DNA of 61,002 bases, from the NCBI GenBank assembly GCA_025360105.1, contig JANYCT010000056.1, forward strand, positions 1 to 61,002, read 5' to 3'. Positions 1 through 61,002 of the stretch are shown here, piece by piece. Below the pieces are notes generated by a model. That model saw only the letters and a program-made list of their open reading frames with translations, did no database searches and was not told the DNA's origin. Numbering within the stretch: the first letter of the stretch is position 1; each line of letters starts with the position of its first letter. This DNA is from Actinomycetes bacterium. GTDB taxonomy: Bacteria; Actinomycetota; Acidimicrobiia; Acidimicrobiales; Ilumatobacteraceae. A program made the position numbers and the translations under genes.

Positions 1-1
1 G

Positions 2-154
2 CCGGAGGGTACGGAGATGGTGATGCCTGGTGACAATGTGTCGATGACGGTGGAGTTGGGTAAGCCGATCGCGATGGATGAGGGCTTGCGTTTCGCTATT
101 CGTGAGGGTGGCCGTACTGTTGGCGCCGGCCGCGTCGTCAAGATCTTGAAGTGA
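2..154 (+). CDS. tuf: elongation factor Tu, C-terminal end (partial)
   Basis: The window opens inside this gene; only the last 50 codons are present. They match the end of the third beta-barrel domain of EF-Tu: a PGDN turn, an ELGKPIAM-like strand, then [14 protein letters not shown] and a VVKILK terminus. EF-Tu brings aminoacyl-tRNA to the ribosome as a GTP complex. The GTPase domain lies off the left edge. It ends 11 bases before rpsJ, so rpsJ is probably cotranscribed with the str operon. The identification is secure although partial. Confidence 0.97.
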
Positions 155-165
155 GCTGAACGACC

Positions 166-480
166 ATGACACAGAGCATCCGCATTCGTATCAAGGCGTT
201 TGATCACGAGATCATCGACCAGTCCACCAAGAAGATCGTCGAGACAGTCACGCGCACGTCGGCCACCATTCGCGGTCCCATTCCGTTGCCGACCGACAAG
301 CACCGTTACACGGTCATCCGCGGACCCCACATCGACAAGGACTCACGCGAGCACTTCGAAATGCGCGTCCACAAGCGTTTGATCGACATCATCGATCCGA
401 ACCCGAAGACCATCGACAGCCTGCAGCGCATCGAGTTGCCCGCTGGCGTCGACATCGAGATCAAGATTCAGGGCAGCTGA
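166..480 (+). CDS. rpsJ: 30S ribosomal protein S10
   Basis: S10 sits in the 30S head and also acts as NusE in antitermination. The 104-residue product has the family's full length and its landmarks: an [10 protein letters not shown] opening, RGPIPLPT near residue 37, the HFEMRVHKR segment and an [11 protein letters not shown] end. In most bacteria S10 is the first gene of the S10 operon, directly before rplC. Here it follows tuf by 11 bases and is closed by its own terminator, and rplC starts about 8.1 kb further on. It therefore behaves as the last gene of the str operon. Confidence 0.98.
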
Positions 481-496
481 GTTCGGCTACCGAAGT

Positions 497-536
497 AACG
501 AACAAGGGCGACCCTTCGGGGCCGCCCTTGTTCGTT
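497..536 (+). terminator. Rho-independent terminator after rpsJ
   Basis: A perfect 14-bp stem pairs 497-510 with 523-536 around a 12-base C/G-rich loop. It starts 16 bases after the rpsJ stop. The T run is short (two Ts inside the stem end, then TACA), as is common in high-GC actinobacteria. It would end the tuf-rpsJ transcript and separate rpsJ from the genes to its right. Confidence 0.85.
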
Positions 537-631
537 TACAGCCCTACGCTCGCTCGCCCAGTATGTGAGAATTCGGTAAGTTTGGGTCCACCCGCGCCCA
601 CTGGTGACCGTGTGCGGGATAAGAAACTCAC

Positions 632-1885
632 ATGACTCAAACGTTTGATCCGCCACAGTCCCCAGACGAGTCGTCTCACTCGTGGTCGCTTTCGCCCACT
701 GCGCCGTTGCCCCCCACACCGCCTTCGATGCCGACATCGGCGCCGATGTCATCGGTGGTCGTCGAGACCGTTCCGCCGGGGCGCCGGAGCCGACGTGATC
801 GGCGCACTGCCGGTGCCCTCCTCGCGGTGCTCTTGCTCGCCGGCGCAACTGTGACCGGGGCAAAGCTTGCGTCGTCGGGTACGACCACGACCACCACGGG
901 TGTAAATGGCTCGACCTCGACCTCGTCGTCTGCGTCTGCCCCCGCCGGGAGCCGACCAGCGGCACTCGACCAGAGCCTCGACGTAGCCAAGGTGGTGTCG
1001 ATCATCGGCCCGTCGGTCGTGAAGGTTTCCGTCGACATCAGCGGTGCGAGCGGCAACGGTGAGGGTGTCGGCACCGGCATCATCATCTCGGCCGACGGCG
1101 AGATCGTGACGAACGCCCATGTCGTGCTCGATGAAACTGCGGTTCGGGTCCTGCTTCCCGGATCCACCGAACCAATCTCAGCCGAGGTCGTCGGCACCGA
1201 CCCCGGCAACGACCTTGCGCTGTTGCGGGTGAAGGCAACCGGACTGCCTGTCGCGAAGTTTGCTGCGGACGACAGTGCCATTGTCGGCGATCAGGTCGTG
1301 GCGATGGGTTTCGCGCTCGACCTGCCGGGTGAGGCTTCGGTCACCGCGGGCATCATCTCGGCGACGAGTCGCACGATGCTCACCGAGAACGGTGCGCTCA
1401 ATGGGCTCCTCCAAACTGATGCGGCAATTTCGTCGGGCAACTCGGGTGGTCCGCTGCTGAACGCCGCTGGTCAGGTGATCGGCATCAATACCGCCGTCGC
1501 CCGGGCGAGCGGATCGAACACCGCCAGCAATATCGGCTTTGCGATCTCGTCGAAGGAAATTCAAAAAGTCGTTGGCCAGTTGCGTACCGCCAAGGGCGGC
1601 ACCGCTCGCAGTGAGGGTTACCTCGGCGTTGGCGTGGAAGACCGCCGCGACGGAGGACGCGGTGCGATCGTGTCGCAGGTACAGCCCGGATCGCCGGCGG
1701 CCAAACTCGGCCTCCAAGAGGGCGATATCGTGCGCAAGGTGGACGGCGATGTGATCGATGGCCAGGCAGGTTTGATCGCTGCGATTCGCGATTTGTCGCC
1801 GGGTGACACCGTGCAAATCGAATACGTGCGTGACGCCAAGACCGTGACCGGCAGCGTGGTGCTGGCCGAACGCCCGAAGAACTGA
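632..1885 (+). CDS. membrane-anchored HtrA-type serine protease with PDZ domain
   Basis: This is a trypsin-fold S1C protease, probably acting in envelope protein quality control. A Pro/Ser/Thr-rich cytoplasmic stretch (1-50) and an RRSRRDRR patch precede one membrane segment at about 59-80. A Ser/Thr-rich linker follows. The catalytic triad reads H163 (NAHVV), D194 (GNDLALL) and S271 (SGNSGGP), and a PDZ domain covers about 330-412. The 417-residue length fits actinobacterial PepD/HtrA proteins. A TAAGAA hexamer lies 6 bases before the ATG and could be a leaderless -10, although its last base is not T. The next gene is a close paralogue. Confidence 0.93.
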   Translation: MTQTFDPPQSPDESSHSWSLSPTAPLPPTPPSMPTSAPMSSVVVETVPPGRRSRRDRRTAGALLAVLLLAGATVTGAKLASSGTTTTTTGVNGSTSTSSSASAPAGSRPAALDQSLDVAKVVSIIGPSVVKVSVDISGASGNGEGVGTGIIISADGEIVTNAHVVLDETAVRVLLPGSTEPISAEVVGTDPGNDLALLRVKATGLPVAKFAADDSAIVGDQVVAMGFALDLPGEASVTAGIISATSRTMLTENGALNGLLQTDAAISSGNSGGPLLNAAGQVIGINTAVARASGSNTASNIGFAISSKEIQKVVGQLRTAKGGTARSEGYLGVGVEDRRDGGRGAIVSQVQPGSPAAKLGLQEGDIVRKVDGDVIDGQAGLIAAIRDLSPGDTVQIEYVRDAKTVTGSVVLAERPKN

Positions 1886-1964
1886 CATCATCCGCTGAGC
1901 CGGCGTCGACTCAATGTTTTGTCTGCGCCGAGCACTTTGCCGCTCAGAACGCTAGACATATTCA

Positions 1965-3161
1965 ATGTCGCCCCTGCCTCCGCCTCAGCTGTACGACGGG
2001 TGCTCCTCGTTTCCCCCTCCTGCACCACCGTCGCCGCCCGATGCGCGGCTGGGCCGATGGCGACGGCCGATCAAACACAACGGGGTGCTGTGGGTCGTTG
2101 CATTGCTGTGCACGGCGTGGGCGGCTGGTCTGCTCGGCGTGTATGTCGGTGCTCGGATCGAGAAGAACCAGCCGTCGGCGGTCTACCGCAACTCCGTGCA
2201 GCCGGTGGTGCTGGGTACATCACGCGATTCGGTGTTCGACAAACGCCTGGATGTGGCGGCAGTGACCGCCCGACTGCGTCCGAGTGTTGTGACGGTATCG
2301 AGTGACATCAGTGAGAAGGGGCAAGCGGGTGAGGGTGTAGGGACGGGCATCGTGCTCACCGCCGATGGTCAGATCCTCACCAACGCCCACGTGGTCGAAG
2401 GCGCAACGCAGGTTCGTGTGCGGCTGTTCGGCGAGCGAAACCCACGTTCGGCAAAAATCCTGGCGAGCGACGCAAGCCACGACCTCGCGCTGTTGGCGGT
2501 GGATGTCACCGGGCTCACGCCGGCCACTTTCGCTGAACCCACGAACGTCCGCGTCGGCGACGAGGTATTGGCCATCGGCTACGCCCTCGACCTCGACGGT
2601 GAAGCGAGTGTCACGTTGGGAATCGTGAGCGCGCTCGACCGCACCATCCTCACTGCATCCGGCGCCCTCGACGGCATGATCCAGACGGACGCGGCGATCT
2701 CGTCGGGAAATTCGGGTGGCCCACTCGTGAACTCCGCCGGTGAGGTGGTGGGAGTCAACACCGCCGTTGCCCGGAGTGATGCAACCAACACCGCGAGCAA
2801 CATTGGGTTCTCCATATCCAACGCTCACGTGCTCCCCGAGATCGAGGTATTGCGGGCCAAGGCCGGGGGAGTGGACAAGCCCGAAGGATTCCTCGGTGTC
2901 GGGCTTGCCGAGCGCACCGACGGTGGCCGTGGAGCGCTGGTCACGACGATCAACGCCGGCTCGCCAGCCGAAAAGGCCGGGATCAAGAGCAACGACATCA
3001 TCGTTCAAGTCGGCGGCATCGATGTCGACGGCTCCGCCGGAGTGATCGCCGCGGTGCGAAATCACACGCCTGGCGACGACATCGCTGTCGTGGTCGAGCG
3101 CAATGGCGCTCGACAGAACTTTACAGTCACTCTCGTCGGCAGGCCTGTCACAACAGGCTGA
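1965..3161 (+). CDS. membrane-anchored HtrA-type serine protease, tandem paralogue
   Basis: This gene has the same architecture as its left neighbour: a Pro-rich N-terminus, one membrane segment at about 40-62, a protease domain and a C-terminal PDZ domain. The triad is H142, D173 and S250 (SGNSGGP). Long identical stretches shared by the two proteins, such as GEGVGTGI, TDAAISSGNSGGP and the NTASNIGF region, point to tandem duplication. The linker after the membrane segment is not Ser/Thr-rich as in the first copy, so the two may differ in partner or anchoring. The gap between the genes is 79 bases. The start is the ATG before the Pro-rich segment; no clear Shine-Dalgarno is seen. Confidence 0.92.
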   Translation: MSPLPPPQLYDGCSSFPPPAPPSPPDARLGRWRRPIKHNGVLWVVALLCTAWAAGLLGVYVGARIEKNQPSAVYRNSVQPVVLGTSRDSVFDKRLDVAAVTARLRPSVVTVSSDISEKGQAGEGVGTGIVLTADGQILTNAHVVEGATQVRVRLFGERNPRSAKILASDASHDLALLAVDVTGLTPATFAEPTNVRVGDEVLAIGYALDLDGEASVTLGIVSALDRTILTASGALDGMIQTDAAISSGNSGGPLVNSAGEVVGVNTAVARSDATNTASNIGFSISNAHVLPEIEVLRAKAGGVDKPEGFLGVGLAERTDGGRGALVTTINAGSPAEKAGIKSNDIIVQVGGIDVDGSAGVIAAVRNHTPGDDIAVVVERNGARQNFTVTLVGRPVTTG

Positions 3162-3181
3162 TCAATTCGCGATGATGGCGG

Positions 3182-3997
3182 TCAGCGTGACGCGTGAATA
3201 AGCGGGAAGCGCTCATCATCGAGCGGCCCGCCCACCGACGCTGGTTCTACTTCGAACGGGGGTGAGTGCAGCCACGGTCGGAGCGCGAAAACGGCGTCGT
3301 CGCCGACGTAGCGCACGCTGAGGGCGCGGCGTCGATGTTGGGTGAGTCCGGCGGTGCCGGGGGCTGCATGCAATGTGCGGTAGTGGAACGCCAACACATC
3401 ACCGGGGTTGATGTCGAACGAGACGATGCGGTGCTGGGCAAGCTCTGCTTCGATGTCAGGCACGAGTTCAAACCCGTGCACTGCCGCGGCATAGGGCGTT
3501 GCATCGATGAACTTGCGCGGAACAAAACGACGCTGCCATCGGTGCGAACCGACCAAAAACCGTAGGCCCGCGGCAGCTGGCACCGGATCGAGCGAGATCC
3601 ACATGCTCACGTTCTGTACGCCGTCGATGCAGTAGTACGGATCGTCGTGGTGCCACGGCGTGATCTCGGTGGTACCGGGCTCTTTGACGAGGAGGTGTTC
3701 GTGGAAGAAGCGGACGGTGTCGCTGCGCATCAGCGACCGGGCTGCAACCGGCAGCGCGGACTCGAGCGCGACTCGTCGGTATGCGTCGATCCGTTGCCAG
3801 TTCACGTAGTCGCCAAAGAATCGACCGGTACCGCCGTCGGGGGTGTAGTCGCTGGCCCACGCACTCGGATCGGCCAGATTCTGCTCGACCGCCTCTGCCA
3901 GTTCGCCGAGTTGCGCGGGGCCGATTGCGCCGCGAAGCACCGCAACGCCTTCGCTCTGAAACTGTTCCACGACTGCGGTCGTCACGCTCTCCGCCAT
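3182..3997 (-). CDS. phytanoyl-CoA dioxygenase (PhyH) family protein
   Basis: This is a 271-residue Fe(II)/2-oxoglutarate dioxygenase-like protein. The iron-binding facial triad appears as H116-x-D118 in the PWHHDDPYY segment and H210 in the RTLHAAPG segment. R224 or R229 could bind 2-oxoglutarate. Family members hydroxylate lipids, compatible solutes or natural products; the substrate cannot be told here. It converges on the second HtrA gene (20-base gap) and diverges from the methyltransferase. A TACGAT hexamer ends 6 bases upstream of the ATG, so the mRNA is probably leaderless. Confidence 0.88.
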   Translation of the reverse strand: MAESVTTAVVEQFQSEGVAVLRGAIGPAQLGELAEAVEQNLADPSAWASDYTPDGGTGRFFGDYVNWQRIDAYRRVALESALPVAARSLMRSDTVRFFHEHLLVKEPGTTEITPWHHDDPYYCIDGVQNVSMWISLDPVPAAAGLRFLVGSHRWQRRFVPRKFIDATPYAAAVHGFELVPDIEAELAQHRIVSFDINPGDVLAFHYRTLHAAPGTAGLTQHRRRALSVRYVGDDAVFALRPWLHSPPFEVEPASVGGPLDDERFPLIHASR

Positions 3998-4003
3998 GTG
4001 TGA

Positions 4004-4009
4004 ATCGTA
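4004..4009 (-). promoter_or_regulatory. -10 box of a probable leaderless promoter (PhyH gene)
   Basis: TACGAT on the minus strand with 6 bases to the ATG. This spacing would put the transcription start at or next to the start codon. No good -35 is visible. Confidence 0.5.
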
Positions 4010-4029
4010 TGCCTTGCATGAGGCGGCCG

Positions 4030-4035
4030 TAGGAT
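4030..4035 (+). promoter_or_regulatory. -10 box of a probable leaderless promoter (methyltransferase)
   Basis: TAGGAT, then 7 bases, then GTG at 4043. This spacing favours 4043 over the in-frame ATG at 4034, which lies inside the box itself. Confidence 0.5.
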
Positions 4036-4042
4036 GCTCGCC

Positions 4043-4693
4043 GTGTCAGAAGCCGCCACGCCCGATTTCTCTCGCGCCGCCGTCGTGTCGCCCCGCTGGG
4101 TCACATGGCGTGAACACACCGACATCGCAGCCTATGACGAACGGTTCGACCGTCTGTCAGTTGCTGGACATCATGTTCACGGCGAAGCCGAGTTCATCGC
4201 CGGGTATGCGCCGCGAACGGTACTGGATGCCGGCTGTGGCACTGGCCGCATCGCGATCGAACTCGCTCGGCGTGGCGTTGATGTCGTCGGCGTCGACCTC
4301 GACGCCGACATGATCGATGCCGCGCGCCGGAAGGCCCCGCACATGGATTGGTTGGTCGACGATCTGGCCAGAATGCAGCTCGCCCACCGCTTCGACCTGA
4401 TCGCGATGCCCGGCAACGTGATGATATTTTGTCGGCCCGATGACCGCCGCCTCATCGTGCACAATCTTGCACAGCACCTCGAGCCGAGTGGTCTGCTCGT
4501 TGCAGGCTTCAGCCTCGAGCGCGACGGCTATACGCTCGCGCAGTGGGACACTCATTGCACCGCCAGCGGGCTCACGCTCGTCGATCGTTTCGCCACATGG
4601 GACCGCGACCCATATGTAGACAATGGTGCATACCACGTGTCGGTGTATCGCGCGTTGGTGCAACCGGTGGCGCAGGAGTCGTCCGTTCGGTAG
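4043..4693 (+). CDS. class I SAM-dependent methyltransferase
   Basis: The SAM-binding motif I is clear (VLDAGCGTGRIAIELA) and is followed by the acidic GVDLDADM strand end. Together they define a Rossmann-fold methyltransferase of about 216 residues. A post-motif segment with LIAMPGNVMIF and a C-terminal beta-hairpin region fit small-molecule methyltransferases of the Methyltransf_25 type. The acceptor substrate is unknown. The start is placed at GTG 4043 because a TAGGAT box lies 7 bases upstream; ATG 4034 would add three residues. It diverges from the PhyH gene, and the hydrolase gene follows 35 bases later. Confidence 0.88.
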   Translation: MSEAATPDFSRAAVVSPRWVTWREHTDIAAYDERFDRLSVAGHHVHGEAEFIAGYAPRTVLDAGCGTGRIAIELARRGVDVVGVDLDADMIDAARRKAPHMDWLVDDLARMQLAHRFDLIAMPGNVMIFCRPDDRRLIVHNLAQHLEPSGLLVAGFSLERDGYTLAQWDTHCTASGLTLVDRFATWDRDPYVDNGAYHVSVYRALVQPVAQESSVR

Positions 4694-4716
4694 TCGGTAC
4701 GTGACGTGGCGAGACA

Positions 4717-4722
4717 TAGTCT
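4717..4722 (+). promoter_or_regulatory. -10 box of a probable leaderless promoter (hydrolase)
   Basis: TAGTCT followed by 6 bases and then ATG 4729. It has the same geometry as the other leaderless candidates in the window. Confidence 0.45.
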
Positions 4723-4728
4723 CCGACC

Positions 4729-5925
4729 ATGCAGGAGCTCGATGCGCATCTCGGTGGCCGTCGTCCATTCGGACTCAACTACTGGCCGTTGGAGCAGGAC
4801 AACCCGGGAGTCGACGTACAGCGTGAGTCGATTCGTTTGGTATCCCCGGACGGGGCGCTTGTTCGCGGCGTGTTGTGGACACCCCCCATCGGTACGCCGT
4901 GGAAGACAGCCGTGATTCTGAGTCACCCGCGTGGCGACTTCAGCGTGCACTATGCATGTCCCTTGCTGGCGGCAGCCGGGTACGCGGTACTGGGCTTCGG
5001 CACGCGGTACATGAACAACGACACCGACTGCCTCCACGAGTCGTGCATCATCGACGTCAAGACCGCTCACGATGAGATGAAACGGCGCGGTGCCGAGGCG
5101 GTTGTGCTGCTTGGCAACTCTGGTGGTGGTTCGCTGATGGCCATGGCCCAGGCGCAACTCGGCATCGGCGATGGTTGGATCGGGATGGCGGCTCATCCCG
5201 GTGAGGGGGTGTTCATGCTGCAGGTCATCGACCCGAGCGTCGTCGACGAGAATGATCCTTTTGCGACCATTCCCGAACTCGACATGTACAACCCCGACAA
5301 CGGCTGGCGCCCATGGCCTGAGCCGTGCGAGTTCGATCCCGAATGGGTGCTTGGTTATCGGGCGGCACAAATTGCGCGCGTGGCGCGCATCGATGCCATC
5401 GCGAAGGCATCGATTGCCGATGCGGAAGCGGCGGGGTCCCGACTCCGAGGCATCGACAAGGCCGACGCTGTGGCGTGGCGCGAGCAGCGCCGCCGCGCGG
5501 TCTTCACCAAGTACCTTACGATCTACCGCACCCTCGCCGATCCCGCGTATCTCGACCTGTCGATCGATCCTGACGAGCGATCACAGGGTTCGCTGTTTGC
5601 GTTTCCGGATCCGCTCGATGCCAACTACGGCCGAGGCGGCTTGGCGCGCACGATGACCGCACGCGGGTGGCTGAGCACTTGGTCAGGGTTGAGTAGCCAC
5701 GCCAAGCTCGCCGACACGATGCCGCACGTGACCGTGCCCACGATTCTGGTGCACCCAACGGCAGACACGGAGATTCGTATTCGCCAGGCCACTGAGATCG
5801 TCAATAACTCCGGTGCGGCCGACAAGACCTACGTGGAGTTAAAGGGTGCGCCGCACTATCTTGAGGGTCATCGACCCGAAGCGTTGGCCATTGTTGCCGA
5901 CTGGCTCGCCAAGCGGTTTCCGTGA
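4729..5925 (+). CDS. alpha/beta hydrolase
   Basis: This 398-residue protein has an alpha/beta hydrolase core: SHPRGD (65-70) as a likely oxyanion loop, the nucleophile elbow GNSGGG with S131, and a late His in an APHYLEGH segment near the C-terminus. A helical insertion of about 180 residues between the nucleophile and the final strands probably forms a cap. It resembles esterase/lipase-like hydrolases, but the substrate is unknown. The crotonase gene follows 10 bases after its stop, so the two are probably cotranscribed and may share an acyl-CoA or ester breakdown route. Confidence 0.82.
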   Translation: MQELDAHLGGRRPFGLNYWPLEQDNPGVDVQRESIRLVSPDGALVRGVLWTPPIGTPWKTAVILSHPRGDFSVHYACPLLAAAGYAVLGFGTRYMNNDTDCLHESCIIDVKTAHDEMKRRGAEAVVLLGNSGGGSLMAMAQAQLGIGDGWIGMAAHPGEGVFMLQVIDPSVVDENDPFATIPELDMYNPDNGWRPWPEPCEFDPEWVLGYRAAQIARVARIDAIAKASIADAEAAGSRLRGIDKADAVAWREQRRRAVFTKYLTIYRTLADPAYLDLSIDPDERSQGSLFAFPDPLDANYGRGGLARTMTARGWLSTWSGLSSHAKLADTMPHVTVPTILVHPTADTEIRIRQATEIVNNSGAADKTYVELKGAPHYLEGHRPEALAIVADWLAKRFP

Positions 5926-5935
5926 GGTGCACGAG

Positions 5936-6715
5936 ATGAGCAATGACACGATTCAGTTCGCCACCGACTCGTCCGTGGCCATCATCACCATCAACCGACC
6001 CGATGTGCGCAACGCCGTCGATGGTCCAACAGCGGCGTTGTTGGCCGATGCGTTCCGCCGCTTCGAGGCCGACGACGCGTTGATGGTTGCGGTGTTGACC
6101 GGGGCGAACGGTACCTTCTGCGCCGGCGCTGATCTGAAGGCAATCACCGCCGGGCGGGGCAACCGGGTCGAGGCCGATGTTGCGCTCGACGGCCCGATGG
6201 GTCCGTCGCGCATGCTGATCGACAAGCCGGTGATCGCTGCGGTCGAGGGCCACGCAGTGGCAGGTGGGCTGGAGCTTGCTGCGTGGTGCGACCTGCGTGT
6301 GGCTGCCACCGATGCGGTGTTCGGAGTGTTCTGTCGACGTTGGGGAGTGCCGCTGATCGATGGCGGCACCGTACGCCTGACCCGCCTGTTGGGCCACAGT
6401 CATGCGCTCGACCTGATCCTCACCGGTCGTGGTGTGAGCGGCGACGAGGCGGCGCGAATGGGCTTGGCCAACCGCTTGTGCGACCCCGGCCAAGCACTTC
6501 CGGCAGCACTGGTGCTAGCCCACCAGATTGCAGCGTTCCCGCAGGTCTGTTTGCGCGGCGACCGACGTAGCTCGTACGAGCAGTGGGACATGTCGGTCAA
6601 CGACGCGCTCGCCAACGAGACGCAAATTGGTTTGCAGGTCCTGATAAGTGGTGAGACGTTCGAGGGTGCGGCACGTTTCACTGCAGGCGAGGGCCGACAC
6701 GGCTCTGGGGTGTAG
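5936..6715 (+). CDS. enoyl-CoA hydratase/isomerase (crotonase) family protein
   Basis: This is a 259-residue crotonase-fold enzyme. The first oxyanion-hole motif is FCAGADLK (about 61-68), and the second Gly-rich segment lies in VEGHAVAGGLELA. These enzymes act on acyl-CoA thioesters (hydration, isomerisation or hydrolysis). In the RWGVPLIDGGT region the usual catalytic Glu is replaced by Asp or another residue, so the exact reaction is open. The start is ATG 5936, preceded by a GAGG Shine-Dalgarno. The longer in-frame start at 5846 would run into the hydrolase gene and is rejected. It converges on the HAD gene. Confidence 0.88.
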   Translation: MSNDTIQFATDSSVAIITINRPDVRNAVDGPTAALLADAFRRFEADDALMVAVLTGANGTFCAGADLKAITAGRGNRVEADVALDGPMGPSRMLIDKPVIAAVEGHAVAGGLELAAWCDLRVAATDAVFGVFCRRWGVPLIDGGTVRLTRLLGHSHALDLILTGRGVSGDEAARMGLANRLCDPGQALPAALVLAHQIAAFPQVCLRGDRRSSYEQWDMSVNDALANETQIGLQVLISGETFEGAARFTAGEGRHGSGV

Positions 6716-6758
6716 CCGACACGTGTGGATCCGGCGGTGTTGACTCCGCTGTAGTGAT

Positions 6759-7454
6759 TCAGCTGAGTATTCGTTCCAGCGTGGTGGCGAGCGCCTCGAG
6801 GCTGACGAGGATGGCGTCGGGATGGGCGTTTTCGGGCAGTTCCCGACTGTCGCGGTTCACCCAGATGGTCCGCCAACCCCGCGATGCTGGACCGATGATG
6901 TCGTTGACGATCGAGTCGCCGATGCTCACCAAGACCCTGCCACCGCAGACGGCGGCAACGTGGTCGTAGGCCAATGACGACGGCTTCTCTGCGCCGATGT
7001 CGTCAGCGAAGAAGGTGTGTTCGAACAGGCCCCCGAGGCCGATGCGTTCGGGGAAACTGTTGCCGTTGGTGAGGAGAACCAATCGGTAGTGCTCGCGGAG
7101 CGTACGAAGAACCGGCACGGTCTCGCGGTAGGGCCTGCACATTTCATATCGACGCCCGATGAAGAACTGGTTGACATGATCAACGAGTTCGGGTGCCGCG
7201 GTGACCCCGAGTTGGTCCAGCAACTGCACAAACGCGCGAACTCTGACGTCGTCGAGTCGCATCCCTGCGGACTCGGTCATGAGCCTGTTGCGAGCTGTTG
7301 TCATCTCGGTCACGGATGGGATCTGCGTGATCTCTACACCCGTGATGCGCGCAAGTTCGTGTCTGGTTTCGGCGAGTGCGCGGTCAAGCGCGGAACGAAA
7401 GTCCCACAGCGTCTGATCACCATCGAACACAAGGGTGGTCGAATCCGATGTCAC
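6759..7454 (-). CDS. HAD-superfamily hydrolase
   Basis: This 231-residue protein has all four HAD motifs: D11-x-D13 in VFDGDQTLWD, the motif II Thr in LLTNGNS, a motif III Lys in EKPSS, and GDSIVND as motif IV. An alpha-helical cap lies between motifs I and II, typical of subfamily I phosphatases and haloacid-dehalogenase-like enzymes. It is likely a small-molecule phosphatase of unknown substrate. The GTG start is supported by a TACCAT box 7 bases upstream. The next gene on the same strand begins beyond 7482, so it may sit behind the lipoprotein protease. Confidence 0.9.
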   Translation of the reverse strand: MTSDSTTLVFDGDQTLWDFRSALDRALAETRHELARITGVEITQIPSVTEMTTARNRLMTESAGMRLDDVRVRAFVQLLDQLGVTAAPELVDHVNQFFIGRRYEMCRPYRETVPVLRTLREHYRLVLLTNGNSFPERIGLGGLFEHTFFADDIGAEKPSSLAYDHVAAVCGGRVLVSIGDSIVNDIIGPASRGWRTIWVNRDSRELPENAHPDAILVSLEALATTLERILS

Positions 7455-7461
7455 AAAGGTG

Positions 7462-7467
7462 ATGGTA
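7462..7467 (-). promoter_or_regulatory. -10 box of a probable leaderless promoter (HAD hydrolase)
   Basis: TACCAT on the minus strand, 7 bases before the GTG start. It lies in the 27-base gap between the protease gene and the HAD gene. Confidence 0.5.
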
Positions 7468-7481
7468 GGTGGTGCACCAGT

Positions 7482-8213
7482 TCAACCCGCACACGGGCCG
7501 GGATCGATACCCACGGCCGGATCCACGCTTCGAGCACCTGCGATCAGCCGGGGAACAGCAGATGTACTCGATGCCCAGGCGCGGTTCTCTGTGCCCTGAC
7601 TCTTGGCGTAGAGCACACCAACGGCTGTCCCGGTAGGCCCCACGAGCACCGCACCTGAGTCACCGGGCTCGATGGTGACGGCCACCTGATAGCCGCTGCG
7701 GGTGACGGTGTTGACATGGTAGATATCGAGAATGCGAACCCTCACGGGCCGAGTGATGGCGAATGGCTGGGCAACTCCGGCACGGTTGCGGAAGACGATC
7801 GCGACGCCCCTGTCGTTTCCAGAGGCGGAACCGAGTGGTAGTTCCTGCAACGCATGGCCCGGTGTCGACAGCAGCGCCAGATCGTTGTTCGGGTCGATGG
7901 CAACGATGTGCGCGGTGATGGGATCGGCCACATTGGGTGAAGCCGGGCGCACGGTGATCGTGTGCGCACCAGCGACCACATGCGCCGCGGTGAGCACAAA
8001 ACCGCCTTCGATGACGGCTCCAGCGCCGCGGGTGGGTTCGCTGGCGCACCCCGTGGCTCGGATGTCGACCGCACTTGCGACGGCTGCGTCGTCGATGTCG
8101 GGACGTGGTTCGGTGGTCAACGAGCGCGACCCGGTTGCGGCGCAGCCGATGAGCATTGCCGACGCAGCGACAAGGCCGGTGCGGGCAGCATTGCGCAACG
8201 CCCTGACCGTCAT
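7482..8213 (-). CDS. trypsin-like serine protease, predicted lipoprotein
   Basis: The 243-residue product starts with a lipoprotein signal peptide ending in a LIGC lipobox (C24). A compact trypsin fold follows, with H78 (TAAHVV), D111 (NNDLALL) and S186 in a GDSGA motif, where GDSGG is usual. There is no PDZ domain, so it differs from the two HtrA genes at the other end of the block. The start is ATG 8213, supported by TATATT 6 bases upstream. A longer reading frame reaches into rplC and is rejected. It diverges from the main ribosomal operon and probably acts outside the membrane. Confidence 0.88.
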   Translation of the reverse strand: MTVRALRNAARTGLVAASAMLIGCAATGSRSLTTEPRPDIDDAAVASAVDIRATGCASEPTRGAGAVIEGGFVLTAAHVVAGAHTITVRPASPNVADPITAHIVAIDPNNDLALLSTPGHALQELPLGSASGNDRGVAIVFRNRAGVAQPFAITRPVRVRILDIYHVNTVTRSGYQVAVTIEPGDSGAVLVGPTGTAVGVLYAKSQGTENRAWASSTSAVPRLIAGARSVDPAVGIDPGPCAG

Positions 8214-8219
8214 GGCCGA

Positions 8220-8225
8220 AATATA
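8220..8225 (-). promoter_or_regulatory. -10 box of a probable leaderless promoter (lipoprotein protease)
   Basis: TATATT on the minus strand, 6 bases before ATG 8213. It is the best consensus match among the leaderless candidates. Confidence 0.55.
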
Positions 8226-8503
8226 GCCAGAGCGGCATCGGCGAACACCAGCCACGCCAACCTGTGGCGGTCCGTGTGGAGATCCGTGTCGTGGTTGGCG
8301 AATGCTGACCACACAGAAAAGGCATGGCGAGGGTGTGGCATCGACATATTGGGCGGATAGCATTTCCCACTCGAACTCTGCGGGGTAATACTCCGCTGAA
8401 TTCAGTCGTTTGCAGCGCTCACGCGTTGTCGGCGGTGTAACTGAAGTCCGTGTGCGCCCGGCAGCATCTGCTGTTGGGAACCGCACGGCGACAATCGATC
8501 TCG

Positions 8504-8532
8504 ATGCTCCGTGGGCCACGCCCCCGGAGCAT
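8504..8532 (+). promoter_or_regulatory. hairpin in the rplC leader
   Basis: A perfect 8-bp stem pairs 8504-8511 with 8525-8532, with further G-C pairs possible inside the loop. A second short stem-loop (CCGGG, TTAC, CCCGG) lies about 30 bases before the rplC start. S10-type operons in other bacteria are autoregulated by L4 binding to a leader, so these hairpins are candidates for a comparable element; this is inference. Confidence 0.45.
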
Positions 8533-8630
8533 TTGCGTGAACGGCGCTCGGCCCTCAAAGCACACGAACGCCAGCGACGTACCAACCAAGTATCCGGGTT
8601 ACCCCGGGTCCGGACGAAAAGGCTGCCGCC

Positions 8631-9269
8631 ATGGCACAACAAGCGATCGTCGGCGAAAAAGTCGGCATGACCCAGGTATGGGCCGAGGACAATCGAATTG
8701 TCCCCGTCACTGTCTTGCGCGTCGAGCCAGCTCGCGTGGTCCAAGTCAAGACAACCGAACGCGATGGCTACACCGCTCTGCAGGTCACCTACGGCCACAA
8801 GGATGCGAAGAAGCTCTCGAAGCCCGAGGCCGGCCACTTCGCCAAGGCGGGTGTCGCTCCCGGTCGGCGGCTCGTGGAACTCCGGCTGGAGTCAGTCGAC
8901 GGATTTGCCGTTGGCCAAGAGATCACCGTCGACATGTTGGTCAAGGGCCAAAAGGTCGATGTGACCGCCGTCAGCCGTGGTAAGGGCACTGCAGGCGTCA
9001 TGAAGCGTCACAACTTCAAGGGCCAAGGCGCGAGCCACGGTAACCACAAGCATCACCGTGCGCCGGGTTCCATTGGTTCGTGCAGCTACCCCGGTCGCGT
9101 GCTCAAGGGCCTCAAGATGGCCGGCCACATGGGTAACGAACAGGTCACCACGATGAACCTCGAAATCGTCGAAGCCGATCTCGAGCGTGGGCTGTTGCTC
9201 ATCAAGGGCTCGGTGCCGGGTCCCAACGGTGGCGTTGTCATCGTCCGTAACGCAGTGAAGGGGAAGTGA
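8631..9269 (+). CDS. rplC: 50S ribosomal protein L3
   Basis: L3 is an early-assembling 50S protein near the peptidyl transferase centre. The 212-residue product carries the family signature around residues 120-165: [12 protein letters not shown], the [11 protein letters not shown] loop and GSCSYPGRV. It is the first gene of a 23-gene cluster running to map and follows a 417-base leader. Normally rpsJ would sit directly upstream; here it is 8.1 kb away. rplD starts 4 bases after its stop. Confidence 0.98.
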
Positions 9270-9273
9270 CCTC

Positions 9274-10014
9274 ATGACTTCCGTAGCCCTCAAGACCGCC
9301 ACGGGAACCGATGCTGGCAGCGTCGAACTCGACGGCGACATGTTCGGCATTCAGCCCAACGTGCCCGTGATGCACCAAGTGGTTACGGCTCAACTGGCGC
9401 ATCGTCGTGCTGGCACGCAAAGCACCAAGACCCGCGCAGAAGTCAGCGGCGGCGGCAAGAAGCCGTTCAAGCAAAAGGGAACCGGTAACGCCCGTCAGGG
9501 TTCGACCCGTGCCCCGCACTTCAGCGGCGGCGGCGTTGCGCTCGGCCCCAAGCCTCGCAAGTACAGCCAGAAGACCCCCAAGAAGATGATCAAGCTCGCA
9601 CTGCGTTCTGCCCTGTCAGATCGTGCGAACGAGGGTAAGGTCGTCGTCATCGATGGTTGGGGCTTCGACGCCCCGAGCACCAAGTCTGCAGCCGCTGCCT
9701 TGCATGCACTGGGCCTCACCAAGTCGGTGCTCATCGTGCATGGCCGTGAGGACATCACAACGGTGAAGAGCTTCCGCAACCTGCCGTCAGTGCAGCTCAT
9801 CGAAGTCAGCGAACTCAATGCGTACGACGTGTTGTGCAACGAGACCATCGTGTTCACCAAAGACAACCTGCCCGGTGAGGCGGTGTTCGCCGAGTCCTCA
9901 GCCAAGCCGACCAAGGCCGCTGCCAAGAAGGCGCCAAAGACCGCCACGGCAGCTGACGACGCAGCAGTTACCCAGGCAGGCGCCGAAGAGACAGGCGAAA
10001 CGGAGCAGTCATGA
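9274..10014 (+). CDS. rplD: 50S ribosomal protein L4
   Basis: L4 binds 23S rRNA and lines the exit tunnel; in other bacteria it represses its own operon. The core is recognised by the [16 protein letters not shown] loop (about 67-85) and the [14 protein letters not shown] segment. At 246 residues it is about 40 longer than usual because of an Ala/Lys-rich then acidic tail ([13 protein letters not shown] onwards). The last 4 bases overlap rplW, so the two are probably translationally coupled. Confidence 0.98.
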
Positions 10015-10301
10015 AAGACCCACGCGACATCATCTTGGCGCCCGTCGTGTCCGAGAAGAGCTATGCGCTCATCGAGACCGGCGTTTATACGTTCAAGGTG
10101 CACCCTTCGGCCAGCAAGCCTGAGATCCACGACGCTGTCGAGGCGATCTGGGGAGTCAAGGTCACTAAGGTCAACACGCTCAACCGTCCGGGCAAGGTCA
10201 CCCGTGCACGCAAGAGCAATCGCAATGGCAAAAAGCCCGACACCAAGCGGGCCATCGTCACCCTGGCACCGGGCAACGACATCCCGCTGTTCGAGAACTG
10301 A
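10011..10301 (+). CDS. rplW: 50S ribosomal protein L23
   Basis: L23 sits at the exit of the peptide tunnel and docks trigger factor and SRP. The 96-residue product shows the typical opening ([13 protein letters not shown]), the [13 protein letters not shown] strand-helix segment and an [11 protein letters not shown] motif. The ATG overlaps the rplD stop by 4 bases. rplB follows after 7 bases. Confidence 0.98.
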
Positions 10302-10308
10302 GATCGCA

Positions 10309-11145
10309 ATGGCTATTCGCTCACGCAAACCCACCAGCGCTGGTCGCCGCTTCCAGACGTCGGCTGATTTCTCCGAGATCACCAAGTCGACGCCCGAGAA
10401 GACGCTGATCGCCACGCGTACCCGCTCCGGCGGGCGCAACGTCTATGGCCGCAAGACCGCTCGTCACCGTGGTGGCGGGCACAAGCGCCAGTACCGCATC
10501 ATCGACTTCAAGCGCGTCAAGGATGGCGTTGTCGCCAAGGTCGCTGCCATCGAGTACGACCCCAACCGCACCTGCCGTATCGCGCTCTTGCACTATGCAG
10601 ACGGCGAAAAGGCATACATCCTTGCGCCCAAGGGCCTGAGCGTGGGCGACCACGTGCAGAGCGGCCAAGGCAGCGATGTGAAGCCGGGTAACGCGATGCC
10701 CATGCGGTTCCTGCCCGTCGGTACGGTCATCCACAACGTTGAGCTCCGTCCCGGTCAGGGTGGCAAGATGGGCCGCTCGGCCGGTATGGCCATCCAACTC
10801 GTCGCCAAGGACGGACAGTTCGCCACCGTGCGTCTGCCCAGCACCGAGATGCGCCGTGTTCTCATCGACTGCCGTGCCACCGTTGGCGAAGTCGGCAACA
10901 GCGAGCACGAACTGATCACCATTGGCAAAGCCGGCCGCAACCGCTGGAAGGGCATCCGCCCACAAACGCGTGGTGTGGCCATGAACCCCGTCGATCACCC
11001 CCTCGGTGGCGGCGAGGGCCGCACATCGGGCGGTCGTCCTCCGGTGTCCCCATGGGGCAAGCCCGAGGGTCGTACTCGCAACAAGAAGAAGGCGTCGCAG
11101 CAGCTCATCGTTCGCCGCCGCCGTACCAGCAAGGGTCGGAGGTAA
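10309..11145 (+). CDS. rplB: 50S ribosomal protein L2
   Basis: L2 is needed for subunit joining and peptidyl transferase activity. The 278-residue protein has the [21 protein letters not shown] segment near the N-terminus and the conserved [18 protein letters not shown] block near the C-terminus, including the functionally important His. The true start is ATG 10309, giving the [14 protein letters not shown] opening; the open frame extends further upstream over rplW but has no family similarity there. rpsS follows after 2 bases. Confidence 0.98.
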
Positions 11146-11147
11146 TC

Positions 11148-11432
11148 ATGTCCCGCAGCCTGAAGAAGGGTCCGTTCGTCGACGACCATCTGTTGAAGAA
11201 AGTCGACGCAATGAACGCAACGAACGACAAAAAGGTCATCAAGACTTGGTCGCGTCGCAGCACCATCATCCCCGACATGGTCGGGCACACGATCGCCGTT
11301 CACGACGGTCGCAAGCACGTTCCTGTGTATGTCACCGAATCGATGGTCGGTCACAAGCTGGGTGAATTCTCGCCGACGCGTACCTTCCGGTACCACGCCG
11401 GCCAAGAGAAGAACACGAAGGGTCGCAGGTAA
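11148..11432 (+). CDS. rpsS: 30S ribosomal protein S19
   Basis: S19 forms a complex with S13 in the 30S head. The 94-residue product has the [15 protein letters not shown] opening, the [19 protein letters not shown] core and the [15 protein letters not shown] end, all standard. A strong AGGAGG-like site overlaps the rplB stop (GGTCGGAGG) just before the ATG. The final base overlaps the rplV start. Confidence 0.98.
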
Positions 11433-12316
11433 TGACCGGTCCAAAGCTCAACGAGAAGAACTTCGAGGCCGGCTCCAAGGGCGGCACGAAGGCTTCGGCT
11501 CTTTATGTACGTAGCTCGGCCAGCAAAGCGCGCCTCGTGCTCAACATCATCCGCGGACTTCCCGTGAAGCAGGCCGACGAGGTTCTGCAGTTCACCGACA
11601 AGGGCATTGCAGTGACCGTGCGCAAGGTGCTCGCCAGCGCCGTCGCCAATGCTCAGCACAACGACGCGCAGGATCCCGAAGAGTTGTTCGTGCTCGCCTG
11701 CTTCGCCGACGAAGGTCCAACCCTTCGCCGCTTCGCTGCCCGTGCCCGCGGTCGCGGTACTCGCATCAACAAGCGCACCTGCCACATCACCATCGTGGTT
11801 GCCCGCCTGAGTGATGATCGCATCGCCGTGCTGCAGGCCAAGGACGCCAACCGCACCGCCGCTGGCCGCCGTCGTGGCGCCACGAGCACCACTGCCGCAC
11901 GGCGCGATCGCGTCGAGCGCAGCCGTGAGCGGGCGCAGGGCCTCAAGTCGGGAGCGTCAGCTACCGCCGAAGAGACCAACGACAACACCAACGACAACAC
12001 CAACGACAACACCGTCGACGAGTCCGCCGATTCGGTGTGGACATCCGCCAGCGAGTTCGCCGGCGGCATGGCCCCACTCGAGGATGGCTCGGCTCCCGAG
12101 GGTTACGAAATCAAGGGCAACGCCGACTCGATGATGTATCACGTGCCCGGCAGCCGCTACTACAAGGCCACCGTTGCCGAGGTCTACTTCGACACCGTCG
12201 ACAACGCCGAGGCTGCAGGCTTTGCCGCCCCGGGCAGCAACACAACCGATTCCTCCGACGCCGCCGAGGCCGACGGGGCCGGCAGCGGCGAGACCGCAGC
12301 AGAAGAGAGCAACTGA
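11432..12316 (+). CDS. rplV: 50S ribosomal protein L22 with C-terminal sunset-type domain
   Basis: Residues about 20-130 are a normal L22 ([20 protein letters not shown], ending in THITIVVA-like strands), which lines the exit tunnel. L22 is usually 110-130 residues; this one has 294. After the core come a basic segment (141-172), three exact NDNT repeats (183-194), an acidic stretch, and at about 221-268 a compact module reading [20 protein letters not shown], then YY, AEVYF and AEAAGF. I recognise the module as the actinobacterial sunset domain. The tail ends acidic. It would project from the ribosome surface near the tunnel exit; its function is unknown. Confidence 0.95.
11978..12013 (+). 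repeat. three perfect 12-bp tandem repeats inside rplV
   Basis: The unit AACGACAACACC occurs three times without mismatch and encodes NDNT each time. It joins the basic part of the L22 tail to the acidic and sunset parts. Copy-number change would stay in frame and vary the linker length. Confidence 0.95.
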
Positions 12317-13191
12317 TGGGTCAGAAGATCAACCCATACGGCTTCCGTCTTGGCATCACCACCGACTGGAAGAGCCGCTGGTTCAGCGAGCGCGACTACA
12401 AGGAATACCTCACCGAGGACTGGAAAATTCGTCGCGCCATCATGACCAAGCTCGAGTCGGCGGCCATCAGCCGTATCGAAATCGAGCGCACCCGTGACAA
12501 GGTTCGCGTCGACATTCACACCGCGCGACCGGGCATTGTCATCGGTCGTCGTGGTGCTCAGGCCGACGAGCTCCGCTCGTTGCTCACCGATATCACCGGC
12601 AACCCCAAGGTGCAGTTGAACATCGTGGAGATCAAGTCCCCCGAACTCGACGCAGCACTCATCGCCCAGGGTGTGGCCGACCAACTCATCAACCGCATTG
12701 CGTTCCGCCGTGCGATGAAGCGTGCGGTCCAGAATGCCCAAAAGGCTGGCGCACTCGGCATTCGTGTGCAGTGCTCGGGTCGCCTCGGTGGCGCTGAAAT
12801 GAGCCGTACCGAGTGGTACCGCGAAGGTCGCGTCCCGTTGCACACTCTGCGCGCCGACATCGATTACGGGTTCCGTGAGGCCAAGACCACCAGCGGCCGC
12901 GTGGGCGTGAAGGTGTGGATCTACAAGGGCGACATCTTGCCCTACAAGCCGCAGAACGACGACAAGATCATCCGCGAAGCAGCGATGGCTGTGGGCGAGA
13001 CCTCGGGCGCACCGCGCAAGGTGGTTTCCTCCGCCGGTCGCAAGAAGGCCGACGACATCGCAGAGATCGAGGCCACGCCGTTGCTGAAGGAAGCCGATCC
13101 TGAGTTCGAGAAGTTGCTCGACGAAGAAGAGCAAATCGCCCGTCGTACCAACGCCGGTCATGAAGCACCGCACTTCCGTGGGGAGGACTGA
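12316..13191 (+). CDS. rpsC: 30S ribosomal protein S3
   Basis: S3 helps form the mRNA entry channel. The product has the [12 protein letters not shown] opening, a KH domain with the VIGRRGAQ loop near residue 76, and the [26 protein letters not shown] signature. The TGATG overlap with rplV fixes the start at ATG 12316; the upstream open frame is an rplV shadow. At 291 residues it is longer than the usual 220-270, with an acidic tail that ends in an EAPHFRGED segment. Confidence 0.98.
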
Positions 13192-13197
13192 TTCCAG

Positions 13198-13614
13198 ATG
13201 TTGATGCCCCGTAAAGTCAAGCATCGCAAGCAGCATCGTGGTCGTACCACTGGTATGACCAAAGGTGCGTCGTCATTGAGCTTCGGCGAGTATGGCATCC
13301 AGGCCCTCGAGCCGGGTTGGCTCTCCGCTCGCCAGATCGAGGCTGCCCGTATCGCCATGACCCGCGCCATCAAGCGTGGTGGCAAGGTGTGGATCAACGT
13401 GTTCCCCGACAAGCCCGTCACCAAGAAGCCCGCCGAGACCCGCATGGGTTCGGGTAAGGGTAACCCCGAGTTCTGGGTCGCCGTGGTCAAGCCCGGTCGC
13501 GTGCTGTTCGAACTCAGCTTCCCGAACGAAGAGCAGGCCAAGGCCGCGCTCGAGAAGGCCATTCAGAAGCTGCCCATCAAGGCCCGCGTCATCACTCGCG
13601 AAGAGGTGATCTGA
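13198..13614 (+). CDS. rplP: 50S ribosomal protein L16
   Basis: L16 contacts the A-site tRNA and stabilises the peptidyl transferase centre. The 138-residue protein opens [15 protein letters not shown] and has the [19 protein letters not shown] helix and the [21 protein letters not shown] loop, all standard. The first ATG at 13198 is used; a second in-frame ATG two codons later is equally possible. rpmC follows after 1 base. Confidence 0.98.
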
Positions 13615-13615
13615 G

Positions 13616-13831
13616 ATGGCGACATCACAGGCAGAACTGAACGAGCTCGATCTGGCCGGTTTGGTCGAAGAGCTCCGTGCAACCAAGCAGGAATCGTTGA
13701 ACCTTCGATTCCGTAACGCGACGGGTCAGCTGGAGAATGTTGCGGAAATCCGCAAGGTTCGCCGGCACATTGCCCGTCTGAACACCCTCATCCGTCAGCG
13801 CGAAATTGCGCTGGCCGAGGCCGGGAAGTGA
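13616..13831 (+). CDS. rpmC: 50S ribosomal protein L29
   Basis: L29 is a small two-helix protein near the tunnel exit, next to L23. The 71-residue product has the [23 protein letters not shown] first helix and the [18 protein letters not shown] second helix. It is spaced 1 base from rplP. The stop overlaps an alternative GTG start of rpsQ. Confidence 0.97.
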
Positions 13832-13839
13832 GTGCAGCA

Positions 13840-14118
13840 ATGGCTGACGAAACAACAACAACCGAAGAGCGCAACGCTCGCAAGGTCCGCGAAGGCGTGG
13901 TCGTGTCCAACAAGATGGACAAGACCGCAGTCGTTGCTGTGATCGAGCGTGTTCGCCACCCTAAGTACGGCAAGTTCATGATGCGTACCAAGAAGCTGTA
14001 CGCACACGACGAAGCAAACGACGTGAACATCGGCGACCGCGTTCGCCTGATGGAGACCCGCCCGATGAGCAAGAACAAGCGCTGGCGCGTCACCGAAGTG
14101 CTGGAGCGCGCGAAGTGA
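13840..14118 (+). CDS. rpsQ: 30S ribosomal protein S17
   Basis: S17 is an OB-fold primary binder of 16S rRNA. The 92-residue product has the [18 protein letters not shown] strand, the [14 protein letters not shown] loop and the [18 protein letters not shown] motif. The ATG at 13840 is chosen with an upstream GGGAAG; GTG 13828, which overlaps the rpmC stop by 4 bases, would add four residues and remains possible. Confidence 0.97.
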
Positions 14119-14149
14119 TCGAGCGCAGCGAGAAGTCCGAGGTATCACA

Positions 14150-14518
14150 GTGATTCAGCAGGAATCCCGTCTCCGCGTCGCCGACAACAGCGGCGGCAAA
14201 GAAGTGCTGTGCATCAAGGTGCTCGGTGGCACCCGTCGACGCTATGCGTCCATTGGTGACATCTTCGTGGCCACCGTCAAAGATGCCATCCCAGGTGCTG
14301 GCGTGAAGAAGGGCGACGTCGTCAAGTGCGTCGTGGTTCGCGTGAAGAAGGAAAAGCGCCGTCCCGACGGCAGCTACATCCGTTTCGACGAAAACGCTGC
14401 GGTCATCATCAAAGACGATCTCACGCCGCGTGGAACGCGCATCTTCGGCCCAGTCGGTCGCGAGTTGCGTGACAAGAAGTTCATGCGCATCGTGTCGCTC
14501 GCCCCGGAGGTGTTGTGA
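14150..14518 (+). CDS. rplN: 50S ribosomal protein L14
   Basis: L14 lies at the subunit interface. The 122-residue product is full length: [18 protein letters not shown] opening, [17 protein letters not shown] loop and [28 protein letters not shown] end. It uses a GTG start preceded by GAGGTATCACA. The 31-base gap from rpsQ contains nothing notable. Confidence 0.98.
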
Positions 14519-14520
14519 AC

Positions 14521-14826
14521 ATGAAACTCAAAAAGGGTGACACCGTTGTCGTCATAGCCGGCAAGGACAAGGGCAAAGAGGGCCAGATCATTCGCGCTCT
14601 TCCTCGTGAAAACAAAGTCGTTGTCAGCGGCGTCAACATCGCCAAGAAGCATCAGAAGCAGACCAGCCAGACCATGCAGGGCGGCATCATCGATCGCGAC
14701 ATGCCCATGCACGCCAGCAACGTGATGCTCCTCCACAAGGGCAAGCCCACCCGTGTGGGCTACAAGATCCAGGCCGACGGCACCAAGGTCCGCGTCGCCA
14801 AGCGCACCGGTGAGGTGATCTCATGA
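14521..14826 (+). CDS. rplX: 50S ribosomal protein L24
   Basis: L24 starts 50S assembly and has a KOW motif, visible as [20 protein letters not shown] at the N-terminus. The length is 101 residues. GGAGG at 14506-14510 is 10 bases before ATG 14521 and only 4 before GTG 14515, so the ATG is preferred. The stop overlaps rplE by 4 bases. Confidence 0.97.
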
Positions 14827-15485
14827 GTACTGAAGCCGAAACCGTCACGATGCCTCGTCTGAAGCAGCGTTACAACGAAGAGATCAAAGCAGCTCTTATG
14901 GAGCAGCTCGGCATTACCAACGTGATGCAGGTGCCGACCTTTGAAAAGATCGTCATCAACATGGGCGTCGGTCGCGCCACCCAGCAGCCATCGCTGCTCG
15001 AGGGTGCGGTTGCCGATCTGACCAAGATTGCCGGTCAGAAGCCGATCATCACCAAGTCGAAGAAGTCGATCGCAGCGTTCAAGCTGCGTGAGAACCAAGC
15101 CATCGGCTGCAAGGTCACCTTGCGGGGCGATCGCATGTGGGAGTTCCTCGACCGTCTGATCGCCGTTGCGATTCCTCGCATCCGTGACTTTCGTGGTCTG
15201 CCGGCTCATTCGTGGGACGGCCGGGGCAACTACACCTTTGGTCTCGCTGACCAGATCGTGTTCCCCGAAATCGACTACGACAAGATCGATGCCCCTCACG
15301 GCATGGACATCACCATCGTCACTACCGCCGCCTCTGACGACGCAGGTAAGGCACTGCTCGACGCATACGGCTTCCCGTTCAAGCGGGGTGCAGATGCTGG
15401 CGCACCGCCCAAGAAGGTCAAGCGTCGCGGCCCGGTCCGCGGTGGTAAGGCAGCCAGGCCGGCTGCCAAGGCAAAGAAGAAGTGA
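14823..15485 (+). CDS. rplE: 50S ribosomal protein L5
   Basis: L5 binds 5S rRNA in the central protuberance. The core has [11 protein letters not shown], the [17 protein letters not shown] segment, RIRDFRGL and a [10 protein letters not shown] block. The protein has 220 residues against about 180 usually, because of a Lys/Arg/Pro/Ala-rich tail (from about 190) resembling histone-like rRNA-binding tails. It is coupled to rplX by a 4-base overlap. Confidence 0.98.
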
Positions 15486-15506
15486 TCGGGAAAGGCAACT
15501 AGGACA

Positions 15507-15692
15507 ATGGCCAAGAAATCTCAGATCAACAAAGCGGCTGCAAAGCCCAAGTACAAAGTGCGCGGCTACACCCGTTGCCGCCGCTGCGGACGTGCACGTT
15601 CCGTATACCGTAAGTTCGGCCTGTGCCGCGTGTGTCTTCGCGAGATGATCCACGCCGGCGAAGTGCCGGGCGTGACCAAGGCGAGCTGGTGA
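15507..15692 (+). CDS. rpsN: 30S ribosomal protein S14, zinc-binding type
   Basis: The 61-residue S14 has two CxxC pairs (CRRCG and CRVC) that bind Zn(II), so it is the short C+ form found in most actinobacterial spc operons. The [17 protein letters not shown] segment is standard. It lies 21 bases after rplE and 9 bases before rpsH. Confidence 0.98.
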
Positions 15693-15701
15693 GGGGCAAC
15701 T

Positions 15702-16103
15702 ATGTTGACTGATCCCATCGCAGACATGCTGACCCGTATCCGCAACGCCAACACGGCGATGCACGATGAGGTCCCAATGCCGTCGTCGAAGCAAAAAGTT
15801 GCTCTCGCGAAGATCCTCCAATCAGAGGGTTACATCGTAGGGTTCACCGTTGCTCCGTCGATGAAGGGCCCCGGCGAAGTGCTGACTGTGCACATGAAGT
15901 ATTCACACGAGCGGGCCCGCACCATCAGCGGTATCAAGCGAGTGTCCACCCCCGGCCTGCGCGTGTATCGCAAGGCAACATCGGTGCCTCGTGTGCTCGG
16001 TGGTCTGGGTGTGGCTGTCCTATCCACCAGTGCTGGACTGATGAGCGACCGTGAAGCGCGCAAGCGCAACATGGGCGGCGAAGTCCTGTGCTACGTCTGG
16101 TGA
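15702..16103 (+). CDS. rpsH: 30S ribosomal protein S8
   Basis: S8 binds the central domain of 16S rRNA and in E. coli represses the spc operon. The 133-residue product opens [17 protein letters not shown] and ends [22 protein letters not shown], both canonical. GAGGGGCAACT precedes the ATG as Shine-Dalgarno. rplF follows after 13 bases. Confidence 0.98.
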
Positions 16104-16116
16104 CCAAGGAACCGAC

Positions 16117-16659
16117 ATGAGCCGTATTGGACAATCCCCCATTGCCGTACCTGTGGGCGTCGATGTGACGCTCGATCAGGGAACGGTCACCGTCAAGGGC
16201 CCGAAGGGCACGCTGTCATTCGGCGTCCCCGGTGCCATCTCGGTTCGCCGCGATGATGCCAACCTTTTGGTCGAGCGCCCAAACGACGAGCGCGACAGCC
16301 GCGCATTGCACGGGTTGACGCGTACCCTCGTGAACAACATGGTCGTCGGTGTCACCACCGGCTTCACCAAGGAACTCGAGATCATCGGTGTCGGTTACCG
16401 TGCCGAGGCACAGACCCCAACGTCGTTGCGTCTTTCGCTTGGCTTCAGCCACCCCGTCATCGTGACCGCCCCTGAGGGGATCACGTTCGAGGTTCCGGTG
16501 CCCACGCGAGTGATCGTCAAGGGAATCGACAAGGAAGTCGTCGGCCAGGTGGCCGCCAACATCCGTAGCATCCGCAAGCCAGAACCCTACAAGGGTAAGG
16601 GCGTGCGCTATCTCGGTGAAAAGGTCCTGCGCAAGGCCGGCAAGACCGGCAAGAAGTAA
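16117..16659 (+). CDS. rplF: 50S ribosomal protein L6
   Basis: L6 lies near the GTPase-associated centre. The 180-residue product has the [16 protein letters not shown] opening, two repeats of the L6 fold, and the C-terminal [16 protein letters not shown] signature. ATG 16117 fits the family start; the longer open frame upstream overlaps rpsH and is not used. Confidence 0.98.
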
Positions 16660-16677
16660 GGACTGAGGAGAGAGCTC

Positions 16678-17049
16678 ATGAGTGATAACGCAAAAGTTCG
16701 TCGCGAGTCGCGCATCCGCCGTCATGGCCGCGTTCGCAAGAAGATCCATGGCACCGCAGCGCGTCCGCGCCTTGCGGTGTTCCGGTCGAACAAGCACCTC
16801 GTGCTGCAGTTGATCGACGACGAGGCCGGCCGCACGCTGGCGTCTGCGTCTACCAACGAAGCAGCCGAGCGCGCCACCGACGGTGCAGGCAGCAGTGTCG
16901 CTGCGGCCACCCGGATGGGGCAACTCGTCGCCGAGCGGGCCAAGGTTGTCGGTATTGAAAAAGTAGTCTTCGATCGTGGTGGCTTCGCCTACCACGGCCG
17001 GGTCGCCGCGGCAGCCGATGCCGCTCGTGAAGCAGGTCTGGAGTTCTGA
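16678..17049 (+). CDS. rplR: 50S ribosomal protein L18
   Basis: L18 joins L5 in binding 5S rRNA. The 123-residue protein has [27 protein letters not shown] and the [26 protein letters not shown] ending. GAGGAGAGAGCTC precedes the ATG. The stop overlaps the rpsE start by 1 base. Confidence 0.98.
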
Positions 17050-17642
17050 TGGCTGGTCCGTCGTACAGCAACAACAATCCCAACGCAGCGCCCCCTGAGC
17101 CGGGTGGGTTGCGCGAGTCGCGAGTCATCGCCATCAACCGCGTCGCCAAGGTCGTCAAGGGTGGCCGTCGTTTTTCGTTCACAGCCCTTGTGGTGGTCGG
17201 CGACGGCAACGGTCGTGTCGGTCTCGGCTACGGCAAAGCCAAGGAAGTTCCCCTCGCAATTCAGAAGGGCACCGAAGAGGCGAAGAAGAGCCTGTTCGAT
17301 GTTCCGCTCGCCGGCAGCACGATCATTCACCCTGTGCTCGGCATCACCGGTGCTGGTCGTGTGCTGATGAAGCCCGCTGCTCCCGGTACCGGCGTCATCG
17401 CCGGTGGTGCGGCGCGAGTCATTCTCGAGGAGGCTGGCGTGCATGACATTCTATGCAAGTCGCTCGGTTCAGCAAACGCGATCAACGTTGCCCGCGCCAC
17501 CATTCAGGGGCTGCAGTCGTTGCAGCGCCCCGACGAGGTTGCGAAGCGCCGTGGTCTCAACGCCGACGAGTTCGTCCCCAAGGGCCTGCTCAAGGCGTAC
17601 AACGATCGCCAGAAGGCGAATGCTGCAGGGGAGACCCACTGA
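17049..17642 (+). CDS. rpsE: 30S ribosomal protein S5
   Basis: S5 shapes decoding accuracy and the mRNA entry site. The 197-residue product has a dsRNA-binding-like N-terminal domain ([23 protein letters not shown]), the [12 protein letters not shown] loop and the C-terminal [15 protein letters not shown] helix. A short Asn/Pro-rich N-terminal extension is present. The start overlaps rplR and the stop overlaps rpmD, so translation is probably coupled. Confidence 0.98.
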
Positions 17643-17836
17643 TGAGCGAAAAGACACTGTTCGTCAAGCTGGTGCGTTCGAGCATCGGTGCCAAGCCCAA
17701 GAGCCGCGGCACGTTGCGCGCGTTGGGTTTGAAGAAGATTGGCGACACCAACACCCTGCCCGATCGGCCCGAGATTCGGGGCATGATCGCTCGGGTACCT
17801 CACCTCATCTCGGTTGAGGAAAACGCCGGCGCCTAA
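17642..17836 (+). CDS. rpmD: 50S ribosomal protein L30
   Basis: A 64-residue L30, with LFVKLVRSSIGAKPKSRGTLRALGLKKI and a DRPEIRGMIARVPHLI end, both diagnostic. The ATG shares its A with the last base of the rpsE stop. The other open frames across this stretch are shadows of rpsE and rpmD. Confidence 0.97.
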   Translation: MSEKTLFVKLVRSSIGAKPKSRGTLRALGLKKIGDTNTLPDRPEIRGMIARVPHLISVEENAGA

Positions 17837-17869
17837 GGCGACTGGTCACGGATTCGAAAGAGCATCACT

Positions 17870-18361
17870 ATGCGCGTAGACGAACTTTCACCGGCGCCTG
17901 GCGCCAACAAGGCCCAGCAGCGGGTTGGCCGTGGTATCGGCGGCAAGGGCGGTAAGACCGCTGGCCGTGGAACCAAGGGTCAGCAGTCGCGTGGGCGCGG
18001 CAAGGTGGCCCGTGGCTTTGAAGGTGGCCAGATGCCGCTGAAGCAGCGCGTGCCCAAGCTGAAGGGATTCAACAACCCCTTCCGCGTCGAGTACACGGCC
18101 GTGAACCTGCATTCCATTGCCAAGCTCGACGTGGCCGAGATCACCCCCGAGGTGCTCGTTGCGCGTGGCCTGCTCCGCAAGGGCGACTATGTGAAAGTGC
18201 TCGGCTATGGCGAACTGACCGCGAAGGTCGACGTCACTGCCCACGCTGTTTCGAAGTCGGCCGAGGCTGCCATCAGTGCTCTTGGCGGTAGTGTCACCAT
18301 CGTTCCGATGCCGTTCAAGGTTCGTCCTGCCGCCAACGGCAACCAGTTCACCAACCGCTGA
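17870..18361 (+). CDS. rplO: 50S ribosomal protein L15
   Basis: L15 is a late-assembly 50S protein. The 163-residue product opens with the ELSPAPGANKAQQRVGRGIG-type segment, then GGKTAGRGTKGQQSRG and FEGGQMPLKQRVPKLKGF, all characteristic. It is followed by 80 bases without a gene before secY, containing only weak inverted repeats. Confidence 0.98.
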   Translation: MRVDELSPAPGANKAQQRVGRGIGGKGGKTAGRGTKGQQSRGRGKVARGFEGGQMPLKQRVPKLKGFNNPFRVEYTAVNLHSIAKLDVAEITPEVLVARGLLRKGDYVKVLGYGELTAKVDVTAHAVSKSAEAAISALGGSVTIVPMPFKVRPAANGNQFTNR

Positions 18362-18441
18362 TCGGTCGTAGCCTCCGTCGTGGCGGCTCTAGCGTTTCTG
18401 TGTCTGTCGTCTTGTAGTCCGTCCTCTTTCAGGAGTTGCCC

Positions 18442-19761
18442 GTGCTGTCGAACGTGAAGAACGTCTTCAAGGTTGCCGATCTGCGGAACAAGATCCTGTT
18501 CACCATCGGCATGGTTGGGCTCTATCGGCTCGGCGTTGCCATCCAGGTACCCGGCGTGGATCAGCTGGCAGTGCAGCAACTGCGCGATCAGGCCCAAAGC
18601 GGCGGCGCGTTGGGATTCCTCAACCTGTTCTCCGGTGGCGCGTTCAGTAGTTTTTCGATCTTCGCGTTGGGCATCATGCCCTACATCACTGCGAGCATCA
18701 TCATGCAGGTGCTCGGCGTGGTGATTCCCAAGTTGGAGAAACTCCAGCAAGAGGGTGCGGTCGGGCAGCGCAAGATCACCCAGTACACGCGATACCTCGG
18801 TATCGGAATCGCCACCCTGCAGGCGGCCGGACTCACCTTTATCTTCGGCCAGGGCAAGGGCAGTGCGTTCTTCGGTGCGGCCCGCAACGCCCCCGACGTG
18901 AAACTGCTCCCCGTCTTCATGCCTCGTGCGTTGCTGGTGATCGTGTCGCTGGTTGCGGGTACGGCGCTCATTATGTGGATGGGCGAACTCATCAGCCAGC
19001 GCGGCATCGGCAATGGAATGTCAATGATCATCTTTGCGTCTGTGGTCTCGAGCCTGCCCGTGAACTTCTTACGCATCTGGCAGGAAGAAAGTCGCGTGCT
19101 GTTCGTACTGCTGGTGTTGTTGGTGATCGGCATCGTGTTCGCGGTCGTGCGAGTCGAGCTCGCCCAGCGCAAGATTCCCGTGTCCTTCGCCAAGCGCCAA
19201 GTTGGTCGTCGCATGTACGGCGGACAGAACACCTACATTCCTCTGAAGGTCAACCAGAGCGGTGTGGTGCCCATCATCTTCGCCAGTTCTGTGCTGTTGC
19301 TCCCGGTCTTGCTGACCAACGTGCTGGGCTCGGCCGAGGGTTGGCGCGGCAGCATCACCGACTTCGTCAACCGCTATATCGTCAACACGCAGAACATCGT
19401 GCACGCCGTCATTCTTGCGACTCTGATCGTGGCCTTTGCGTACTTCTACAACTCGATTGCGTTCGACCCAATTCGCCAGGCGGATCAGATTCGTAAGCAG
19501 GGTGGCTTCATTCCGGGTATTCGTCCCGGCCCGCAGACCGAGCGCTATCTCAGCAAGGTTGTCAACCGCATCACGTTGCCGGGTGCGCTGTTCGTTGCAG
19601 TGATTGCACTGTTGCCGTACATCCTTTTGTGGATCTTCAACGTGCAGAACTTCCCGTTCGCTGGCACCACGGTGCTGATTGCGGTGGGTGTGGCGCTGGA
19701 ACTCATGCGTCAGATCGACAGTCAGCTCACGCTGCGCAACTACGAGGGTTTCCTGAAGTAG
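18442..19761 (+). CDS. secY: preprotein translocase subunit SecY
   Basis: SecY forms the protein-conducting channel of the plasma membrane with SecE and SecG. The 439-residue protein has ten hydrophobic segments, the plug-region GGAFSSFSIFALGIMPYITASI block, and the LAQRKIPVSFAKRQVGRRMYGG cytoplasmic loop. The start is GTG 18442: AGGAG at 18431-18435 sits 6 bases before it, whereas the in-frame TTG at 18436 touches the Shine-Dalgarno. adk follows after 8 bases. Confidence 0.98.
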   Translation: MLSNVKNVFKVADLRNKILFTIGMVGLYRLGVAIQVPGVDQLAVQQLRDQAQSGGALGFLNLFSGGAFSSFSIFALGIMPYITASIIMQVLGVVIPKLEKLQQEGAVGQRKITQYTRYLGIGIATLQAAGLTFIFGQGKGSAFFGAARNAPDVKLLPVFMPRALLVIVSLVAGTALIMWMGELISQRGIGNGMSMIIFASVVSSLPVNFLRIWQEESRVLFVLLVLLVIGIVFAVVRVELAQRKIPVSFAKRQVGRRMYGGQNTYIPLKVNQSGVVPIIFASSVLLLPVLLTNVLGSAEGWRGSITDFVNRYIVNTQNIVHAVILATLIVAFAYFYNSIAFDPIRQADQIRKQGGFIPGIRPGPQTERYLSKVVNRITLPGALFVAVIALLPYILLWIFNVQNFPFAGTTVLIAVGVALELMRQIDSQLTLRNYEGFLK

Positions 19762-19769
19762 CAGCGACG

Positions 19770-20432
19770 ATGATCCCCGGTGCTCGGCTCATCATCCTCG
19801 GTCGGCAGGGCGCGGGGAAAGGAACACAATGCGTGCGACTGTCGCGCCACTTCGTGGTTCCACATATCTCCACAGGAGACATGCTCCGCGCCGCCGTTCG
19901 CGAGGGAACGCCGCTTGGCAAGGCCGCCAAGGAGGTCATGGATGCCGGAGGTCTCGTCGGTGACGACATCATGGTCGGCATCGTCGACGAACGGCTGAGC
20001 CGCGACGACGCGCGTACCCGTGGCTATATTCTCGACGGCTTCCCGCGCACGGTGGTTCAGGCTGAAGCGCTCGATGCCATCACCGGTGAACGGCCCCTCG
20101 ACGCGGTGATTGATCTCGATGTTCCGCGCGCTCTCGTTCTCGAGCGACTTTCTGCACGCCGGGTGTGTCGTGACTGCGGCACCAACTATGTCGCCTCGGG
20201 TCACGAACGTCAGCCGTGGATCTGCGATGTGTGCGGTGGTGACGTGATGTATCGCGCCGACGACACGCCCGATGCGATCAACCGCCGGCTCGATCTCTAC
20301 GAACAGCAGACCTCACCGCTCATGCAGTACTACCACGCCACCGGACGACTCACCGTGGTCGATGGTGTTGCAAGTCCCGACGAGGTCTTCATTCGGCTCA
20401 CCAACGCCGTTGAATCAAAACGGCGCACCTGA
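19770..20432 (+). CDS. adk: adenylate kinase
   Basis: It interconverts ATP + AMP and 2 ADP. The 220-residue product has a P-loop GRQGAGKGT (9-17), AMP-binding HISTGDMLR, the DGFPRT motif and a long LID carrying four Cys in two CxxC pairs (CRDC and CDVC), so the LID probably binds zinc. The P-loop has Q where most adenylate kinases have P. The ATG at 19770 gives the family's normal start. The last base overlaps the map start. The secY-adk-map order is standard. Confidence 0.96.
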   Translation: MIPGARLIILGRQGAGKGTQCVRLSRHFVVPHISTGDMLRAAVREGTPLGKAAKEVMDAGGLVGDDIMVGIVDERLSRDDARTRGYILDGFPRTVVQAEALDAITGERPLDAVIDLDVPRALVLERLSARRVCRDCGTNYVASGHERQPWICDVCGGDVMYRADDTPDAINRRLDLYEQQTSPLMQYYHATGRLTVVDGVASPDEVFIRLTNAVESKRRT

Positions 20433-21199
20433 TGCGCCGCCGCGGAGCCTCGTTGCCTCGGCGCAGCGACGATCAGCTTCGCGACATGCGCGCCGCTGGC
20501 CACGTCGTGGCCGAAATGCACGAGGCGATTCGCGCAGCAGCGCGTCCGGGCGTGCGCACGCTCGCGCTCGACGCGGTGGCGCGCGAAGTGCTCAGCCGCC
20601 GCAACGCCACCTCCAACTTCCTCGGCTATCACGGCTTTCCAGCCGTGATCTGTGCCTCGGTGAATGACGAGCTCATCCACGGCATCCCCAGCGGGCGAAT
20701 CCTCGTGGAGGGTGACCTGCTGTCGGTCGATTGCGGAGCGATCATCAATGGCTGGCATGGTGACGCGGCATTCTCGATGGCCATCGGATCGACGTCGCCG
20801 CAGACGCTACGCCTGATCGAAACTGCCGAGCGTGCGTTGGCTGCCGGTATCTGGGCCATGGTTCCGGGAGGGCACCTCGGTGACATCGGCGCGGCCATTG
20901 ACGAGGTCGTGTCGCTTGCGGGCTATGGCAGCCCGCACGACTACTGCGGGCATGGCATCGGTCAGGCCATGCATGAAGAGCCCGATGTCGAGAACCGTGG
21001 TCGCCGCGGTCGCGGTCCCATGCTCGAACCGGGTGTGGTGCTCGCCGTTGAGCCGATGCTCATTGCCGGAGGGATCGACGACGTGCACGAACTCGACGAC
21101 GGCTGGACCATCGTGACGGCCGACGGATCGCTGGCCGCGCACGTGGAGCACACCGTCCTCGTCGGCGCGCACGGTCCGGAGATACTCACTCGACTGTGA
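20432..21199 (+). CDS. map: methionine aminopeptidase, type I
   Basis: It removes the initiator methionine from new proteins. The 255-residue protein has the five metal ligands D100 (SVDCGA), D111 (GDAAF), H174 (CGHGIG), E207 (VEPML) and E239 (EHTVLV). The class signature CGHGIGQAMHEEP is complete. It is the last gene of the rplC transcript; the ExoD remnant and then the infA promoter follow. Confidence 0.96.
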   Translation: MRRRGASLPRRSDDQLRDMRAAGHVVAEMHEAIRAAARPGVRTLALDAVAREVLSRRNATSNFLGYHGFPAVICASVNDELIHGIPSGRILVEGDLLSVDCGAIINGWHGDAAFSMAIGSTSPQTLRLIETAERALAAGIWAMVPGGHLGDIGAAIDEVVSLAGYGSPHDYCGHGIGQAMHEEPDVENRGRRGRGPMLEPGVVLAVEPMLIAGGIDDVHELDDGWTIVTADGSLAAHVEHTVLVGAHGPEILTRL

Positions 21200-21227
21200 G
21201 CTCGCCGAGGTCGTCGCGGCCAGGGTC

Positions 21228-21766
21228 GTGTTCACGGGATACTCGTCGGGCCCGATGCGCGCTGCGGTTGAGGGTGGGCCCGTGGGCGACAGGGGCGGGC
21301 ACGCAACCAACGCCGGGACGACCTTCAGCGACGAATTGGAGCGGTGGCTTGCGAGCGACATCCCCAAGTCGCTGGGAAGTTTGGGCGATGTGTTCGAAGA
21401 AAAGACGTTCGCGGTCGCGATCGTGCTGTTGATGCTGGTTTCAGCGACACCGATTCCCACAGGTGGAATCACGTTTATCTTCCAGGTCAATGCCGCCGCG
21501 ATCGCTGGGCGGCTCTGTTCCAACGAACGCTCTTTCTCCGACTCGCCGGCCTGATCGTGATCGGATTCGCGGTCGTCGCTGCGTTGGCACCACCCCTGTC
21601 GGGGCTCGAGACATTGCCGGCGCTTGGGGCAGTTCTGATCGGACTTGCGATCATCCTCGAAGATATTGCTGTGTTCGTTGTGGGCGTCGTCATTAGAACC
21701 GGTGGCATCGTTTTGTTCGTCGCCGTCGGTGCAGCAGTCGTTCGGTTCATCCAACGCGTGGTGTGA
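21228..21766 (+). pseudogene. remnant of an ExoD-like membrane protein gene
   Basis: Two reading frames together resemble one ExoD-type (exopolysaccharide synthesis) membrane protein. The first frame (21228-21554) gives an ELERW...LGDVFEEKTFAVAI helix and a TPIPTGG turn, then runs off into unrelated residues and a stop. The second frame (from about 21510 to 21766) gives AALAPPLSGLETLPALG, then LAIILED and two hydrophobic segments ending at RFIQRVV. From memory of the family, roughly 50 residues that normally join these halves are missing. One out-of-frame internal deletion would explain both facts. A sequencing error could cause the frameshift but not the missing segment. Confidence 0.7.
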
Positions 21767-21835
21767 CCCGACGTACATCCCCGTTCGGATGGTCGACGTT
21801 TGATACATTTCTCTGTCGGATCTGTCGATTGGGGC

Positions 21836-21864
21836 TTGGCGTTCCCAAACATGGGCGGTAGCAT
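21836..21864 (+). promoter_or_regulatory. promoter of the infA-rplQ operon
   Basis: TTGGCG at 21836-21841, a 17-base spacer and TAGCAT at 21859-21864. Transcription would start near 21871, leaving a leader of about 75 bases before infA. This is one of the best -35/-10 pairs in the window. Confidence 0.6.
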
Positions 21865-21933
21865 TGCACCTCGGCCCCAACGAAGTCTGCGCGCACGCAG
21901 CCGTCGGCGGGGCCGGTTTTGTCCGCCGCTGTT

Positions 21934-21940
21934 GAGGAGG
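21934..21940 (+). promoter_or_regulatory. Shine-Dalgarno that sets the infA CTG start
   Basis: GAGGAGG, 5 bases before CTG 21946. It is a near-perfect anti-16S match at ideal spacing to the CTG. It lies inside any frame begun at the upstream TTG 21919, which has no such site. Confidence 0.75.
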
Positions 21941-21945
21941 CCACC

Positions 21946-22170
21946 CTGGCCAAGCCGAAAGAAGACGCCATTGTGCTTGAGGGCACCATTGTCGAGTCGT
22001 TGCCGAACGCCATGTTTCGCGTCGAACTCGAGAATAGCCACAAAGTCTTGGCTCATATCTCAGGAAAGATGCGGATGCACTACATCCGCATTTTGCCTGG
22101 CGACAAGGTTCAGGTAGAGCTCACCCCGTACGACCTCACCCGGGGTCGAATCACGTATCGCTACAAGTAA
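21946..22170 (+). CDS. infA: translation initiation factor IF-1 (apparent CTG start)
   Basis: IF-1 occupies the A site during initiation. From codon 2 the product reads [20 protein letters not shown], then MFRVELEN and [19 protein letters not shown], ending [13 protein letters not shown]. It is a full-length 74-residue IF-1. The codon at the family's initiator Met is CTG, with GAGGAGG 5 bases upstream. No ATG, GTG or TTG lies at that site. TTG 21919 would add nine residues unlike any IF-1. A rare start codon could keep expression low or couple it to initiation conditions, as known for infC; that is inference. Confidence 0.95.
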
Positions 22171-22179
22171 AGGCCCCTC

Positions 22180-22293
22180 ATGAAGGTCCGACCGAGTGTC
22201 AAGAAAATCTGTGAGAAGTGCAAGGTCATTCGTCGGCACGGCCGCGTCATGGTGATTTGCGAAAACCCACGTCACAAGCAGCGCCAGGGCTGA
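22180..22293 (+). CDS. rpmJ: 50S ribosomal protein L36
   Basis: A 37-residue protein: [19 protein letters not shown], then [18 protein letters not shown]. Three Cys and one His (CxxC, C, H) form the zinc-binding type of L36. It sits between infA (9 bases) and rpsM (16 bases), the standard order. Confidence 0.97.
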
Positions 22294-22309
22294 GGAATAG
22301 GAAACAACG

Positions 22310-22687
22310 ATGGCTCGTATTTCTGGTGTCGACATTCCCCGCGAAAAGCGGTTGGAAATCGCCCTTACCTATATCTACGGAATCGGCAAGCCGACCGCAC
22401 AGAAGATCTGTGTCGACGCTGCGCTCGATCCGAACACCCGAGTGCGAAGCCTCACTGAAGACGAGGTGAACCGGATCCGTGCAGAGATCGACAAGCTCAC
22501 CGTCGAAGGTGACCTGCGTCGTGAAGTGCAGCAAGACATCAAGCGCAAGATCGAAATCGGTTGCCTGCAGGGCATTCGTCACCGCAAGGGTCTTCCCGTG
22601 CGTGGCCAGCGCACCCACACCAACGCTCGCACCCGCAAGGGTCCGAAGAAGACCGTTGCCAACAAGAAGAAGGCCGTGAGGAAGTAG
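22310..22687 (+). CDS. rpsM: 30S ribosomal protein S13
   Basis: S13 contacts the P-site tRNA and the 50S subunit. The 125-residue product has the [25 protein letters not shown] opening, a helix-two-turns-helix, and the basic [22 protein letters not shown] tail. rpsK follows after 2 bases. Confidence 0.98.
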
Positions 22688-22689
22688 CG

Positions 22690-23088
22690 ATGGCAAAGCC
22701 AAAGCCAGGAGGACGCCGTCCCCGCAAGCGCGAGCGCAAGAACGTCACTGTCGGTGTCGTGCACATCAAGAGCTCGTTCAACAACACCATCGTCAGCATT
22801 ACCGATACTCAGGGCAACGTCATCTCGTGGGCATCTTCGGGCGGCGTTGGCTTCAAGGGTTCACGCAAGAGCACACCGTTCGCTGCGCAGATGGCCGCTG
22901 ACAAAGCAGCCCGCGCTGCGATGGAGCATGGTCTGCGCCGGGTCGAAGTACAGGTGAAGGGCCCGGGTTCGGGTCGCGACACTGCCGTTCGCTCGATCCA
23001 GAACACCGGCCTCGAGGTCACCTCGATCAAGGACGTCACGCCGTTGGCTCACAACGGTTGCAGCCAGCCGAAGCGTAAGAGGAACTAG
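22690..23088 (+). CDS. rpsK: 30S ribosomal protein S11
   Basis: S11 lies on the 30S platform near the mRNA exit. The 132-residue product has [22 protein letters not shown], the [19 protein letters not shown] loop and [18 protein letters not shown] at the end. ATG 22690 gives the basic [15 protein letters not shown]-terminus common in actinobacteria. rpsD follows after 2 bases. Confidence 0.98.
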
Positions 23089-23090
23089 TC

Positions 23091-23708
23091 ATGGCTCGTT
23101 ACACCGGTCCGAAGGTGCGCGTCTCGCGCCGCCTCGCCACCAACATCTTCGAAAACGAAAAGGGTCGTAAGGCGCTTGAGCGCCGTCCCTTCCCTCCGGG
23201 CCAGCACGGTCGTACTCGTCGCCGCAACGCCGGTAGCGAGTACCTCGCTCAGCTGCAGGAGAAGCAGAAGGCCAAGTTCATCTACGGCGTACTCGAGCGT
23301 CAGTTCCGCCGCACCTACGAAGAAGCCAACCGCTTGCAGGGCCCCACGGGTGAGAACTTGCTGCGTCTGCTCGAGCAGCGTCTCGACAACGTCGTGTACC
23401 GCGCCGGTTGGGCCGAGACCCGTCCGCAGGCTCGCCAGTTCGTGAGCCACGGCAAGATCCTGGTGAACGGCAAGCGCGTCGACATCGCGAGCGCCCGTGT
23501 GAAGAAGGGCGACGTCGTCAGCCTGCACGAAAAGGCCCGCAACATGATCATCATCCAGCACAACCTCGACACGATCGATCGCATCACCGTGGGTTGGCTG
23601 GAAAAGGGTGACGATGGCAAGCAGGTCACAGTTCGTGATCTGCCCCAGCGTGAACACATTGACGTGCCCGTCCGCGAACAGCTCATCGTTGAGCTGTACT
23701 CGAAGTAA
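23091..23708 (+). CDS. rpsD: 30S ribosomal protein S4
   Basis: S4 starts 30S assembly and in E. coli represses its operon. The 205-residue product has the YTGPKVRVSRRLATNIF opening, an FPPGQHGRTRRR segment and an S4 RNA-binding domain (RLDNVVYRAGWAETRPQARQFVSHGKILVNGKRVDI). It lacks the N-terminal Cys cluster, so it is the zinc-free form. Confidence 0.98.
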   Translation: MARYTGPKVRVSRRLATNIFENEKGRKALERRPFPPGQHGRTRRRNAGSEYLAQLQEKQKAKFIYGVLERQFRRTYEEANRLQGPTGENLLRLLEQRLDNVVYRAGWAETRPQARQFVSHGKILVNGKRVDIASARVKKGDVVSLHEKARNMIIIQHNLDTIDRITVGWLEKGDDGKQVTVRDLPQREHIDVPVREQLIVELYSK

Positions 23709-23736
23709 CCGATCCCGAAAGGACTAGGCGACTTTC

Positions 23737-24669
23737 ATGCTCGTCATTCAGCGCCCCACCGTCGAGGCAATCGGCGAAGAAGCCAACAACCGTCAGCGTT
23801 TCTTCATCGGACCGCTCGAACCCGGCTTCGGCCACACCATCGGTAATTCACTGCGTCGTACACTGCTGTCGTCCATTCCGGGCGCCGCAATCACCGCAGT
23901 GCGCTTCGATGATGCCCTGCACGAGTTCGACACAATCACCGGTATTAGCGAAGACATCACCGACATCATTTTGAACCTCAAAGACATTGTGCTCACGAGC
24001 CTCAGCGATGAGCCCGTGGTCGTGCGTCTCGATATCCGTGGCCCCGCCGAGGTGAGCGCTGCTGATATCAAGTGCCCGAGCGACGTCGAGATTCTCAACG
24101 CCGACTTGCACCTCGCCTCGCTCAACTCGAAGGGCCGTCTTGCGATTGACCTCACTGTCGATCGCGGCCGCGGTTACCTGTCGAGCCATCGCGAGAACGA
24201 GAGCCGCACCATCGGTGTCATCCCGATCGACGCGATCTTCTCGCCGGTGCGCCGCGTGATGTTCGAAGTCGAGCCCACGCGTGTTGAGCAGAGCACCAAC
24301 TACGACCGTTTGGTTCTCGACATCGAGACCGATGGTTCGATCACACCGCGCGAGGCGCTGGCATCGGCCGGCGCAACGCTGCGGTCGCTGGTCGATCTCG
24401 TAGCCAGCCTCAGCGACGAGCCCCAGGGCCTCGAACTTGGCGAAGTCGCTGCGAGCAGTGCCTCGTCGCCCGACCTCGATCTACCCATCGAGGATCTCGA
24501 CCTGTCCGAGCGTCCCCGTAACTGCCTCAAGCGGGCCCAGATCAATTCCATTGGCGAGCTGCTCACCAAGACCGAAGACGACCTTCTGAACATCACCAAC
24601 TTTGGTCAGAAGAGCCTCGACGAGGTCAAGCAGAAGCTCGACGAGCGCGGCCTCACGCTGCGCGGCTGA
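23737..24669 (+). CDS. rpoA: RNA polymerase alpha subunit
   Basis: The alpha subunit nucleates RNA polymerase assembly and its C-terminal domain binds UP elements and activators. The 310-residue protein has the N-terminal dimer domain (FIGPLEPGFGHTIGNSLRRTLLSSIPG) and a C-terminal domain with helix-hairpin-helix (RPRNCLKRAQINSIGELL and NFGQKSLDEVKQKL). AAAGGACTAGGCG precedes the ATG. The rpsD-rpoA-rplQ order is standard. Confidence 0.98.
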   Translation: MLVIQRPTVEAIGEEANNRQRFFIGPLEPGFGHTIGNSLRRTLLSSIPGAAITAVRFDDALHEFDTITGISEDITDIILNLKDIVLTSLSDEPVVVRLDIRGPAEVSAADIKCPSDVEILNADLHLASLNSKGRLAIDLTVDRGRGYLSSHRENESRTIGVIPIDAIFSPVRRVMFEVEPTRVEQSTNYDRLVLDIETDGSITPREALASAGATLRSLVDLVASLSDEPQGLELGEVAASSASSPDLDLPIEDLDLSERPRNCLKRAQINSIGELLTKTEDDLLNITNFGQKSLDEVKQKLDERGLTLRG

Positions 24670-24695
24670 CCAGATTTCGTCCAGGGAGACCCCCC

Positions 24696-25067
24696 ATGCC
24701 AGCAACACCACGCAGAGCCCGCAATTTTGGCGGTAGCTCGCAGCACCAGAAACTCATGATGGCCAACTTGGCAGCGTCGTTGTTCGCCGCCGAAGCCATC
24801 GTGACCACCGAAGCCAAGGCCAAGGCACTGCGCCCAATCGCCGAAAAGCTCATCACCAAAGCCAAAAAGGCCACCGACGATGACCCCATGCGCGTGCACC
24901 GCATCCGCCAGATTCAGGGTTACCTGGGCGACCGCGAGATGACACACAAATTGGTCACCGATGTTGCTCCTCGCTACAGCGAGCGCAACGGTGGTTACCT
25001 GCGCATCTACAAACTCGGACCGCGCCAGGGCGACAACGCCCAAATGGCACGTATCGAACTGGTCTAG
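24696..25067 (+). CDS. rplQ: 50S ribosomal protein L17
   Basis: L17 lies close to the tunnel exit. The 123-residue product has NFGGSSQHQKLMMANLAASLF, the EAKAKALRPIAEKLITKAKK helix and the GYLRIYKLGPRQGDNAQMARIELV end. Many actinobacterial L17 proteins carry a long C-terminal tail, sometimes with a sunset-like module; this one does not, whereas L22 in the same window does. Confidence 0.97.
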   Translation: MPATPRRARNFGGSSQHQKLMMANLAASLFAAEAIVTTEAKAKALRPIAEKLITKAKKATDDDPMRVHRIRQIQGYLGDREMTHKLVTDVAPRYSERNGGYLRIYKLGPRQGDNAQMARIELV

Positions 25068-25071
25068 ATCG

Positions 25072-25965
25072 GTGCCGGACCACGGCGCTCTCGAGAACGT
25101 GAACGAGCCCGTCGCATTGCGGCGGGCTCGTTTCGTTGTGGCGTACGATGGTTCGGGCTTCCACGGCTTTGCACCGAACCCCGATGTCGACACCGTCGTT
25201 GGTGTGCTCTCTGACGCGTTCAGTCGCATCTCGCGACATCCGGTGCAACTCGTGGGGGCCGGTCGCACCGATGCCGGTGTGCACGCCTGGGGTCAGGTCA
25301 TCAGCTGTGAGCTTGCGGAAACGGTAGATCTCGCCGACCTCGTTCGACATGTGAACCGGATGTGCGCCCCTCGCGTCGTGGTTCGCAATGCCGCCTGGGT
25401 CGCAGACGACTTCAGTGCGCGTTTCAGCGCGACGTGGCGTCACTATCGGTATATGGTGATCAACGAACCGGTTCCGAATCCGTTCCTCGCGAACACTGCA
25501 TGGCATGTGCACCAACCGTTGTCACTGCCGGCGATGCAACTCGCATGTGACCCGCTGATCGGCGAGCACGACTTCACCACGTTCTGTCGTCAACCCACGG
25601 CGATTCCCGGCCAGGCTGAGCCGTCGATGCGTCGGCGCGTCATGATTGCGAGGTGGTCTGACATCACCGACGAGATGCGCCCATTCGCCGATGGCGCGCG
25701 TGTGCTCCGATTCGAGATACGCGCCAATGCGTTCTGTCATCAGATGGTCCGCGCGATCGTTGGCACACACATCGATGTTGGTCGCGGACGATTCCATGCT
25801 GGCGAGATTCGCACGATGATGCGTGCGCAGAATCGAAAGGTCGCCGGTGACGTAGCACCAGCGCACGGGCTCGTGCTCTGGGAGGTTGGCTTCGATGGGC
25901 CGAGGTACGACGCATCGACGTCGTCCTTGCGGCGGTCTTCGATTCCCATTGTCGAGGCTCCTTAG
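25072..25965 (+). CDS. truA: tRNA pseudouridine(38-40) synthase
   Basis: It isomerises uridines 38-40 in the tRNA anticodon arm. The fold is clear from AYDGSGFHGF, the catalytic-Asp segment GAGRTDAGVHAWGQV, and RYRYMVI-like and FEIRANAFCHQMVRAIVG strands. The start is uncertain: GTG 25072 or GTG 25099, neither with a Shine-Dalgarno; the open frame from 24961 overlaps rplQ and is rejected. A very stable hairpin (25102-25132) occupies the first codons, so translation or readthrough could be limited. It has about 297 residues. Confidence 0.93.
   Translation: MPDHGALENVNEPVALRRARFVVAYDGSGFHGFAPNPDVDTVVGVLSDAFSRISRHPVQLVGAGRTDAGVHAWGQVISCELAETVDLADLVRHVNRMCAPRVVVRNAAWVADDFSARFSATWRHYRYMVINEPVPNPFLANTAWHVHQPLSLPAMQLACDPLIGEHDFTTFCRQPTAIPGQAEPSMRRRVMIARWSDITDEMRPFADGARVLRFEIRANAFCHQMVRAIVGTHIDVGRGRFHAGEIRTMMRAQNRKVAGDVAPAHGLVLWEVGFDGPRYDASTSSLRRSSIPIVEAP
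25102..25132 (+). terminator. terminator-like hairpin inside the 5' end of truA
   Basis: A 14-bp stem (one G-T pair) pairs 25102-25115 with 25119-25132 around the loop ATT. It is followed by T, C and GTTGTGG. It lies 35 bases after the rplQ stop. It has the strength of an intrinsic terminator for the infA-rplQ operon, but truA is read through it. Confidence 0.65.
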
Positions 25966-26017
25966 CACGTCGGGTCGCGCGACCGTGGGAACCTCATGAA
26001 ATTCACGGTCGATCTGA

Positions 26018-26047
26018 TTGCCGATTGACGCGTGACGCCCCTATCCT
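26018..26047 (+). promoter_or_regulatory. promoter candidate for rplM-rpsI
   Basis: TTGCCG at 26018-26023, an 18-base spacer and TATCCT at 26042-26047. It lies in the 132-base gap after truA and would leave a leader of about 45 bases. Confidence 0.5.
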
Positions 26048-26097
26048 TGTTGAGTTCCCGGTGGCAGCCGGTCGGCGCCCCGACGAAGGAAGCTCTT

Positions 26098-26547
26098 ATG
26101 ATGCGTACATACAGTCCCAAAGCAAGCGAAATCACCCACGCCTGGCACGTCATTGACGCCGAAGGCTTGGTCCTTGGTCGTATGTGCACCGAGGCAGCAC
26201 GCGTGTTGCGCGGTAAGCACAAGCCGATGTTCGCCCCCCATATGGATACCGGCGATCATGTGGTCATCATCAATGCCGCCAAGGTCGTGCTCACGTCCGA
26301 CAAGGCCTCCAAGAAGGGTGTGCACCGCTACAGCGGTTACCCGGGTGGCCTCAAGACCGAGACCTATGCAAACCTCATGGGCCGCAAGCCCGAAGAGGCC
26401 GTGCGCAACAGCATCCGTGGCATGCTCCCCAAGGGACCGCTCGGTCGTCAGATGATCACCAAGCTCAAGGTGTACGCCGGTGCCGAGCACCCGCATGCAG
26501 CTCAGATGCCTGTCGTATTGGATCTCTCAGCGGCCAAGGCCCGCTGA
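26098..26547 (+). CDS. rplM: 50S ribosomal protein L13
   Basis: L13 is an early 50S assembly protein. The 149-residue product opens [21 protein letters not shown], has [27 protein letters not shown], then [15 protein letters not shown] and the [20 protein letters not shown] block. GAAGGAAGCTC is a fair Shine-Dalgarno. Either of two adjacent ATG codons (26098 or 26101) could start it. It heads the pair rplM-rpsI. Confidence 0.98.
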
Positions 26548-26569
26548 GCATTCGGAGAGTTGAATCACC

Positions 26570-26965
26570 ATGGGCACCAAGCCACTCACGCAAACCACTG
26601 GTCGTCGTAAGGAATCCGTCGCACGCGTTCGCCTGCGTCCGGGTACCGGCATCGTCACTGTGAACGGGCGCACGTTCGAGAACTACTTCCCTACCGCGAT
26701 GGCGCGCATGATCGTCAGCGAGCCGCTGCGTCTCACCAACACCGAAGAGGTGTACGACATCGACGCGAGCATCTTCGGTGGTGGCATCAGTGGTCAGGCC
26801 GGCGCACTGCGCATGGGCATTGCCCGCTCGCTCATCGAGCTCGATCCCGAGCAGCGCCCAGCCCTGAAGAAGGCCGGCTTGTTGACCCGCGACGCCCGTC
26901 GCAAGGAGAGCAAGAAGTACGGTCTCAAGAAGGCCCGTAAGGCTCCTCAGTACACCAAGCGCTGA
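26570..26965 (+). CDS. rpsI: 30S ribosomal protein S9
   Basis: S9 places its C-terminal tail near the P-site tRNA. The 131-residue product has [18 protein letters not shown], the [19 protein letters not shown] core and the [20 protein letters not shown] tail, all standard. glmM starts 1 base after its stop, so glmM is probably cotranscribed and coupled. Confidence 0.98.
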
Positions 26966-26966
26966 T

Positions 26967-28337
26967 TTGCTGCGCTTCGGCACCGACGGTGTGCGCGGTG
27001 TAGCGCTCACGGAAGTCACAACCGAGTACGTGTTCGCCCTCGGCGCAGCCGTGGCAGCGGTGCTGCCAGGCGCGACTTGGTTGATCGCCCGCGACACCCG
27101 TGAGTCGGGCGCGGTGCTCGAGGCCGCATTGGCCGCAGGTTTGCGGTCGCGTGGCCAGACGCCGGTGCTGTGTGGTGTCGTCCCCACCCCGGCTCTCGCG
27201 CTGCTGTCGCAGCAGCGTGGTGTGCCCGCGGCGATGATCACCGCATCGCACAATCCGTACTCGGACAACGGTGTGAAGATCTTTGCCGCGGGTGGGACCA
27301 AACTCACCGATGATGTCGAGGCACGCATCGAGCTCGAACTCGAAGCCGTGCTTGCGTCGTTTGCTGCCGCTGCCGCTGCCGCTGCCGCTGATGCTGCCGC
27401 TGATGCGGTTGGGCCTGGTTCGCCAGAATCGGTCGTGATGCCCGATGCCGTTGATCAATATGTGGCACATATCGTGGCGTTGTTCCCGGCTGGCGTGCTC
27501 ACCGGTATGCGAGTCGTGCTCGACTGCGCCAACGGTGCGATGAGCGTGGTCGCGCCTGTTGTCGTGAGCGCGCTCGGTGCTCACGTCACGGCGATCAACG
27601 CGGGGCCCAACGGCACCAACATCAATGCCGACTGTGGTGCTACTCACCCCGCGTCATTATCGGCAGCGGTGCTCGATGCGCACGCTGATGTCGGTCTGGC
27701 CTTCGACGGCGACGGCGACCGTGTCATCGCGGTCGACAATCATGGACATGTGGTCGATGGTGACCGTGTTATCGCACTCGGGGCGTTGCAACTCAAGGCC
27801 GAGGGAGAACTCACCGGCAACACCGTGGTGGTCACAGTCATGAGCAACCTCGGTTTTCATCGGGCCATGAACGCCGCCGGCATCGACGTCGTGGCAACTT
27901 CGGTCGGCGACCGGTACGTACTCGAGGCGCTCGCAGCTGGTGACCACGCACTCGGTGGCGAGCAAAGTGGCCACGTGATCTATCGCCACCTGGCCACTAC
28001 CGGCGACGGGCTGCTGGCAGGTCTGAGGTTGTTGCGCCACGTTCATTCGTCGCATCGCTCGCTCACGGAGATGGCCACCGAGGTGATGACCACCTATCCG
28101 CAGGTGCTGGTGAATGTTCGCGTCAACGCGCGCCATCCCGATATTGCCTCGGAGCTTGCGACCGAAATTGCACGGGCCGAGGCGTTGCTGGACGGCGATG
28201 GTCGCGTGCTCGTTCGCGCCAGCGGCACCGAGCCGCTGGTGCGGGTGATGGTTGAGGCAGCCACCGACTCGATTGCCCGCGAGTCCGCCGATGCGCTGGC
28301 TGCTGTGGTGCACGCCCGCTTTGGTGTCGCCCACTGA
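26967..28337 (+). CDS. glmM: phosphoglucosamine mutase
   Basis: It converts glucosamine-6-P to glucosamine-1-P on the way to UDP-GlcNAc. The 456-residue protein has the FGTDGVRG opening, the phosphoserine loop TASHNPYSDNGVK, the metal loop FDGDGDR and the sugar loop GGEQSGH. It begins with TTG directly after rpsI. An Ala-rich insert (about 132-146) from hexamer repeats lies in the loop after domain 1. The next gene is GlmS-like, so two successive amino-sugar steps sit together. Confidence 0.96.
   Translation: MLRFGTDGVRGVALTEVTTEYVFALGAAVAAVLPGATWLIARDTRESGAVLEAALAAGLRSRGQTPVLCGVVPTPALALLSQQRGVPAAMITASHNPYSDNGVKIFAAGGTKLTDDVEARIELELEAVLASFAAAAAAAAADAAADAVGPGSPESVVMPDAVDQYVAHIVALFPAGVLTGMRVVLDCANGAMSVVAPVVVSALGAHVTAINAGPNGTNINADCGATHPASLSAAVLDAHADVGLAFDGDGDRVIAVDNHGHVVDGDRVIALGALQLKAEGELTGNTVVVTVMSNLGFHRAMNAAGIDVVATSVGDRYVLEALAAGDHALGGEQSGHVIYRHLATTGDGLLAGLRLLRHVHSSHRSLTEMATEVMTTYPQVLVNVRVNARHPDIASELATEIARAEALLDGDGRVLVRASGTEPLVRVMVEAATDSIARESADALAAVVHARFGVAH
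27363..27404 (+). repeat. GCTGCC hexamer tract inside glmM
   Basis: Four perfect GCTGCC copies (27363-27386) are followed by GCTGAT, GCTGCC and GCTGAT. They encode an Ala/Asp run in a surface loop. Gain or loss of units would stay in frame. Confidence 0.9.
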
Positions 28338-28425
28338 TCCGTCGGCTGCGGCGTCCGAAGCTCAGGCCGGGGTCAAGATTCGATGAGGGCGCGGTAGCTG
28401 CGGGACGTGCGGAAGTGCTCCGGGG

Positions 28426-28431
28426 TAACCT
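28426..28431 (+). promoter_or_regulatory. -10 box of a probable leaderless promoter (GlmS-like gene)
   Basis: TAACCT, then 7 bases, then ATG 28439. It supports starting the protein at MCGII, where the catalytic Cys must be residue 2. Confidence 0.5.
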
Positions 28432-28438
28432 GTGGCTC

Positions 28439-31400
28439 ATGTGCGGGATCATTGCCATACTGAGCCGGCCGAGCACCCGCTCGGTCCCACATCCTGGCGA
28501 CATTCTCGGTGCGCTCGACCACGCCATCGCTTGTTCGCCCGACATGTCAGCCATTGGCGCTGCGACCGTTGCCGTCGATGCGATGCTTCGTGGCGTTACC
28601 GGTGTGCAGGCACTGGTTGGTCGCCACGAGCTGATGGCCGGGCTCGCTGCCCGCCTCGATCAGATCGAGGCACTGCTGGTGTCGGCGGAAACCTCGATCG
28701 AGGATACAACCAGCTCGACCCCCGAGCAGATTGAGTCCACCAACGCTGTGCTCGGCAGGCTACGCGACGCAGTCTTTTCGATTCGTAACGATCGCCTGCG
28801 CGCCGCCCGCGCCGTTCACGCTCTTGCCGGCAGCGATGCGGGCGTCGCAGCCATCGCCGGTTACTTCTCTGTACAGCAGGCGTTGTCGGCCTTGGACCGT
28901 CTCGAGGTGCGCGGACGCGATTCCGCCGGGGTGCACCTGTACGTGTGGGGCCATGGTCTGACGGCTGACGACCCAGCGGTACGATCGCTGCTCGCTGGCC
29001 GAAACGACAACTCGTTGTTCACCGACAGATCCGTGCGCATCGCCGGTCAGTGCCTCAGCTTCGTCTACAAAGCGGCGGCCGAGATCGGCGAACTCGGTGA
29101 CAACACCAAGGCGTTACGCGCGGCCATTGCCGGTGACGACCTGTTGCGTCTCGCACTGTCGGCACCGGGTGCCCGACTCAGCTTGCTTGGACACACACGT
29201 TGGGCCAGCGTTGGCATCATCAGCGAGCCCAACTGTCATCCGCTGAACAGCGAAGAGGTGGAGTCTGGCTACGAGGCCGGGCCGTATTTTGTCGGTGCCC
29301 TCAACGGTGATGTCGACAACCACGCGGATCTGAAGATCGAGCACAACCTGCGCATCGCCGGACCCATCACCACCGACGCCAAGGTAATTCCGGCGCTGGT
29401 GTCGCGACTGTCGACCGAGACCAACGGCGACATCACTGAGGCCTTCCGGCGCACGGTTGCGAGTTTCGAGGGCAGCGTCGCCATAGGTGCCGCCAGCGCT
29501 GATCATCCCGATCAGGTGCTGCTCGCGCTCCGCGGCAGTGGGCAGGCGTTGTATGTCGGCTTGGCCGAGGATGCGTTCATCGTTGCGAGCGAGCCATATG
29601 GCGTGGTCGAGGAAACCAGTCGCTTCGTGCGGATGGACGGCGAGACTCCGGCAGATCCCGATCAGCCGAACAGCCGAGGGCAGGTGTTCGTACTGTCCGG
29701 CACGCGTGCCGGCGAACTCGCCGGTATTCGGCGCATGTCTTACGGCGGTACCGACTTGCCATTCTCGCCCGCAGAGGTGGTTACCGCCGAGGTGACTACA
29801 CGCGACATCGATCGGGGTTCTGCGCCACACTTCCTCCTCAAAGAAATCAGCGAGGCACCCGAGAGCTTTCGCAAGACCCTGCGCGGCAAGATCATCGAGC
29901 GCGATGGCTTGTTACACGCATTCGTGGGCGAGCGTTCGTTACCGCTTTTCATCGCCGAGCGTCTGGCGAGCGGCGAGATCCGACGCGTGCTGGTCATCGG
30001 TCAGGGCACTGCAGCCGTTGCCGGACGCAGCATGGCGGCAATGCTCGATGTGCTCACCGACGGAGGTCTTGATGTCGACCCGATCGTCGCCACCGAACTC
30101 AGCGGATTCGGGATGCGCCTCGACATGAGCGACACCTTGGTGGTTGCTGTCAGCCAGAGCGGCACCACCACCGATACCAATCGCACAGTCGATCTCGTGC
30201 GTGGCCGAGGCGCCGTGGTCATTGGCATCGTGAACCGCCGCAACAGCGATCTCACCGACAAAGCCGATGGCGTGTTGTACACATCCGATGGTCGTGACGT
30301 GGAGATGAGCGTGGCGTCCACGAAGGCGTTCTACGCGCAGGTGGCTGCTGGCACGTTGCTGGCCTGCGCCATCAGCGAGGCAGCCGGCCTCGGCTCGCCA
30401 CAGCGTCGGCATCAGCTCCTCACCTCGTTGCGCGAGATCCCCGCTGCCATGCGTACCGTCTTGCGTCTACGCGAGAACATTGCCGATGCGGCTCGCCGGT
30501 TTGCCCCGCAGCGCAGGTACTGGACGGTTGTGGGAAATGGTCCCAACGCCGTGGCAGCCGAAGAAGTGCGCATCAAACTGAGCGAGCTGTGTTACAAGAG
30601 CATCGCCTGCGACATCACCGAGGATAAGAAGCACATCGACCTGTCGTGCGAACCACTCGTGCTCGTGTGCGCCGCTGGCCTGGTGGGAGGCACGGCTGAC
30701 GACGTGGCCAAAGAAGTCGCTATTTTCCGTGCGCACAAGGCGTTGCCGATCGTGATTGCCACCGAGGGCGACGATCGGTTTTCCGCCGCTGCGCACGTCG
30801 TGGGTGTGCCTTCGGTCGACAGCGCGCTCGCGTTCATTCTTTCGGCGATGGTCGGCCATCTCTTCGGCTACGAGGCTGCGCTTACCATCGACGCGTCGGC
30901 CAGACCGCTCCGCGAGGCGCGCGAGGTGATCGAGCGTGCGATTGCCACCACCGAGGTGGGTGACGAAGTGGTGCGCATCGTGCATACGCAGCTGGCTCCG
31001 ATCGCCGAGCGATTCTTTGCGGCGCTCAGCACGGGCGTATACGACGGTCAGATGGAGGCGTCGACGGCGGTTCGGGTGGTGTCGATGCTGCGCGACGCGC
31101 TCAGCCCTACACCACTCGAGTCGTATCAGGCCGACACCGGCAAGTTCGGTTCACCGAGTGTGCTCATCGACGATCTCACGGCCGCGCTCACCCGCGCGAT
31201 CGAAGAGCTCACTCGCCCTATTGACGCGATCAAGCATCAGGCCAAAACCGTGACGGTCGGCATCAGCCGCAACGACGAGGGCGTGCTCGACCGTCCATTC
31301 GTGCAGTCGGTCCTCACGCTCGGCGTGGGTCGCGACCGTCTGTCGTATCGCTCGCTGAAAGTGCTGGCCGATCTCGGTCCGGCTGTTGCTGAGGTGGTGG

Positions 31401-31843
31401 GATTCACCCGCTACGCAATCGAAGGTGACCCTGACGCAGATGATGCAACCATCACCATTGTGGATCGTGGCGGACTTTCGCGCGATGTTGCGTCGCGGGT
31501 GGAGCGCAACAACTCGCTCGTGGGCACGAAGCGACGCGTGGCAGCCGAACGCGAGGTCCTCGTCGCACGCGGCCGCAGCGACGGTCGAACGGTCGTCTTC
31601 GTGCCAGAGGTCAAGGCCAACCACACCACCGGCATCACGCTGTTGCACGTTCGTTTCCACGATCGCCTTCCCGCGGCGGTCATGCGCGGCGTCCTGCAGG
31701 GCTATGACCGCCGCTACAACCGCCTTGTCGACTGGGTGGCCGAGACGGAGGGCAGCTTCCGTGACGACCGTCTCGGTGAGATCGCCGTTGCCGACCTGCT
31801 GATTCTACCGATCAGCGAGGTCGCTGACCGTTGGCGTCGTTGA
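28439..31843 (+). CDS. giant GlmS-like protein (glutamine amidotransferase plus SIS domains)
   Basis: Probably glutamine-fructose-6-phosphate aminotransferase, which makes glucosamine-6-P for UDP-GlcNAc. At 1134 residues it is almost twice GlmS (about 610). Cys2 of MCGII fits the class II amidotransferase nucleophile. The next landmark, RLEVRGRDSAG, comes only at about 154-164 instead of about 25, because of an insert of roughly 130 mainly helical residues. HTRWASVG and NGDVDNHADL follow. The first SIS domain has VIGQGTAAVAG and VSQSGTTTDT; a second follows with GNGPNAVAAEE. About 330 C-terminal residues after the SIS part match nothing I recognise. It follows glmM, and no other glmS is seen. 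Confidence 0.85.
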   Translation: MCGIIAILSRPSTRSVPHPGDILGALDHAIACSPDMSAIGAATVAVDAMLRGVTGVQALVGRHELMAGLAARLDQIEALLVSAETSIEDTTSSTPEQIESTNAVLGRLRDAVFSIRNDRLRAARAVHALAGSDAGVAAIAGYFSVQQALSALDRLEVRGRDSAGVHLYVWGHGLTADDPAVRSLLAGRNDNSLFTDRSVRIAGQCLSFVYKAAAEIGELGDNTKALRAAIAGDDLLRLALSAPGARLSLLGHTRWASVGIISEPNCHPLNSEEVESGYEAGPYFVGALNGDVDNHADLKIEHNLRIAGPITTDAKVIPALVSRLSTETNGDITEAFRRTVASFEGSVAIGAASADHPDQVLLALRGSGQALYVGLAEDAFIVASEPYGVVEETSRFVRMDGETPADPDQPNSRGQVFVLSGTRAGELAGIRRMSYGGTDLPFSPAEVVTAEVTTRDIDRGSAPHFLLKEISEAPESFRKTLRGKIIERDGLLHAFVGERSLPLFIAERLASGEIRRVLVIGQGTAAVAGRSMAAMLDVLTDGGLDVDPIVATELSGFGMRLDMSDTLVVAVSQSGTTTDTNRTVDLVRGRGAVVIGIVNRRNSDLTDKADGVLYTSDGRDVEMSVASTKAFYAQVAAGTLLACAISEAAGLGSPQRRHQLLTSLREIPAAMRTVLRLRENIADAARRFAPQRRYWTVVGNGPNAVAAEEVRIKLSELCYKSIACDITEDKKHIDLSCEPLVLVCAAGLVGGTADDVAKEVAIFRAHKALPIVIATEGDDRFSAAAHVVGVPSVDSALAFILSAMVGHLFGYEAALTIDASARPLREAREVIERAIATTEVGDEVVRIVHTQLAPIAERFFAALSTGVYDGQMEASTAVRVVSMLRDALSPTPLESYQADTGKFGSPSVLIDDLTAALTRAIEELTRPIDAIKHQAKTVTVGISRNDEGVLDRPFVQSVLTLGVGRDRLSYRSLKVLADLGPAVAEVVGFTRYAIEGDPDADDATITIVDRGGLSRDVASRVERNNSLVGTKRRVAAEREVLVARGRSDGRTVVFVPEVKANHTTGITLLHVRFHDRLPAAVMRGVLQGYDRRYNRLVDWVAETEGSFRDDRLGEIAVADLLILPISEVADRWRR

Positions 31844-31846
31844 GCG

Positions 31847-32212
31847 ATGATCGGCATCGGCGTCGACGCGGTTGAGATCGCCCGGTTTCGGCGCTCGCTC
31901 GAACGCACGCCCTCAATGCGCGAGCGGTTGTTTACAGCCGAAGAACTCGATTACGTCGCGCCGCAATCAGATCCCGTGCCGTCGCTGGCGGTGCGCTTCG
32001 CTGCACGCGAAGCGGTGATGAAGGCGCTAGGAGTGGGTCTCGGAGCTTTCGGTTTTCACGACGTGTGGGTCACTCGAGCAACGTCGGGCGCACCGTCGCT
32101 GCGTGTCACCGGGCAGGCCCGAGTACTTGCCGATGCAGCAGGTGTGACGCGTTGGCATCTGTCGCTGACACACAGCGACCTCATGGCCATTGCCTACGTA
32201 GTGGCCGAATAG
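31847..32212 (+). CDS. acpS: holo-[acyl-carrier-protein] synthase
   Basis: It transfers 4'-phosphopantetheine from CoA to apo-ACP. The 121-residue product has the IGIGVDAVEI opening with the Mg-binding Asp7 and the RFAAREAVMKALG motif carrying the catalytic Glu. The C-terminal WHLSLTHSDLMAIAYVV strand is typical. It lies 3 bases after the GlmS-like gene. The common order acpS-nnr-alr-tsaE is kept here. Confidence 0.95.
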   Translation: MIGIGVDAVEIARFRRSLERTPSMRERLFTAEELDYVAPQSDPVPSLAVRFAAREAVMKALGVGLGAFGFHDVWVTRATSGAPSLRVTGQARVLADAAGVTRWHLSLTHSDLMAIAYVVAE

Positions 32213-32264
32213 CGTCGTACCGATCGCAGACCCAGCGCACGCAAGCAGCGACGCGGCTGATCGC

Positions 32265-32270
32265 TACGCT
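32265..32270 (+). promoter_or_regulatory. -10 box of a probable leaderless promoter (nnr)
   Basis: TACGCT, 7 bases before ATG 32278, in the 65-base gap after acpS. It would give the nnr-to-maf gene run its own start. Confidence 0.5.
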
Positions 32271-32277
32271 GGCGACC

Positions 32278-33657
32278 ATGCTCCCCATCGTGACTCCCGA
32301 CGAGATGCGCGACATCGACGCTGCGGCGACGTCGGCGTCGATGCCGGGCAGCGCGTCGGTCGAGACTCTGATCGATCGGGCGGGTTCCGCAGTCGCGTGG
32401 GCAGCGCTGCGCATGTTGGGCGGCTCGTACGGGCGTCGCGTTGTGATTATCGCCGGTCCTGGCAACAACGGCGCAGATGGCCGCGCCGCGGCGCGCCGAC
32501 TCTCAGCGCGGGGAGTGCAGGTTGTGGTTATATCGGCGAACGACTGCCCTGCGGTGCTGCCCGAATGTGATTTGGTGATCGATGCCGCATACGGCACCGG
32601 TTTCCATGGTGTATGGCAGGCGCCAGATCCCGGTACGGCCCAGGTGCTGGCGGTCGACATTCCTTCCGGTGTGGATGGGCTCACCGGTGCGGCAGGGCCG
32701 GGTGTGATGCAGGCTGACCACACGGTCACGTTCGCGGCGCTGAAACCCGGTCTGGTGTTCGAGCCCGGCTCTGGCCTAGCGGGCAGCGTGGAGGTCGCCG
32801 ACATCGGCCTGTCGTGCGCCCACGTGCGGACGCATCTCGTACAGCAGGCTGATGTGGTCGATTGGTGGCAGCCGCGCGAGCCCGATTCGCACAAGTGGTC
32901 GGCGTCGACGCGTGTGATCGCGGGGAGCCCCGGGATGACCGGCGCGGCGTACCTTGCGGCAACGGCTGCTCAGCGCGCAGGTGCCGGAATGGTGCATCTG
33001 TCGGTGCCCGGCGCGCTCGACGGCAGCGGCGATCACGAGTACGTGCAGCGGCTGTTGCCAGGCGCCGGTTGGGCGACCGAGGTGATTTCGAGCCTTGATC
33101 GGTTTCAGTCACTGATCATCGGCCCGGGCCTCGGACGTGATGAGGAAACGGTGGCTGCGCTGCGCGAGGTCGTACGACGATCGCCGATTCCGACGGTGGT
33201 CGACGGCGATGGCCTCTTCGCGTTGGCGTGGAGCAACGACGGCGTCGCTCCGGTCCTACGCGACCGCGAGGCCCCCACGGTGCTCACGCCGCACGATGGC
33301 GAGTTCGCTCTGCTCGCCGGTGCCAAAGTTGGGGTGGATCGCATCATGGAGACCAGGCTGCTCGCGTTCGAACTCGGTGTAGTCGTGTTGTTGAAGGGTC
33401 CTGCCACGGTGATCGCCGATCCCGAGGGACAGGTACTCGTGGTGACGGCCGGCGACGATCGCCTCGCTACTGCCGGTACCGGTGATGTGTTGTCGGGCAT
33501 CATCGGTGCGCTGCTGGCGCAAGGACTTGGCGCGTGCCACGCGGCAGCGGCAGGTGCGTGGATACATGGTCGCGCCGGTCGACTTGGGTCGCGCCGCGGA
33601 CTGCTGGCTGGCGACTTGCTCCCGCTCATCCCTCAGGTTCTGGAAACACTCGAATGA
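32278..33657 (+). CDS. nnr: bifunctional NAD(P)H-hydrate epimerase / ADP-dependent dehydratase
   Basis: It repairs hydrated NADH and NADPH. The N-terminal YjeF_N epimerase part has AGPGNNGADGRAAARRL and IDAAYGTGFHG; the C-terminal ribokinase-like dehydratase has VVDGDGLFAL, TPHDGEFALL, LLKGPATVIAD and the TAGTGDVLSGIIGALLAQG signature. The 459 residues match the fused form. ATG 32278 is supported by a -10 box 7 bases upstream; the longer frame over acpS is rejected. It overlaps alr by 4 bases. Confidence 0.94.
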   Translation: MLPIVTPDEMRDIDAAATSASMPGSASVETLIDRAGSAVAWAALRMLGGSYGRRVVIIAGPGNNGADGRAAARRLSARGVQVVVISANDCPAVLPECDLVIDAAYGTGFHGVWQAPDPGTAQVLAVDIPSGVDGLTGAAGPGVMQADHTVTFAALKPGLVFEPGSGLAGSVEVADIGLSCAHVRTHLVQQADVVDWWQPREPDSHKWSASTRVIAGSPGMTGAAYLAATAAQRAGAGMVHLSVPGALDGSGDHEYVQRLLPGAGWATEVISSLDRFQSLIIGPGLGRDEETVAALREVVRRSPIPTVVDGDGLFALAWSNDGVAPVLRDREAPTVLTPHDGEFALLAGAKVGVDRIMETRLLAFELGVVVLLKGPATVIADPEGQVLVVTAGDDRLATAGTGDVLSGIIGALLAQGLGACHAAAAGAWIHGRAGRLGSRRGLLAGDLLPLIPQVLETLE

Positions 33658-34778
33658 GATGGGCCTGGGCCGAGGTCGATCTCGACGCCATTGGGCACAA
33701 CGTCGGGGTGATCCGCAACAGGGTCGCCCCGTCGGCGGTGTGGGTGGTGGTGAAGGCTGACGCGTACGGTCATGGTGCCGTGCCAGTTGCGCGTGCCGCA
33801 CTCTCTGGCGGTGCCGAGGGACTCTGTATCGCCCTGGTGAGCGAAGGCGCTGAACTGCGCGCGGCAGGCATCGAGGCGCCAATCCTGATCCTCAGCCAGC
33901 AGCCGCCCGATGCTGCAGATCTGATCGTGCGTCACCGACTTACACCAACGGTGTATTCCCTCGCGATGGTCGACGCACTGGCCAGTGCTGTGCACCGAGC
34001 ATCCGCCTCGCATTATCCAGTGCATCTCAAGATCGACACGGGCATGCATCGGGTGGGGGTCCAGCCCGATGAAGCGGTGATCATCGCGGATGCCGTTGCG
34101 GCGCATCCCCAGCTCGAGCTGCAGGGCGTCTTCACCCATCTCGCAATGGCCGACGAACCCGATGCGCCCGCGAACGGTCGCCAACTCGAACTCTTCGATC
34201 GCGCTGTAGATGCGCTTCGCGACGCTGGTCATCGTCCGTCGATGGTGCACGCGCTCAACTCCGCCGGGGCGCTCACCCGCCCTGATACGCGTCACCAGTT
34301 GGTCCGCGTCGGCATTGCGATGTACGGAGTCATGCCGGGTCCCCAACTCGCGAGCGAGTGCGCCGACTTGCGTCCCGCTCTGGCACTGCGGGCGCGCGTC
34401 AGCCACGTGAACCGGGTCGCCGCGGGTGAAGGCGTGAGTTACGGCCTGCGACACGTGTTTGCTTGCGACACCTCGGTGGCCACGGTGCCGATCGGCTACG
34501 CCGACGGAGCACCGCGTCGTCTGTTTGCCGGTGGCGCCGCCGTGTTGATCGGCGGCGTGCGACGCCCGATCGTGGGCGTGGTGACCATGGATCAACTGAT
34601 GGTGGACTGCGGCGACGACGCCGTGGCCGTGGGCGATGAGGTCACTCTCCTCGGACGTGAACGCTCTCTTGGTGTGCACAACGAGATCCGCGTCGAGGAG
34701 TGGGCCGATCGGCTCGGCACCATTGGCTACGAGATCCTGTGCGGCATCAGCAAGCGGATCGATCGAACGTATCCATGA
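33654..34778 (+). CDS. alr: alanine racemase
   Basis: It makes D-alanine for peptidoglycan with PLP. The 374-residue protein has the PLP Lys34 in VVKADAYGHGA, HLKIDTGMHRVGV, the GEGVSYG segment, TVPIGYADGAPR and TMDQLMVDCGD. The ATG lies in an ATGA overlap with the nnr stop, giving the normal MRWAWAEVDLDAI start. The stop overlaps tsaE in the same way. Confidence 0.96.
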   Translation: MRWAWAEVDLDAIGHNVGVIRNRVAPSAVWVVVKADAYGHGAVPVARAALSGGAEGLCIALVSEGAELRAAGIEAPILILSQQPPDAADLIVRHRLTPTVYSLAMVDALASAVHRASASHYPVHLKIDTGMHRVGVQPDEAVIIADAVAAHPQLELQGVFTHLAMADEPDAPANGRQLELFDRAVDALRDAGHRPSMVHALNSAGALTRPDTRHQLVRVGIAMYGVMPGPQLASECADLRPALALRARVSHVNRVAAGEGVSYGLRHVFACDTSVATVPIGYADGAPRRLFAGGAAVLIGGVRRPIVGVVTMDQLMVDCGDDAVAVGDEVTLLGRERSLGVHNEIRVEEWADRLGTIGYEILCGISKRIDRTYP

Positions 34779-35254
34779 TCGAACTCCGCTCTCTCTCGCC
34801 TGATGACACGCGTTCCATTGCCGCCGCCCTGGCGCAGCTGGCGCGCCCGGGCGATCTCATCGTGCTGGCCGGCCAGATGGGTGCCGGCAAGACGGCGTTT
34901 GCGCAGGGTTTCGCCCGGGCGCTCGGCATCTACGAGCCGGTCACCTCGCCCACCTACACACTGGTGCGCACTTATCAGGCGGGCACCACGACGCTGCACC
35001 ACGCCGACCTGTACCGGCTTGATCACACCACTGAGGTCGATGACCTTGCGCTTGGCGAACTGCTCGAGGACGACGCCATCGTGTTGGTGGAGTGGGGCGA
35101 TGTGGTCGATCTCGGCGACCATCTCCAGATCGAGCTGCGCCTCGATAACGAAGATGTGCAACAGCGCGAGATCATCATCACGTCAAGTGATCGCCGCTGG
35201 GCACCACGATGGGAACGTCTGGAAGCCGGCGTCGACGAATGGTTGATTCGATGA
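34775..35254 (+). CDS. tsaE: tRNA t6A synthesis ATPase TsaE
   Basis: TsaE is the ATPase that resets the TsaB-TsaD complex in t6A37 synthesis. The 159-residue product has the P-loop GQMGAGKT (33-40), the SPTYTLVRTY segment and HHADLYRL. It overlaps alr by 4 bases at its start and tsaB by 4 bases at its end, so the run alr-tsaE-tsaB-rimI-tsaD is translationally coupled. Confidence 0.95.
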   Translation: MIELRSLSPDDTRSIAAALAQLARPGDLIVLAGQMGAGKTAFAQGFARALGIYEPVTSPTYTLVRTYQAGTTTLHHADLYRLDHTTEVDDLALGELLEDDAIVLVEWGDVVDLGDHLQIELRLDNEDVQQREIIITSSDRRWAPRWERLEAGVDEWLIR

Positions 35255-35949
35255 TCACGCTGGGCATCGAAACGGCGACACAGGTAGTCAGCGTCGCGCT
35301 CGGTGGCGACGATGGCGTCCTCGGGGTCGTCGAGATCATGCAGGGTCGTCGCCACGCCGAGATCCTCACGCCGGCCATCGAGTTTGTGTGCAGGCAGGCT
35401 CGCATCGCCGTCACCGACATTGCCGCCATTGGCGTCGATATCGGGCCGGGTCTGTTCACCGGGATGCGCGTGGGAATCGCGTCTGCCAAGGCGATGGCGC
35501 AGGCACTCGACGTAGCGCTCGTGGGTATCTCATCGCTCGACCTGGTCGCATTCCCACTGCGACATACTTCGAAGGTGATTGCGAGCGTGATCGACGCACG
35601 CAAGGGCGAGGTCTTCTACGCGTTCTATCTGCCATCACCCGGTGGCGTCCAGCGAGTGAGCGAGCCGCGTGCCGGCAGCATCGACGACTTCAACGCCGAT
35701 GTGATGGCGCGAGGTCAAGATGTGCTCGCGGTCGGCGACGGAGCGCACCGCTATCGCGATGAGTTCGACAAGGGCACAGAGGTTGCCGATCTCGCCCACC
35801 CGTCGGCGGCCACGTTGGTGCACCTGGCACGCGCTCGGGCTCTACGCAGCGATGTCGTCGCGTCCGACCGCACCTCGGCGGGACTCGACGATGTGCACCC
35901 GTTGTACCTGCGCGCCCCGGATGCTCAGATCAACTGGACCACGCGATGA
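35251..35949 (+). CDS. tsaB: tRNA threonylcarbamoyladenosine protein TsaB
   Basis: TsaB is the ASKHA-fold partner that stabilises TsaD. The 232-residue product has the LGIETATQVVSVALG opening, the HAEILTPAIEF helix and the GVDIGPGLFTGMRVGIASAKAMA loop, and it lacks the metal His pair of TsaD. It overlaps rimI by 4 bases. Confidence 0.94.
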   Translation: MITLGIETATQVVSVALGGDDGVLGVVEIMQGRRHAEILTPAIEFVCRQARIAVTDIAAIGVDIGPGLFTGMRVGIASAKAMAQALDVALVGISSLDLVAFPLRHTSKVIASVIDARKGEVFYAFYLPSPGGVQRVSEPRAGSIDDFNADVMARGQDVLAVGDGAHRYRDEFDKGTEVADLAHPSAATLVHLARARALRSDVVASDRTSAGLDDVHPLYLRAPDAQINWTTR

Positions 35950-36506
35950 GCGTGCTGTCGCGTCTGCTCAATCGCGAGCCCTCGGCCCGCGGTCTGGTGA
36001 TCGGCCCGATGCGCCGCCGCGACCTCACGGCTATTCAAGTGATCGAACGGCAGGTGTACCCGCAGCCGTGGTCGGTGAACGTGTTCACCAACGAGATCGA
36101 CATGGCCAAGCAGGGTCAGCGGTACTACATCGTCGGGTACCGCGGCGGCCAGCTGGTCGGTTACGCCGGAATGATGATCGTGATGGACGAGGCCCACATC
36201 ACCAACATCGCGTCTGACCCGAACCGACGGCGCGAGGGCATCGGCCGTCGACTGCTGGCCGACCTCGCCTGGGAAGCCAGGCACCGCGGCTGTAGTTCGC
36301 TCACCTTGGAGGTGCGCATCAGCAACGTGGCCGCGCAGGGCCTGTATCACCAATTTGGTTTTGAGCCGGCCGGCATCCGCCAGAAGTACTACGAGAACAC
36401 CGAGGACGCGATTGTGATGTGGTGCCACAACATCGACACGCACGAGTACGCGGATCGCCTTCGACAGTTGTGCCCCGAGATGGCCGATCGAGGTGGTTCG
36501 ACGTGA
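35946..36506 (+). CDS. rimI: ribosomal protein S18-alanine N-acetyltransferase family protein
   Basis: A GNAT acetyltransferase of 186 residues. The acetyl-CoA motif reads ASDPNRRREGIGRRLLADLA, preceded by a GYAGMMIVMDEAHITNI strand pair and followed by LEVRISNVAAQGLYHQFGFEPAGIRQKYY. In E. coli RimI acetylates S18; actinobacterial homologues may act on other N-termini. The position between tsaB and tsaD is typical. About 20 residues at each end extend the core. Confidence 0.93.
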   Translation: MSVLSRLLNREPSARGLVIGPMRRRDLTAIQVIERQVYPQPWSVNVFTNEIDMAKQGQRYYIVGYRGGQLVGYAGMMIVMDEAHITNIASDPNRRREGIGRRLLADLAWEARHRGCSSLTLEVRISNVAAQGLYHQFGFEPAGIRQKYYENTEDAIVMWCHNIDTHEYADRLRQLCPEMADRGGST

Positions 36507-37519
36507 TCGTTGACGAAGGAACCGTCGTGCTCGGTATCGAGACCAGCTGCGACGAGACGGCCGCATCGGTGGTGATGGGTGGCAGCGACGTGCTCAGCAG
36601 TGTTGTGAGCACATCGATCGAGCAACACGTGCCCTTTGGCGGCGTCGTTCCCGAGATCGCAAGCCGCGCCCATGTCGAGCTGCTCGCGCCCGTCATCGCG
36701 CAGGCGATTGCCGAGGCCGGAATCGCAGATTCACGCATCGATGCGGTCGCGGCAACGATTGGCCCAGGCCTCATCGGCGCGTTGCTCGTGGGCGTTGCCG
36801 CTGCGAAGTCGCTGGCGCTCGTGTGGGATGTGCCCTTCATCGGAGTGAACCACCTCGAGGCACACCTCTACGCCGGTCTGCTCGAGGACCCCACATTGGG
36901 GCTCCCGTTGGTGGTGTTGTTGGTCTCGGGCGGCCACACGATGTTGGTCGAGATGCGCGGGCACGGTCAGTACCGGCTCCTCGGTGAGACCATTGACGAC
37001 GCTGCAGGTGAGGCATTCGACAAGGTCGCCCGATTCCTCGGCCTCGGCTACCCTGGCGGCCCGGCCATCGATCGTGAGGCGCAGCATGGCGATCCGACAG
37101 CGATCGCGTTTCCTCGTGCCATTCCCGAGTCGCTCGACTTCAGCTTCAGTGGGCTGAAGACCTCGGTCATGAACCATGTCCGCAAACATCCTGACGTGGT
37201 CACTGCCGATGTTGCGGCGTCGTTTCAGATGGCCGTTGTCGACTCGTTGGTGCTCAAAGCTCGCCGAGCTGCACGAGAGGTTGGTGCCAAGGGACTCGCC
37301 CTCGGCGGCGGTGTTGCGGCCAACTCGCTGTTGCGCGAACGCTGGCAGGCAGCGTGTGACGAAGACGGTATCCGCGCGTTCGTGCCGAGCCGCGCGATGT
37401 GCACCGACAACGCAGCAATGATCGCCGCGACGGGTTGGCACCGGTTGCGCAGCGACGGTCCGACCTCGCTCGACTGCGGCGCCTATCCGGGCCTTCGGCT
37501 GCCGCTGGTACAGTCGTAG
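36503..37519 (+). CDS. tsaD: tRNA threonylcarbamoyl transferase TsaD
   Basis: It moves the threonylcarbamoyl group to A37 of ANN-reading tRNAs. The 338-residue product has LGIETSCDETAASVV, PEIASRAHVE, the metal pair in NHLEAH, LLVSGGHTMLV and LGGGVAANSLLRE. The start is GTG 36503, in a GTGA overlap with the rimI stop; the longer upstream frame is a rimI shadow. Confidence 0.96.
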   Translation: MIVDEGTVVLGIETSCDETAASVVMGGSDVLSSVVSTSIEQHVPFGGVVPEIASRAHVELLAPVIAQAIAEAGIADSRIDAVAATIGPGLIGALLVGVAAAKSLALVWDVPFIGVNHLEAHLYAGLLEDPTLGLPLVVLLVSGGHTMLVEMRGHGQYRLLGETIDDAAGEAFDKVARFLGLGYPGGPAIDREAQHGDPTAIAFPRAIPESLDFSFSGLKTSVMNHVRKHPDVVTADVAASFQMAVVDSLVLKARRAAREVGAKGLALGGGVAANSLLRERWQAACDEDGIRAFVPSRAMCTDNAAMIAATGWHRLRSDGPTSLDCGAYPGLRLPLVQS

Positions 37520-37524
37520 TCCCC

Positions 37525-38622
37525 ATGAGTCGTCTTGCCGCCTACATCGTCACTGCTCCCGGTCTCGAGCACGTGACAGCGGCCGAGATGGCGCGACTCG
37601 ATATGAAGGTGATCGACTTGGGAGTCGGTGGCCTCACGGCCTCACTCACGTGGTCGCAGCTGATGCTTGCGCACCTGCACCTGCGCACGGCCACCCGCGT
37701 CCTCGTTCGAATCGGTCGCTTCGAGGCAAACGGTTTTGGTGACCTGCAAGAGGGTCTGCGCGACATCCCGTTCCACGAGTGGCTCCCGAAGCGTTGTGCG
37801 CTGAACGTCAGCGTGTCGGCTTCGGCATCGCGCCTCAACCACACCGTGGCGATTGAAGAGCGTGTCCGCGCCATCGTGCGCCGCGCCTACGACCCGGCGT
37901 ACGTGTACGAGGGTGGTGTTCACACCCTGCACGTGCGCATCTCGCGCAACGTTGCCACTGTCAGCCTCGATGCGACGGGTGATCCGCTCTATCAACGCGG
38001 CTGGCGAACCGAGTCGGGCCCCGCGCCGCTTCGCGAAACGCTTGCTGCGGCGCTGCTGCAGTGGAGCGGAGCCTCTCTCCACAAAGGTGTGCTCACCGAC
38101 CCGTGTTGCGGTGCGGGCACCATCATCATCGAGGCTGCGCAGATGGCGCGGCGCATGCCAGCAGGTCGACATCGTTCGTTTGCGTTCGAGAACTGGCTGC
38201 CGGTGGACCCTGCGCAATGGCCGAAGTTGCTCGCCGCGTCAGACGCCGATGTGCGCGGACCATTGAAGAAGAAGTTCGTCGCCAACGACATCAAGGGCGA
38301 CATGATCGACAAGGCTCGTGCGAACGCCGAGCGCGCCGGTGTGCTCGACGACATCACGTTCGAGGTGGCCGACGCAATCAAGACCCTCGACACCGCATCC
38401 GGCGGTACGGGTCGTGCTGTCGTCACCAACCCGCCCTACGGCGAACGCCTCAGCGCGGCCAATCAGCGATCGCTGTATCTCGCGCTCGGTCGCGCCGAGC
38501 GTCTCGCCGTCATTGCGCCGGCCGCGAGCCTGCCCACCTTCAAGCGCGAGTTCGACGACACGCTGGCCACCACGAATGGCGGGCTGTCGGTGCGATTTGC
38601 GCGGGTAGCCTTTTCCGGGTGA
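37525..38622 (+). CDS. THUMP-domain RNA (guanine-N2) methyltransferase
   Basis: The 365-residue protein resembles the RlmL/Trm14 N2-guanine methyltransferases. An N-terminal THUMP-like part (about 1-165) is followed by a Rossmann methyltransferase with LTDPCCGAGTIIIEAA as SAM motif I, an NDIKGDMIDKARANAERAG segment, and NPPYGERL as the catalytic motif IV for exocyclic guanine N2. It probably modifies 23S rRNA or tRNA. It begins 5 bases after tsaD and overlaps dus by 4 bases, in keeping with an RNA-modification role. Confidence 0.88.
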   Translation: MSRLAAYIVTAPGLEHVTAAEMARLDMKVIDLGVGGLTASLTWSQLMLAHLHLRTATRVLVRIGRFEANGFGDLQEGLRDIPFHEWLPKRCALNVSVSASASRLNHTVAIEERVRAIVRRAYDPAYVYEGGVHTLHVRISRNVATVSLDATGDPLYQRGWRTESGPAPLRETLAAALLQWSGASLHKGVLTDPCCGAGTIIIEAAQMARRMPAGRHRSFAFENWLPVDPAQWPKLLAASDADVRGPLKKKFVANDIKGDMIDKARANAERAGVLDDITFEVADAIKTLDTASGGTGRAVVTNPPYGERLSAANQRSLYLALGRAERLAVIAPAASLPTFKREFDDTLATTNGGLSVRFARVAFSG

Positions 38623-39749
38623 AACCGCTGCAGCTGGGCCGCTTCGAGGTGTGGCCCCCCGTTGTTCTTGCGCCCATGGCGGGTGTCACGAACGCTCCGT
38701 TTCGCGCAATGTGCCGACGCTTCGCACCGGATCTCATCTATGTGAACGAAATGGTGATGGCCACAGCGCTCGTGCACGGCAACGCCAAGACCGCGCGTAT
38801 GGCCACCTTCGGGTCTGACGAGTCACCGCGCAGCCTGCAGCTCTATGGCAGCGACCCTGCGATCATCGGCCAAGCGGTGCACCTGCTGTGTGCCGCCGAT
38901 CGCGTCGACCACATTGATCTCAACTTCGGCTGTCCCGCCCAGAAGGTCACCCGGCGCGGCGGGGGAGCAGCTGTGCCCGTGAAACCCAACCTGTTGCGCG
39001 CCATCCTTCGCGCGGTAGTGGGTGCTGCCTCGCCATACGGGGTTCCAGTGACCGCAAAGTTTCGCATGGGTATTCACGACGATCTGCTCACGTTCATCCG
39101 CACCGGCCAGATTGCCGAGGAAGAAGGCGTTGCGGCCATTGCCTTGCATGCCCGTACCGCTCAGCAGCACTACGCCGGCACGGCGAACTGGGATGCCATC
39201 GCCGATTTGAAGGCTGCTGTCACCGGCATTCCCGTCCTCGGCAACGGCGATATCTGGGAAGCGACCGACGCGCTTGCAATGGTCGCGCATACCGGCTGCG
39301 ATGGCGTCGTCATCGGTCGTGGGTGCCTCGGCCGGCCGTGGTTGTTCGGCCATCTCGTGGCCGCGTTCAACGGTGAGCCGGTTCCCGAGTCACCGCCGCT
39401 CGGATTCGTTGGTGAGCAGATGGCCGATCACTGTCGGCTTCTCGCTGCGCACCTCGGCGAAGATCACGCCGTTCGCGACTTCCGCAAACACACCTCGTGG
39501 TATCTCACCGGCTATCCCGTTGGTGGAGAAGTTCGGGGCAGGTTCAGCATGATCAATTCCATCGCCGAACTCGACGCGCTCATCGCCGCGCTCGACCCTG
39601 CCCAGGTCGTGGTTCCCGGCGGCGAACGGATCCGGCGTGGCCACACGAATGGACCGATTCGGGTGATCCTGCCCGAGGGCTACCTCGACGATCTCGACGA
39701 CGCGACCCCACCCAATGATGGCCACGTCATGGCCCTCAGCGGCGGGTGA
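38619..39749 (+). CDS. dus: tRNA-dihydrouridine synthase
   Basis: An FMN enzyme that reduces uridine to dihydrouridine in tRNA. The 376-residue product has the APMAGVTNAPFRAMCRRF opening, LQLYGSDP, the signature NFGCPAQKVTRRGGG with the catalytic Cys, HARTAQQHYAGTANW and GNGDIW, plus GRGCLGRPWLF. The GTG start overlaps the methyltransferase stop by 4 bases; the longer frame upstream is rejected. Confidence 0.95.
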   Translation: MKPLQLGRFEVWPPVVLAPMAGVTNAPFRAMCRRFAPDLIYVNEMVMATALVHGNAKTARMATFGSDESPRSLQLYGSDPAIIGQAVHLLCAADRVDHIDLNFGCPAQKVTRRGGGAAVPVKPNLLRAILRAVVGAASPYGVPVTAKFRMGIHDDLLTFIRTGQIAEEEGVAAIALHARTAQQHYAGTANWDAIADLKAAVTGIPVLGNGDIWEATDALAMVAHTGCDGVVIGRGCLGRPWLFGHLVAAFNGEPVPESPPLGFVGEQMADHCRLLAAHLGEDHAVRDFRKHTSWYLTGYPVGGEVRGRFSMINSIAELDALIAALDPAQVVVPGGERIRRGHTNGPIRVILPEGYLDDLDDATPPNDGHVMALSGG

Positions 39750-39753
39750 TTCG

Positions 39754-40353
39754 GTGAGTGTTGCATCGCAGCCGTCCCGGGTGGTGCTTGCATCGGCCTC
39801 GCCGCGCCGCAGCGAGTTGCTGGCCAACATCGGTCTGGCCTTCGAGGTGGTGCCGAGCGATATCGACGAAACCGATCATCCCGACGAAGATCCGCACGCC
39901 TACGTGAGGCGTGTTGCGATCAACAAGGCTCGGGCCGTTGATGCCGATGACGCGGACATCGTGATCGCGGCCGACACCACCGTCGATGTCGACGGCATGA
40001 TCTTGGCCAAGCCAGTTGACGACGACGATGCGCGCCGGATGCTCACGCTGCTCGGCGGCCGCACACATCGGGTGCACACCGGCGTGGCGGTTCGCCATCA
40101 GGGCCGCGTGGTGTCCGATGTAGCCACCACGCTGGTCACATTCGTGTCCCTCGATCCATCGTTGCTGGACTGGTACATCGCCACCGGCGAGCCCCACGGC
40201 CGCGCTGGCGCGTACGCGATTCAGGGCGCGGCAGCGCTATTGGTGCAGGGTGTTCACGGCAGCGTGACCAACGTGATCGGGCTCCCACTCGAGTTGCTCG
40301 ATTCGTTGCTCGCCGAGGTGGGCGTGTCGTTGCTTGGGTTGCTAACCCCGTAG
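39754..40353 (+). CDS. maf: Maf-family nucleotide pyrophosphatase
   Basis: Maf proteins hydrolyse non-canonical or dTTP/UTP nucleotides to monophosphates. The 199-residue product has LASASPRRSELL, the VRRVAINKARAV helix, AADTTVDVDG, the LAKPVDDDDARRMLTLLGGRTHRV block and the GRAGAYAIQG loop. The start is GTG 39754, 4 bases after dus, preceded by GGCGGG. The groESL promoter overlaps its 3' end. Confidence 0.92.
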   Translation: MSVASQPSRVVLASASPRRSELLANIGLAFEVVPSDIDETDHPDEDPHAYVRRVAINKARAVDADDADIVIAADTTVDVDGMILAKPVDDDDARRMLTLLGGRTHRVHTGVAVRHQGRVVSDVATTLVTFVSLDPSLLDWYIATGEPHGRAGAYAIQGAAALLVQGVHGSVTNVIGLPLELLDSLLAEVGVSLLGLLTP

Positions 40354-40368
40354 GTCAACCCCTACCAT
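40339..40368 (+). promoter_or_regulatory. groES-groEL promoter
   Basis: TTGCTA at 40339-40344, an 18-base spacer and TACCAT at 40363-40368. The -10 shares its last base with the CIRCE operator, so bound HrcA would block initiation. Confidence 0.65.
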
Positions 40369-40394
40369 TAGCACTCGCACTCGTCGAGTGCTAA
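40368..40394 (+). promoter_or_regulatory. CIRCE operator (HrcA binding site)
   Basis: TTAGCACTC, 9 bases, GAGTGCTAA: a perfect match to the CIRCE consensus. It lies over the expected transcription start of groESL, 71 bases before groES. HrcA-controlled heat-shock repression is established for this element. Confidence 0.96.
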
Positions 40395-40464
40395 TGCCCG
40401 TGCGGCAGTCGCCACACTCGGCTCTGCCAGACAACACGTCACAACAACACTGGAGCTTTCTCTC

Positions 40465-40758
40465 ATGAATCTCACGCCGCTGGACGACCGCATTGTGGTC
40501 AAGCCCAACGAAGCCGAGCTCACCACAGCCTCTGGCCTCGTCATTCCCGACACCGCCAAGGAAAAGCCTCAGCAGGGCAGCGTTCTCGCTGTTGGCCCCG
40601 GCCGCTGGAGCGACGACAAAGGTGCCCACAGCCCGCTCGACGTCAACGTCGGCGACACCGTTCTGTACAGCAAGTACGGCGGAACCGAAGTCACCATCGA
40701 CGGCGAAGATCTGTTGATCCTCACCAGCCGTGACGTCCTCGCAATCGTCAATAAGTGA
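40465..40758 (+). CDS. groES: co-chaperonin GroES
   Basis: GroES caps the GroEL cage. The 97-residue product has [14 protein letters not shown], the mobile loop [19 protein letters not shown], and the [24 protein letters not shown] end. It lies behind a CIRCE operator and 11 bases before groEL. Confidence 0.98.
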
Positions 40759-40766
40759 GGCACTAG

Positions 40767-42416
<1,650 letters not shown>

Positions 42417-42479
42417 CCACTTCGGTGGGAATACATGTAGGTGCGCTCGGTGTTCGATCGAGTGTCCCCCCAAACAGCC

Positions 42480-42512
42480 GGCCCCGGGTTCGCCCGGGGC
42501 CGCTGCTTTTTT
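42480..42512 (+). terminator. Rho-independent terminator of groES-groEL
   Basis: A perfect 9-bp stem pairs 42480-42488 with 42493-42501 around TTCG, followed by GCTGC and six Ts. It starts 64 bases after groEL. Confidence 0.92.
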
Positions 42513-42561
42513 CCTGGGCTCACCGCGGCCGTTGACGCCCTGTTGTTGGCGTGGTTGTCGG

Positions 42562-42567
42562 TAGTTT
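42562..42567 (+). promoter_or_regulatory. -10 box of a probable leaderless promoter
   Basis: TAGTTT followed by 6 bases and ATG 42574 of the small membrane protein. Confidence 0.5.
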
Positions 42568-42573
42568 GGTTCC

Positions 42574-43176
42574 ATGGCGAGTTCAGGCAAGCGTGCGTTC
42601 TGGATGCATCAGGCCGCCGAATACGTGCTGGGAATTGCATTCGTCTCCCAGGGTCTGCAGAGCACAACGCCCATGATCCCCACGCTCATGGGTGGTCTCG
42701 TGGTGCTGAACACCGCCTGCGCAAAAGGTCCGCTGTCAGCGTTCCAGATCTTTGGTCGGCGTATGCATCGCACGCTTGATGGTGTTGTGATCATTGCCGT
42801 AGTGATCGCTGCCTTGCAACCATTGGTGTCGATCGACAACGCGACTCGAGGCATCATGCTCTTCTTGGCGTTTGCGTTGGCATTCATCTGGCTGCAGAGT
42901 GACTTCACCGAGAAAGCGGTGAAGGCCGAACAGGTGAAGGCAGCCAAGGCAGCACAGGCGGCGGCCAAGTCTTCGGCGGCCAAGTCTTCGGCGGCCAACA
43001 CGGTGGCCAACACGGTGGCCAACAAGACGAAGCCGGCCGCCCCAACCGCTACGGCCCCCACGACGTCGTCGTCGCAGGGCGCGGTCTCCGACGACAGTCT
43101 TGCAGCATCGGCTGGGCGTGCGGCGGCCCGCTTGTACGGCGGTGGTGTCAACGCGTATCGCAAACGCAAGGGCTGA
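42574..43176 (+). CDS. small membrane protein with Ala/Lys-rich tail
   Basis: I do not recognise the family. The 200-residue product has four hydrophobic stretches within about 12-108, then a low-complexity Ala/Lys/Thr tail (about 112-175) and a basic C-terminus. It is probably a membrane protein with a cytoplasmic disordered tail. The tail is partly built from 15-bp repeats (42961-42990) and 12-bp repeats (to about 43023). A TAGTTT box 6 bases upstream suggests leaderless expression. Confidence 0.75.
   Translation: MASSGKRAFWMHQAAEYVLGIAFVSQGLQSTTPMIPTLMGGLVVLNTACAKGPLSAFQIFGRRMHRTLDGVVIIAVVIAALQPLVSIDNATRGIMLFLAFALAFIWLQSDFTEKAVKAEQVKAAKAAQAAAKSSAAKSSAANTVANTVANKTKPAAPTATAPTTSSSQGAVSDDSLAASAGRAAARLYGGGVNAYRKRKG
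42961..43023 (+). repeat. short tandem repeats in the tail of the membrane protein gene
   Basis: GCGGCCAAGTCTTCG occurs twice in tandem (42961-42990). GCGGCC and two copies of AACACGGTGGCC follow. The repeats encode AAKSS and NTVA units. Confidence 0.85.
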
Positions 43177-43203
43177 CAACGGTCTGATATCTGCTCATGG
43201 GCG

Positions 43204-43209
43204 TAGCCT
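43204..43209 (+). promoter_or_regulatory. -10 box of a probable leaderless promoter (58-residue protein)
   Basis: TAGCCT followed by 6 bases and ATG 43216. Confidence 0.5.
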
Positions 43210-43215
43210 TGTGAT

Positions 43216-43392
43216 ATGTCGTTTGAACGCCCCGCCCCCGATCTCACCAAGCTTCTTGCCGCCTGGCAGGAGTGGGAGACCGGCGAACAGACGCCTGGGC
43301 GCGTGCTGGCCGACCTCAAGAAGTCGGGACTGCCCGATGTGCTCAATCAGCTCATCGAGACCGGCTGGGTGCCGTCGGTCCCCACGGCCTAG
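43216..43392 (+). CDS. conserved-looking 58-residue protein
   Basis: A short protein with LLAAWQEWETGEQTPGRVLADLKK, a central GLPDVLNQLIE helix and a short Pro/Val end. It has no signal peptide or membrane segment and looks like a small helical cytosolic protein. From memory, similar WxxWExGExxPGRVxADLK proteins occur in actinobacteria, but no function is known to me. The leaderless -10 and the 10-base gap to the NUDIX gene suggest a shared transcript. Confidence 0.72.
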   Translation: MSFERPAPDLTKLLAAWQEWETGEQTPGRVLADLKKSGLPDVLNQLIETGWVPSVPTA

Positions 43393-43402
43393 CTCGCGTC
43401 CG

Positions 43403-44095
43403 ATGTCGGTTTCACGCTCGCGCCCGGGTGGTGACCAGCCGATTCCGCGTCCGACAGTGTGGCGGCCCGGTGCTTCGCCAGCGTGGGCCGCAGAAATCCC
43501 CCACACCACCGAAGCAGTGATGCGGGCGGTCGAACGAGCCGATCTGGGCCGCCAACCAGAGACGCCCACGTTTCCCGGTGCGCGTCGGTCGGCTGTGTTG
43601 GTGGTGATTGCCGATGGCGATCGCGGCGCCGAGGTGCTCCTCACCAAGCGGGCACGACATCTGCGCAATCACGCCGGTGAGATCAGCTTTCCGGGGGGCC
43701 GTATCGAACCGGGAGAATCGCCCGTCGAGGCAGCCGTTCGTGAGGCGCACGAGGAAGTCGCCCTGGCGCCCTCAGCTGTTCGCGTGCGCGGTCAACTGAG
43801 CCACCTCTCGACGGTGGTGAGTCGCAGTTACATCGTGCCGCTCGTGGCCCATCTGGATCGGCGTCCGCACCTCGCCGCCGATCCCACCGAGGTAGACCGC
43901 GTGTTGTGGGTTCCTCTCGTGGAACTGGCGCACGGGGACACCTATCGCGAAGAGTGGTGGGGCACCCCGCCGCTCGATCGTCAGATGAACTTCTTCGAAC
44001 TCGACGACGAGACGGTCTGGGGTGCTACCGCACGGATGCTCTATGAGCTGTTGTGTGTCGTCTATGGCCCTCCGGCGACGCGCACTGCCCTATAG
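43403..44095 (+). CDS. NUDIX hydrolase, CoA-pyrophosphatase-like
   Basis: The NUDIX box is complete: GGRIEPGESPVEAAVREAHEEVAL. The preceding LLTKRARHLRNHAGEISFPGG matches the NudL/CoA pyrophosphatase signature, so CoA or a CoA derivative is the likely substrate. At 230 residues it has an N-terminal extension of about 50 residues before the fold. ATG 43403 is the first reasonable start after the small gene. Its last 34 bases overlap the convergent phospholipase gene. Confidence 0.88.
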   Translation: MSVSRSRPGGDQPIPRPTVWRPGASPAWAAEIPHTTEAVMRAVERADLGRQPETPTFPGARRSAVLVVIADGDRGAEVLLTKRARHLRNHAGEISFPGGRIEPGESPVEAAVREAHEEVALAPSAVRVRGQLSHLSTVVSRSYIVPLVAHLDRRPHLAADPTEVDRVLWVPLVELAHGDTYREEWWGTPPLDRQMNFFELDDETVWGATARMLYELLCVVYGPPATRTAL

Positions 44096-44562
44096 AACGT
44101 GATCGCCCACCAATAACACGAGGGTCGTTCGAAGAACCAGCGTGAGGCGCAGTGGGCCATCGCATCGGCGAGCAGTTGTCGGTCGATGTGCAGGCGGCTG
44201 GCTGCGTTCCAGTATTGCCCAGCGCCGCCGTAGCGGTGCTCGAGCCGCTGCGTGTTGCGATAGCCGAAGTCGTGCCTCCTGCACGGCTCGGTGAAGTTAA
44301 ACGTTCGGCCGGTGCTGCCGACCAGTGGTGCCGAGCACAGGTCGGTTGTCCAATCAAACCAGGCGTTACCCGATAAACCGTCGGGGCCGACGTGCAGGCG
44401 CGCTCGGGCGGAGAACTCGCCGAGTGGCATGCCGAAGAGCATCCGTTGCACGTATGCCGCGTCGGTTACGGCGTTGCCGACCGATGCCTGCGCGGTGCGG
44501 GCCATGAGCGAGACAGTCAACAGACTCGTGACTGCGACGAGGACACGGGCGAAACGCCACAT
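44062..44562 (-). CDS. secreted phospholipase A2 (prokaryotic type)
   Basis: The 166-residue product has a signal peptide (about 1-26, ending near AQA). The body matches prokaryotic secreted phospholipase A2: DWTTDLCSAPLVG, then PCRRHDFGYRN with the catalytic His-Asp pair, and two further Cys for disulfides. It would hydrolyse the sn-2 ester of phospholipids outside the cell. GAGGGGGC precedes the ATG as Shine-Dalgarno, unlike the leaderless neighbours. It converges on and overlaps the NUDIX gene. Streptomyces has related secreted enzymes. Confidence 0.87.
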   Translation of the reverse strand: MWRFARVLVAVTSLLTVSLMARTAQASVGNAVTDAAYVQRMLFGMPLGEFSARARLHVGPDGLSGNAWFDWTTDLCSAPLVGSTGRTFNFTEPCRRHDFGYRNTQRLEHRYGGAGQYWNAASRLHIDRQLLADAMAHCASRWFFERPSCYWWAITFYRAVRVAGGP

Positions 44563-44674
44563 GGTGCCCCCTCGGTTGGTGCCGACCGGAGTCGGCGTTG
44601 GTATGTCACCGGCCGTTGCCGGTGAGGTGATTCAAGCGGCGTGACCGAACATGCGCAACCTCGGGCACACGGTT

Positions 44675-46081
44675 CTACTCGAGCGACTGCAGTAGGGCCC
44701 ACCCTGCGGCCACGTGGCGTTGCTCTGTCAGGCGCGCCCCGATGGAGAAGCGCAGACAACTCTTGCCGTCGAGCACGGTGCGCGTGAACAACGCCGAGCC
44801 GGTGGCGTTTGCCCGATCGATGAGCGAATCGGTTGCCTCGTTGCCGGCACGGAGCCGTATGCAGAGCAGGTTCAGCGGATGGGGCGCGATGATCTCGAAA
44901 CGACTATCGGCCTGCACCCAATCGGCGAGCAACTGCGTGAGCCGGACGTGCTCACGGATCATTTCCCGTACGGGTTCGATCCCATCACAGCGAAGGGTGA
45001 ACCAAAGTTTCAGTGAGCGAAAACGTCGGCCGAGCGGGATCTGCCAGTCGCGGTAGTCGAGGGCAGCGCCGCTCTCGGCCGCCTGCGATCGTAGGTACTC
45101 GGGCAGGATGCTGAGCGCGCCGAGCAGCGCCGCGCGATCGGCCGTCCAGAAAAGGTCGCAGTCGAAGTTGATGCCCATCCACTTGTGCGGATTGGTGCAA
45201 TAGCTGTCGGCAAATTCCAGTCCATCGTTGACCCAGCGGAACTCGGGCACCAGAGCGGCGATGCCGCTCATGGCTGCATCGACATGGAGCCACAGCCCGT
45301 GGGTCTGGCAGATTTCGGCAATGGCCGGCGTGGGATCGAAAGCCGTGGAACTGGTGGTGCCGCGCGACGAGCACACGAAGAATGGGCTGAGCCCCGCGGC
45401 GAGGTCGGCCTCGACCATCCGTTGGAGTTCATCGGGACGCATTGCAAACGTTGCGTCGATGGGCACCATCCGCATGCGATCCACGCCGATGCCCGCAATT
45501 CGCAAGCCCTTCTCGATGCTGCTGTGCGCCTGGGTTGTTGTATATGCAACGAGTTTGCTGGTGTCGCCGGTGCTGTTTACCGCACCGCCGGTCGCCCTCC
45601 AGCGAGCGGCGAGAATTGCGGCGAGCGTTGCCTCCGACGCAGACCCGTGGATGACCCCGCCACCGGTCGGCGAATCACTGCGGAATCGCTCGGGGAGCCC
45701 AAGCAGTTCCTGCATCCAATCGAGCATGAGCGTCTCGACCTCGGTACAGGCCGGACTGGTGATCCAGCTCATGCCCTGCACGCCGAGTCCAGCGGTGGCG
45801 AGTTCGGCGAGGATCGACGAGTACGACGAGTTGCTGGGGAAGTAGGCGAAGAACGACGGGTGCTGCCAGTGGGTGAGGCCGGGCATGATCACCGTGTCGA
45901 GGTCGCGCAGCACGGTGTCGAACGACTCGATGGTGGTCGGTGGGCGCGCGGGCAACGCGGCGCGGATGGCGCCCGGCTGCAGCGCCGAATTGGAGACGGG
46001 GAATTGCTCGACGCCTTCGATGTAGTCGGTGATCCAATCGATCAGTGCGTAGCCATTGTTACGAAACTCTTCGGGTGTCAC
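44675..46081 (-). CDS. PLP-dependent aromatic/acidic amino acid decarboxylase
   Basis: A 468-residue group II decarboxylase. Landmarks are HPSFFAYFPSNSSYSSILAE at the substrate entry, GGVIHGSASEATLAAILAAR, LHVDAAMSG, and the PLP Lys in SYCTNPHKWMG. It is closest to tyrosine/tryptophan/DOPA decarboxylases. The product amine cannot be told; no amine transporter is next to it. The start is GTG 46081, with TACCGT 8 bases upstream. It diverges from the epoxide-hydrolase-like gene. Confidence 0.9.
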   Translation of the reverse strand: MTPEEFRNNGYALIDWITDYIEGVEQFPVSNSALQPGAIRAALPARPPTTIESFDTVLRDLDTVIMPGLTHWQHPSFFAYFPSNSSYSSILAELATAGLGVQGMSWITSPACTEVETLMLDWMQELLGLPERFRSDSPTGGGVIHGSASEATLAAILAARWRATGGAVNSTGDTSKLVAYTTTQAHSSIEKGLRIAGIGVDRMRMVPIDATFAMRPDELQRMVEADLAAGLSPFFVCSSRGTTSSTAFDPTPAIAEICQTHGLWLHVDAAMSGIAALVPEFRWVNDGLEFADSYCTNPHKWMGINFDCDLFWTADRAALLGALSILPEYLRSQAAESGAALDYRDWQIPLGRRFRSLKLWFTLRCDGIEPVREMIREHVRLTQLLADWVQADSRFEIIAPHPLNLLCIRLRAGNEATDSLIDRANATGSALFTRTVLDGKSCLRFSIGARLTEQRHVAAGWALLQSLE

Positions 46082-46131
46082 GCACCCGTACGGTAACGCT
46101 GCCCGTCACGTTCGGCGACCCCTGCGCCGCA

Positions 46132-46137
46132 TACCCT
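46132..46137 (+). promoter_or_regulatory. -10 box of a probable leaderless promoter (46144 gene)
   Basis: TACCCT followed by 6 bases and ATG 46144. It supports this ATG over upstream in-frame starts. Confidence 0.5.
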
Positions 46138-46143
46138 TCGCAC

Positions 46144-47085
46144 ATGGAGACACACAACGCATTGATCGACCCGGATCGCTTCGCAATCCACACCGCGTCG
46201 CCGCGCGGGTTTCGCCAGGCGTTCGTGCACGAGGGAATCGGCGGGGTGCCACTGGTCTGCGTGCATGGCTGGCCCGAAACGATGCGCATCTTCTGGAAGG
46301 TGATCGCACCATTGGCAGAGGCGGGTTTCGACGTCATCGTGCCCGATCTGCGTGGCTTCGGTGCCAGCGATCTGGGTGCCGATGGATTCCACGATGTCGC
46401 CTCGCATGCGCGTGATCTCTACGCTCTTGTGCACGGTGATCTCGGACACGACTCGGTGGTATTGGTCGGCGGCGATTTAGGAGGCCCGATCATCCAGGAC
46501 CTCGCCCTTCGTTATCCCCACTGGGTGGATCGTATGGTGCTGTTCAACTCGCCGCTGCCGTACCTGAAGCAGGAGATGGCCGCGATCTCTGGTACCCGCG
46601 CTCCACGCGAGGCCGCGGACTACTTCATCCGCCAAGGCACCGATCCCGACGGCCTCGCAGCCGAGTTGGCCACACCCGAGCAACGACGTCGCTACATCGC
46701 GACTTTCTACACGAGTCGCTTCTGGGCGCATCCCGGCGCTTTTGCCGGTGCGGGTGAGGTGGAGTTCCACACCGAACCCTTCGCCGATGCTGCGTCGCTG
46801 CGGGCCAGTTTCGGTGGGTACGAGAGCGTCTTTGAGGACTCGGCGCGCAGCGAACCAGCGTTGCTGGGCCGCAACGATCACACACCTACGTTGATCCTGC
46901 ACGGCACCAGTGATCACGTGATCTATCCCGCGTTCGACCGTATGGCTGCCGCAGTGTTCACCGACCACGTGGGGCCGTTCTTACTTCGCGACTGCGGGCA
47001 CTTTGTGCAATGGGAGGCAGCGCACGCGCTGGTGACCGGGACCACGGCGTTCTGCGGTGACCTTTTGGCTCAGCGCCGAGTTTGA
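46144..47085 (+). CDS. epoxide hydrolase / haloacetate dehalogenase-like alpha/beta hydrolase
   Basis: The 313-residue product has the oxyanion HGWPE motif, the nucleophile elbow GGDLGG with Asp in place of Ser, and the late His in RDCGHFVQWE. An Asp nucleophile with HGWP marks the epoxide hydrolase/haloalkanoate dehalogenase branch. The cap domain has several Arg and Tyr residues, but I cannot separate the two activities by eye. ATG 46144 is preceded by a leaderless -10. Confidence 0.88.
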   Translation: METHNALIDPDRFAIHTASPRGFRQAFVHEGIGGVPLVCVHGWPETMRIFWKVIAPLAEAGFDVIVPDLRGFGASDLGADGFHDVASHARDLYALVHGDLGHDSVVLVGGDLGGPIIQDLALRYPHWVDRMVLFNSPLPYLKQEMAAISGTRAPREAADYFIRQGTDPDGLAAELATPEQRRRYIATFYTSRFWAHPGAFAGAGEVEFHTEPFADAASLRASFGGYESVFEDSARSEPALLGRNDHTPTLILHGTSDHVIYPAFDRMAAAVFTDHVGPFLLRDCGHFVQWEAAHALVTGTTAFCGDLLAQRRV

Positions 47086-47098
47086 CCTGATGCTCGTG

Positions 47099-47443
47099 CT
47101 ACGGAGTGCCTGTGTTGAGCGCCGCATCGCGAGCCTTTACCGCGCGTGCGACGCGCCAGAAGATGAAGGCAACACCGAGGATCAGCAATCCGAAGGTGAC
47201 GTATTGCAGAGCGCCGCCGCGATCGCCCGCCTGCGTGGGTTCGATACCGCAGTTGGGCAGATCGACTGAATTGTTGAGGCACTCGGAGAGATCGCGTTTG
47301 GTGTTGAGGAACTGATTGTCGATTGATGTCGTGGTCACGGCCGGGTCGCTGCCGGCACCCGAATCGGGTGGTGCGACGGCGAAGGCGCGTGCCGGGGCAA
47401 GCACTGCCACGACGGTGAAGACGAGTAGGAACCATCGACGCAT
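47099..47443 (-). CDS. small secreted and membrane-anchored protein
   Basis: The family is not recognised. The 114-residue product has a signal peptide (RRWFLLVFTVVAVLAPARAFA), an extracellular part with two Cys (CLNN and PNCG, likely a disulfide), and a C-terminal membrane segment (YVTFGLLILGVAFIFW) followed by basic residues. It would be anchored with the Cys loop outside. The start is ATG 47443; the longer frame overlaps guaA. It diverges from guaA with a 57-base gap. Confidence 0.78.
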   Translation of the reverse strand: MRRWFLLVFTVVAVLAPARAFAVAPPDSGAGSDPAVTTTSIDNQFLNTKRDLSECLNNSVDLPNCGIEPTQAGDRGGALQYVTFGLLILGVAFIFWRVARAVKARDAALNTGTP

Positions 47444-47487
47444 ATCTCCATCGTCGCGCGTACTCGTTCGCTTCGCCCAGCGGGGGC

Positions 47488-47493
47488 TAGATT
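47488..47493 (+). promoter_or_regulatory. -10 box of a probable leaderless promoter (guaA)
   Basis: TAGATT followed by 7 bases and the TTG start of guaA. The spacing puts the transcription start at the TTG itself. Confidence 0.5.
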
Positions 47494-47500
47494 CTGACAC

Positions 47501-49051
47501 TTGACCGACAACACTGACACCGTCTTCGTCGTTGACTTCGGCGCGCAGTACGCCCAGCTCATCGCCCGCCGAGTGCGCGAGCTCAACGTGTACAGCGAGA
47601 TTGTCCCCCACCGCATCACTGCAGAGGAGGTTGCGCGGCGTCGGCCGACGGCGATCATCTTGTCGGGCGGCCCCAAGAGCGTGCACGTCGAGGGTGCTCC
47701 ATCGCTCGATCCAGCCATCTATGACCTGGGCATCCCGATTCTGGGAATCTGTTACGGCGTTCAATTGATTGCCCAGCAGCTTGCCGGCGGCGAGGTCGGC
47801 CGCGGTATGCGCGGCGAGTACGGCCGCGCGCGGCTCACTGTCACCGACTCGTCATCGCAGTTGCTCTCGGGTCTTCCTGCCGAGCAGGACGTGTGGATGA
47901 GCCACTTCGACGCTGTCGTGCAGGCGCCAACAGGATTCATCGCGACGGCGTCGACTCCCGATGCGCCCGTGGCTGCGTTGGAGTGCGCCGACCGCAAGAT
48001 CTGGGGTGTTCAGTTCCATCCCGAGGTCGTGCACTCGCCATACGGGATGCAGGTGCTCCAGCGATTCCTGCACGACTTGGCCGGTTGCGAGCCCACGTGG
48101 ACGATGTCGTCGGTGATCGATGATCAGGTCGCCGCGGTTCGTGAGCAGGTCGGAGACCACCGTGTGATCTGTGGCTTGTCGGGCGGCGTCGATTCGGCGG
48201 TGGCCGCAGCGCTGGTGCATCGCGCGATCGGCTCGCAGCTCACCTGCGTGTACGTGGATACGGGGCTGATGCGTAAGGGTGAGAGCGATCAGGTGGTCGA
48301 GACGTTCCGCCGCAACATGGGCATTGAGCTCATCCATGTCGACGCCGGGCAGCGATTCTTCGAGCGCCTCGCCGGGGTGGTCGAACCCGAGACGAAACGC
48401 AAGATCATCGGCGAACTGTTCGTGCGCATCTTCGAGGAAAACACCGGCGGGCTCACCGACGCGCTGTTTTTGGTGCAGGGCACGTTGTATCCCGATGTCA
48501 TCGAAAGCGGCGGCAGTGATGGCACGGCAGCGGTCATCAAAAGCCACCACAACGTGGGTGGCCTTCCCGACGACATGACCCTGAAGCTCGTTGAACCGTT
48601 GCGCAGCCTGTTCAAAGACGAGGTGCGCCGGGTCGGGTCGGAACTCGGACTGCCCGACGAAATCGTCTGGCGTCAGCCCTTTCCCGGTCCCGGCCTCGGT
48701 GTGCGTATCATCGGCGAGGTCACGCCCGAGCGCGTCGCAATGCTGCAGGAAGCTGACGCGATCGTGCGCGCCGAGATTCATGATGCCGGACTCGACCGTG
48801 AGATCTGGCAAGCGTTTGCAGTCTTGGCCGACATTCGTTCGGTCGGCGTGATGGGCGACGAACGTACCTATGCGCACCCGATCATCATCCGCGCCGTGAC
48901 CAGCGACGATGCGATGACGGCCGACTGGGCGCGGTTGCCGTACGACCTGCTCGAGCGCATGGCGAGTCGCATCATCAACGAGGTCGCGGGCATCAACCGC
49001 GTCGTTTACGACATCACGTCGAAGCCGCCCGGCACGATCGAATGGGAATAG
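47501..49051 (+). CDS. guaA: GMP synthase (glutamine-hydrolysing)
   Basis: It aminates XMP to GMP. The 516-residue protein has the amidotransferase nucleophile in GICYGVQL, the His in [10 protein letters not shown], the ATP-pyrophosphatase loop [16 protein letters not shown], and the [10 protein letters not shown] and GIEWE-like end (GTIEWE). The start is TTG at 47501, giving [18 protein letters not shown]. With the -10 box 7 bases upstream the message may be leaderless from a TTG, which is unusual. Confidence 0.97.
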
Positions 49052-49103
49052 ATCGCGGCTGTTTCGCAACGCAACCGTAATAATTGATAGAGTCTCACAC
49101 ATC

Positions 49104-50345
49104 ATGCGTCGCCCCCGATCCCTTCGACTCGCGCTTGGCGTGACAATCGCCCTGTTCGGTGGTGCGGTCTCGTTGCAGTCGGCATCGGCCGACGGCATTT
49201 CCGATCAGCAGGCCGAAGTGAAGCGAGTGCTCGCCCAGATCGATGCGCTCAACCAAAAGTCGTCCCAGTTCGCAGAGTTGGGAGCCCAAGCGCTCGATCA
49301 AAAGGCGCAGCTCGACGCTGAGATCGCCGTGTCGCAGACCAAGATCGCCGCGCAGCAGGCTGAGTTGAACACGCTGGCGGGTGAGTTGTCCCAAGTGGCT
49401 GTGCAAAAGGTGATGGGGGGCGGCAGCGGGGCCATGGGCCCGCTGTTCACCGACCCCGCAGCCATCGACGACGGACTGCAACGAGACCACCTCGCTCGCG
49501 TCGCCGTCAACGCCGGCGCGGCCACCACCGACGATTACGAAGTGCTGCTGAAGGCGCTCGACCAAGAGCAAAAGGTGCTCGAGAAGAAGCAGAAGAAGGC
49601 CACCGATCTGGCGGCCAACGCCGGAAAGAACCGTATTGCGGCAGATCAGGCCGCGGCGGATGCGACGTCTCAACTCGCCGCTGCCAAGGCGAAACTCGGC
49701 GTGCTGGTCGAGCAGGAACAGCAGCGACAAGCTGCCGAGGCGCAGCGACAGTTCGACCAGCAACTCAAGGCTCAGCAGGCAGCGGCGGCCCAGGCAGCGG
49801 CTGCGGCAGCGCAAAAGCCGCCCGCAGCGCGCAAGCCAGCCAGCGGTGGGGGCCAGGCCGGATCTGGCAATGCCGGGTCGGGCAACGGTGCTGCTTCGGA
49901 CACCGGTGCCGGCTCGGGAAACAACGGCGCAGATCCGAACGCCGGAAGTGACCCCGGAGCCGGTGGGGGTGGGAGTTCGTATGTTCCGGTGTCGGGCCAA
50001 GCGGGCGTCGCGGTCGCCGCTGCGCGGAGCCAACTGGGTGTGCCATACCAGTTCGCCACATCCGAGCCGGGAGTTTCGTTCGATTGCTCGGGTATCACCA
50101 TGTGGGCCTGGGGCCGAGCCGGCGTGTCGTTGCCGCACCAGTCCCGTCAGCAGTACGCCTCCACGCCGCACGTGTCCGTCGCGGACGCCCAGCCCGGCGA
50201 CCTGATCTTCTACTACTCCCCGATCAGCCATGTTGGTATCTACGTGGGAGGCGGACAGATGATTCACTCTCCCCAAACGGGTTCCTTTGTCTCCTACGCA
50301 CAGGTGAATTGGGGCAAAGTCGTCGGAGTTGGCCGACCGGGCTAG
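49104..50345 (+). CDS. NlpC/P60 peptidoglycan endopeptidase with coiled coil
   Basis: The 413-residue protein has a signal peptide (about 1-30), a long Gln/Ala/Lys coiled coil (about 31-240), a Gly/Ala/Pro-rich linker and a C-terminal NlpC/P60 domain (about 300-413). The Cys-His-His centre reads C328 (SFDCSG), H376 (SHVGIY) and H388 (MIHSP). The layout matches RipA/RipC-type enzymes that cut peptide stems during cell separation. TAGAGT lies 10 bases before the ATG. Confidence 0.92.
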   Translation: MRRPRSLRLALGVTIALFGGAVSLQSASADGISDQQAEVKRVLAQIDALNQKSSQFAELGAQALDQKAQLDAEIAVSQTKIAAQQAELNTLAGELSQVAVQKVMGGGSGAMGPLFTDPAAIDDGLQRDHLARVAVNAGAATTDDYEVLLKALDQEQKVLEKKQKKATDLAANAGKNRIAADQAAADATSQLAAAKAKLGVLVEQEQQRQAAEAQRQFDQQLKAQQAAAAQAAAAAAQKPPAARKPASGGGQAGSGNAGSGNGAASDTGAGSGNNGADPNAGSDPGAGGGGSSYVPVSGQAGVAVAAARSQLGVPYQFATSEPGVSFDCSGITMWAWGRAGVSLPHQSRQQYASTPHVSVADAQPGDLIFYYSPISHVGIYVGGGQMIHSPQTGSFVSYAQVNWGKVVGVGRPG

Positions 50346-50366
50346 TGGCTATTGTCCGCGGGGCGC

Positions 50367-50372
50367 TACGGT
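50367..50372 (+). promoter_or_regulatory. -10 box of a probable leaderless promoter (50379 gene)
   Basis: TACGGT followed by 6 bases and GTG 50379. It decides between this start and TTG 50352. Confidence 0.5.
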
Positions 50373-50378
50373 CGCTGC

Positions 50379-51401
50379 GTGCATGGACTCAACCTTGCGA
50401 ATGTGGCTGATTGGCTCGTCGCGAACATCGGCGATGTCGAGGCACCTTTCACCGCTGAACTGATTGCTGGCGGACGATCGAACCTCACGTTCTTGCTGAC
50501 CGACGCGAACGGACGAAGGCTGGTGCTGCGTCGGCCACCACTCGGCCACGTGCTCGCCACCGCGCACGACATGGCCCGTGAGTACCGCATTATCGCCGCC
50601 GTCGGCCAGACGGCAGTGCCGGTGCCCATGGCGCTCGGCGTGTGCACCGATCTGGCCGTGAATGACGCCCCTTTCTACGTTATGGGTCACGTCGATGGTG
50701 TGGTGCTCGACAGCGCAGAACGCGCAAGCGCATTGCCCCGCGAGCGGCGCGTGGCGGCGAGCGAGCACCTCATCGATGTCCTCGCCGACCTGCATGCTGT
50801 CGACATCGATGGCGTGGGGCTCGGCGATCTGGCTCGTCGCGAGGGCTACATCGAGCGTCAGGTAAAGCGTTGGTCCACGCAGTGGGAGAACAGTAAGACG
50901 CGCAACCTCCCGGCCGTCGACGAGGTCGCGCGTCGGCTCAGCGAGAGGATCCCCGCGCAACAGAGTGTGTCCATCGCGCACGGCGACTATCGCTTCGGCA
51001 ACTGCATGGTCGATGTCTCATGCGGTCGCATTGCTGCGGTGCTCGACTGGGAGTTGTGCACGCTGGGCGATCCGCTCGCCGACGTGGGGTACATCGGTGT
51101 GTACTGGAGCGATGGCGACGACGGCGCTGCCCTGCGCGCGAACGACCCAACGCCGGCCGGAGGCTTCCTGCGCTATAGCGCGTTGCTCGAACGGTACGCA
51201 CAACGCACGGGGCGCGACCTCAGCGGCATTGGTTACTACGTGGCCTTTTCGTGTTGGCGCCTGGCCGTGATCAGCGAGGGCGTGTATGCCCGCTACCTGC
51301 ACGGCGCGATGGGCGACCAGGGTCTCGATCTTGCACCGATGAAAGCCGGAGCCGAGGGGCTCGCCGAGCGCGCCCTCGAAGCAGTGAGGAGTTTGCCATG
51401 A
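50379..51401 (+). CDS. APH-fold phosphotransferase, ACAD10/11-like
   Basis: A 340-residue protein with a kinase fold: an ELIAGGRSNLTFLL loop, an LRRPPLGHVLATAHDM ATP-binding segment, the Brenner motif HGDYRFGNCMVD and DWELCTLGDPLADVGY as metal motif. This branch of the aminoglycoside phosphotransferase family occurs with acyl-CoA dehydrogenases and is thought to phosphorylate hydroxy-acyl-CoA, not antibiotics. It overlaps the dienelactone hydrolase gene by 4 bases. GTG 50379 has a leaderless -10 box. Confidence 0.88.
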   Translation: MHGLNLANVADWLVANIGDVEAPFTAELIAGGRSNLTFLLTDANGRRLVLRRPPLGHVLATAHDMAREYRIIAAVGQTAVPVPMALGVCTDLAVNDAPFYVMGHVDGVVLDSAERASALPRERRVAASEHLIDVLADLHAVDIDGVGLGDLARREGYIERQVKRWSTQWENSKTRNLPAVDEVARRLSERIPAQQSVSIAHGDYRFGNCMVDVSCGRIAAVLDWELCTLGDPLADVGYIGVYWSDGDDGAALRANDPTPAGGFLRYSALLERYAQRTGRDLSGIGYYVAFSCWRLAVISEGVYARYLHGAMGDQGLDLAPMKAGAEGLAERALEAVRSLP

Positions 51402-52177
51402 CCGCGAATGCAACCGATAGCACCACGCCTGTGCTCGACGGGTGGGTGCAGGGAAGCTTCTCCGCTGCCGGCTTCACCCGCGAAACGTATCGGCGCGGCA
51501 GCGGGCCGGCGGTCATCGTGGTGCACGAGATTCCCGGCATCACGCCGGCTGTCACGGCGTTTGCGAACGATGTCGTCGCGGCTGGATTTACCGTGGTGAT
51601 GCCGTCGTTGGTGGGCACCCCGGGCCAGCAGTTCAGCAACGGCTACATGGTGAAGTCGATGCTCAAAGTCTGCGTGGCCAAGGAGTTCACCACGATGGCA
51701 ATGAACCAGACATCGCCCATCATTGCGTGGCTGCGCGCACTCGCTCGATCACTGCACAACGAACTCGGTGGCCCGGGTGTTGGCGCGCTCGGTATGTGTT
51801 TCAGCGGTGGCTTTGCGCTCGGCATGATGGTCGACGACGTCATGGTCGCGCCGGTGCTTTCCCAGCCCTCGATGCCGTTCGCCTTTGGCGGTGCCGCTCG
51901 TGGTGCGAACCTCAACTTGTCGCCCGACGACGCAATGGTTGTCGCCCAGCGTGCAGCAGCAGGCTGTCAGGTGCTGGGCCTGCGTTTCACCGGCGACAAA
52001 CTCGTGGGTACCCGATTCGATTCGTTGCGCGAACTCCTCGGCGATGCGTTCATTGCCATCGAACTGCCAAGCAACGCGAAGACCGATCATTCCGTGCTCA
52101 CCGAACAACGCGACGAGGCCTCGGTGCAGCGCGTCCTGCAGTTCCTGCGGGACAAGTTGCTCACTCCCGCAGACTGA
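51398..52177 (+). CDS. dienelactone hydrolase family protein
   Basis: A 259-residue alpha/beta hydrolase with the family's Cys nucleophile in GMCFSGGFAL and Glu in VVHEIPGI, with a late segment SNAKTDHSVL carrying the His. Classical members open dienelactone in chlorocatechol breakdown, but many have other esterase substrates. GAGGAG precedes the ATG, which overlaps the previous stop by 4 bases. It is probably cotranscribed with the kinase-like gene. Confidence 0.9.
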   Translation: MTANATDSTTPVLDGWVQGSFSAAGFTRETYRRGSGPAVIVVHEIPGITPAVTAFANDVVAAGFTVVMPSLVGTPGQQFSNGYMVKSMLKVCVAKEFTTMAMNQTSPIIAWLRALARSLHNELGGPGVGALGMCFSGGFALGMMVDDVMVAPVLSQPSMPFAFGGAARGANLNLSPDDAMVVAQRAAAGCQVLGLRFTGDKLVGTRFDSLRELLGDAFIAIELPSNAKTDHSVLTEQRDEASVQRVLQFLRDKLLTPAD

Positions 52178-52223
52178 GCCGGCCGACTCCCTCCGGAGAC
52201 CACTCGGCACGGCCGAACCGGAT

Positions 52224-52270
52224 GAAGTAGCGCTGTACAGGCCCCTGATGGCCCGCTACAGCGCTACTTC
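52224..52270. terminator. 14-bp inverted repeat in a convergent gap
   Basis: 52224-52237 and 52257-52270 are perfect inverted copies (GAAGTAGCGCTGTA) around a 19-base centre that has its own GGCC/GGCC stem. It lies between two convergent genes (156-base gap), so a bidirectional terminator is the likeliest role, although T tracts are lacking. Two similar GGGTGGGACGC runs lie further right in the gap; I see nothing else there. Confidence 0.6.
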
Positions 52271-52333
52271 GCTCAGGAGAGATGCGTGGGAGAGCGGAGG
52301 GGTGGGACGCGCGGGTGGGACGCCGCGGGACCC

Positions 52334-53965
52334 TCAGGACATGCCGAGGGCGTCGAGCGCGTATTGCTTGGCCGTCTTGTAGTCGGCCTTGCCGTTCGGG
52401 GCGCGGGGCACGGTGGTCACGAACACGACACGCTTGGGCGCCTTGAATCCAGCGAGTTGGGTCTTCACCGACGCAATGACGCTGGCTTCATCCACGGACG
52501 CGCCCTCGGCGAGCGACGCGACCGCGGTGACCGACTGGCCGAACTTGTCGTCGTCGACGCCCACCACGAGGCAGTCGAGCACACCTGCGCTGCGCTTCAC
52601 TGCTTCCTCGACCTCTTCGGGGAACACCTTCTCGCCTGCGGTGTTGATGACCTGGCTGCCGCGACCCAACAGCACCAATGTGCCATCGGCATTGACGGTG
52701 GCCATGTCGCCCGGGAACGAATAGCGCGCACCGTTGATCACGCGGAAGGTGCGCTCTGACTTCTCGGCATCTTTGAAGTAGCCGAGGGGAACGTTGCCGC
52801 CCGCTGCGACCATGCCGACCTCACCCGAACCCGGCTCGACTTCGCGGTCGTCGTCGGTGAACACCTTGGTGGTGGGCATCTGGCTGAACTTGGCGGTTTC
52901 GATGGGCATGCCGCGCATGGAGATTTGCGTACCCATGCTTCCTTCGGTGGACCCGATGGCGTCGAGCAGAATGACCTGTGGGATGCGGTCGAGCATCTGC
53001 TCTTTCACCTCGGCAGTCCACATCACGCCCGACGAGATCACCATTTGGAGACTGCTCGTGTCGTATGGCGTTCCGGCTTCGACTGCTGCGTCAATGGCGC
53101 GCACGATGGGCTTCGCGAACGAGTCGCCCACGATCACGAGTGCGGTGGCGTGTTCGTGTTGAACGGTGGTGAGCAGTTCGTCACTATCGAGCGAGCGGGA
53201 TGGCAACGTGACGACGTTGCCGCCCATGAGATGGGGGATGAATCCGCCGAGCCAGAGGCCCGTGCCGTGCATGAGCGGACAGCTGGGAATGCTCACCGTT
53301 TGCTTCCCGCTGCGAACGGACTCGCCGACGATTGGCGCGACATCGGCTGCATCAGATGGCGGAACGGCGCCGAGCAACGGGAAGCCACTGATCACGAACC
53401 CGCCCGTCATGCCGCCCATCGCGTACATGACGCCCTTGGGCATGCCGGTTGTTCCGCCGGTGTAGAGCATGTAGATGTCGTCCTCGGCACGTGTGATACG
53501 CGACATGGGATCGTGGTTGGCAATCACTTCCTCGTAACGGCGGGCGGTGGGCACCTGACCGGAGCCACCATCGTCGACTTCGATGAGCAGCTTCAACTCG
53601 GGCAGCCGAGCGAGGACGCGATCGACGCGATCGCCGAGCGAGGAATGGAACACCAACGCTTCGGCGTCGCTGTTGTCGAGCAGATACCACAGCTCTTCGT
53701 CGAGGTAGCGGTAGTTCACGTTGACCGGTACGCCGCGCATCTTGAAGCCGCCATACTGCGCCTCGAGATACTCGTTGCAGTTGTACATGTACAGACCGAT
53801 CTTGCTGTCGGGCCGCAAGCCTGCGTCGACGTAGGCCGCGGCCATGCGCGCGGCACGATCGTCGTATTGGGTCCACGTGCGGCGCGTCGCACCGTGCACC
53901 ACTGCCGTCGAGTCACCGATTTCGTCGGCGATTGATTCCCACACTGTCGCGAAATGCATTTCCAT
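52334..53965 (-). CDS. acyl-CoA synthetase (AMP-forming), FadD-like
   Basis: The 543-residue adenylate-forming ligase has the P-loop LYTGGTTGMPKGVMYA, an IGSTEGSMG motif (A5-like), the PGDMATVNADGTLVLLGRG hinge region and the catalytic Lys in APNGKADY. It would make acyl-CoA from a fatty or aromatic acid, ATP and CoA. In mycobacteria close relatives are FadD proteins of steroid and lipid metabolism. A TACGCT box 6 bases upstream points to leaderless expression. Confidence 0.92.
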   Translation of the reverse strand: MEMHFATVWESIADEIGDSTAVVHGATRRTWTQYDDRAARMAAAYVDAGLRPDSKIGLYMYNCNEYLEAQYGGFKMRGVPVNVNYRYLDEELWYLLDNSDAEALVFHSSLGDRVDRVLARLPELKLLIEVDDGGSGQVPTARRYEEVIANHDPMSRITRAEDDIYMLYTGGTTGMPKGVMYAMGGMTGGFVISGFPLLGAVPPSDAADVAPIVGESVRSGKQTVSIPSCPLMHGTGLWLGGFIPHLMGGNVVTLPSRSLDSDELLTTVQHEHATALVIVGDSFAKPIVRAIDAAVEAGTPYDTSSLQMVISSGVMWTAEVKEQMLDRIPQVILLDAIGSTEGSMGTQISMRGMPIETAKFSQMPTTKVFTDDDREVEPGSGEVGMVAAGGNVPLGYFKDAEKSERTFRVINGARYSFPGDMATVNADGTLVLLGRGSQVINTAGEKVFPEEVEEAVKRSAGVLDCLVVGVDDDKFGQSVTAVASLAEGASVDEASVIASVKTQLAGFKAPKRVVFVTTVPRAPNGKADYKTAKQYALDALGMS

Positions 53966-53971
53966 GGGTGC

Positions 53972-53977
53972 AGCGTA
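53972..53977 (-). promoter_or_regulatory. -10 box of a probable leaderless promoter (acyl-CoA synthetase)
   Basis: TACGCT on the minus strand, 6 bases before ATG 53965. Confidence 0.5.
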
Positions 53978-54021
53978 TGTCGTTGGTCACAGCGTCGTTG
54001 ACTCGGCCCACGAAGTCAGGG

Positions 54022-54726
54022 TCAGGCGGTGGCCCACACGAGCAGCTCCGCTCCGTCGAGCCCTGCGGTGAGTGACAAGGCGCCGGCCCCGGAAAGGCGG
54101 GCTGCCGCCCCGGTGTCCAACAGCGTGCCGGTCTCGAGCGTTGCCGAACCGAGTGCCACGAAGGCATGAACATGTGGATCGTCGGGCAGCGTGACGCTCT
54201 TTCCGGCCGTGAGCCGCGCGCCCCACAACACAGCGTTGTGCTGGTGGATCGAGATCGCTGCGTCGTGGCCCTGGCCCGAGGCGATGGGCACGAGGCCACC
54301 CTTGGCGAGCTCGGCGTTGATATCGAGCTGCTGGTAGCCGGGCTTCACGCCCTGTGTGTCGGGGAACACCCACATCTGTACGAAGTGCACAGCGGTATCG
54401 GGGTTGGGGTTCATTTCGCTGTGGCGAATGCCCGTGCCCGCCGACATGCGCTGTGCCAGACCCGGGTACAGCACGCCGTGGTTGCCCTCGCTGTCTTTGT
54501 GCTCGAGCGTGCCGCTCAGTACCCACGTGACGATCTCCATGTCGCGGTGGCCATGTGTACCGAAACCTGACGCCGGCGCGACGATGTCGTCGTTGTTCAC
54601 CAGCACCAGGCCATGGCCGTTGTGGAGCGGGGAGTAGTGCTCGCCGAAGTTGAACGAGTGCTTGGAGTTCAGCCAGCCGAAGTTGGTGACGAACCGCTCG
54701 TCGGGCTGTTGGATCATGATGGTCAT
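54022..54726 (-). CDS. pirin family protein
   Basis: A 234-residue bicupin. The metal ligands are visible in FGTHGHRDMEIVTW (two His), IRHSEMNP (His and Glu), the standard pirin set. Bacterial pirins of the YhhW type are quercetinase-like or redox regulators. TTGAGGAAACC gives a Shine-Dalgarno just before the ATG, so this gene has a leader. It lies 56 bases upstream of the synthetase gene on the same strand. Confidence 0.93.
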   Translation of the reverse strand: MTIMIQQPDERFVTNFGWLNSKHSFNFGEHYSPLHNGHGLVLVNNDDIVAPASGFGTHGHRDMEIVTWVLSGTLEHKDSEGNHGVLYPGLAQRMSAGTGIRHSEMNPNPDTAVHFVQMWVFPDTQGVKPGYQQLDINAELAKGGLVPIASGQGHDAAISIHQHNAVLWGARLTAGKSVTLPDDPHVHAFVALGSATLETGTLLDTGAAARLSGAGALSLTAGLDGAELLVWATA

Positions 54727-54803
54727 GGTTTCCTCAACACTATTGCGCGCGCAACTATTCCGTCATCCTGCCCGTGGGCGCTGAAAGCGTTCGTCGAGTG
54801 CGC

Positions 54804-55559
54804 TCAGCGGGGGCCGCCGTCGATGTTCAGCAGCGCCCCTGTGGTGTAGGTGCTGGCGGCGCTGGCGAAGTACAACGCAGCGCCCACCACTTCGTGGGGT
54901 TCGCCACCGCGTTGCAGCGCAAAGCCGGTTGCAGCGCTCTTGGCGAACGCATCGAGGTCCCACGCCTTGCTGATGTCGGTGAGAAACGGGCCGGGCACGA
55001 TGCAGTTGACGCGTACCTTCGGCCCGAGCGTACGCGCCAGACCGATGGTGAGGTTGTTCACGCCGGCCTTGGCAGCGCCGTACACCAACTCGTTGGGGCT
55101 CGGCCGATGCGATGCGACTGAGGACACGAAGATGATCGAACCGCCGTCACGCTCGGCCATTGTGGTGCCGACCACAGCCGAGAGGCGAAAGGGGCCCTTC
55201 AGGTTGACGCCCATGACCTTGTCGTAGAGGTCCTCGCTAATGGCATCGACCGATGGATACAGCGGCGACATGCCTGCGTTGTTGACCAGGATGTCGACCT
55301 GCCCGAACTCGGCGTAGGCGAGAGCGGCGAGTTCATCGGCTGCCTGCCACGATGCGGCGTGATACGCCACGGCGATGGCGCGGCGGCCCATCGCGCGAGC
55401 CTCGTCGGCCACCGCCTCGCAGTTCTCGATCTTGCGGCTGGCGATGATCACGTCGGCACCGTGCTCGGCGAATGCGAGGACCATCTCGCGGCCGAGGCCA
55501 CGGCTGCCTCCGGTGACGATGGCAACTTTCCCGGACAGGTCGAACAGTTCTGCGCTCAT
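54804..55559 (-). CDS. short-chain dehydrogenase/reductase
   Basis: A 251-residue SDR of the classical type. It has the NAD(P)-binding TGGSRGLG, the NNAG motif, Ser in FVSSVAS, catalytic YGAAK (Tyr and Lys), and a C-terminal LNIDGG end. An Arg and Lys after the second strand (ASRKIEN) suggest NADP(H). The start is ATG 55559; the frame extends six codons upstream without support. It diverges from the CoA transferase with 67 bases between. Confidence 0.92.
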   Translation of the reverse strand: MSAELFDLSGKVAIVTGGSRGLGREMVLAFAEHGADVIIASRKIENCEAVADEARAMGRRAIAVAYHAASWQAADELAALAYAEFGQVDILVNNAGMSPLYPSVDAISEDLYDKVMGVNLKGPFRLSAVVGTTMAERDGGSIIFVSSVASHRPSPNELVYGAAKAGVNNLTIGLARTLGPKVRVNCIVPGPFLTDISKAWDLDAFAKSAATGFALQRGGEPHEVVGAALYFASAASTYTTGALLNIDGGPR

Positions 55560-55626
55560 CTGCGCATGCTCGCACATCGGGGTGTCCGGACTGGTGCCTC
55601 AGCGTCGTGTCCGCGAGACTCAGGAC

Positions 55627-56823
55627 ATGACTGACATTATGGCGCTCGGCCCACTCGCAGGAGTCCGCGTGCTGGACCTGTCCTCGGTGATCATGGGACC
55701 ATACGCCACACAGATACTGGGCGATCTCGGTGCCGACGTCATCTGTGTCGAGGAGGCTCATGGCGATACCAACCGGATCATGGGGCCGGGACCCGAACCG
55801 GGGATGTCGGGTGTTTCGCTCAACTTGTTACGCAACAAACGCAACGTGTGTCTCGATCTGAAGGACCCCGCCGCACGCGATGCGTTCTTGCGCATCGCAG
55901 CCACGTGCGACGTGCTGGTGACCAACCTTCGGCCGGGACCACTGGCACGACTCGGCCTCTCATACGAAGCGGTGAGGTTTGTGCGGCCCGACATCGTGAT
56001 GTGCCAAGCCCACGGTTGGCCATCGGACGGACGCGATGCCAATCGTCCCGCGTACGACGACGTGATTCAGGCGAGTGCGGGTATCTCGGACACCTTCGTG
56101 CTGCAGAGCGGCGCCCCAGCCCTGGTACCCACGCTCGTGGCCGACAAGGTGGCCGGCCTCACGCTCGTGTATGCGGTGCTTGCTGCGTTGTTCCATCGCG
56201 AACGCACGGGCGAAGGACAGTTCGTGGAAGTGCCGATGATCGATGCACTCACGTCGTTCACGCTGGTGGAGCACGGGAGCGCGGCGATTCCCGTGCCGCC
56301 CCTTGGCTCTGCCGGATACCAACGCATTGTCGCCCCCGAACGCAGGCCGATGGCCACCAGCAACGGTTGGATGGCCGTGCTGCCGTACTCGACCGACAAC
56401 TACAACGACCTGTTTCGCGCGGGCGACCGGCGCGATCTGGTCGACGACCCACGGGTGATCTCGGCCCGTAGCAGAATGGTCAACGCCGGCGCGTTGTACG
56501 CCGTCGTCGAGCCGATCATCGCGAGCCGCACCACCGAGTTCTGGTTGGCCTACTGCAGCGAGCACGACATTCCTGCCGCCGAGGTGCGTACCCTCGACGG
56601 TCTCGTCGCTGAATTGCCGATGGCGCATCATCCGCGCACGGGTGGCTACCGCCAGATTCCGCCGCCGGTGAGATTTTCGGCGACCCCCGCCTCAGTTCGC
56701 AGCCATGCACCGTTCCTCGGCGACCACAGCCACGAGGTGCTGAGCGAGGTCGGTCTGAGCGACGAAGCCATCTCGGCCCTCGCGCAGCACCCTGAGCGAC
56801 CTCGACGCTCCGAACAGAGCTGA
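55627..56823 (+). CDS. CaiB/BaiF-type (family III) CoA transferase
   Basis: The 398-residue protein has the GVRVLDLSSVIMGPYATQILGDLGADV opening with the CoA-binding segment, LNLLRNKRNVCLDLK, and the conserved AYDDVIQASAGI segment with the catalytic Asp. It moves CoA between organic acids, often in catabolism of aromatic or carnitine-type acids or of alpha-methylacyl-CoA. The ATG starts the family fold at once; the longer upstream frame is rejected. The divergent SDR may act in the same pathway. Confidence 0.92.
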   Translation: MTDIMALGPLAGVRVLDLSSVIMGPYATQILGDLGADVICVEEAHGDTNRIMGPGPEPGMSGVSLNLLRNKRNVCLDLKDPAARDAFLRIAATCDVLVTNLRPGPLARLGLSYEAVRFVRPDIVMCQAHGWPSDGRDANRPAYDDVIQASAGISDTFVLQSGAPALVPTLVADKVAGLTLVYAVLAALFHRERTGEGQFVEVPMIDALTSFTLVEHGSAAIPVPPLGSAGYQRIVAPERRPMATSNGWMAVLPYSTDNYNDLFRAGDRRDLVDDPRVISARSRMVNAGALYAVVEPIIASRTTEFWLAYCSEHDIPAAEVRTLDGLVAELPMAHHPRTGGYRQIPPPVRFSATPASVRSHAPFLGDHSHEVLSEVGLSDEAISALAQHPERPRRSEQS

Positions 56824-56940
56824 CGCCACTCGTCGCCAGACGAACGGAATTTGCGCCCCGACTCTGGGCGCATTCGCGAGCGCGAGTGGGACGCGAGCAT
56901 CGCGCGAGCGCCTGTCCGCATGATGGAAGAGTGTTCCCGA

Positions 56941-56950
56941 TTCCGCGGAA
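56941..56950 (+). promoter_or_regulatory. palindrome upstream of the ABC importer
   Basis: TTCCGCGGAA is a perfect 10-bp palindrome 15 bases before the binding-protein start. It could be an operator for a regulator, but it is short and may be chance. The 142-base gap has no other feature I can support. Confidence 0.25.
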
Positions 56951-56965
56951 CGAAAGGGGAGTTTC

Positions 56966-58468
56966 ATGAGGATTCGTCGTGTCAGCGCCGCCGGCCTGGT
57001 TCTCGCGCTCGTCGCCGCCGGGTGTTCAGGTTCAGACAGTTCAACATCGGCAAATCCAACCGGAGCGACCGCTAAGTCAGATCCGGTTTCTACGGCCACC
57101 GCGTCCACCGAGTCGGGGGTGCCGTCGGACTCAACCCCCACGAGTTCGTCGGCACCCCCTCTTGGTGACCCCAAGGACTGTCCCCTCGGCGCGCTCGATG
57201 CGGCCAGTGGGAAAGTGACCATCAAGTTCTGGTACGACTACGACGGCAAGCGTGGCGAGGAGTTCAAAGCTCTCGTCGCTGCGTTCAACGCGTCGCAGAA
57301 CAAGGTTGCGATCGACGCATCGTTTCACGGCAATCCGGCCTCGTTCTCTGCCATCGCAGATGACTTCGTCCTTGCGGCCGGTTCTGGGGCCGGGCCTGAT
57401 CTGATCTCCGTGAATGGCGGCAACACGCAGTTGATGCTCGACAGTCACACCACGGTTCCGATGGGGGCGTGCGTGACCGCCGATAAGGCCGACATCAGCG
57501 ACTTCCTTCCAGCAATCCGCTCGACGGGAATGTCGGGAGACACCATGGTCTCGATGCCGTGGGGTGCGAGCGGTTTCGTGCTGTTCTACAACAAGGCGGC
57601 GTTCACCAAGGCTGGCTTGGATCCGGACAAGCCACCGAGCAACTTGGCCGAGATCCGCGCCGACAGCAAAACGATCATGCAGGCGGGAGCTGCCAAGCAC
57701 GGCATCTCGATGATCGCCCTGAGCGCCTTCATGAAGGGGATGATCACGACGAACGGTGATGCCTGGTACGCGGCCAGTGGATCTGATGGTCGGGCCGATC
57801 ATGTCGTCGCTGGTGGAGCGGCTGGACAGAAGCTGCTCAGCCAGTTGCAAGACATGGTCACCACGGGCGAACTGATCGCGTATCCGCCCGGCCCGAACCC
57901 TGATGCGCTTCTCGCAATTGCCTCCGGGGACTCTGCGATGGCGATTGCACCCGCCGGGCAGCTGGGCGACGTGCTCAAAGCAATTGCCGATGGGGGCGCC
58001 GCAGGTGTCGTGGGCGGCGTCGGGCCATTGCCCACCATCGACAAGCCGACGATGGCCAACTACGAAGGTGCCGGTTCACCGTTGTGGATCGCAAAGGGCA
58101 CCGACCCGGCCAAGCGGGAGGCGGCATATCGATTTGCGAAATGGCTGGTGGAACCCGAACAGATCTACCAATGGGTCACAGCGACCGGTTGCTTCCCGAT
58201 TCGCACCAGCGCCGCGGACCTCCCTGCGATGCAGCAGTTCTATGCGGCCAACCCACAGTTCAAGGTGGCCTACGACCAAGCGTCGAAGAGTCCACTCGGA
58301 CCACTGGCCCCTCGTACCGGCGCCACCGACGTGATGCCGATCTTCGACGACATGTTCGCTGCTGTTCTTACCAAAGGTGCCGATCCCAGCAAGGAGTTGG
58401 CGGCGGCGATCACCAAAGCCGATGCGTCGTTGGCTGCGTACAACGCCAGCGTCACGACCTCAGGCTGA
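56966..58468 (+). CDS. ABC sugar transporter substrate-binding lipoprotein
   Basis: A 500-residue family 1 extracellular solute-binding protein. The signal peptide ends in a VAAGC lipobox (C20), followed by a Ser/Thr-rich linker to about residue 75. The body has the KFWYDYDGKRGEEFKALVAAFN opening typical of UgpB/MalE-like proteins. AAAGGGGAG is a strong Shine-Dalgarno. It heads a four-gene run with a small cNMP-binding-like protein and two permeases. No ATPase gene is in the window, so it may lie elsewhere, as with MsiK-type shared ATPases. The substrate is unknown. Confidence 0.9.
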   Translation: MRIRRVSAAGLVLALVAAGCSGSDSSTSANPTGATAKSDPVSTATASTESGVPSDSTPTSSSAPPLGDPKDCPLGALDAASGKVTIKFWYDYDGKRGEEFKALVAAFNASQNKVAIDASFHGNPASFSAIADDFVLAAGSGAGPDLISVNGGNTQLMLDSHTTVPMGACVTADKADISDFLPAIRSTGMSGDTMVSMPWGASGFVLFYNKAAFTKAGLDPDKPPSNLAEIRADSKTIMQAGAAKHGISMIALSAFMKGMITTNGDAWYAASGSDGRADHVVAGGAAGQKLLSQLQDMVTTGELIAYPPGPNPDALLAIASGDSAMAIAPAGQLGDVLKAIADGGAAGVVGGVGPLPTIDKPTMANYEGAGSPLWIAKGTDPAKREAAYRFAKWLVEPEQIYQWVTATGCFPIRTSAADLPAMQQFYAANPQFKVAYDQASKSPLGPLAPRTGATDVMPIFDDMFAAVLTKGADPSKELAAAITKADASLAAYNASVTTSG

Positions 58469-58476
58469 GATTCGCC

Positions 58477-58809
58477 GTGGACATCCTCGATCGGTTTGCG
58501 GTCCTGCGCGAGGCTCTTGCGCAGGACCGTTGGGGGGAGGCCGAGATCACGACACTGGTCGATCGTTCATGCGAGCTCCAGTTGACCGCCGGTCAAGTAC
58601 TGATCGAGGTGGGTGACCCGAGCTCAGAATGGTTCGTCGTTGTCAGCGGTCGGTTGGAGGTTCGTGAAGCAACCGGTCGACGTTGGCTGGCCGTCGCCGG
58701 CATGGTGCTGCATCCCGATGAGTCGGGTGCGTGGACGCTGCGCGCCGTTCCGTTGGAGCCATGCACGGTGTTGGCCATCACCGCCGTCGATCCGATCGGT
58801 TCGTCGTGA
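58477..58809 (+). CDS. small cyclic-nucleotide-binding-like domain protein
   Basis: A 110-residue protein that is almost entirely a cNMP-binding-like beta-barrel: LTAGQVLIEVGDPSSEWFVVVSGRLEV is the typical opening. It lacks a DNA-binding helix-turn-helix. The phosphate-binding cassette (GE...RAA) is not evident, so it may not bind cAMP. GTG 58477 lies 8 bases after the binding-protein stop and the stop overlaps the permease start by 4 bases. A soluble regulator or assembly factor of the importer is plausible; that is inference. Confidence 0.75.
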   Translation: MDILDRFAVLREALAQDRWGEAEITTLVDRSCELQLTAGQVLIEVGDPSSEWFVVVSGRLEVREATGRRWLAVAGMVLHPDESGAWTLRAVPLEPCTVLAITAVDPIGSS

Positions 58810-59732
58810 GCGTTGCCGGTGACGATGTCTCATTGATCGTGCCGAGGCGCGGTGACCGACTGGTGGCAGCGGTGTTCGTCCTGCCAGCACTGGTGGGCGT
58901 GACCGTGTTCGTGCTGTTCCCGTTCGTGAGCTCGACGCGGCTTGCGTTCTTCCGGGTCGACCGGTTCGGTCACATCGGCCGCTACGTGGGCTGGGCGAAC
59001 GTCACCAGAGTGCTGCGCCTTCCAGAGCTTCGAACCAGCCTCGCCGCCACCGCGAAATTCGTGTTGTTGGTAACGCCGGCAAGCCTGGTCCTCGGTCTTG
59101 CCCTTGCGGTGGCGGCGTATCGACCGCTGCGGGGAATCGCGTTGTTCCGTGTGGTGTTCTCATCGACGATTGCCACGGCAGGTGCACTCAGCGCGGCGCT
59201 GTTTGTGGTGCTGTTGGCACCCACCACCGGGGCGGTGCGATATGCATTGCAGTCCATCGGGTTGCTCGGTCCGAACGAGACGATCAACCTGCTCAGCGAC
59301 AACCGGTGGGCCATCGTGGCTGTCGCCACGGTCACGGTATGGAGCGGTCTCGGGCTCAGTTTCATCCTGTTCTCTGCCGCACTGCAGGGCGTACCCGAGG
59401 TGCTCTACGAAAGCGCTGCGCTCGATGGATGTAACGGATGGACGATGTTCCGCTATATCACCGTGCCGATGATTCGCCCGATGATCGGCTTCGCAACGAT
59501 TGCCTTCACCCTGAATGCCGTACTCATCTTCGGCCAGATCGATCTCCTCACTAAAGGCGGACCCGGGCACCGCACCGACGTGTTGGCGTATGCGCTCTAT
59601 CACGCATCGTTCCGCGACGGCGATCAGGCCAAGGGGGCCGTGTATTCGGTGGTGCTGCTCGTGGTCTGCCTGCTGCTGGGTGTGATCCAGATGCGCTTCC
59701 TGCGCCGAAGGCATGATGACGACTCGCTCTGA
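58806..59732 (+). CDS. ABC sugar transporter permease, MalF/UgpA type
   Basis: The 308-residue protein has six hydrophobic segments and the EAA loop ESAALDGCNGWTMFRYITVP near residue 205, which contacts the ATPase. The GTG start overlaps the preceding gene by 4 bases; the last 20 bases overlap the second permease. With the binding protein it forms a carbohydrate or glycerol-phosphate uptake system. Confidence 0.92.
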   Translation: MSVAGDDVSLIVPRRGDRLVAAVFVLPALVGVTVFVLFPFVSSTRLAFFRVDRFGHIGRYVGWANVTRVLRLPELRTSLAATAKFVLLVTPASLVLGLALAVAAYRPLRGIALFRVVFSSTIATAGALSAALFVVLLAPTTGAVRYALQSIGLLGPNETINLLSDNRWAIVAVATVTVWSGLGLSFILFSAALQGVPEVLYESAALDGCNGWTMFRYITVPMIRPMIGFATIAFTLNAVLIFGQIDLLTKGGPGHRTDVLAYALYHASFRDGDQAKGAVYSVVLLVVCLLLGVIQMRFLRRRHDDDSL

Positions 59733-60558
59733 TCACCGTCGCCGGCGAGTCGGTAACGCGGCGCGCTACGTGGTGCTCGGGGGTCTGGCAATGATCATGC
59801 TCGCACCGGTCTACCTGAACGCCGTGAACGCGGTGTTGCCGATCAAGTATCGGTTCGCATATCCACCACCGCTGATCCCCCACGAACCACAACTCGACGG
59901 CTTTCGCATCGCGATCACCCAGGGTTCGGTGCTGCGCTACATGGTGAACTCGTTCGTCGTGTCGTCGCTGATCACCGTCGGCCAGGTCGTCACGTCGTGC
60001 CTTGCCGCGTATGCCTTCACGTTCCTGCGCTTCCCCGGTCGCAAGACGCTGTTCTGGGTGATCGTTGCCTCGGCGGTGGTGCCGTTCGAGGCCGTGATCC
60101 TGGGGAACTACCGAACGATCGTGTGGTTGCACTGGCTCGACAGCTACCCGGCGCTGACCGTGCCGTTCCTCGCGAGTGGCGCCGGGGTGTTCCTACTCAC
60201 GCGAGCCTTCCGGCTCGTGCCACGCGAACTGATTGGTGCCGCCCAAATCGATGGCTGCGGACACACCGCCGTGTTGCGCAATGTCGTGATGCCCGTTGCG
60301 CGACCGACGATCGCGGCGCTCGCCGTGTTGTCGTTCCTCGGGGCCTGGAGCCAGTACCTGTGGCCAAAGTTGGTGATCAACGAGACCAGCCGTCGAACCG
60401 TGCAGATGGGCATCGCCCAACTGTCCAACGGTGAACTCAACTCGTTCAGCGTGCTCTCAGCCGGAGCGATCCTGCTTTCGCTGCCACTGCTCATCATTCT
60501 GATCATGTTCCAACGCCAACTCGTGCGTGGCCTTACCGCTGGGCTGGTTGACCGCTGA
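59713..60558 (+). CDS. ABC sugar transporter permease, MalG/UgpE type
   Basis: The second permease, 281 residues, six hydrophobic segments. The EAA loop reads ELIGAAQIDGCGHTAVLRNVVMP. The start is ATG 59713 (or the adjacent ATG 59716), giving a 20-base overlap with the first permease. Its end overlaps the convergent gene at the right edge by 26 bases. Confidence 0.92.
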   Translation: MMTTRSDHRRRRVGNAARYVVLGGLAMIMLAPVYLNAVNAVLPIKYRFAYPPPLIPHEPQLDGFRIAITQGSVLRYMVNSFVVSSLITVGQVVTSCLAAYAFTFLRFPGRKTLFWVIVASAVVPFEAVILGNYRTIVWLHWLDSYPALTVPFLASGAGVFLLTRAFRLVPRELIGAAQIDGCGHTAVLRNVVMPVARPTIAALAVLSFLGAWSQYLWPKLVINETSRRTVQMGIAQLSNGELNSFSVLSAGAILLSLPLLIILIMFQRQLVRGLTAGLVDR

Positions 60559-61002
60559 GCAACTCATGACGAAGATGCTCGGAACGGGTGAGCCAACCGG
60601 GCATTCCGATCTCGCGGAACTGAGCGATGCTGCGATCGAGCAACGCGAGAATTGTCGTATCGTCGGCCGAGTGAGGGTTGCGGATGTACATCCATGCCTC
60701 GTCGTGGTCCACGATTGCCGACAGGGCTCTGGCCCCTTCCTCGGCGAAGACCTCGCGAGCTTGTTCGAACCACTGTGCGCCTTCTGCGACGTCGCCGTCG
60801 ACGGAACAGAGCCGACCCAGTGCAACCCGAACATCAGTCCAGAAGTAGCGAAAGTCGCACGGCAACCATCGTTTCTGGATCGCTGCTTTCACTTCCCCCG
60901 AGAATCGGCTACCTCCGGCGAGCCAGATCACCTCTGCGATCGCGTACGCCACTTGGGTGTAGCTCTGCTCGCGGACCGAGGCGTCCCACAGATACGGCAC
61001 CA
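60533..61002 (-). CDS. C-terminal part of a larger protein (TPR-like repeats), partial
   Basis: The reading frame is open to the right window edge and ends at 60533. The visible 155 residues are helical with Trp/Ala/Glu-rich repeats (VALGRLCSVDGDVAEGAQWFEQAREVFAEEGARAL) like tetratricopeptide repeats at the C-terminus of large ATP-binding regulators or adenylate-cyclase-like proteins. An ATG at 61000 may be internal. Without the N-terminal part the function cannot be given. Confidence 0.6.
   Translation of the reverse strand, partial: VPYLWDASVREQSYTQVAYAIAEVIWLAGGSRFSGEVKAAIQKRWLPCDFRYFWTDVRVALGRLCSVDGDVAEGAQWFEQAREVFAEEGARALSAIVDHDEAWMYIRNPHSADDTTILALLDRSIAQFREIGMPGWLTRSEHLRHELLSGQPAQR

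Follow-up and report, generated by a model that had tools for sequence, protein, structure and literature searches.

The gene at 28439..31843 on the forward strand of the window, by which we mean the whole stretch of 61,002 nucleotides that was analysed, very probably encodes a glucosamine-6-phosphate synthase (GlmS) belonging to a deep, separate lineage that replaces standard GlmS. The synthesis of peptidoglycan sugars begins with GlmS, which is also a textbook example of ammonia channelling, and the C-tail of the standard enzyme is mobile and serves both active sites. The long GlmS described here is a widespread actinobacterial form, nearly twice the usual size and apparently undescribed; no account of it was found among the papers listed by a literature search made mostly outside subscription journals and without bioRxiv preprints. 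The features of the locus are as follows.

26967..28337, + strand: glmM, phosphoglucosamine mutase, upstream neighbour (TIGR01455, 474 bits, cut-off 447.55)
28439..31843, + strand: long-form glmS, an open frame of 1134 aa with the start MCGII
28439..28459, + strand: first strand, residues 1-7, with the N-terminal nucleophile Cys2 (invariant in 76/76; strand 3-9 predicted)
28460..28852, + strand: insert 1, residues 8-138, predicted mostly helical, ~131 aa without an E. coli GlmS counterpart
28853..29803, + strand: remainder of the GATase_6 glutaminase, residues 139-455, with EVRGRDSAG, HTRWAS (252-257), NGD (289-291) and D313
28934..29182, + strand: insert 2, residues 166-248, an expansion ahead of the HTRWA loop with the conserved YKAAAEIGELGDN
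29810..30895, + strand: SIS-SIS isomerase region, residues 458-819, with SQSGTT (572-577), K713, E716 and H732
30896..31213, + strand: insert 3, residues 820-925, predicted helical, from SIS2 to the C-tail (alignment and predicted structure)
31220..31261, + strand: internal GlmS C-tail, residues 928-941, IDAIKHQAKTVTVG, with K936 equivalent to E. coli K603 by sequence alignment
31271..31840, + strand: appended C-terminal domain, residues 945-1134, tentatively of PAS/GAF-like topology in the predicted model
31847..32212, + strand: acpS, holo-ACP synthase, downstream neighbour (NF000832, 125.2 bits, cut-off 107)

The sequence-only reading had recognised the order amidotransferase-SIS-SIS, and a single open frame of 1134 residues with the order GATase-SIS-SIS bears this out. 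Pfam places GATase_6 at residues 248-385 and SIS at 515-642, and in profile alignment the TIGR01135 GlmS model spans residues 250-816, with a score of 214.5 bits that does not reach the cut-off of 418.05; identity between the long form and standard GlmS is 24-29%. Alignment with E. coli GlmS, compared with which the protein is ~520 residues longer, reveals three insertions and one appended domain, and the ~131 residues of insert 1 agree with the 130-residue insert that had been claimed after the catalytic Cys. The claimed 330-residue tail corresponds to 317 residues following the SIS region and is a composite of a helical insert, the C-tail and the C-terminal domain.

This architecture, at about 1110-1255 aa, is common to 75 proteins from named contigs and 40 others, the window gene among the 40, and is therefore not a product of chance or of annotation. 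The named loci were the best 80 of at least 549; 76 of these were read (L093, L102, L116 and L147 were omitted as truncated) and 75 passed. The branch separating the long form from standard GlmS is very long in a tree built without L153 and L154. The sequence-only reading had looked to whether the extra parts occur in many described GlmS proteins: they are present in many genomes, but no description was found in the literature searched.

Fourteen active-site residues of E. coli GlmS are retained in the long form. C1, R73, W74, N98, G99 and D123, together with S347, Q348, S349, T352, K485, E488, H504 and K603, are the same letters in 29/29 long proteins aligned (the window protein, 9 from other genomes and every fourth member of the 75), and C2, R254, W255, N289, G290, D313, K713, E716, H732 and K936 (window protein numbering) are invariant in 76/76. 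Other positions near the sites differ throughout the 29: S303 is replaced by A (also A in 2/38 standard proteins), C300 by Q, T76 by S, Y28 by R, L601 by Q, E608 by G, and H77 by V, I or M. The predicted model (mean pLDDT 87.6) has the overall GlmS fold. The structural comparison with GlmS that had been proposed as a check matched it to E. coli GlmS (2j6h) with a TM score of 0.79 by target and a VIA Z of 41.8, VIA-align running 2j6h 1-608 onto model residues 2-942 and human GFAT-1 (6r4j) 2-681 onto 2-944; the eukaryotic enzymes GFAT-1 and GFAT-2 share the overall fold at a VIA Z of about 42.

Both GlmS forms are found mostly in one neighbourhood, rplM-rpsI-glmM-glmS-acpS-nnr-alr. Among loci with enough flank, glmM lies upstream in 65/67 long and 11/12 standard cases, and acpS, nnr or alr lies downstream in 63/64 long and 11/12 standard cases, the standard side being 12 of 51 standard genomes chosen by hand. 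The second glmS that the sequence-only reading had thought worth looking for was not found in the window genome when its TIGR01135 and SIS matches were checked: the other TIGR01135 matches are PurF and an AsnB-type protein, and the other SIS match resembles RpiR/MurR-type regulators. A Glucosamine_iso (PF01182) protein is also present in this genome. Around the gene, no glmS ribozyme or other Rfam element reached the gathering score in 25000-33000, no sigma-70-like promoter was found in 28000-32300, and the terminator-like sites in the latter interval number 3 vs 2.4 in shuffles.

The two forms exclude one another. Within a set of 148 genomes of the order, where the long form was scored as a best P0001 match <1e-100, 94 have the long form, 51 the standard form, none both and 3 neither, so that exclusion holds in 145/145 genomes with either. 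Of the three with neither, G103 carries a partial standard GlmS (288 bits) at a contig edge in a 74% complete assembly, and the others are G035 (98% complete) and G055. Across 396 genomes of the phylum, 31 have the long form, 338 the standard form and 1 (G188) both, while 28 have neither at the thresholds used, for example G346 (99% complete) and G151 (98%). The phylum search with the tail gave matches in 33/396 genomes at E <= 0.001, and two of these, G396 (E 1.9e-4) and G477 (6.3e-4), both with standard GlmS, were excluded from the long count. Most likely, the long form has been exchanged in place with standard GlmS.

Thus the long protein is the sole GlmS candidate found in its genome, keeps the catalytic residues, is predicted to have the fold, lies beside glmM and excludes standard GlmS, and on these grounds the earlier assignment as the likely glucosamine-6-phosphate synthase stands. 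It resembles GlmS (TIGR01135, NF001484; 2j6h) in domain order, in its Ntn glutaminase with N-terminal Cys and in genomic place; the enzyme activity we infer. Improbably, the protein may be a GlmS-like aminotransferase that shares the fold but uses a different sugar phosphate, glucosamine-6-phosphate then coming from another source. The low TIGR01135 score, the very long branch, the changes S303 to A and C300 to Q near the sugar site in all 29 long proteins, the PF01182 protein and the genomes without either form are what such an enzyme might leave; but mutual exclusion throughout the order, the same locus beside glmM and the retained catalytic residues argue against it, and a 6-phosphogluconolactonase is an equally good reading of the PF01182 protein.

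In standard GlmS the catalytic C-tail stands at the very end of the protein; its match in the long form, residues 928-941 (IDAIKHQAKTVTVG), lies between helical insert 3, which matched no Pfam family, and a 190-residue C-terminal domain. The C-terminal third had been described as having no recognised fold, a claim that is inaccurate in part: the tail is not an unrecognised appendage, since it includes the C-tail of GlmS itself, catalytic Lys and all. The motif AK[ST][VI]TV occurs exactly once in 115/115 long proteins (the window protein included, near-duplicates possible), 194-222 residues from the C-terminus, and in 29/200000 shuffles of the window protein's tail; residues 929-944 have a mean identity to the window protein of 99%. 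The standard ending AK[ST]VTVE-COOH is absent, its E being G in the internal C-tail, and with R331 mostly lost as well the E608/R331 pair that locks the C-tail in E. coli GlmS is not preserved. The standard proteins aligned (38 of 40 loci tried) were picked for the AK[ST]VTVE ending, and their conservation at 602-608 is therefore by construction. In the predicted model residues 928-939 and 941-945 have pLDDT <50, and structural matches through the loop are shifted by 1-3 residues relative to the sequence alignment. Of the top 27 GlmS/GFAT rows in VIA, 18 extend to 935-944 and 9 end at 819; among rows 28-50, a number of other SIS isomerases likewise extend to 942-952.

The C-terminal domain model has the element order E39-51, E60-68, three helices, E97-100, E107-115, E118-129, a strand-strand-helices-strand-strand-strand arrangement that we take to resemble PAS/GAF in element order only, and we call the predicted topology PAS/GAF-like tentatively. 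No Foldseek match was found at 1e-3, nor any match in a viral structure library at 1e-3; the VIA matches are weak (Z 5.8-8.6 among the 50 rows listed) and largely GAF, PAS and Cache sensors. The best Pfam E-value over 73 members of the domain was 0.0019 (DUF7124), the sole match of the window's member being below cut-off; the domain alignment (A4) was made without L077, L120 and L143. The best E for the domain profile against PDB sequences was 0.38, no copy beyond long glmS was found in its own genome, and tail residues 835-1134 had no match at 1e-3 in plasmid and phage records. The highest-ranked VIA match is 7jsr (Z 8.6, 164 residues), the M. smegmatis L-GDH180, whose enlarging segments its authors propose, in the part of PMC8175468 consulted, to be metabolic sensors. 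L-GDH180 offers a parallel, a nitrogen-metabolism enzyme enlarged by added segments, albeit a different enzyme. Sequence homology was not found by profile comparison of the domain with five L-GDH-type proteins from the window genome and order genomes (hhalign probability 0.2 of 100).

If the long form works as GlmS does, Cys2 would hydrolyse glutamine, ammonia would travel past W255 to the SIS site, and fructose-6-phosphate would be opened, isomerised and aminated by H732, E716, K713 and K936. The C-tail is an internal link joining helical insert 820-925 to C-terminal domain 945-1134, and the added modules would act on it from both ends, controlling the enzyme by moving or holding it. The C-terminal domain would be a likely sensor of a small molecule or a partner. 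That the C-tail serves as a strap between a helical bundle and a sensor-like domain, such that a signal bound by the C-terminal domain directly sets ammonia channelling and closure of the sugar site, is a plausible but tentative proposal.

Set beside this is the somewhat doubtful possibility that the protein is a true GlmS whose inserts and C-terminal domain have no part in sensing and, through oligomer contacts, aid assembly or stability alone. As that account might expect, helices are predicted for inserts 1 and 3, insert 1 is poorly conserved, and the C-terminal domain has no significant Pfam or Foldseek sensor match; yet the domain is conserved nearly like the catalytic core (60% vs 64% and 70%), carries many polar residues that are invariant, follows directly on the C-tail, and finds its weak structural matches largely among sensors. 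The sequence-only reading had instead suggested a gate for glutamine or the ammonia channel in the insert following Cys2 and a UDP-GlcNAc sensor in the tail, an account that we regard as very unlikely; its other suggestion for the tail was that it may sense the state of the cell wall. UDP-GlcNAc does inhibit human GFAT-1, but according to the part of PMC8041777 consulted it sits in the isomerase domain, in contact with the interdomain linker, elsewhere than an added tail. Gating by insert 1 has no support in its position or variability. The insert follows MCGIIAI and starts at the far end, seen from Cys2, of the predicted 7-residue strand 3-9, which runs away from Cys2; no other segment is so poorly conserved (36% mean identity to the window protein), and it varies from 126 to 155 residues in columns 5-138 of 76 aligned proteins, and matched no Pfam family. 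The smaller insert 2 lies between DSAG and the HTRWA loop.

Known enlargements of this fold differ from those of the long form. According to PMC7948480, human GFATs too have an extra internal stretch relative to GlmS, in hGFAT2 one of 46 residues from Lys211, which is in a different place from the long GlmS inserts and much shorter. In standard GlmS the C-tail is the free end of the protein; on the descriptions in PMC7948480 and PMC8041777, it contributes the catalytic Lys and has a part in closing the ammonia channel. The C-tail of GFAT (670-681) is terminal in PMC8041777, in contrast to the internal C-tail of long GlmS.

For annotation, the TIGR01135 score of about half the cut-off means that this model alone would report genomes with the long form as lacking GlmS. 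A C-tail tethered at both ends makes it testable whether coupling of the two sites needs a free C-terminus, and nature has in the long lineage run an experiment on the ways in which regulation may be added to a central enzyme. If the C-tail does act as a strap, allosteric control would have been built into a bacterial GlmS and traded in place against the standard enzyme during actinobacterial evolution.

The frame at 28439-31843 on the forward strand begins MCGII, encodes 1134 residues and matches GATase_6 and SIS in Pfam. Aligned with E. coli K-12 GlmS (609 aa), its product has about 131 additional residues after MCGIIAI, a smaller expansion ahead of the HTRWA loop, and 317 residues beyond the SIS region, and the sequence-only reading of an oversized GlmS-like frame with an insert and a tail was correct as far as it goes. 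That reading took the tail for one unrecognised piece; the extra length is there, but sequence alignment places the GlmS C-tail inside it.

28439-31843, + strand: long-form GlmS, 1134 residues
Residues 8-138: insert 1
Residues 166-248: insert 2
Residues 820-925: insert 3
Residues 928-941: internal C-tail
Residues 945-1134: C-terminal domain

The NCBIfam GlmS equivalog model, TIGR01135, matches residues 250-816 at 214.5 bits, its cut-off of 418.05 being far higher. Two features put the long form outside this equivalog: its score and the internal position of its C-tail. It is nonetheless a real and widespread GlmS variant, built and placed like GlmS, of which we found no published account in the literature searched.

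When standard GlmS proteins are aligned with the long form, their ending, DxPRNLAKTVTVE, falls on window-protein residues 929-941 (DAIKHQAKTVTVG), and E. coli Lys603 corresponds to Lys936. The motif AK[ST][VI]TV occurs exactly once in 115/115 long proteins, 194-222 residues ahead of the C-terminus; when the tail of the window protein was shuffled 200000 times, 29 shuffles contained it by chance. Across the 75 other members of an alignment of 76 long proteins, mean identity to the window protein is 99% over residues 929-944, and 52% and 60% in the flanking segments.

A full-length AlphaFold2 model built with 76 sequences (mean pLDDT 87.6, pTM 0.78) was compared with GlmS, as had been proposed from the sequence, and its top PDB matches in Foldseek are GFAT-1 and GlmS (2j6h, TM 0.79 by target). 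Structural alignment carries the solved chain of E. coli GlmS (1-608) over model residues 2-942 and human GFAT-1 (6r4j, 2-681) over 2-944; of the top 27 GlmS/GFAT rows, 18 extend to 935-944 and 9 end at 819. Placement of the C-tail is nevertheless mainly sequence-based, because model residues 928-939 and 941-945 have pLDDT <50, the structural register there is 1-3 residues out of step with the sequence alignment, and rows for other SIS isomerases likewise extend to 942-952. A nearly invariant loop modelled at low confidence would be expected of a mobile catalytic segment.

In a comparison of 29 long and 38 standard proteins, residues C1, R73, W74, N98, G99 and D123 of E. coli GlmS, together with S347, Q348, S349, T352, K485, E488, H504 and K603, are identical in 29/29 long proteins, while C300 is replaced by Gln, S303 by Ala and T76 by Ser in all 29, and H77 by Val, Ile or Met. 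In window-protein numbering, C2, R254, W255, N289, G290, D313, K713, E716, H732 and K936 are invariant in 76/76 long proteins. The roles of active-site residues, apart from those with a cited passage, we take to be those familiar from GlmS. A passage on E. coli GlmS describes a salt bridge of the C-tail between Arg331 and Glu608 (PMC8041777), and another describes the channel of the standard enzyme as Trp74 plus C-tail residues (PMC7948480). Trp74 is kept in the long family, and the Glu608 position is Gly in 29/29 long proteins, Leu601 is Gln and Tyr28 is Arg in the same 29/29, and Arg331 is retained in 3/29. Arg331 and Tyr28 are present in 38/38 standard proteins, whose Glu608 is there by selection, these proteins having been chosen on their ending. 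Such domain-interface changes are consistent with a C-tail that has lost its terminal position.

Inserts 1 and 3 are helical in the predicted model, and a Pfam search matched them to no family. Modelled alone, the C-terminal domain reaches pLDDT 94.2 and pTM 0.90. Its first rank in VIA is the M. smegmatis large glutamate dehydrogenase (Z 8.6, 164 residues), an enzyme whose added segments its authors propose as metabolic sensors (PMC8175468). GAF, PAS and Cache-type sensor domains make up most of the further rows listed, with Z from 7.3 down to 5.8, a level (Z <8) that, the tool warns, unrelated proteins often reach. By our reading, strands and helices follow one another in the DSSP string as they do in PAS/GAF domains. 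We use "sensor-like" for this predicted domain just as a working label, because Foldseek gave no match at 1e-3, the VIA scores are low, and a profile comparison detected no relation to five large glutamate dehydrogenase-type proteins, taken from the window's genome and others in the order. The window's genome itself codes for a large glutamate dehydrogenase of the 180-kDa type, on a contig shared with purF.

A search of the window's genome (96.9% complete) for a second glmS, a check proposed with the sequence-only reading, found none: the three TIGR01135 matches are the long glmS, PurF (502.8 bits against its own cut-off of 350) and an AsnB-type protein (438.5 against 267.1). Its other SIS protein resembles RpiR/MurR-type regulators, every match being below its cut-off. 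Among 148 genomes of the order, 94 have the long form, 51 a standard GlmS over cut-off, none both and 3 neither; one of the order's genomes with neither form is 98% complete (G035), and G085 and G119, which share its genus code, carry the long form. In a phylum set of 396 genomes, 31 were counted as having the tail, excluding two weak matches, and 338 as having standard GlmS over cut-off; 28 have neither form at the thresholds used, many of them incomplete, though two of the 28 are listed as 99% (G346) and 98% complete (G151). The one genome found with both forms (G188) is a 6.5-Mb assembly with a listed contamination of 5%.

At least 549 loci encoding a relative came out of a scan of named contigs; titles of the best 80, which were kept, are actinobacterial save a few. 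Plasmid and phage collections gave no match to the long-form tail. In one genome (G011) the long glmS is split into two frames mid-SIS2, near its residue 737, which may be a sequencing artefact. Odd titles, such as Bifidobacterium breve or Acidobacteria, on six long-glmS contigs (those below with L076, L082 and L144, and excluding L121) are perhaps mislabelled bins; L076, L082 and L144 also have the usual gene neighbours.

Long-form loci with other titles
L075: Acidobacteria bin; gene neighbours as in other long loci
L128: Thermoanaerobacterales title; gene neighbours as in other long loci
L121: "bacterium" title; gene neighbours as in other long loci
L129: Planctomycetia title; gene neighbours differ from other long loci

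Where flanks suffice, 65/67 long and 11/12 standard loci have glmM upstream in the same orientation; rplM and rpsI are farther upstream at 60/61 and 10/12, and acpS, nnr or alr downstream at 63/64 and 11/12. The window's glmM product contains a low-complexity alanine run, AAAAAAAAADAAAD, at 27350-27410.

Both forms occupy that same place within two families. In one (f29), the flanking genes of a long-form genome are closest to those of two standard-form genomes (70%; next 66%), which are closer to one another (86%); in the other (f72), long and standard flanks share 57%, the next over comparable length being at most 51%. Counter to a shared chromosomal place, G079 (f29) and G306 (f102) carry their long genes in different surroundings. 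Of the 40 families in the order that have at least two scored genomes, 1 is mixed. The class to which G306 belongs has the long form in 6/24 genomes; these fall in two families, each of which also contains a genome lacking it. In a tree of the core alignment, a fully supported branch separates the long form from the standard proteins, E. coli GlmS included; the tree is a quick one of 50 rows, drawn by midpoint, with E. coli and one other locus (L066) on long end branches. We read the long form as an old separate lineage swapped in place with the standard gene, rather than as a recent lengthening of the local gene.

Insert 1 more plausibly serves as a scaffold than as a gate for glutamine or the ammonia channel, the role that the sequence-only reading suggested it could have, because it is the most variable segment and leaves the first strand at that strand's far end. 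Glutamine would most likely be hydrolysed at Cys2, ammonia would most likely move past Trp255, and fructose-6-P would most likely be converted at the SIS site with Lys936 supplied by the internal C-tail. Because the extra modules attach at both ends of the C-tail, the C-tail could be moved by a change in one module or the other, and moving it may, at somewhat less than even probability, be why these modules are present.
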